Below the pieces are notes generated by a model. It did not search any database. It was not told the DNA's origin and saw only the letters and a list, made by a program, of their open reading frames with translations. A DNA stretch of 21,334 bases, taken from IMG/VR virus record IMGVR_UViG_3300020179_002076, positions 1 to 21,334 of that record; one strand, written 5' to 3'. Positions within the stretch are counted from its first letter, which is position 1. Each line of letters opens with the position of its first letter. Positions 1 through 21,334 of the stretch are shown one piece after another. Made by a program: the position numbers and the translations under genes. The DNA comes from a virus.

Positions 1-2
1 AC

Positions 3-410
3 ACAATAAATCAAAAGATTGAAGAATACAAAGATATCCTAAGCACATTTGGCGACACCGACGACCGTTATAGATTCTTGATTAGTTTGGCTAAGAAGTC
101 GCAGCCTTTTCCTGAGGAATTTAGACTTGAAAACTTCAAGGTCAAAGGTTGTATGAGTCAGGTATGGTTAGTTCCTCAATTAGCAAAAGGAAAAGTTTGG
201 TTCTATAGCGATAGCGACGCTATGATAGTCAAAGGCACCGCTACTTTGGTAAGCGACATTTATTCAGGTAACTCTGCCGAAGAAATATTAGCCAATGATA
301 AAAATCTTATAGTAGAACTTGATTTGGGTAACTTGCTCAGCATGAATAGGCGCAGTGGTACTTACAATATGTTGCTAATGGTAAAAGAGCATGCTAAAAT
401 GTTTATCTAG
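3..410 (+). CDS. SufE-like Fe-S cluster assembly sulfur acceptor (5' end outside window)
   Basis: The reading frame is open from the left edge of the window and ends in TAG. Upstream of the first in-window TTG (position 78) the frame still reads SufE-like sequence (KIEEYKDIL, then DDRYRFLISLAKK), so the true start lies outside and the gene is only partly seen. SufE accepts persulfide sulfur from the cysteine desulfurase SufS during Fe-S cluster assembly in the cytoplasm. The hallmark GC-x-S-Q-V-W motif is present (VKGCMSQVWL) and supplies the acceptor cysteine; the PFPEEFR segment before it is also typical. The C-terminal half (GNSAEEILA) fits the family. In a phage this would be an auxiliary metabolic gene that supports host or phage Fe-S proteins, perhaps the radical SAM protein downstream; that link is inference. 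Confidence 0.85.
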   Translation, partial: TINQKIEEYKDILSTFGDTDDRYRFLISLAKKSQPFPEEFRLENFKVKGCMSQVWLVPQLAKGKVWFYSDSDAMIVKGTATLVSDIYSGNSAEEILANDKNLIVELDLGNLLSMNRRSGTYNMLLMVKEHAKMFI

Positions 411-437
411 CCGCATGACCTCGCTGATGATTTTACA

Positions 438-647
438 ATGACCAAATATGTATTTGTACCTGGCTCAAATTGGAGAAATGAATATCTAGCTTGGTATGAT
501 ATGACCGAAAGTGAAAAATCGGAATGGATAAATTCCGCTAAAGTTTGGCTTTCAGCATTAGAAGAAAAATCGCCGCTAACTTATTCATTTTTAATTTCTA
601 ATTTCAGACATGGTTTGGTGACGGAAGAGAATTTGGATACACTATGA
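438..647 (+). CDS. Small Trp-rich paralogous protein, member 1 (short form)
   Basis: A 69-residue protein of unknown function. It shares with the three other small plus-strand proteins in this block (starting at 644, 3438 and 5500) a core pattern of Trp, a short turn, [LM]-[ST]-E-x-E-K, two residues, W, then N-x-A and an amphipathic helix ending in a Leu/Lys/Pro/Tyr segment (MTESEKSEWINSAKVWLSAL here). It lacks the N-terminal [IV]-A-R-[SC]-[LM]-Y motif of the others, and the frame is closed by the SufE stop, so it is a genuinely shorter version. Its stop codon overlaps the ATG of the next gene, which implies translational coupling. It has no signal peptide or membrane segment. The context (ATP-grasp ligase genes on the opposite strand) suggests a partner or substrate role, but this is only inference. 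Confidence 0.6.
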   Translation: MTKYVFVPGSNWRNEYLAWYDMTESEKSEWINSAKVWLSALEEKSPLTYSFLISNFRHGLVTEENLDTL

Positions 648-904
648 AATATGATATTGAAATGATTAGAACCATAGCTCGTTGCATGTATATAACTCCA
701 TTGGAACATATTCATACTGGATATGACTGGCCAACGAAGCAAAGGGAATGGGAAGCTTTATCTGAAGAACAAAAACAAATATGGTATGATAAAGCTTTGG
801 TTTGGTTAGATGATCTTAAAGAAAAAATGCCAGATGCATATGAGTTTTATATGACATATAGTATTCCTGATTTAGGTGATCGAAATCATCTTTTTAGTGA
901 TTGA
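644..904 (+). CDS. Small Trp-rich paralogous protein, member 2
   Basis: An 86-residue protein of unknown function that starts in an ATGA overlap with the preceding gene. The N-terminus carries the family motif TIARCMY (residues 10-16), and the core reads W-E-A-L-S-E-E-Q-K-Q-I-W-Y-D-K-A followed by a helix LVWLDDLKEKMPDAYEF. The same layout recurs in the proteins starting at 3438 and 5500. The last 19 bases overlap, tail to tail, the end of an ATP-grasp gene on the minus strand, an arrangement repeated twice more in the block. The predicted fold is small and all-helical, without membrane segments. The LS-x-E-E/D-K-x-x-W/Y-x-x-K-A pattern faintly recalls HMG-box helix 2, but that is too weak to name a function. 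Confidence 0.65.
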   Translation: MKYDIEMIRTIARCMYITPLEHIHTGYDWPTKQREWEALSEEQKQIWYDKALVWLDDLKEKMPDAYEFYMTYSIPDLGDRNHLFSD

Positions 905-1845
905 TATATGTCCACTGCATGGTCAATCATATGACCAGCAAGATTGCGAAATGAACAAGCTTCAGTCATTGGAAAATTGGCCGACGGATTTATCTCACAC
1001 AATTTCAATCCGTCTTTAGTTGGAAAAATGTCAACTCGACCCCATTCAATATTTAACGCATCTAATGATCTATTAATTAAATTTTGCATTTCACTAGATG
1101 CTGTTATTGGTAGCTGAACTCTTCCTTCAGCATTTGCAAAATTTGCTTTAAATTTTTCATAGCCCGTAAATGATGGGGGTATAGCCTGCATGGTTGCTTG
1201 AATATTGCGGCCACGTACAGCATGGGCTGTGATCATATAATTCAGATCAAGATATTCCTGTACTACCACTGTGGTATTGTGTTTCTTATTAAATGGATCT
1301 GTAGTAAGTCTGTTGTGAAAATCTTTGCTAGGTAAATGCTTTAGTAAATTACCAGCAACAGTATATAATTCGAATTCATCCTTGCAAAGGGTGACTCTTT
1401 CTGATCCTGCTGAAAATCTCCATTTAATTACGCACGGATATCCAATATTATTTTGTATTTCATCAACAGCATTTTCTGATGAAAGGTCAACAAATATAGT
1501 TTTTGCTGTTGGTATTCCAGCTTGCTCATATTTTTTGTGTGCATTGATTTTATCAAGAGCTTCAACATGAGGTTCAATATCAGTTACAAATATACTTCCG
1601 TGCTTTCTTAAAATTCCAATTTTTTTCAGACCAAGTGGATTCCATACAGCATGTCTCATTATAATAAGGTCTGGTGGTATAATCTTTTCATTGTTAATAT
1701 ACACATCATCACTTACAACTGTGCACATATACGGATTGACATGTAACGCTTCAAAACCCCTTTTGTTTAATTCATCCATAAATCGCCAAGTTTCATACCA
1801 ATGACTTTTCGGTGAAGGAGAAGTGAGAAGCCAAACTCTTTTCAT
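886..1845 (-). CDS. ATP-grasp ligase, RimK/glutathione synthetase-like, paralog 1
   Basis: A 319-residue ATP-grasp enzyme. This superfamily activates a carboxylate as an acyl phosphate with ATP and couples it to an amine or other nucleophile. Visible signatures, in order, are an N-terminal Rossmann-like segment starting MKRVWLLTS; the DK-x(n)-K-x-x-x-x-x-G-I-P linker (DKINAHKKYEQAGIPTAKT); the ATP-binding lysine strand YPCVIKWRFSAGSE; the adenine-binding VVQEYL strand; and the metal-binding acid pair RVDIF and CEINPS (residues 283-288). The gene starts in a 4-base ATGA overlap with the ATP-grasp gene upstream and has AGGA before the ATG. The 3' end overlaps a plus-strand small gene. Substrate and product are unknown; peptide, amino acid or small-molecule ligation are all possible. 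Confidence 0.85.
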   Translation of the reverse strand: MKRVWLLTSPSPKSHWYETWRFMDELNKRGFEALHVNPYMCTVVSDDVYINNEKIIPPDLIIMRHAVWNPLGLKKIGILRKHGSIFVTDIEPHVEALDKINAHKKYEQAGIPTAKTIFVDLSSENAVDEIQNNIGYPCVIKWRFSAGSERVTLCKDEFELYTVAGNLLKHLPSKDFHNRLTTDPFNKKHNTTVVVQEYLDLNYMITAHAVRGRNIQATMQAIPPSFTGYEKFKANFANAEGRVQLPITASSEMQNLINRSLDALNIEWGRVDIFPTKDGLKLCEINPSANFPMTEACSFRNLAGHMIDHAVDIYQSLKR

Positions 1846-2822
1846 TTAATATATCCTGAGGCATATTTTGCTATTTCAAATCCAAGATCCAAGTGGGGAT
1901 TTGAAATAGATAATTGCTTAAATCCACCATTTGTATTTAATTCAATTATAATATATTTTTCTCCATCATGCATAACATCTAATGTGGCCATTGCTAGATT
2001 TAATTTTTGACATGCTAATTCGCAAAGTTTTGCTAAATCATGCGGTATAATAAATTTTCTTCTATAAGAATTTTCTAGACGATTTGATACAAAAAAATCT
2101 GTCTCATTGATTGGGGTTCTTTGTTGAGCCGCCATAGCTTTAAAACCAACAACATGAACTCTTAGAATACCCATCCCAGATATTTTATGGTCTACATATT
2201 TTTGCGCGATTACTGATGCCGGCCATTGAGTACCAACAGGTACTCTAACATATCCATAATCACTTTTCATATCATAAAGTATCATGCAGGCATTAAACGC
2301 ATCCTCCTCATTCATACATTTAAAAACTGCTTGAGCATCACCTGTGCTTCTAGCTTTTATGACTAGAGGATAGCCTATCTCTATTCTCAAATCTTCCAAT
2401 TGAGATTTTAAGAATTCAATTTTTTCTCGTTTAAGTGGTAAATCTATTTTCACTGTTTTAGAAAAATTAATACCTTCTCTCATAAGCATTTCAGCTTGAT
2501 TCCATTTATCATGATATTTTATATGAGAGGTGGCATTATTAATTACAATAGTACCATTGGCTTCAATATCTAAAAGAGTTTTAGCTTCAACATCAAGCCA
2601 CGCTGGACAAGTATCTATCACCAATTTTGGTAGAGGTAGATTGGGAAGATCCGTTATTCTGTATACCCCAGCGTATATTCCAAGCTTATTAAATCCACTA
2701 CGAATATTCATAGGCGTCCAAATGGAAATATGAGTATCAATATTGATTGCCAATTCTTCTGCTCTCATCAATTCTTCATATTTTGCCGTATAACTTCTAG
2801 TTAATAACCAAACATCAAACAT
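1842..2822 (-). CDS. ATP-grasp ligase, paralog 2
   Basis: A 326-residue ATP-grasp protein if started at MFDVWLLTRS, which lines up with the MKRVWLL and MISVWIL starts of its paralogs and has GAGG a few bases upstream. A longer frame from 2864 exists but would run into the divergent gene. Family signatures are the DKWNQAEMLMREGINFSKT linker, YPLVIKARSTGDA (ATP-binding lysine), VIAQKYV (adenine strand), and ATLDVM...IIELNTNGG with the metal-binding Glu and Asn at about residues 294-296. It overlaps the next minus-strand ATP-grasp gene by four bases, so the two are probably co-translated. It has more sequence between the linker and the lysine strand than its paralogs. The ligated substrate is unknown. 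Confidence 0.82.
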   Translation of the reverse strand: MFDVWLLTRSYTAKYEELMRAEELAINIDTHISIWTPMNIRSGFNKLGIYAGVYRITDLPNLPLPKLVIDTCPAWLDVEAKTLLDIEANGTIVINNATSHIKYHDKWNQAEMLMREGINFSKTVKIDLPLKREKIEFLKSQLEDLRIEIGYPLVIKARSTGDAQAVFKCMNEEDAFNACMILYDMKSDYGYVRVPVGTQWPASVIAQKYVDHKISGMGILRVHVVGFKAMAAQQRTPINETDFFVSNRLENSYRRKFIIPHDLAKLCELACQKLNLAMATLDVMHDGEKYIIIELNTNGGFKQLSISNPHLDLGFEIAKYASGYIK

Positions 2823-2856
2823 ATATAACCTCGAATAGTTTTGGAGTTTGATATTT

Positions 2857-3438
2857 ATGGACATGTCTTATTTGAGTGTTGATGCTCCAGAATTTCAATG
2901 TCTGGTGAGAAAAGAATATCTTTATGATCACAAATATGGTCATGGTGAATATGTATCTGGTCGGGCCGTCGCAGTTTGTTTTAGAATTGGTATTGCTCCG
3001 ACATTTGATGTGCTAATGGACAATGGTGTCTTTTGGACAAGATTGCCAATAATTGCTTTATGCTGGAAAACAGATGCTGAAAAATTACCATTACATCATC
3101 ATGTGATGTGGGACTGCCATTCACAATTTGGTAATGTAAGAATTAGACCAGCATTTAAAAATATGAAAACAACTCTGCTATGTGAAGATGGAGTTTCAAG
3201 AGAAGGTAAATATTTGTTCACAGTTGAATGTGCATATCCAGATGGTAAAGCATATCCAGATCACAGAAATGTTTTGTCATTTGTAAAAACTGGACATATG
3301 TTTGAAGTCAATACTGGTCATTTTTTCATGTTTCCAAATTATAGAGTTTTATGGGGCGATAATCCAAATTTAGATAATATGCGTTATAAAATTGATAGCA
3401 AAACATATAGTGTTAGAGAATCATTGAAAGATAAGTGA
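2857..3438 (+). CDS. Conserved-looking protein of unknown function
   Basis: A 193-residue protein that I do not recognise. It is rich in aromatic residues, His and Cys, with segments such as LPLHHHVMWDCHSQFGN and NTGHFFMFPNYRVLWGD that look like beta-sandwich or jelly-roll strands; no catalytic motif is certain. ATG at 2857 is chosen because GGAG lies about 12 bases upstream; a TTG at 2848 and another ATG at 2863 are possible. The start is only 34 bases from the start of the divergent ATP-grasp gene, so their regulatory signals must lie inside each other's 5' regions. It ends in a GTGATG overlap with the next small gene, which suggests that the two are made together. Confidence 0.6.
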   Translation: MDMSYLSVDAPEFQCLVRKEYLYDHKYGHGEYVSGRAVAVCFRIGIAPTFDVLMDNGVFWTRLPIIALCWKTDAEKLPLHHHVMWDCHSQFGNVRIRPAFKNMKTTLLCEDGVSREGKYLFTVECAYPDGKAYPDHRNVLSFVKTGHMFEVNTGHFFMFPNYRVLWGDNPNLDNMRYKIDSKTYSVRESLKDK

Positions 3439-3719
3439 TGACTATATTATTAGAGGTTGCTCGGTCTCTTTATATTTTTTCCGAACCATCAAGAAGAATT
3501 GAAAATTGGCTTTATCTTCAGCATATAAATGAAGCATTTGCTGTAGACGAAAATTGGTGCAATCTATCAGATGACGAACGTCAAATTTGGTTAGATAAAG
3601 CAAAGCAGTATATGAATGAATTGAAATTACATTTTCCTGAGGTATATGAATCCATCATGAAAAATACAATTTGTGTAAATTCTAAGCCGATGTGGTGGAA
3701 GACCGATATTTCTGCATAA
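3438..3719 (+). CDS. Small Trp-rich paralogous protein, member 3
   Basis: A 93-residue member of the small family in this block. It has the N-terminal EVARSLYIF motif (residues 6-14) and the core W-C-N-L-S-D-D-E-R-Q-I-W-L-D-K-A (about residues 46-61), then a helix with LKLHFPEVYES. The C-terminus ends MWWKTDISA; member 4 likewise ends in a WW pair. The ATG at 3438 overlaps the stop of the gene before it. The last 38 bases overlap the 3' end of an ATP-grasp gene on the opposite strand. There is no signal peptide or membrane segment. The function is unknown; repeated pairing with ATP-grasp genes makes a substrate, carrier or adaptor role worth testing. Confidence 0.65.
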   Translation: MTILLEVARSLYIFSEPSRRIENWLYLQHINEAFAVDENWCNLSDDERQIWLDKAKQYMNELKLHFPEVYESIMKNTICVNSKPMWWKTDISA

Positions 3720-4656
3720 TATGATCCACTATATCTTTCGCAATATTCTCTCTACATGCAATTGATGGTATTCCAAATGCACCACTACCATTCAATTCGC
3801 ATACCTTATATCCATCATTAGTGACAAATATTTCGGCGCGGACAAAATCTAAACCTAATGCATCCAATGAAGATACAAAAATATTTGATGACTCATTTGA
3901 AGGCTTTTGTTGAATTGTCATGCCATATTTTTCAAATATATTTAGTAGAGGGCTATTTCTGTAAGTAGTTTTTTGTAAATGTGAACTCTTTCCATAGACC
4001 ATTGTTGTATAAAATTTATCTCTACCCGCACTTGTAAAAACTAACATGTATTTTGCATTTATTAATTCTTGTATCACAAATGATGTAGGTTTTGGCCGCA
4101 CCTTACCCATAATCATATCTAAAGATAATTGCATATTCTCAATTGCATATCTAAGATCATTTGGATTCATACATGTAAAAAGTCCGCCGGCACTCCAACC
4201 ATAATTTGGTTTGATAATACAAGGCCAACCTATATTTTCTTCAGCAGTTTTAATCATATTATCAATTGGCATTTTAATGTCAACACCAATTGTTTTGGGA
4301 ATTGGTATATTAGCAGTCTTTAATTTATGATACATCTTTATCTTATCAGTATATTCAATTATATTATCAGGATTATTTAATATGAATGTTCCCATTGATT
4401 GTAGCTTTTTCATTTTATGTTTCCAATAATCACCTGTCAAGAAAGTTTTTATCAATGCTATATCTGGTGCCTCAAGTAGCTCGCCCTCATATTCAAGGTA
4501 ATTGCTATCATTACGTATGATTAGACTTGGAGTATCAATAACCCTTACAATACATCCACGCTTTTCAAATTCTGTAGATAGTGTTGAATATTGATAGTGT
4601 GTTCTTAAATCTTTCCAATTAGAAAAATAATTACCTAATATCCACACGCTAATCAT
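3682..4656 (-). CDS. ATP-grasp ligase, paralog 3
   Basis: A 324-residue ATP-grasp protein. It starts MISVWILGNYFSNWKD, which aligns with the starts of paralogs 1 and 2, behind a good AGGAAG ribosome site. Signatures in order are YTDKIKMYHKLKTANIPIPKT (domain linker), WPCIIKPNYGWSAGG (ATP-binding lysine plus Gly-rich loop), FVIQELI (adenine strand), and VRAEIFVTNDGYKVCELNGSGAFG with the metal-binding Glu-Leu-Asn near residues 287-289. The catalytic set looks intact, so this is not a decayed copy. It overlaps the gene upstream by 4 bases (ATGA) and the small plus-strand gene at its 3' end by 38 bases. The substrate is unknown. Confidence 0.85.
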   Translation of the reverse strand: MISVWILGNYFSNWKDLRTHYQYSTLSTEFEKRGCIVRVIDTPSLIIRNDSNYLEYEGELLEAPDIALIKTFLTGDYWKHKMKKLQSMGTFILNNPDNIIEYTDKIKMYHKLKTANIPIPKTIGVDIKMPIDNMIKTAEENIGWPCIIKPNYGWSAGGLFTCMNPNDLRYAIENMQLSLDMIMGKVRPKPTSFVIQELINAKYMLVFTSAGRDKFYTTMVYGKSSHLQKTTYRNSPLLNIFEKYGMTIQQKPSNESSNIFVSSLDALGLDFVRAEIFVTNDGYKVCELNGSGAFGIPSIACRENIAKDIVDHIMQKYRSSTTSA

Positions 4657-5501
4657 CTTATACTTCCTATAATATAATCCGTAATAATTTTACCCATGTT
4701 TATTTCGTGAACTTTTTCAAATCCTTGAAAACCGCCGGGTGAATTTATCTCACATATGATATAACCATCATGATCAAATAATATATCAAGTCTTGCCAAT
4801 TCTAAACCAAAATGCGTAACGGCTGGTTCCACAGTTTTTCTTAGCTCATCAGTTATTGGATATGGTTTTCTTGATGATAGATGCTCTGGTTTTTTGTATG
4901 CTAAAAAGGAATTATCTCCATCTGGCGCCTTTGCGACATGCGCGCGTACTATACCATTGACCCAACCCAATGCCATATAATCACCAGAATAATTTATGTA
5001 TTTTTGTGCGATCATTGTGATATCACCAAATTCTTTAGAAAATCTTCGTGCAATTATATACAATTCATTTTCATCATGACACAATTCCACACCAATACCA
5101 TGTGCGCCATATCGTCTCTTTATCACACAAGGAAACCCTATTTCATCTCCAATTTTTTCCGCATACCAATTTTCAAATGGAATTGGTATTAATAGTGTCT
5201 TAGGTACTCGATAACCCATTCTCATTAATTCTTTATATTTTTTCCATTTGTCAGAAACAATATAATGTGCATCTAATTTGTTTATGAATCTGGTGCCACT
5301 TAATTCCATCTGTTTTAGTTTTGGATAGTCGCTGCCTTTGCAATTTCTGAGAATTGCAATATCAGCGGATTTAATTTTATCTGGTGTTAAAATTTCTACA
5401 TGCATATTGGCCTGTCGCAGATTATTTGCGATAGACTCCATTTCATACATTTCAGGACCAGGATTATGAATCAATGTTATCATCAAAATATATACCATCA
5501 T
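4653..5501 (-). CDS. ATP-grasp ligase, paralog 4
   Basis: A 282-residue ATP-grasp protein, the shortest of the five. Motifs seen are SDKWKKYKELMRMGYRVPKT, FPCVIKRRYGAHGIGVELC (ATP-binding lysine and a well-formed Gly-rich loop), MIAQKYINYSGDYMALGWV, and ARLDILFDHDGYIICEINSPGGFQGFE with metal ligands at about residues 251-253. Of the five it looks closest to classical RimK/D-Ala ligase-type grasp enzymes. The start is uncertain: ATG at 5501 overlaps the start of the divergent small gene, while ATG at 5483 (MITLIHNPG) gives a paralog-like N-terminus; neither has a clear ribosome site. The gene is translationally coupled to paralog 3. The product is unknown. Confidence 0.83.
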   Translation of the reverse strand: MMVYILMITLIHNPGPEMYEMESIANNLRQANMHVEILTPDKIKSADIAILRNCKGSDYPKLKQMELSGTRFINKLDAHYIVSDKWKKYKELMRMGYRVPKTLLIPIPFENWYAEKIGDEIGFPCVIKRRYGAHGIGVELCHDENELYIIARRFSKEFGDITMIAQKYINYSGDYMALGWVNGIVRAHVAKAPDGDNSFLAYKKPEHLSSRKPYPITDELRKTVEPAVTHFGLELARLDILFDHDGYIICEINSPGGFQGFEKVHEINMGKIITDYIIGSIR

Positions 5502-5766
5502 GAATAATCAGTTAATAATAACCATAGCCAGGTCGCTTTATTTTTCTGATGCGAACATTATGTTTGGTTGGCAAGGTTGGGCTTATAAGCAAGCGACAGA
5601 GTGGCGCAAGCTTCATGATCTATGGGACACAATGTCAGAAAATGAAAAGACTAAATGGATAAACAAGGCTAAAATAATTTTATCCGATATTAAATCTACT
5701 CAGACTGATTTGTATGAATTACTAGTCAATAATCAAATGGATGATGGTTTTCGTTGGTGGGCATAG
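5500..5766 (+). CDS. Small Trp-rich paralogous protein, member 4
   Basis: An 88-residue family member with the ITIARSLYF motif at residues 7-15, the core W-D-T-M-S-E-N-E-K-T-K-W-I-N-K-A, a helix IILSDIKSTQTDLYEL, and a C-terminus ending GFRWWA. The start lies back to back with an ATP-grasp gene on the minus strand, and its end overlaps another ATP-grasp gene tail to tail by 34 bases. No Shine-Dalgarno sequence is obvious. Like its paralogs it is predicted soluble and helical. The function is unknown. Confidence 0.65.
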   Translation: MNNQLIITIARSLYFSDANIMFGWQGWAYKQATEWRKLHDLWDTMSENEKTKWINKAKIILSDIKSTQTDLYELLVNNQMDDGFRWWA

Positions 5767-6659
5767 ACCATCTTTTGATATAGATGATCAACTAATATAT
5801 CTGATATATTTTTTAGATGTGTCATTGTGGCCCAACTATGGGATGCTTGAGGATTGACTTCGCATACCTTATATGTACCCTCATCTATCATTATATCCAT
5901 TCTTGCGGAATTAAGCTTCAAGCTTTTTAATACACCAGATGCTAAATTTTGAATTTCAAAATTGATCTTATAAGGTAAAGTTATCACATCCTTTCGCAGA
6001 TTACTTTTAAATGATCGATCATATGGATGAAACTGAACTACGGCATGATGTATATCACCAATACTGTGAACTTGAATAACAGTTTGATTAGTAACTAATT
6101 TTTGTATTATGATGGTATCAAATAGAGTCTCAGATAATTTGTGAATTTTTGCTATCTCATTTTTGTTTTTGATTATACGATATAGATCAAATGGAGTCTC
6201 GCATATTTCAACACCTATCTTACCATAACCGTGCATCCACTTTGCAACGCATGGCCATTCTATGGCATCAAGTATATTATCATCAAATGGTAATTTGAGA
6301 TATAGTGTTTTTGGTATGGGTATACCATCGCTTTCAAGTTTTTTAAATAATGCAATTTTATTTGACGCTTGATAATGAGCATCGATATCATTGAGAAAAA
6401 CTGTACCATAAGTTTCTAATGATTTTAGATTTTGATATATGTCATTACGAATAATCATTGCTCGCAAAAATACCATATTGGGCATTTCTACCTGCATATC
6501 TTTGTATGATAGATTTGGTGCAAATTTTAGCTTAAAAAGATCAACCGCCAAATGAGTAAATCCCTTTTGGCGAATTGATGAGCCTATTTCAGCATGATCA
6601 AAATTTTCTTCTAATGGAATATCTGGATAGCTATAATTTGCTGTCCATGCTATAGTCAT
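5733..6659 (-). CDS. ATP-grasp ligase, paralog 5
   Basis: A 308-residue ATP-grasp protein, the first of the minus-strand array in transcription order. Motifs are ASNKIALFKKLESDGIPIPKT (linker), WPCVAKWMHGYGKIGVEIC (ATP-binding lysine and Gly-rich loop), TIIIQKLVTNQTVIQVHSIG, and ARMDIMIDEGTYKVCEVNPQASHSW with Glu-Val-Asn near residues 267-269. The C-terminal helix (SDILVDHLYQKMVYA) resembles paralog 1 (GHMIDHAVDIY) and paralog 3 (AKDIVDHIMQKY), which supports duplication from one ancestor. No clear ribosome site is visible upstream. The 3' end overlaps the small plus-strand gene by 34 bases. The substrate is unknown. Confidence 0.84.
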   Translation of the reverse strand: MTIAWTANYSYPDIPLEENFDHAEIGSSIRQKGFTHLAVDLFKLKFAPNLSYKDMQVEMPNMVFLRAMIIRNDIYQNLKSLETYGTVFLNDIDAHYQASNKIALFKKLESDGIPIPKTLYLKLPFDDNILDAIEWPCVAKWMHGYGKIGVEICETPFDLYRIIKNKNEIAKIHKLSETLFDTIIIQKLVTNQTVIQVHSIGDIHHAVVQFHPYDRSFKSNLRKDVITLPYKINFEIQNLASGVLKSLKLNSARMDIMIDEGTYKVCEVNPQASHSWATMTHLKNISDILVDHLYQKMVYAHQRKPSSI

Positions 6660-6737
6660 TAGTTATACCAGCTAGTCTTAGCCTCTCCAAAATATTCTCT
6701 GGCCAGACCAAGAAACACCATTATCATATGCATAGTA

Positions 6738-7010
6738 TTAAGCCTTAGTTTTTGGCTTGCGGCCCTTAGTCTTAGGTGCAGGCGCTGGTGCTACTGGCTT
6801 TGGTGTACGTGGCTTGCGAGCAACCTTTTCCTTCACTTCCTTGACCTCAGCCTCGACCTTCTCGACAACCTTTACAGCTTCGGCTTGAACAGCTTCAACC
6901 TTAGCCTCTACCTTCTCGACTACTTCTTTGATTTCAGCCTTAACCTCATCAAGTTTCTTCTCGGCCTCGACCCTCTTCAATCCAAGCCATACTAGAATTT
7001 TTGCAAACAT
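6738..7010 (-). CDS. Small coiled-coil protein with Lys/Pro-rich basic tail
   Basis: A 90-residue protein preceded by an AGGAGG ribosome site. Residues 1-13 (MFAKILVWLGLKR) form a short hydrophobic, amphipathic start. Residues 14-64 are a continuous heptad-like run built from E/K/V/A units such as VEKVEAKVEAVQAEA, a strong predicted coiled coil. Residues 65-90 are basic and proline-rich (RKPRTPKPVAPAPAPK, then KGRKPKTKA), resembling the tails of nucleic-acid-binding or phasin/histone-H1-like proteins. Its codon use is more GC-rich than that of the ATP-grasp genes next to it. It may bind DNA or associate with membranes through the N-terminus; the specific function is unknown. Confidence 0.65.
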   Translation of the reverse strand: MFAKILVWLGLKRVEAEKKLDEVKAEIKEVVEKVEAKVEAVQAEAVKVVEKVEAEVKEVKEKVARKPRTPKPVAPAPAPKTKGRKPKTKA

Positions 7011-7065
7011 GGTTCCTCCTAATGCGATATATCGCGCATTTATGTATACGACATTTGGATACTAA

Positions 7066-7123
7066 CAAATGGCTAATTAGTACCAAAGTAGCCAAGTTTA
7101 TCCCTGTACAGAATAGCCATTTG
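7066..7123. repeat. 10-bp perfect inverted repeat around a promoter (operator candidate)
   Basis: CAAATGGCTA at 7066-7075 is repeated as its exact reverse complement TAGCCATTTG at 7114-7123. A further half-site, TAGCCA, lies at 7089-7094. The right arm falls between the -35 and -10 boxes of the promoter at 7105-7133, where a bound repressor would block polymerase. A separate short stem AATGCG/CGCATT with an 8-base loop lies at 7021-7040. Symmetry and position suggest a regulatory protein site; no regulator is identified. Confidence 0.45.
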
Positions 7124-7133
7124 CCTGTATAAT
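7105..7133 (+). promoter_or_regulatory. Promoter TGTACA-N17-TATAAT
   Basis: The -35 box TGTACA (7105-7110) and the -10 box TATAAT (7128-7133) are 17 bases apart. The same -35 sequence and spacing occur at 8048, 8426, 10462 and 14932. It precedes the small gene at 7162 and rules out the in-frame ATG at 7132, which lies inside the -10 box. Confidence 0.7.
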
Positions 7134-7161
7134 GGCCTTTGAAAGGAAACAGGTAATCAGT

Positions 7162-7365
7162 ATGCATGATACTATTCGAATTCAAGTTCAATATCTTTCC
7201 GACGGCGGTATTCCGCTTGGTGATTGGAGAGATATGACCTTTGTCAGCAATCCAACACAGCAAATGATTTACAATCATATGTTGGCTGCGAAGAAGTCAT
7301 GGCCTCGCGCGCGCGTGCGCGCAGTTAATAAGCAGGGTCAATTGCTGGATATGCTATCCTCATGA
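7162..7365 (+). CDS. Small phage protein of unknown function
   Basis: A 67-residue protein starting MHDTIRIQVQYLSDGG. The start at 7162 is chosen over the longer frame from 7132 because the latter's ATG sits in the promoter -10 box; AAGGAAA lies about a dozen bases upstream of the chosen ATG. The sequence has an N-terminal beta-strand region and a central segment (NPTQQMIYNHMLAAKK) followed by an Arg-rich stretch (PRARVRAVNK) encoded by a CG-alternating tract. It ends in an ATGA overlap with the methyltransferase gene, so the two are likely co-translated. I do not recognise a family. Confidence 0.6.
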   Translation: MHDTIRIQVQYLSDGGIPLGDWRDMTFVSNPTQQMIYNHMLAAKKSWPRARVRAVNKQGQLLDMLSS

Positions 7366-8003
7366 TAGATCCGGAAGACCCTCATTATAGAGGCAAATTG
7401 TGGGGTACCAAAGACCTTAAATTTTGGGCTGGCCTATCGCTTATATTGAACCGCATGGAGCCAGAATCGATACTTGAGATTGGTGCAGGACGTAGTACCA
7501 CATTCTTCGCGGACTATGCATGTTCAACTAGCACTAACTTTGTATCCATCGAAGAAAATTGGGAATGGCATCATAAGATTACAGATGATCTAACATGCAT
7601 GTGTCTTCCCACGAATTATATTCGTCATGTTCCCGTTAAAAACGGTTGGTATGATATTTCGATATTCAATTCTGAAGTTGAGGATCGGAATTATGATCTA
7701 GTCATGATTGATGGTCCAGTTGGCGATGAATCACGTGGACATATCCATGCAATGGGTCGCCTTGCCGAGATATGCGATAATGCTCCATTGGTCATAGTGG
7801 ATGACACCCATCGCCCATATGCTAAAGCTTATTTGGAAACCATCGCGCGCGCGCGCGAGATAATAACTGCATCTTATATGCAAAGACAGTATCGATATAG
7901 ACCCACCCAAATAACCTGGGTTAGGAATGAGATATCATTTATTGTATCCGATTCACATACCAAAATAATTAAGGATGCGTTACGAACAGCCGGTGTGATA
8001 TAA
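7362..8003 (+). CDS. Class I SAM-dependent methyltransferase-like protein
   Basis: A 213-residue protein with a Rossmann methyltransferase layout. Motif I is ILEIGAGRSTTFFADYA (about residues 37-53), the acidic residues at the end of strand 2 are VSIEEN (61-66), motif IV is YDLVMIDGPVG (111-121), and a later strand carries APLVIVDDTHRP (141-152). The IDGP and VDDTHRP elements resemble O-methyltransferase or small-molecule/sugar methyltransferase-like proteins rather than DNA methylases, since no DPPY-type motif is present. The target is unknown; a cell-surface sugar or peptide is possible. The start overlaps the previous gene by four bases. The stop codon lies inside the regulatory hairpin at 7992-8013. 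Confidence 0.7.
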   Translation: MIDPEDPHYRGKLWGTKDLKFWAGLSLILNRMEPESILEIGAGRSTTFFADYACSTSTNFVSIEENWEWHHKITDDLTCMCLPTNYIRHVPVKNGWYDISIFNSEVEDRNYDLVMIDGPVGDESRGHIHAMGRLAEICDNAPLVIVDDTHRPYAKAYLETIARAREIITASYMQRQYRYRPTQITWVRNEISFIVSDSHTKIIKDALRTAGVI

Positions 8004-8013
8004 TTGTCACACC
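7992..8013 (+). terminator. Hairpin GGTGTGA-N8-TCACACC (cassette A)
   Basis: A perfect 7-bp stem with the 8-base loop TATAATTG, overlapping the methyltransferase stop codon. Nearly identical hairpins lie at 8366-8395, 10371-10392 and 10404-10429. There is no long U-tract, so it may be a weak terminator or an RNA-processing/protective hairpin placed ahead of the next promoter. Confidence 0.6.
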
Positions 8014-8017
8014 CCTT

Positions 8018-8054
8018 GAAGGTTAACAAAAATTAATCAAATACCTCTGTACAT
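8018..8054 (+). repeat. 37-bp promoter-upstream repeat, copy 1
   Basis: This stretch matches 10432-10468 at 33 of 37 positions (my hand alignment). It starts GAAG, contains TTAAC...AAATTAAYCAAATACC, and ends in the TGTACA -35 box plus T. The A/T-rich part could serve as an UP element or activator site. Confidence 0.65.
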
Positions 8055-8076
8055 CTACCATAAAGCCGTCTAGTAT
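8048..8076 (+). promoter_or_regulatory. Promoter TGTACA-N17-TAGTAT (cassette A)
   Basis: The -35 box TGTACA is at 8048-8053 and a 17-base spacer leads to TAGTAT at 8071-8076. It is the weakest -10 of the set but keeps the shared upstream repeat and spacing. It drives the small gene at 8101. Confidence 0.6.
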
Positions 8077-8100
8077 GGTGGCAGATAAGAGGAGAAGAAC

Positions 8101-8286
8101 ATGACCGAATATGGGGTCGATACCGAACGTGATCTTTCTACCCTTGACATCGAGTGGGTAGAATATGTGGCCGGCCGCAAGGTCTCTACCGAAGAGGCCC
8201 AGCAGCTTATCCGCGAATATAATGAGTGGTTGGACAAGATGGAGACAGATGATGTTGGTCCGGAAATCTATGCCGAAGCCCCGTGA
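8101..8286 (+). CDS. Small acidic protein of unknown function
   Basis: A 61-residue, strongly acidic protein (MTEYGVDTERDLSTLD at the start, DDVGPEIYAEAP at the end) with a central helical segment STEEAQQLIREYNEWLDKM. The ribosome site AGAGGAGAAG lies just ahead of the ATG. It stands alone as a one-gene unit between two hairpin/promoter cassettes, a pattern typical of early phage genes that modify the host. No family is recognised. The stop is followed by a GC-rich hairpin. Confidence 0.6.
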   Translation: MTEYGVDTERDLSTLDIEWVEYVAGRKVSTEEAQQLIREYNEWLDKMETDDVGPEIYAEAP

Positions 8287-8291
8287 CCCCT

Positions 8292-8309
8292 CCTGGAGGT
8301 TTCTCCAGG
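8292..8309 (+). terminator. GC-rich hairpin after small gene
   Basis: CCTGGAG-GTTT-CTCCAGG forms a perfect 7-bp stem with a 4-base loop starting five bases after the stop codon. No U-tract follows, so termination is possible but not certain. Confidence 0.4.
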
Positions 8310-8365
8310 CTATGGGTACGAAGGTGGTGCCTGCCCGCCGCGGGAAGGGATCGTATACCCGCAAG

Positions 8366-8395
8366 GGCCGGTGTGACAAAAATATCACATCGGCC
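8366..8395 (+). terminator. Hairpin GGCCGGTGTGA-N8-TCACATCGGCC (cassette B)
   Basis: An 11-bp stem with one G-U pair and the 8-base loop CAAAAATA. It is the longest copy of the repeated hairpin family. A second small stem, TCGGG-TGAC-CCCGA at 8403-8416, is followed closely by TTTT, which looks like a minimal intrinsic terminator just before promoter B. Confidence 0.6.
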
Positions 8396-8425
8396 AGGGA
8401 ATTCGGGTGACCCCGAGTTTTCCTC

Positions 8426-8454
8426 TGTACATCTGGCTAATCCTGCGGTATAAT
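8426..8454 (+). promoter_or_regulatory. Promoter TGTACA-N17-TATAAT (cassette B)
   Basis: TGTACA at 8426-8431 and a perfect TATAAT at 8449-8454 with a 17-base spacer. The sequence around the -35 (CCTCTGTACATCT) is identical to that of promoter A. A leader of about 30 bases containing GAGAGG precedes the gene at 8493. Confidence 0.72.
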
Positions 8455-8492
8455 GACCGCATCGACAACATACAACATGAGAGGTTTTTGAC

Positions 8493-9038
8493 ATGACTAT
8501 GAAGCGCAATGACAAGGTTCAGATTATCGTCGACCTGCTGGCTGCTGGCCAGGGTCGCTTTACCGTGGCCGACCTGCTGGCCGCTGCTGGCTCCGAGCGG
8601 CGCGCCCGCTCGGCCATCAGTTTGTCGCGTACCGATGGTATTGGCCTTGAGCCAGTCCGCGACGGCCGTGAGGTTACCGCCTACATCAGCGCGACCATCG
8701 GCGCTGCCCAGCGTGCCGCCGCCAATACTGCGGCCCGTGCCACCAAGGCCGTCAAGCCCGTGAAGGCGGTCAAGCCGCCCAAGCAGGTCAAGGCCAAGGT
8801 TGATGCTCCGACCCCGGTCAAGCTTCCCAAGGGTGCTACCCCAGTTCCGGGTCATCCGACCCAATATGATATGCCTACCCCAAAGCGTTCCTCCTGGCGT
8901 GGCCAGAAGGGTACGGCTGAGGAGCTGGCCGACATGTTGAAGGAATCTGGTCCTGCCATCGTGGCTATGGGCAAGCGCCACCTCGGCCCTGATGATGCTC
9001 TAGAGGTCGAGGAAATTACCGAACAGAAGGTTGCCTAA
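8493..9038 (+). CDS. Putative winged-helix DNA-binding phage protein with Lys/Ala/Pro-rich middle
   Basis: A 181-residue protein of unknown function. Residues 1-70 (KVQIIVDLLAAGQGRFTVADLL, then ARSAISLSRTDG) look like a helix-turn-helix or winged-helix unit. Residues 75-125 are a low-complexity A/K/P/V stretch with repeats of KAVKP and KPPKQVKAKV that could be a flexible, DNA-contacting linker. The C-terminal part (SWRGQKGTAEELADML onward) is acidic and helical. Its composition is clearly GC-rich compared with the left block. Its stop overlaps the ATG of the DNA ligase gene by one base (TAATG), which suggests coupled expression with replication or repair functions. Confidence 0.6.
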   Translation: MTMKRNDKVQIIVDLLAAGQGRFTVADLLAAAGSERRARSAISLSRTDGIGLEPVRDGREVTAYISATIGAAQRAAANTAARATKAVKPVKAVKPPKQVKAKVDAPTPVKLPKGATPVPGHPTQYDMPTPKRSSWRGQKGTAEELADMLKESGPAIVAMGKRHLGPDDALEVEEITEQKVA

Positions 9039-9928
9039 TGACCTTTCGCCCGATGCTGGCCTGTCAATATGACAAGGCCAGCGTTCGCTGGCCGATGCTG
9101 GCCAGTCCAAAGCTTGATGGTATTCGATGCATAGCCCATAATGGTGTGGCTATGGCTCGATCCATGAAGCCTATTCGCAACCGCTACATCCAGGCTTGGT
9201 TTGAGGCCAATGCCAAAAGCCTTGAGGGCTTTGATGGTGAATTGATTGTCGGTGCACCAAATGCACCTGATGTGTTCAATGTGACCACTTCCGCTGTCAA
9301 CAGCGAAGATGGTGAACCTGACTTTGCATTTCACGTTTTTGATCGGTTGGGTGATGGTACTTACATGAGGCGCTTTGAAATTCTCTCGCAAGAGTTTATG
9401 CCAGATCGTGTCAAGTTTGTGCCTAATTATTACATCTTCAATGAGCAGGAGCTGGCCGACTATGAGGCCAAAGCACTAGATGAAGGCTATGAGGGTGTCA
9501 TGCTCCGCGATCCAAATTCACCATACAAGCAAGGTCGATCCACTCCAAAGGAAGCGTACCTCCTCAAAGTCAAGCGGTTCAATGATGCCGAAGCGGTCAT
9601 TGTTGGCCTGCTAGAGGAAATGCGTAATAGTAATCCATTGACCGTCAATGAATTGGGTCTTGGTAAGCGGTCAAGCCATCAGGCTAATCTGGTTGCTAAG
9701 GGCACCATGGGTACTCTCTGCGTCCGTGGTATCAATGGTGACTTCAAGGATGTCGAATTCGGTATCGGGTCTGGCTTTGATCAAGCTACCCGTCAGGCCT
9801 TGTGGAATGACCGCGAGAATATGCTTGGTAAGGTCGTGACATATAAGTACTTTTCGATTGGTGTGAAGGATAAGCCACGTTTCCCTGTATTCAAGGGGTT
9901 ACGTGATCCAATTGACATCGGAGAGTGA
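9038..9928 (+). CDS. ATP-dependent DNA ligase
   Basis: A 296-residue nucleotidyltransferase-type DNA ligase that seals nicks in duplex DNA through a lysyl-AMP intermediate. Motif I is ASPKLDGIR, with the nucleophilic lysine at residue 25. Motif III is GFDGELIVG, motif IV is YEGVMLRDP followed by the NSPYKQGRS segment, and motif V is LLKVKR. The region after motif V (FNDAEAVIVGLLEE, then GFDQATRQALW and VTYKYFSIG) fits an OB-fold domain. It is short like viral minimal ligases (T7 ligase is about 359 residues) and unlike T4 gp30, so it probably came from a T7-type or bacterial LigD/LigB-type pool. It overlaps the preceding gene by one base. Confidence 0.88.
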   Translation: MTFRPMLACQYDKASVRWPMLASPKLDGIRCIAHNGVAMARSMKPIRNRYIQAWFEANAKSLEGFDGELIVGAPNAPDVFNVTTSAVNSEDGEPDFAFHVFDRLGDGTYMRRFEILSQEFMPDRVKFVPNYYIFNEQELADYEAKALDEGYEGVMLRDPNSPYKQGRSTPKEAYLLKVKRFNDAEAVIVGLLEEMRNSNPLTVNELGLGKRSSHQANLVAKGTMGTLCVRGINGDFKDVEFGIGSGFDQATRQALWNDRENMLGKVVTYKYFSIGVKDKPRFPVFKGLRDPIDIGE

Positions 9929-9930
9929 CC

Positions 9931-10377
9931 ATGGATCTAAAAGAATATCGTACATTAGAACCATGGCTTGAGGAGCTGCTTCTTAAAGACCCTGTTCGAC
10001 CTAGTATATCTCCAGAGGATAGGTTCGGTCCAAACCACATGGTATTCGTCTTGTGGCAAGATGATCAGCCGTCAGCGGTTTGCTGTGTGGCGCTGCTGGA
10101 TTATGTACCTGTGGGCGAGGTCGAACTATTCTATGACGGTAATGAACTCTACGACCATGCTTGTCTGTATACGATCTGGGCCTTGCGCCCTGGTGCCGGG
10201 CGAGCCCTTGCCAACCGGCTAGTCCCTCATCTTCGCCAAAAATATGCCGTGGCTCGGGTTCTGACCCTCTCCCCAGATACCGCCATGGCAAAGCGGTTCC
10301 ATCTTAATAATGGGGCCGTAATATTTCGGGAAAATGAAGAATTTCAAACCGTTAATTATGAATATGAGGCGGTGTGA
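9931..10377 (+). CDS. GNAT-like acetyltransferase-fold phage protein
   Basis: A 148-residue protein. ATG at 9931 is preferred over GTG at 9925 because GGAG lies 7 bases upstream. The middle holds a strand-turn-helix TIWALRPGAGRALANRLVPHLRQ, which fits the acetyl-CoA binding loop and helix of GNAT folds, followed by a strand and helix (RVLTLSPDTAMAKRFHLNNGA) typical of the GNAT C-terminus. The substrate is unknown. It is positioned directly after the DNA ligase, with overlapping stop/start sequences. The TGA stop is within the hairpin at 10371-10392. The GNAT assignment is from pattern only. Confidence 0.6.
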   Translation: MDLKEYRTLEPWLEELLLKDPVRPSISPEDRFGPNHMVFVLWQDDQPSAVCCVALLDYVPVGEVELFYDGNELYDHACLYTIWALRPGAGRALANRLVPHLRQKYAVARVLTLSPDTAMAKRFHLNNGAVIFRENEEFQTVNYEYEAV

Positions 10378-10392
10378 CAATTTTATCACACC
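10371..10392 (+). terminator. Hairpin GGTGTGA-N8-TCACACC (cassette C, first stem)
   Basis: A perfect 7-bp stem with the loop CAATTTTA, overlapping the stop codon of the GNAT-like gene exactly as cassette A overlaps the methyltransferase stop. It is followed by a run of nine C at 10397-10405. Confidence 0.6.
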
Positions 10393-10403
10393 CTTACCCC
10401 CCC

Positions 10404-10429
10404 CCGGTGTGATCTATTTGTCACATCGG
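10404..10429 (+). terminator. Hairpin CCGGTGTGA-N8-TCACATCGG (cassette C, second stem)
   Basis: A 9-bp stem with one G-U pair and the loop TCTATTTG. It is a tandem second copy of the hairpin family, separated from the first by a poly-C run that could vary in length. Confidence 0.6.
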
Positions 10430-10431
10430 TC

Positions 10432-10468
10432 GAAGCTTAACAGAAATTAACCAAATACCCCTGTACAT
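10432..10468 (+). repeat. 37-bp promoter-upstream repeat, copy 2
   Basis: It matches 8018-8054 at 33 of 37 positions and has the same 30-base distance from its GAAG start to the TGTACA box, so the hairpin, A/T-rich element and promoter are repeated as one cassette. Confidence 0.65.
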
Positions 10469-10490
10469 ACAACCCTTTCCGTGGTATAAT
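10462..10490 (+). promoter_or_regulatory. Promoter TGTACA-N17-TATAAT (cassette C)
   Basis: TGTACA at 10462-10467 and TATAAT at 10485-10490, spacer 17. The next ATG is only six bases after the -10 box, so the first gene is probably read from a leaderless transcript. Confidence 0.72.
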
Positions 10491-10496
10491 GCTCCT

Positions 10497-10625
10497 ATGA
10501 AGTGGACAGAAACCCCTTTTGTGCTGGCGCTAATGGTAGCCTTCGTGGTCGGATGGTTTGCCGTCGACATCTTCACCGGGCTTCTCGTTGCGCTGGTCAT
10601 ATTCACCATGACACTCGGAGGTTAA
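10497..10625 (+). CDS. Tiny membrane protein (42 aa), probably leaderless
   Basis: A 42-residue peptide starting MKWTETPFVLALMVAF, with two hydrophobic segments (about residues 8-22 and 29-40) separated by FAVDIFTG. It has no Shine-Dalgarno sequence, but its ATG lies where the transcript from the TATAAT at 10485 should begin. The GGAGGT at its very end is the ribosome site of the GP88-like gene, one base further on, so translation of the two is likely linked. Function unknown; an inner-membrane effector or holin-like peptide is possible. Confidence 0.5.
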   Translation: MKWTETPFVLALMVAFVVGWFAVDIFTGLLVALVIFTMTLGG

Positions 10626-10626
10626 C

Positions 10627-11316
10627 ATGAAGCTGTTGAACATCGACGCTAATGCCAAGACCGTCAAGGGTCAAGGCCGCGGTTATATGACGGCTATCCT
10701 CTATCTCGCTCCGGCCGACGAGTCCGGGTATGAGGTCTGCCCGATGGCCAGCAACGGCTGCCGCAAGGCTTGCCTTAACAAGGCCGGCATGGGTGCTTTC
10801 AGCAACGTCCAGGCAGCACGTATCGCCAAGACGCGGTGGTACTTTGAGGATCGCGATGCCTTCATGGCTCAGCTGGTGGCTGAGGTGCGCGCCTTCATCC
10901 GCAAGGCGATCAAGCTTGGCCTCATCCCAGTGGTGCGCCTCAACGGCACCTCCGATATTCCGTGGGAGCGTGTACCGGTCGAGGGTCAGGCTAATATCAT
11001 GTCGTTGTTCCCGTCGGTGCAGTTCTACGACTACACCAAGCGGCACAATCGTCGCGACTTGCCAGCCAACTATCACCTGACCTTCAGCCTGGCTGAGGAC
11101 AATGACTCTCGCGCGCGCAAGGCCGCGACCAACGGTGCCAATATCGCCGTGGTGTTTCGTAATGACAAATTTCCGGCTTCCTATATGGGTATGCCCGTGG
11201 TCGACGGTGACGCCGACGACCTGCGGTTTCTCGATGGCCGCGGTGTCGTGGTCGGGCTCAAGGCTAAGGGTCCTGCCAAGAAAGACTTTACTGGCTTTGT
11301 GCGGGAGGTGGCGTGA
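10627..11316 (+). CDS. GP88-family phage protein
   Basis: A 229-residue protein that matches the phage GP88 family (named from mycobacteriophage gene product 88) as I remember it. The diagnostic region is CPMASNGCRKACLNKAGMG, with three conserved cysteines (about residues 38, 45 and 49), then NVQAARIAKTRWYFEDRDAF, the RLNGTSDIPWE segment, and YDYTKRHNRRDLP. The Cys cluster suggests a metal or Fe-S site, but the biochemical role is unknown. The gene is GC-rich and begins after a strong GGAGG ribosome site. It is followed by an overlapping small gene. Confidence 0.7.
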   Translation: MKLLNIDANAKTVKGQGRGYMTAILYLAPADESGYEVCPMASNGCRKACLNKAGMGAFSNVQAARIAKTRWYFEDRDAFMAQLVAEVRAFIRKAIKLGLIPVVRLNGTSDIPWERVPVEGQANIMSLFPSVQFYDYTKRHNRRDLPANYHLTFSLAEDNDSRARKAATNGANIAVVFRNDKFPASYMGMPVVDGDADDLRFLDGRGVVVGLKAKGPAKKDFTGFVREVA

Positions 11317-11504
11317 TGAATGCATCAAAGGCGGCTTGTTTTACCTTTGAGGCTTATGTACCATCACACACGACTGCTGATGGCGTGACCATGATGCACA
11401 ATGTGCGCCATCAGGTTCAGGGTGAGGGGTTAACCCGTACAGCGCTGATTCAGGCCTTTGAGCAGTTTCTGCGTGGCGCAGGAATCACCGACACAACACC
11501 ATGA
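11316..11504 (+). CDS. Small phage protein of unknown function
   Basis: A 62-residue protein. ATG at 11316 has GGAGG 7 bases upstream and overlaps the TGA of the GP88-like gene; a GTG at 11313 is an alternative. The sequence reads as a beta-strand region (CFTFEAYVPSHTTADG) with a helix near the end (RTALIQAFEQFLRGAG). No family is recognised. It is the second gene in a chain of overlapping or closely spaced small genes that continues to 12705. Confidence 0.55.
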   Translation: MNASKAACFTFEAYVPSHTTADGVTMMHNVRHQVQGEGLTRTALIQAFEQFLRGAGITDTTP

Positions 11505-11516
11505 AAGGAGACAGAT

Positions 11517-11666
11517 ATGCATATGTTGGTATTCAGTTATATTGTTCTAGCCTTAAATCTGATGGCATTGGCCGTCAATGTAGGGGCGGGTAATATAATC
11601 CAATCACTTGTTGGTCTATTGGTGACAGCTGTGATTGGCTTTTATATTTGGAAGGAACGCATATGA
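11517..11666 (+). CDS. Tiny membrane protein (49 aa)
   Basis: A 49-residue peptide starting MHMLVFSYIVLALNLMALAV. It is almost entirely hydrophobic, with two predicted membrane spans (about 4-21 and 27-44) split by NVGAGN, and a short charged end (WKERI). AAAGGAG lies 7 bases before the ATG. Its TGA overlaps the ATG of the next gene (ATGA). Function unknown. Confidence 0.55.
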   Translation: MHMLVFSYIVLALNLMALAVNVGAGNIIQSLVGLLVTAVIGFYIWKERI

Positions 11667-11965
11667 GCCGCCGTATCTTTATTGTGGAGACTATCTCCCA
11701 GCATCGCTGCACGTTTGCTGTTGAAGCCGATACAGCTCAGGAAGCCATTGCACTAATGGAAGCAGACGATTACCAACGTGAATTTGGTCAGATATGGTTG
11801 GGTCAGATTGCATTGGGCGCGCATCCCGTGACCGAGGATGATTATATTGCAGCATTCGACGAGATTACCGACTACCTGAAGGATCAGCCTCGCGAACGAA
11901 AGATGTCATATATTGTGCGCGCCAAGGAGAATGCTGATGGACAGCAGCTGCCTTCTTCTGAGTAG
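11663..11965 (+). CDS. Small phage protein of unknown function
   Basis: A 100-residue protein starting MSRRIFIVETISQHRCTFAVEADTA. ATG at 11663 overlaps the stop of the membrane peptide and has GGAAGGA upstream, so the longer TTG-initiated frame from 11648 is rejected. The first 40 residues look like an alpha/beta unit in which VEADTAQEAIALMEAD resembles phage DpnD/PcfM-like or 'PcfM-type' short domains, though this is not certain. The C-terminal part is helical and polar. It overlaps the next small gene. Confidence 0.55.
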   Translation: MSRRIFIVETISQHRCTFAVEADTAQEAIALMEADDYQREFGQIWLGQIALGAHPVTEDDYIAAFDEITDYLKDQPRERKMSYIVRAKENADGQQLPSSE

Positions 11966-12086
11966 CTGCGCCTGGTATGAGTATCTCTACGCTTATGGTA
12001 TAAGCATAGCATTCCTGGGTTGGATAATAGGATCGGCCATACTGACATCTCTCATTATCACAGCAGTTATCGGGAGTAGGAAATGA
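11937..12086 (+). CDS. Tiny membrane protein (49 aa)
   Basis: A 49-residue peptide starting MDSSCLLLSSCAWYEYLYAYG, with a hydrophobic stretch at about residues 20-46 (ISIAFLGWIIGSAILTSLII) and a basic end (GSRK). ATG at 11937 is chosen because AAGGAG lies 7 bases upstream; ATG at 11931 is too close to it. It overlaps both neighbours in other frames, ending in ATGA with the gene at 12083. Function unknown. Confidence 0.5.
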   Translation: MDSSCLLLSSCAWYEYLYAYGISIAFLGWIIGSAILTSLIITAVIGSRK

Positions 12087-12565
12087 AGGTTGAGATTGGT
12101 CCATATCCCAAGAAGGACAAGCCACGCAAGGTTAAAGTCAAGCTACACAAATATGATACTTGGAATGCGGATCATACTTTAGCATTGGTCATTGTACCGG
12201 TGCTAAAGGATCTTCGTGGGTTTAAACATGGTTCACCATTGATTGATGATGAAGATGTACCTGAGGATATCAGGTCGACAAATGCAGATCCAAAAGAATA
12301 TGAGTGGGATATCGATTCCAACCATCACAAGAGATGGGAATGGGTATTGAATGAGATGATCTGGGCCTTCGAGCAACACGCAGATTCGGATTGGGAATCT
12401 AAATTTTATTCTGGTGATGTTGATTGGAAATTTAAAGGTAATACGATTGTTGAAGGCCTAAATCACACGTTTGAGGTGGATCGTGAAGGCATAGATAGGC
12501 ACAGAGAGAGGATGGCGAATGGTCGCCGTCTATTTGCAAAGTATTACGATTGCCTATGGACATAA
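12083..12565 (+). CDS. Conserved phage protein of unknown function
   Basis: A 160-residue protein with features I associate with a widespread but unnamed phage family: KYDTWNADHTLALVIVPVL near residues 23-41, HGSPLIDDEDVP in the middle, KRWEWVLNEMIWAFEQ, and a C-terminal RMANGRRLFAKYYDCLW. No catalytic motif is recognised. It is rich in Trp, Asp and Lys and predicted soluble. The start overlaps the membrane peptide before it, and the end overlaps a 49-residue gene. The function is unknown. Confidence 0.65.
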   Translation: MKVEIGPYPKKDKPRKVKVKLHKYDTWNADHTLALVIVPVLKDLRGFKHGSPLIDDEDVPEDIRSTNADPKEYEWDIDSNHHKRWEWVLNEMIWAFEQHADSDWESKFYSGDVDWKFKGNTIVEGLNHTFEVDREGIDRHRERMANGRRLFAKYYDCLWT

Positions 12566-12705
12566 ATAAAGTTACGCCTGAGTGGATAAGGTCCATTATC
12601 CCTCATACCGTATTCAATGCTGATCGAGAAAATTATCGCATTATCGCCGATGCGATGAAAAATTTATTGAAGGAACTTTCTCAATTGAGATCAAATGAAT
12701 TCTAA
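12556..12705 (+). CDS. Small protein (49 aa) upstream of radical SAM gene
   Basis: A 49-residue peptide starting MDINKVTPEWIRSIIPHTVF, mostly polar with a helical second half (YRIIADAMKNLLKELSQL). It overlaps the end of the gene before it by 10 bases and the start of the radical SAM gene by 11 bases, both in different frames. A peptide immediately upstream of and coupled to a radical SAM gene could be its substrate, but there are no obvious core residues such as repeated Cys, and it may equally be a simple phage peptide. Confidence 0.45.
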   Translation: MDINKVTPEWIRSIIPHTVFNADRENYRIIADAMKNLLKELSQLRSNEF

Positions 12706-13918
12706 ATTTGGTAATACTTCTTGTGGATTTATTTGGTCTGGTGTATCCACTGATACCATGGGTCGGTTACGCCCATGTTGCACTATAAATTCACCTCTGG
12801 TTGATAACAAAGGTGAGCCTTATAAAATAGATCGTATTGGTGATTTTGAAAGATTTTGGAAATCATCAACCATGCAAGAAATACGACAAGCTGGTCTAGA
12901 AAATAAATGGCATAAGCTATGCTTTAAATGTCAAGAGCAGGAAGAATCTGGTTCTTTTTCTCAACGTATGTTATACAATTATCTTCTTCCTAAAGAGACC
13001 GACAATATACCAAAAATTAAGGTATTCAATCTTTTATTAAGCAATAAATGCAATATGAAATGTAGAATGTGTAGTCCAAAAAATTCACACCTTATAGGCC
13101 GTGAATCAAAGACTCATGGGCTTCAGCATATATGGGGTAATGATGTTTGGGGTAATGATCAAACATCGATGTATAGTAATCCCGTATCCATAGATGATGT
13201 GGCTATGGTCGAATTGGTTGAGGCCTATCATTCTACTATAGAAGAAATACAATTTGCTGGTGGAGAGCCATTTTTATCTGATACACAATTTTTAGTTTTG
13301 AAAAAATTAGTTGATCTTGGTGTATCTGAAAAAATTACAGTGACATACAATACGAATGGTACCATACCTCTCGATCAATATTATGATTTGTGGTCCAAAT
13401 TTAAAAAGGTATCAATATCAATTAGCTTAGAAGCAATTGGTGATTTGGCTAATTACATTAGATATCCAACCAACTGGAATACTATTAATCGGGTAATGAC
13501 ATCGTTAAATTCTGCATCTACCGAAATTATTCGAGTTAAAGTTAACTGTCTGGTACAGGCCTTAAATGTACTTCGAATTCATGAATTGATTGAATATTTA
13601 AGTCAATATAATAATATATGTCCGTTACCATCATTTAGCACTCTTGTTTTACCCAAACATCAACATTTGAGAAATATTCCGCAAAAATTGAGAATAGTTT
13701 CAGCAGAAAAAATTGAAAATTTATTATCAAAAATTTCAAGTCATAATTGGTTTATGCAATTTTCTATTGATAGAACCAAAAAAGTAATACATCACATTAA
13801 GACTGAACCTGATATCGAAGATATTAGTCAATTTATTAAATTCAATAGAACCTTAGACAAGGTTAGAAAAACTAATCTACTTGATGTGCTACCAGAATTA
13901 TCTCCATATATCAGATAG
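12695..13918 (+). CDS. Radical SAM protein with Cys-rich N-terminal (twitch-like) region
   Basis: A 407-residue radical SAM enzyme. The [4Fe-4S] motif CNMKCRMC is at residues 119-126 and the AGGEPF SAM-binding motif at about 188-193, with TYNTNGT and SISLEAIGD as later barrel strands. Unusually, about 118 residues precede the cluster motif. They hold cysteines at 28, 29, 76 and 79 (RPCCTIN and CFKCQ), a pattern like auxiliary Fe-S 'twitch/SPASM' sites, here placed at the N-terminus. The reaction is unknown. The gene is more AT-rich than the genes before it and resembles the left ATP-grasp block. It might act with those ligases on a common modified molecule, but they are about 6 kb apart and this is only a hypothesis. 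Confidence 0.85.
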   Translation: MNSKFGNTSCGFIWSGVSTDTMGRLRPCCTINSPLVDNKGEPYKIDRIGDFERFWKSSTMQEIRQAGLENKWHKLCFKCQEQEESGSFSQRMLYNYLLPKETDNIPKIKVFNLLLSNKCNMKCRMCSPKNSHLIGRESKTHGLQHIWGNDVWGNDQTSMYSNPVSIDDVAMVELVEAYHSTIEEIQFAGGEPFLSDTQFLVLKKLVDLGVSEKITVTYNTNGTIPLDQYYDLWSKFKKVSISISLEAIGDLANYIRYPTNWNTINRVMTSLNSASTEIIRVKVNCLVQALNVLRIHELIEYLSQYNNICPLPSFSTLVLPKHQHLRNIPQKLRIVSAEKIENLLSKISSHNWFMQFSIDRTKKVIHHIKTEPDIEDISQFIKFNRTLDKVRKTNLLDVLPELSPYIR

Positions 13919-13972
13919 ATTTAATTTTAGGCCTATGCATATTCCTCATATTGAATCATAACAAAGCCATTG

Positions 13973-14314
13973 CTATTTTTTGTCTTTTATGGTATGATAT
14001 GCATCAATAATATCTTTTTCTTCTCGATCATATTTCTTTAATGTTCGCGCAATCATGGATAAAATAGACCATGAGAAAAATCCAATGACTGCTCCAGCAA
14101 AAAGTATCATATGCATGTCTAAACTAAAATCCAATATTTCAAGTGCCGGTATTGCGAAAATAATTGCTGATCCGGTCGATATACCAGATCGAATGCAAGC
14201 ATCTAACATGTTGAGGGGCCTCCAAAAGGCAAATAGGGCTAGACCGCCCAGTAAACCACCAATACCCGAAAGCACTTTACCCATTAGAAAGGCACTAGCA
14301 CCTGTCGCTGACAT
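13973..14314 (-). CDS. Small integral membrane protein (holin candidate)
   Basis: A 113-residue protein behind a GGAGGG ribosome site. It has three hydrophobic segments at about residues 10-30, 43-60 and 67-90, and a highly charged C-terminal tail (LKKYDREEKDIIDAYHTIKDKK). Size, topology and the charged end fit phage class I-like holins, which time the opening of the inner membrane for the lysin, but many other small phage membrane proteins look alike. It is the only minus-strand gene in the right half, tail to tail with the radical SAM gene and head to head with the dNMP kinase gene. The exported lysin candidate is about 3 kb away. Confidence 0.6.
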   Translation of the reverse strand: MSATGASAFLMGKVLSGIGGLLGGLALFAFWRPLNMLDACIRSGISTGSAIIFAIPALEILDFSLDMHMILFAGAVIGFFSWSILSMIARTLKKYDREEKDIIDAYHTIKDKK

Positions 14315-14362
14315 TTGTTATTGCCCTCCGATTTTACATTTATTTATTTATGGAAGCATGTT

Positions 14363-14947
14363 ATGAATGTGATTGGTATTTGTGGTTTAATCGGTTCAGG
14401 TAAAGATACCGTGGCCGGCACATTAGAGGGTATTGGCTGGCTGCGATATAGCATGGCCCGACCACTTAAGGATATGACGGCCACCTTATTTGGTTGGCCT
14501 CGTGATATGATTGAAGGTGCTACGCAAGAATCCAGAGACTGGCGAGAGCATAGGGATGAGTGGTGGTCAAATCGACTTGGCTTTGACGTGACGCCTCGAT
14601 GGGCACTTCAATATATCGGCACCGATGTCATGAGAAAGAATTTTCATGATGATATCTGGGTTGCATATATGGAAAAGTTTGTCGAACAGAATGATCATGT
14701 TGTGATTAGCGATATCCGTTTTCCAAATGAGATTGCTGCTGTGCGCCGCCTTGGTGGACAGATTTGGCATGTGCACCGTCCACCGTTTCCAGATTGGTTT
14801 AAGCTTGCCACAATGGGTGAGAATGTGCCTGGTGTACATCTGTCCGAACGTGCTTGGCTTAATATTGAACCAGATCGTGTCGTCTGGAATGATGGTAGCC
14901 TTCAAGATTTAAAGGAAGCCGTCATTGAGGCTGTACAAGATATGTGA
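14363..14947 (+). CDS. Deoxynucleoside monophosphate kinase, T4 gp1-like
   Basis: A 194-residue P-loop kinase that phosphorylates dNMPs to dNDPs for phage DNA synthesis. The N-terminus MNVIGICGLIGSGKDTVAG holds the Walker A motif (GLIGSGKDT, residues 8-16). A conserved region RWALQYIGTDVMRKNFHDDIW and the HVVISDIRFPNEIAAVRRLGG strand-helix, with Asp at the Walker B-like position, are typical of T4-type dNMP kinases. ATG at 14363 is chosen because the Walker A then lies at the normal distance from the N-terminus; the longer frame from 14315 would add 16 unrelated residues. Its 3' end contains a -35-like TGTACA for the next gene. Confidence 0.85.
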   Translation: MNVIGICGLIGSGKDTVAGTLEGIGWLRYSMARPLKDMTATLFGWPRDMIEGATQESRDWREHRDEWWSNRLGFDVTPRWALQYIGTDVMRKNFHDDIWVAYMEKFVEQNDHVVISDIRFPNEIAAVRRLGGQIWHVHRPPFPDWFKLATMGENVPGVHLSERAWLNIEPDRVVWNDGSLQDLKEAVIEAVQDM

Positions 14948-14960
14948 TATGTGATATTAT
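14932..14960 (+). promoter_or_regulatory. Promoter TGTACA-N17-TATTAT, leaderless arrangement
   Basis: TGTACA at 14932-14937 lies inside the end of the dNMP kinase gene; a 17-base spacer leads to TATTAT at 14955-14960. The ATG of the next gene is six bases further and has no Shine-Dalgarno sequence, the same geometry as the promoter at 10462. Confidence 0.55.
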
Positions 14961-14966
14961 ATTCTT

Positions 14967-15533
14967 ATGAACAGATTTATTCTTTCCCCTCTCCCAGAAA
15001 TTGCGGCCATGATGCATTGCGACAAGCATGTGGTCAAGATGATCCTCGAAGAAGCACAGATGCTATCTACCGCGCATCGCGTGATTGATGGTACCATGAA
15101 GATCGAGGAGCGATACGTGCAAGGGTCATTGCCCGCACGCTTTCGCAAGGTTAAGAAGTGGGTGCATCCTGACCCTAATCTGGATGCCGTATTGTATCAG
15201 GCCACACATATCAATCATCCATGCGCCGTGTGGTCGCGTGTCTGTCGTGACAATTACATGTGGGGGTTTGAATTGCTTGAAAACCTGTGCGAAGAATATA
15301 CTCACCGGTATGGTAAGATACATGTGGTTCAAACAAAGCTGCTTGAAGCACTATCACATGCACCGCATAAGATTCAATATGGTTTATCTTTGACTGAATT
15401 TCCTCAGGCTATGCCTGATCATTGTAAGCACGCTGATCCAATCGAAGCATATCGCCAATATTATATCAAAGAAAAGGTGCGATTTGCAAAATGGACTAAT
15501 CGCGAGCCGCCACACTGGTGGCCAAATAGCTAA
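14967..15533 (+). CDS. Conserved phage protein of unknown function
   Basis: A 188-residue protein of a type I have seen repeatedly in T4-like and other phages without a firm function. Conserved elements are DKHVVKMILEEAQMLSTAH (residues 19-37), NHPCAVWSRVCRDNYMWGFEL, the CEEYTHRYGKIH helix, QAMPDHCKHADPIEAYRQYY and a terminal KWTNREPPHWW. The His/Asp/Cys content would allow a metal or DNA-binding role; a helical bundle is likely. The start has no ribosome site and lies right behind a -10 box, so initiation is probably leaderless. Confidence 0.65.
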   Translation: MNRFILSPLPEIAAMMHCDKHVVKMILEEAQMLSTAHRVIDGTMKIEERYVQGSLPARFRKVKKWVHPDPNLDAVLYQATHINHPCAVWSRVCRDNYMWGFELLENLCEEYTHRYGKIHVVQTKLLEALSHAPHKIQYGLSLTEFPQAMPDHCKHADPIEAYRQYYIKEKVRFAKWTNREPPHWWPNS

Positions 15534-15557
15534 ATACGGTTATGAAGAGGAGCAGTA

Positions 15558-15791
15558 ATGCCGACATATAACATAGAAGATACCAATACGGGTGTCGTGG
15601 TCACAGAAATGATGTCTGTGGCTGAAATGGAACAGCTTCTCAAAGACAATCCGCACAAGAGGCTGGTCTTAGGATTCCCTAAGATTGTATCTGGGGTCGA
15701 TTCCAAGCATAATAAGCCGTCTGAAGGCTTTCGCGATCTTCTTAAGACAATCAAGAAGCACAATCGAGGGTCTACCATGAATACGTGGTAG
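15558..15791 (+). CDS. Conserved T4-type phage small protein
   Basis: A 77-residue protein starting MPTYNIEDTNTGVVVTEMMSVAEMEQLL. The MPTY start resembles FmdB-like zinc ribbons, but the cysteines are absent, so it can only be a zinc-less relative or unrelated. The C-terminal half (FPKIVSGVDSKHNKPSEGFRDLLKTIKKHNRGSTMNTW) is a pattern I recall from T4-like cyanophage and relatives. A GAGGAG ribosome site precedes the ATG. It lies directly before phoH. The function is unknown. Confidence 0.62.
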   Translation: MPTYNIEDTNTGVVVTEMMSVAEMEQLLKDNPHKRLVLGFPKIVSGVDSKHNKPSEGFRDLLKTIKKHNRGSTMNTW

Positions 15792-15832
15792 GCCTATTTT
15801 TATCATGGACACCCAAATATAGGGAGCCACAA

Positions 15833-16627
15833 ATGGGTCTTTCGCATACTGCTAACTTCGAACACGAATTTCTGCCGGAATTTCTCACTAGAACACAGAA
15901 AAAGCGACTAAAAAAGCATCAACGGCACGAAAAATTAGTAAAAGCAGTAAATAAGACTCAAAATGCTCAAAATTTTATGCAATTACCAAAAATCAATCCT
16001 CTAACATCCGGTCAGGCTCGAACATTTCAGGCCTTTGATGACGGAAAAAATCTAATTTTGCACGGTGTGGCCGGTACTGGTAAGACTTTTATGTCTCTTT
16101 ACCTTGCACTTCGCGCTGTTTTAGATGGTGATACACCAAAACCGGTCGTAATTATCCGCTCTGTGGTGCCTACTCGTGATATGGGATTTCTTCCAGGCAC
16201 ACAAAAAGAGAAATCTGCGGTTTATGAGGAGCCGTATTCGGCCATCTGCAATGAATTATTCAAGCGTCCAGGCATTTATGATAACCTGAAGCGCGATGGA
16301 ACCATTCAATTTGCCACCACATCATTTCTTCGCGGCTTGACATTTAAGGATAACATTGTTATAGTTGATGAATGTCAGAATATGACATTTCATGAACTGG
16401 ATTCTGTCATTACTCGCATGGGTACTGGGTGCAGAGTTATCTTCTGTGGTGACTTTCGCCAGAGTGACCTCTGGAGAAATGATGAACGAGAAGGTCTACA
16501 TACATTCATGTCTGTCATAAAGCACATGCGTAGCTTTGCGCGCGTGGAATTTACGAAAGATGATATCGTGAGGTCTGATCTTGTGCGTGAATATATCGAG
16601 GCAAAGTTGGAAGAAGGGCTTGTGTGA
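15833..16627 (+). CDS. phoH: PhoH-like P-loop ATPase
   Basis: A 264-residue PhoH-family protein, common in T4-like and marine myophages. The start MGLSHTANFEHE (15833) has AGGGAG upstream; a longer frame from 15785 is possible. An N-terminal basic helix (TRTQKKRLKKHQRHEK) precedes the ATPase core. Walker A is GVAGTGKT (residues 78-85), Walker B is IVIVDECQN (about 175-183), and IIRSVVPTRDMGFLPGTQKEK and GDFRQSDL are typical PhoH elements. PhoH proteins are RNA-helicase-like ATPases; in phages the role is not settled and they are often found with nucleotide or RNA metabolism. The stop overlaps the GTG start of the nuclease gene. Confidence 0.9.
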   Translation: MGLSHTANFEHEFLPEFLTRTQKKRLKKHQRHEKLVKAVNKTQNAQNFMQLPKINPLTSGQARTFQAFDDGKNLILHGVAGTGKTFMSLYLALRAVLDGDTPKPVVIIRSVVPTRDMGFLPGTQKEKSAVYEEPYSAICNELFKRPGIYDNLKRDGTIQFATTSFLRGLTFKDNIVIVDECQNMTFHELDSVITRMGTGCRVIFCGDFRQSDLWRNDEREGLHTFMSVIKHMRSFARVEFTKDDIVRSDLVREYIEAKLEEGLV

Positions 16628-17292
16628 AATTTATTCATGAGTTAGTGGATCTACCTGAGCTTACCGCGGTCCAAACAGATCGCGGTAGGCTTTACAATAC
16701 CCCATCTGGTGAAGCATATCCTTCGATCACCACAGTTCTTGATGCTAGATCCGAAAAGAAAAAATTAATTATGGAATGGCGTGCTCGTGTCGGTGAGCAA
16801 GAGGCCAATCGTGTTTCCACACAAGCTTCTCGGCGTGGCACTTCCATTCACACCATGATGGAAAAATATATTGTTGATGAGAATCCTATTAAGAATGAAA
16901 TGCCCAGCAATATTGCGATGTTCAATTCTATTCGCAGCAAGGTAGATAAGTATCTATCTCATGTCTATGCAATGGAAGCACCATTATATTCCGACAAATT
17001 GAAAATTGCTGGCCGATGTGATCTTATTGGTAAATGGGCTGGTACAGATTGCATTATCGATTTCAAAACATCAAAACGTCTCAAAGAAGAGGCTTATATT
17101 GATAACTATCTTTTGCAGGCCACGGCCTATTCTCTCATGTTTGAGGAGCTAACTGGTCGAGAAATACCAGGTATTGTCATTCTTATAGGCGTGGATGATG
17201 AGGATAAGCCTCAAATGTTTTGTCGATATCGTGACAAATATGTGGAGAAATTATGTGATGTCATACTTGAATATCACAAAGGTAACCGTTGA
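16624..17292 (+). CDS. PD-(D/E)XK exonuclease, MGME1/RecB-like
   Basis: A 222-residue nuclease that starts with GTG in a GTGA overlap with phoH. Motifs are the YPSITTVLDARSEKK N-terminal helix, RRGTSIHTMMEKYI (His76 and Glu80), KIAGRCDLIG with the catalytic Asp133, and CIIDFKTSKR with Asp146 and Lys148, followed by NYLLQATAYSLMFEEL. This order matches the single-strand-specific MGME1-like/RecB-type exonucleases that T4-like phages often carry. It probably acts in phage DNA replication or host DNA breakdown. The gene ends right at the tmRNA promoter. Confidence 0.85.
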   Translation: MKFIHELVDLPELTAVQTDRGRLYNTPSGEAYPSITTVLDARSEKKKLIMEWRARVGEQEANRVSTQASRRGTSIHTMMEKYIVDENPIKNEMPSNIAMFNSIRSKVDKYLSHVYAMEAPLYSDKLKIAGRCDLIGKWAGTDCIIDFKTSKRLKEEAYIDNYLLQATAYSLMFEELTGREIPGIVILIGVDDEDKPQMFCRYRDKYVEKLCDVILEYHKGNR

Positions 17293-17317
17293 CATTTTAT
17301 CACAAACCCTTTATAAG
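17289..17317 (+). promoter_or_regulatory. Promoter TTGACA-N17-TATAAG for tmRNA
   Basis: A perfect TTGACA at 17289-17294, a 17-base spacer, and TATAAG at 17312-17317, directly upstream of the tmRNA acceptor piece. The same TTGACA-N17-TATAAG combination precedes gene 32, so the phage appears to use a second promoter class different from TGTACA. Confidence 0.75.
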
Positions 17318-17323
17318 TAGTAT

Positions 17324-17600
17324 TGTCATTGTTGATGGCGATGTAATAGATACTACGGACCGCGGGGCAGTGCCGCGCAGCTCCACCAAATTATGACCGT
17401 GACCTCTGCCCTAGGTACGTCACGGTTTTCTCTGGGGCTGAAACAGAATCGACGGGTATGGTAAAGATTGACCGGAGATGGCGGCTAGCAGCCTAACTGC
17501 TATTGATAAGTGCCAATGACAACGGCTTTGCCGTAGCACTCGCTGCCTAATAGGTAAGCGCGGTTTGAGGAGCACCGGGCAACAGAAGCTCCTCACCCTA
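17324..17600 (+). ncRNA. ssrA: Two-piece (circularly permuted) tmRNA
   Basis: tmRNA rescues stalled ribosomes by acting as tRNA-Ala and then as a short mRNA for a degradation tag. Here the gene is permuted: the acceptor piece comes first. It holds a T-arm CGCGG-GGCAGTG-CCGCG (17370-17386 region) and ends CAGCTCCACCA at 17388, with CCA encoded. A 45-base intervening segment follows, containing a perfect 8-bp hairpin ACCGTGAC/GTCACGGT (17396-17426). The coding piece starts GGGGCTG at 17434; it pairs with CAGCTCC over seven base pairs, including the G3-U pair that alanyl-tRNA synthetase reads. It continues AAACAGAATCGACGGG, the conserved tmRNA signature, then a stem TAGCAG/CTGCTA (17486-17502), the tag, and a stem GAGGAGC/GCTCCTC (17567-17594). 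The outer ends are approximate. This permuted form is known mainly from alphaproteobacteria. Confidence 0.93.
17512..17550 (+). other. tmRNA proteolysis-tag reading frame
   Basis: The frame GCC AAT GAC AAC GGC TTT GCC GTA GCA CTC GCT GCC TAA encodes ANDNGFAVALAA, to be added after the alanine carried by the tmRNA. The AANDN start and the A-L-A-A end match known tags: alphaproteobacterial tags start AANDN, and many tags end LAA or VAA for ClpXP. A second stop, TAG, follows at once. Confidence 0.88.
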
Positions 17601-17646
17601 CTCAATGTATCTTTTTGACTAGGGCCACAACAGAAGGATAAACATC

Positions 17647-18225
17647 TTGATGGAAAGGATTGTAAGCGTTGCCTTGGGCGCGCTCATAGGTATAGCTTTA
17701 ACTGTTTTTGCAGTAGATAACACATATCACTCGGCAGAAGCAGCACCAAGAGCTATTCAGGTCAATACTGAAAATGCGAGAATTAGTATTCCGAAATTAG
17801 ATATCGGTATTGATCTAACCCCACCAGAATTTGAGGGTATAATTACGACAAGTCAGGCTGATGTGCATTGTATGGCACACGCTATATACTACGAAGCTCG
17901 TGGTGAGAGATTTGTTGGTATGTTAGCTGTGGCTAGTGTAATTATGAATCGAGTAAATGATCCAGATTATCCTAATACAATCTGTGGCGTGACTCGTCAA
18001 AGGATAAGAAATACTTGTCAGTTTGAATATTATTGTAAAGTCGGTAATCGAGTTCCTGCACCACATGATCCGCAATGGCAGATGGCAAATGATATCGCAT
18101 TGCATGTCATAAATGGAAACCTTCCTGACATTACTGACGGCGCAATTCGTTTTCATGCAATCAATAATCAATCACCGCAAAGAAATGCAATTCGCATAGG
18201 TTCACACCTATTTTATAGGAGATAG
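17647..18225 (+). CDS. Exported SleB-like cell wall hydrolase (endolysin candidate)
   Basis: A 192-residue protein. Residues 1-32 form a signal peptide or signal-arrest segment (IVSVALGALIGIALTVFAV, then an AEA-A cleavage-like site). The rest is a Hydrolase_2/SleB-type peptidoglycan hydrolase domain starting CMAHAIYYEARGE, where the first Glu of YYEARGE (residue 83) is the expected catalytic residue. It is followed by VGMLAVASVIMNRVND, the CQFEYYC pair of cysteines and the ITDGAIRFHAINNQSP segment. SleB-type enzymes are lytic transglycosylases. In a Gram-negative phage a signal-bearing version would work without a holin pore. TTG at 17647 has AGGA at better spacing than ATG at 17650. Confidence 0.8.
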   Translation: MMERIVSVALGALIGIALTVFAVDNTYHSAEAAPRAIQVNTENARISIPKLDIGIDLTPPEFEGIITTSQADVHCMAHAIYYEARGERFVGMLAVASVIMNRVNDPDYPNTICGVTRQRIRNTCQFEYYCKVGNRVPAPHDPQWQMANDIALHVINGNLPDITDGAIRFHAINNQSPQRNAIRIGSHLFYRR

Positions 18226-18228
18226 AAT

Positions 18229-19059
18229 ATGAGTTTTTATGATAATTGCCGTAATGATTTGAATTTGAGTGTGATTGCCGGTCCTTGTGTATTTGAATCG
18301 AAGCAACATGCGCTTGATCTGGCGGGTGCTTTGTCTGAAGTTTGCAAGAATCTAAATGTAAACTACATCTATAAGACATCATTTGATAAGGCCAATCGAA
18401 CCAGCATCACATCTTATCGTGGTGCTGGTTTTGATGAAGCATTTTATGGTATTACTGCTGTGCAAGAAGTATTAGGACTTGAAGTTTTGACCGATGTACA
18501 CGAATCTTGGCACTGCGAAACCGTTCCTGCGAATATCCTGCAAATTCCAGCATTTCTTTGCAGACAGACTGATCTACTTGCATCGGCGGCCGCATCTGGT
18601 AAGCCGGTAAATGTCAAAAAGGGTCAGTTTTTATCTCCGCGCCAGATGGTAAACATTGTGCATAAGCTTGAAACCACTGGATGCACAAAGGTTATGATGA
18701 CTGAGCGCGGCACTACATTTGGTTATAATGATCTTGTGGTTGATATGAGATCGCTTGCGATTATGCGCGGCAATACTCCTATGAATTATCCAGTTATTAT
18801 GGATTGCACTCATGCAGTTCAATCGCCTGGTGGTAATGGTATTTCATCTGGTGGCAATCGTGATATGGTTCCTGTGATTGCTCGCGCAGCAACTGCCGTC
18901 GGTATTGCTGGTGTATTCATGGAAGTGCATCAAGACCCAGATAATGCTCCGTGCGATGGTCCTAATATGCTCCACTTAGCCAATTTTAAGTCTGTACTTG
19001 AGCAGCTACTTGAGATAGATTATGTCGTGAAAGCACATATTTCGTTTAAAGGGGAATAA
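18229..19059 (+). CDS. kdsA: KdsA: 3-deoxy-8-phosphooctulonate synthase
   Basis: A 276-residue enzyme that condenses arabinose 5-phosphate and phosphoenolpyruvate to Kdo-8-phosphate, the precursor of the Kdo sugar of lipopolysaccharide. Family signatures are SVIAGPCVFES (residues 14-24), YKTSFDKANRTS, LTDVHE, FLCRQTDLL, VNVKKGQF, MTERGTTFGYNDLVVDMR, THAVQSPGG and HQDPDNAPCDGPNML. Cys20 in IAGPC marks the metal-dependent class; E. coli KdsA has Asn there. The PGG-SGG-VPV pattern and HQDPDNAP resemble alphaproteobacterial KdsA. All key residues look intact, so it should be active. It has a GGAG ribosome site and lies 4 bases after the hydrolase gene. Likely an auxiliary gene for host-envelope or phage sugar chemistry. 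Confidence 0.93.
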   Translation: MSFYDNCRNDLNLSVIAGPCVFESKQHALDLAGALSEVCKNLNVNYIYKTSFDKANRTSITSYRGAGFDEAFYGITAVQEVLGLEVLTDVHESWHCETVPANILQIPAFLCRQTDLLASAAASGKPVNVKKGQFLSPRQMVNIVHKLETTGCTKVMMTERGTTFGYNDLVVDMRSLAIMRGNTPMNYPVIMDCTHAVQSPGGNGISSGGNRDMVPVIARAATAVGIAGVFMEVHQDPDNAPCDGPNMLHLANFKSVLEQLLEIDYVVKAHISFKGE

Positions 19060-19060
19060 T

Positions 19061-19444
19061 ATGAAGGTTGGTAAGGTTTGGGGTAATACTGAGGATCTGT
19101 TTACCTCACCCAATGTCGAAGTGCATCGCATTAATACAAAGGCTGGGTTTCGTTGTTCGCTACATGGTCATCGCTATCGTTGGAATGGCTTTTATGTGAT
19201 TAGTGGTGTCATCGAAATTCACACCGAGAAGCAATATGGTCTCACCGATGTAACTGTTCTTCGCGCTGGCGACTTTACTGCGGTGCCACCAAATGAAGTG
19301 CACTGTTTTGTTTGTACAGCCGATGCTCAGGCACTTGAAATTTACTGGCCCCAGCATATGGAATCGATTGATATTGTTCGCAAGGATGTTGGTGGTCTTG
19401 TCGCATCACTTTCAAATAAGATTGTAGATAATAATGACTCCTGA
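19061..19444 (+). CDS. Cupin-domain protein
   Basis: A 127-residue single-domain cupin. Motif 1 is CSLHGHRYRWNGFYVISG (two His and the later Tyr/Gly) and motif 2 is LRAGDFTAVPPNEVHCF with the third His. The pattern resembles mannose-6-phosphate isomerase C-terminal or sugar-binding cupins and usually binds a divalent metal. It begins one base after kdsA behind an AGGGGAA ribosome site, so it is almost certainly co-expressed. A role with a sugar or sugar phosphate linked to Kdo synthesis is a fair inference, but the substrate is unknown. It overlaps gene 33 by 11 bases. Confidence 0.75.
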   Translation: MKVGKVWGNTEDLFTSPNVEVHRINTKAGFRCSLHGHRYRWNGFYVISGVIEIHTEKQYGLTDVTVLRAGDFTAVPPNEVHCFVCTADAQALEIYWPQHMESIDIVRKDVGGLVASLSNKIVDNNDS

Positions 19445-19673
19445 GTTACCTATTATGACTCCAGAAAGGTTTACTTGCACCGTCGAAAGGGTGGTGATCG
19501 AGAAGAATATGACCTATCTGGATGCTATTATGCATGTTTGTGACTTCACTGGACTTGAAGTCGAGATGATTCCTCGACTCCTTACCCCAAGAATTAAGAA
19601 AATTATTACAAGTGAGGCCAACGGGCTTAATCTACTAAAGCGTAAGCCCAGTGAGGTCAGGTTACCAATCTGA
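19434..19673 (+). CDS. 33: Late transcription coactivator gp33-like
   Basis: A 79-residue protein that matches the T4-type gp33 layout: PERFTCTVERVVIEKNMTYLDAIMHVCDFTGLEVEMIPRLL, then ITSEANGLNLLKRKPSEVRLPI. In T4, gp33 binds the RNA polymerase beta flap, links the sliding clamp to gp55-polymerase and activates late promoters. It is shorter than T4 gp33 (112 residues) but similar to the cyanophage-type versions. The position immediately before gp59 and gp32 is the T4 gene order and is strong support. The start could be 19434 or, in frame, 19455. Confidence 0.8.
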   Translation: MTPELPIMTPERFTCTVERVVIEKNMTYLDAIMHVCDFTGLEVEMIPRLLTPRIKKIITSEANGLNLLKRKPSEVRLPI

Positions 19674-19684
19674 GGATGGAAGGT

Positions 19685-20263
19685 ATGAAAGCATACCAAG
19701 AATACGTTGCCTTGCGGCTGCACTTTACGCAGGACAAGTATGACTATTTTAAATATTTCGGTAAAGTCAAGACCATCAATAATTCTACGTTTGAGGCACG
19801 AAATGATGTATTTCATTTTCGTCGCCTTGAGCGCAGATATAAAGATGATCTGACAGCATTCTATGTTGCGAATATGTCTCAAGGTATCAGATTTATTCGC
19901 GAGATGGTTACTGTGGAGGCCGAAAAGCGATATGTCGATTGGAAACGGCATATGGAATCTCTCACATATCGCTTCAAGCAAGATATGCAAAATGTGGCTG
20001 AGAATTGCAAGGATGTAAACAAGGCTTGGTCAACAAGCGGTGATCATCCAGAAATTCTTCGACTATATCTTGGTGGCAAGGTCTCGATTGAGAGTCTTAT
20101 TCTCTCTGATCGAGTGCTAAAGTTTCAAGATAACTGGGATACTCGCATCACAGATACTATCATCTGGCCAGATGTGTCCAGACTCATGAGAAAGTATGGA
20201 CCATTTGTAAAAGCAGATAATGATGCGATAAAGAAAACCATGCGTCAAGTGTTTATTGCTTGA
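19685..20263 (+). CDS. 59: DNA helicase loader gp59-like
   Basis: A 192-residue protein resembling T4 gp59, which loads the replicative helicase gp41 onto gp32-covered forked DNA. The N-terminal AYQEYVALRLHFTQDKYDYFKYFGKV corresponds to the YKLYLMIKQHMNGKYDVIKY region of T4 gp59, followed by RNDVFHFRRLERRY, FYVANM and a C-terminal half with ILRLYLGGKVSIESLILSD. ATG at 19685 (MKAYQEY) is preferred because GGAAGG precedes it; ATG at 19676 is possible. It lies between gp33 and gp32 as in T4, and its stop overlaps the promoter of gene 32. Confidence 0.85.
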   Translation: MKAYQEYVALRLHFTQDKYDYFKYFGKVKTINNSTFEARNDVFHFRRLERRYKDDLTAFYVANMSQGIRFIREMVTVEAEKRYVDWKRHMESLTYRFKQDMQNVAENCKDVNKAWSTSGDHPEILRLYLGGKVSIESLILSDRVLKFQDNWDTRITDTIIWPDVSRLMRKYGPFVKADNDAIKKTMRQVFIA

Positions 20264-20288
20264 CAATGGCCCTTCGACATGATATAAG
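20260..20288 (+). promoter_or_regulatory. Promoter TTGACA-N17-TATAAG for gene 32
   Basis: TTGACA at 20260-20265 overlaps the gp59 stop; after a 17-base spacer comes TATAAG at 20283-20288. The hexamers and spacing are identical to the tmRNA promoter. No MotA-like box was noted. Confidence 0.75.
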
Positions 20289-20312
20289 TACTTGTGTGGT
20301 CATGATCGATGT

Positions 20313-20359
20313 GAACAAGACACACATACGCAATATACAAAACATACGGAGAACATACA
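20313..20359 (+). promoter_or_regulatory. A/C-rich unstructured leader of gene 32 (autoregulation candidate)
   Basis: The leader before the ATG is rich in A and C and repeats ACATAC three times (20324-20359 region), ending with GGAGA before the ATG. In T4, gp32 represses its own mRNA by cooperative binding to an unstructured leader next to a pseudoknot. This leader suits such binding, but I see no clear pseudoknot. Confidence 0.45.
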
Positions 20360-21280
20360 ATGTCTAACGATTTCGCTTCACTCAAGCGTTCTACCACCAG
20401 CAATCTTGATCGGCTCTCTAAGGAGCTAGGTAAGCTTGCTACTAACGGCAATCAGCGCGAATCCGATGATCGCTTTTGGCAACCCGAGGTTGACAAGGCT
20501 GGCAATGGTTATGCCGTCATTCGGTTTCTTCCTGCTGCAAAGGGTGAGGACCTGCCTTGGGTTCGCATCTGGTCGCACGGCTTTCAGGGCCCCGGTGGTT
20601 GGTACATCGAAAATTCTCTGACGACTCTCGGTCAGAAGGACCCTGTCGCCGAGCTTAATTCTAAGCTGTGGAATAGCGGCACCGATAAGGACAAGGAGAT
20701 TGCTCGTAAGCAAAAGCGTCGCCTTTCTTACATCGCTAACGTCTATATTGTTAAGGATCCTGCAAATCCTCAGAATGAGGGTAAGGTGAAGCTATTCAAG
20801 TTTGGCAAGAAGATTTTCGACAAGATCAATGAGCTGATGACGCCTCAGTTTGAAGATGAGAAGGCTGTTAACCCCTTCGATTTCTGGGCTGGTGCGAATT
20901 TCAAGCTGAAGATTCGCAATGTTGAAGGTTATCGCAACTATGACAAGTCTGAGTTTGATCGCTCGGAGCCTCTGTCAAGCGATGATTCCGAGCTGGAGAG
21001 CATTTGGAATTCTCAGCACAAGCTTCAGGCCTTTGTTGCTCCTGATCAATTCAAGAGCTATGATGAACTGAAGGCTCGTCTTGACAAGGTTCTGAATGAG
21101 ACTAGCGCACCTCGTCGTCGCGACAATGATGAGGATAATGAGCGTGAGGTTGCTCCCGCGCGCTCGAGCGCGGAGACTCGGACTCGCGCTGCTGAAGCTC
21201 CTAAGGCCGCGACTTCTCGCGCACCTTGGGAAGATGACTCAGATATTGGTCTTTTTGAGCGTCTTGCTCAGGACGACTAA
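20360..21280 (+). CDS. 32: Single-stranded DNA-binding protein gp32
   Basis: A 306-residue T4-type ssDNA-binding protein that coats single strands in replication, recombination and repair. The N-terminal LKRSTTSN (residues 8-15) corresponds to the basic LAST motif used for cooperative binding. The core has YAVIRFLPAAKGEDLPWVRIWSHGF, then GGWYIENSLTTLG, the KRRLSYIANVYIVKDPANP strand and NEGKVKLFKFGKKIFDKI, all matching T4 gp32. The T4 zinc ligands C77, C87 and C90 are missing: the region reads SLTTLGQKDPVAELNSKLW, as in zinc-less cyanophage-type gp32. The linker (SAPRRRDNDEDNEREVA onward) is charged, and the end (WEDDSDIGLFERLAQDD) is the usual acidic tail that recruits partners such as gp59. 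Confidence 0.93.
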   Translation: MSNDFASLKRSTTSNLDRLSKELGKLATNGNQRESDDRFWQPEVDKAGNGYAVIRFLPAAKGEDLPWVRIWSHGFQGPGGWYIENSLTTLGQKDPVAELNSKLWNSGTDKDKEIARKQKRRLSYIANVYIVKDPANPQNEGKVKLFKFGKKIFDKINELMTPQFEDEKAVNPFDFWAGANFKLKIRNVEGYRNYDKSEFDRSEPLSSDDSELESIWNSQHKLQAFVAPDQFKSYDELKARLDKVLNETSAPRRRDNDEDNEREVAPARSSAETRTRAAEAPKAATSRAPWEDDSDIGLFERLAQDD

Positions 21281-21285
21281 AAAGC

Positions 21286-21304
21286 TGCGGTCATAAAACC
21301 CGCA
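21286..21304 (+). terminator. Weak hairpin after gene 32
   Basis: TGCGG/CCGCA forms a 5-bp stem with a 9-base loop just after the gp32 stop. No U-tract follows; a terminator or processing site is possible but poorly supported. Confidence 0.25.
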
Positions 21305-21334
21305 CCATTATAAGCATCTCCAAGAGTGTTATCA

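Follow-up and report, generated by a model that had tools for sequence, protein, structure and literature searches.

The window analysed here, a 21,334-nucleotide virus fragment from IMG/VR (record IMGVR_UViG_3300020179_002076), derives from a T4-like phage and carries a real, well-preserved gene for a two-piece tmRNA. Judging from its sequence, we regard it as likely that this gene makes a functional tmRNA of the alphaproteobacterial type, which would work with the SmpB, AlaRS and proteases of the host and whose benefit to the phage would be free ribosomes. Phage copies of ssrA offer a way to ask whether viruses gain from ribosome rescue, and this question could be put to a simple laboratory test, given that the gene has a conserved place, that the tags keep their ends while their bodies vary, and that the gene seems to depend on the SmpB of the host. 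As far as the literature was searched, the conserved place in relatives beyond the phage Melnitz and the contrast in tag length are modest additions to what has been reported.

Anatomy of the tmRNA gene and its proposed promoter

The initial annotation had claimed a complete permuted tmRNA gene at 17289-17624, and this is confirmed by Rfam, ARAGORN and direct reading. The model searches and the ARAGORN run that it had proposed both returned a tmRNA. The Rfam model RF01849 (alpha_tmRNA) matches the plus strand at 17285-17597 over the full model (1-355), with 139 bits against a cut-off of 50 and an E-value of 2.2e-38, and RF04321 (tmRNA_permuted) matches at 17327-17550 with 100.7 bits against a cut-off of 47. 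The ARAGORN call, likewise a permuted tmRNA, spans 17296-17641 and includes the full tag ANDNGFAVALAA followed by two stops. The parts of the gene and its neighbours are collected in Table 1.

Table 1. Positions of the tmRNA gene parts and of neighbouring phage genes in the window
Feature	Positions	Strand	Basis
PhoH-like protein (phrog_170)	15785..16627	+	profile match
PD-(D/E)XK exonuclease (phrog_298), upstream neighbour, left marker of the conserved place	16624..17292	+	profile match
Promoter-like site TTGACA, 17-nt spacer, TATAAG; overlaps exonuclease stop codon	17289..17317	+	consensus scoring
tmRNA acceptor piece, 5' end approximate	17319..17388	+	Rfam, ARAGORN, direct reading, fold
Intervening spacer, 45 nt	17389..17433	+	Rfam, direct reading, fold
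tmRNA coding piece: acceptor 5' strand GGGGCTG, TCGACGGG, tag region	17434..17600	+	Rfam, ARAGORN, direct reading, fold
Tag reading frame ANDNGFAVALAA, then TAA TAG	17512..17553	+	ARAGORN (coding part 217-258 of gene), direct reading
Cell-wall hydrolase / endolysin (PF07486, phrog_938), downstream neighbour	17647..18225	+	profile match
gp33-like late promoter transcription factor (phrog_254), right marker of the conserved place	19434..19673	+	profile match
gp59-like helicase loader (phrog_269)	19676..20263	+	profile match
gp32-like single-strand DNA-binding protein (phrog_224), bait for relatives	20360..21280	+	profile match

The acceptor piece holds the T arm CGCGG-GGCAGTG-CCGCG and ends at 17388 with the acceptor 3' strand CAGCTCC, the discriminator A and an encoded CCA, as read in the sequence. 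It joins the coding piece by seven acceptor pairs that include G3-U70, and A73 is present; the seven-base pairing with its G3-U alanine identity pair, as previously described, can thus be seen directly. The intervening hairpin is likewise borne out, being a perfect 8-bp stem within the spacer (17396-17403/17419-17426) that also appears in the minimum-energy fold, and the spacer with its hairpin would be expected to be removed on processing. A second 8-bp hairpin lies near the 3' end of the tmRNA (17566-17573/17588-17595), and the end of the coding piece is approximate, with Rfam stopping at 17597 and ARAGORN at 17641. The tag claimed earlier is recovered by ARAGORN, its codons at 17512-17547 specifying 12 residues with an LAA end, a small hydrophobic degron, before the tandem stops TAA TAG. 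When 17319-17600 was folded, 3 of 200 shuffles did equally well or better (z -2.2). The T loop GGCAGTG fits the alpha-type pattern GGC[AG]GT[AG], which is found in 15 of 17 distinct bacterial rows, so that covariance match, permuted order, G3-U70 with A73, tag and T loop are all those of alphaproteobacterial two-piece tmRNA.

A promoter belonging to the gene itself, also proposed in the initial annotation, is plausible. Its -35 element TTGACA (17289-17294) and -10 element TATAAG (17312-17317) agree with the consensus at 11 of 12 bases, and sites of at least 11 of 12 number three on the plus strand of the whole window, this one included, and one on the minus strand. It is absent from the output of a stricter promoter scan of the window because that scan accepts only T as the final base of the -10 element, and here this base is G. 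In a comparison of 20 rows (the window, 16 viral contigs, Melnitz, Mosig and HTVC008M), five, namely the window, L019, L024, L037 and Melnitz (L245), have a site that scores 11/12, has a spacer of 17 nt and lies 7 to 11 bases ahead of the point where the ARAGORN call starts; among 200 random 100-mers drawn from each of those five records, 0.5 to 4.5% reach 11/12. The other 15 rows have best promoter scores of 7 to 10; for 13 of them, a quarter or more of the random draws score no worse. The promoter is therefore supported for the window, not for the group as a whole.

The phage and the conserved place of the gene

The window is contained in a 51,430-bp contig (IMGVR_UViG_3300021376_003159, L242), with which it is 99.99% and 99.92% identical in two overlapping parts. 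This contig bears T4-type baseplate and tail genes and, to the left of the window, eight tRNA genes (Gln, Leu, Met, Arg, Ile, Val, Tyr and Lys; L242 5689-8034), and the phage therefore supplies tRNAs besides the tmRNA. The top gp32 matches among named phage records are Synechococcus and Pelagibacter phages; three such records were checked, and all are filed under Kyanoviridae, each with a named host. The flanks had been described as replication and lysis-type genes, which agrees with the exonuclease upstream and the cell-wall hydrolase downstream of the tmRNA.

A nucleotide search with the tmRNA neighbourhood returned 27 records, the 20 matches listed all lying in PhoH (cyanophages and Melnitz), while the tmRNA alone matched three mycobacteriophage records weakly (E 0.1). 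Because nucleotide matches were poor, relatives were collected through gp32 similarity (the best 80 of at least 600 matching viral stretches) and through a tmRNA pattern that fixed part of the acceptor stem (at least 119 stretches). ARAGORN made calls in 23 of 119 stretches of the pattern set, of which at least 119 exist, and 22 of these calls were permuted; it also found a permuted tmRNA in 20 of the 80 gp32-selected loci, the best 80 of at least 600. In all 20 tmRNA-bearing loci from this best 80 of at least 600, the tmRNA and gp32 share a strand, the tmRNA being the upstream one, and a gp33 match separates them; the exonuclease, found in 12, is upstream of the tmRNA in every one, and a search for gp59 gave no match in two. 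Exonuclease and gp32 occur together in 31 loci of the same best 80 of at least 600; a tmRNA is called in 12 of them and none in 19, so the wider group manages without it. The exonuclease and gp33 starts are 0.65-0.8 kb apart in 14 of these 19 tmRNA-less loci (again from the best 80 of at least 600), which means that the two genes adjoin there, and the other five comprise three loci without a gp33 match, L026 with a cut exonuclease and L078 with a distance of 1.8 kb. When 14 loci that lacked an ARAGORN call were put through Rfam, a single truncated permuted tmRNA emerged, lying at the edge of L028; a further one may exist at the edge of L043, where a tag-codon match was seen.

Five named records were also searched with ARAGORN. 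Three of them, Melnitz, Mosig and HTVC008M, hold a permuted tmRNA, in each case preceded by the exonuclease, and no tmRNA was called in cyanophage S-B05 or marine virus AG-345-L05. The window tmRNA sits in this same place, between the exonuclease and gp33-gp59-gp32.

Several other genes were observed in the window. Positions 3-410 encode a SufE-like Fe-S metabolism protein (PF02657, E 2e-33), and 12695-13918 a radical SAM protein (PF04055, phrog_14086). Five genes for RimK-like ATP-grasp ligases lie on the minus strand within 886-6659, interleaved with four small plus-strand ORFs (438-647, 644-904, 3435-3719 and 5500-5766) that are weakly alike (20-37% identity to the first) and gave no match in a PHROG search. 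Together they may form a peptide-modifying, graspetide-like cassette. Between the endolysin and gp33, at 18229-19444, a DAHP-synthase-family gene, which we take to be KDO8P-synthase-like, is followed by a cupin (mannose-6-phosphate isomerase-like) gene, and homologues of this pair are also found upstream of gp33 in L005 and L012.

Covariation, tags and origin

The seven acceptor pairs and G3-U70 are present in all 43 viral rows, the window included; 20 of the 43 were obtained with the pattern described above, in which the acceptor stem was partly preset. Seven viral rows were left out, namely four copies of the window, L016 (cut at the locus end), L148 (a 31-residue tag) and L152 (called one-piece), as were 12 bacterial rows without a clear seven-base acceptor. 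In the 33 distinct viral rows, 99.5% of the stem cells of the acceptor and T stems pair, a figure biased upward because ARAGORN, which selected the rows, itself seeks paired stems; shuffled controls pair at a mean of 77.7% and a maximum of 81.3% (1000 shuffles). Two to four standard pair types occur at 7 of the 12 stem positions in the distinct rows. The acceptor and T stems of the viral tmRNAs thus appear to covary, which supports selection, although it does not prove it.

The tags end in AA in 32 of the 33 distinct viral cases and in LAA in 29, with middles and lengths that vary; their common ends are partly a matter of descent. Ten or 14 residues are found in 28 of the 33, and 12 residues in 23 of the 39 distinct alphaproteobacterial tags sampled, against one of the 33 viral tags (Fisher p 2e-7, a value overstated because the tags are related by descent). 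A 14-residue codon pattern, ANDN.....YALAA, was found in 11 of 341 gathered loci, all viral or phage (two of the 11 are the same Melnitz stretch), and in none of 385 alphaproteobacterial genomes. The altered tag might then be the very purpose of the gene, directing products to another protease or adaptor, or hastening amino-acid recycling from host proteins. Both the viral lengths and the exclusively viral pattern would suit this explanation, and the tagging of host proteins for recycling is suggested in the available part of PMC9004378. However, the length trend does not apply to the window, because the sole 12-residue viral tag is its own; hosts may bear identical tags, kinship inflates the p-value, and the comparison omits the 12 dropped bacterial rows as well as 23 bacterial loci without an ARAGORN call. 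For these reasons we consider retargeting unlikely as the account of the window gene and prefer ribosome rescue.

In its T loop and 12-residue tag, the window sequence is of the chromosomal alphaproteobacterial type, while 24 of the 33 distinct viral rows have other T loops, mostly of the TTCGA or TGCGA type. Its 139 bits fall below the alpha_tmRNA scores of the bacterial matches listed (251-313) and also below the best match in each of 30 small genomes (143-221), although a few bacterial genomes gave E-values that were weaker still. The window row stands on the bacterial side in three trees, of which the first, under a narrower rule, lacked no fewer than 19 rows, including many from phages, and the second was wider. 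Phage rows were held together in 0 of 200 bootstrap trees, and L033, L050 and HTVC008M also join bacteria (in a tree of 20 of 39 phage and 30 of 68 bacterial rows). A single phage tmRNA clade was not rejected by the AU test (p 0.27), with long branches and the window in no well-supported set. Separate capture of the window tmRNA is possible.

The bacterial side of the trees is also where a host ssrA copy would stand if it had been acquired by chance, as the remnant of an integration site or through an assembly error, and had no role in the phage; genomic islands often integrate into ssrA, as noted in the available part of PMC11915505. Yet phage genes lie on both sides, the two overlapping parts of the 51-kb contig agree with the window almost completely, the tmRNA occupies the same place in relatives and isolates, and no integrase was found among the contig and window proteins scanned, which cover part of the ORFs. 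Nor is the copy fresh, since the closest row from a bacterium matches it at 69% identity over 223 nt. Chance acquisition is accordingly very unlikely, and a tmRNA retained by the phage remains the preferred reading.

The host is probably an alphaproteobacterium. A genome pattern scan gave 25 loci, mostly from Rhodobacteraceae and Planktomarina, and this group was considered as host and rejected; the trees do not place the window row with it, and therefore no host is named beyond that probable class. We also put forward, as a speculative and rather improbable scenario, that T4-like phages of heterotrophic bacteria have an old ssrA place under selection for altered tags, mostly of 10 or 14 residues, which would steer products to chosen host proteases or adaptors. 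In the phage of the window, a host-type tmRNA whose tag has 12 residues would have filled this place anew in a separate event, and phages would thus exchange one rescue tag for another when they change host.

Proposed function and known systems

On the preferred reading, host RNA polymerase would transcribe the tmRNA from its promoter, and host tRNA-processing enzymes would cut out the hairpin spacer, leaving an acceptor piece ending in CCA and a coding piece joined by base pairing. The RNA would be charged by host AlaRS through G3-U70 and carried by host SmpB to ribosomes that have stalled on messages which are broken or lack a stop codon, where translation would switch to the tag, and the tagged product would be cleared by host proteases of the ClpXP type. 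The likely gain would be that ribosomes stay free during message destruction, in a phage with at least eight tRNAs of its own. No SmpB match was found in 22 short viral records (5-51 kb) or in five phage records of 141-209 kb, four of which are complete by title (Melnitz-1, Mosig, HTVC008M and S-B05); the same search was positive in 10 of 14 control genomes. If it works, the RNA must therefore use SmpB, AlaRS and proteases of the host, a dependence that we infer from what is known of trans-translation.

Use of host SmpB would also suit a decoy, in which host trans-translation is lowered because the phage RNA occupies SmpB or ribosomes of the host, as has been proposed for the DS6A molecule. 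That molecule consists of a tRNA-like domain only and is described as an inhibitory form in the available part of PMC4131195, and a DS6A-like molecule inhibits tmRNA, perhaps by titrating SmpB, according to the same part and to that of PMC11915505. A decoy needs neither a tag frame nor tandem stops, an LAA end or an alanine identity pair, all of which the window keeps, and the nearly constant AA end of the viral tags also speaks against it. We hold this to be the least probable of the explanations weighed, and favour a working rescue RNA.

Two-piece phage tmRNA is already a known kind, since 2022, and the window is a rather divergent example of it. The belief expressed in the initial annotation, that phage tmRNAs are one-piece, is outdated. 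The available part of PMC9004378 describes a two-piece tmRNA in the OM43 phage Melnitz (2022), counts 53 two-piece among 133 unique tmRNA structures called by ARAGORN in phage genomes, and proposes that phage tmRNAs keep the hijacked machinery running or tag host proteins. The permuted tmRNAs of the Pelagibacter phages Mosig and HTVC008M contradict that belief as well. According to the parts available of the respective sources, a permuted tmRNA model has been built and viral genomes also searched (PMC11915505), phages of Bradyrhizobium elkanii carry tmRNA genes (PMC12656738), mycobacteriophage Wildcat expresses no other lytic gene as strongly as its tmRNA (PMC7474061), and the pelagiphage Skadi is described as lacking a tmRNA (PMC10504331). 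Of the literature matches listed, in which subscription journals are thinly covered, none put a two-piece phage tmRNA to an experimental test.

Older examples, in Bxz1, Wildcat and phage G, are probably one-piece. Like the window gene, they are phage-encoded, in mycobacteriophages (Bxz1, Wildcat and others) and in Bacillus phage G, as stated in the available part of PMC4131195.

Among the isolates, Melnitz (MZ577095) resembles the window in having a permuted tmRNA between PhoH-exonuclease and gp33-gp59-gp32 homologues, with a TTGACA-17-TATAA. promoter at the same offset. It differs in its spacer (142 nt versus 45 nt), in its tag ANDNYVPVDYALAA and in having no endolysin match directly after the tmRNA. 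It also has a reported glutamine riboswitch, to which the window has no counterpart; such a riboswitch (glnA) in the 3' domain was considered and dropped, with no match in 17200-17750 at E-values up to 10. As in the window, the permuted tmRNA of Mosig (MT647606) and that of HTVC008M (KC465899) follow the exonuclease and precede gp33; the two phages differ from the window in their tags (GEDNFALAA and ANFNEYALAA, respectively) and in having no annotated endolysin between tmRNA and gp33. The public record of Mosig annotates SsrA in the matching gene neighbourhood, and the HTVC008M gene (L327 7121-7462, KC465899) is absent from the features annotated for that stretch.

The chromosomal alphaproteobacterial tmRNA (RF01849, for which a control match was found in Caulobacter) shares with the window the order of the pieces, the T loop, the 12-residue tag, G3-U70 and the encoded CCA. 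The window gene differs in sequence, the closest bacterial rows reaching about 65-72% identity with it, in its spacer, which measures 45 nt against a chromosomal median of 24 nt, and in being housed in a phage.
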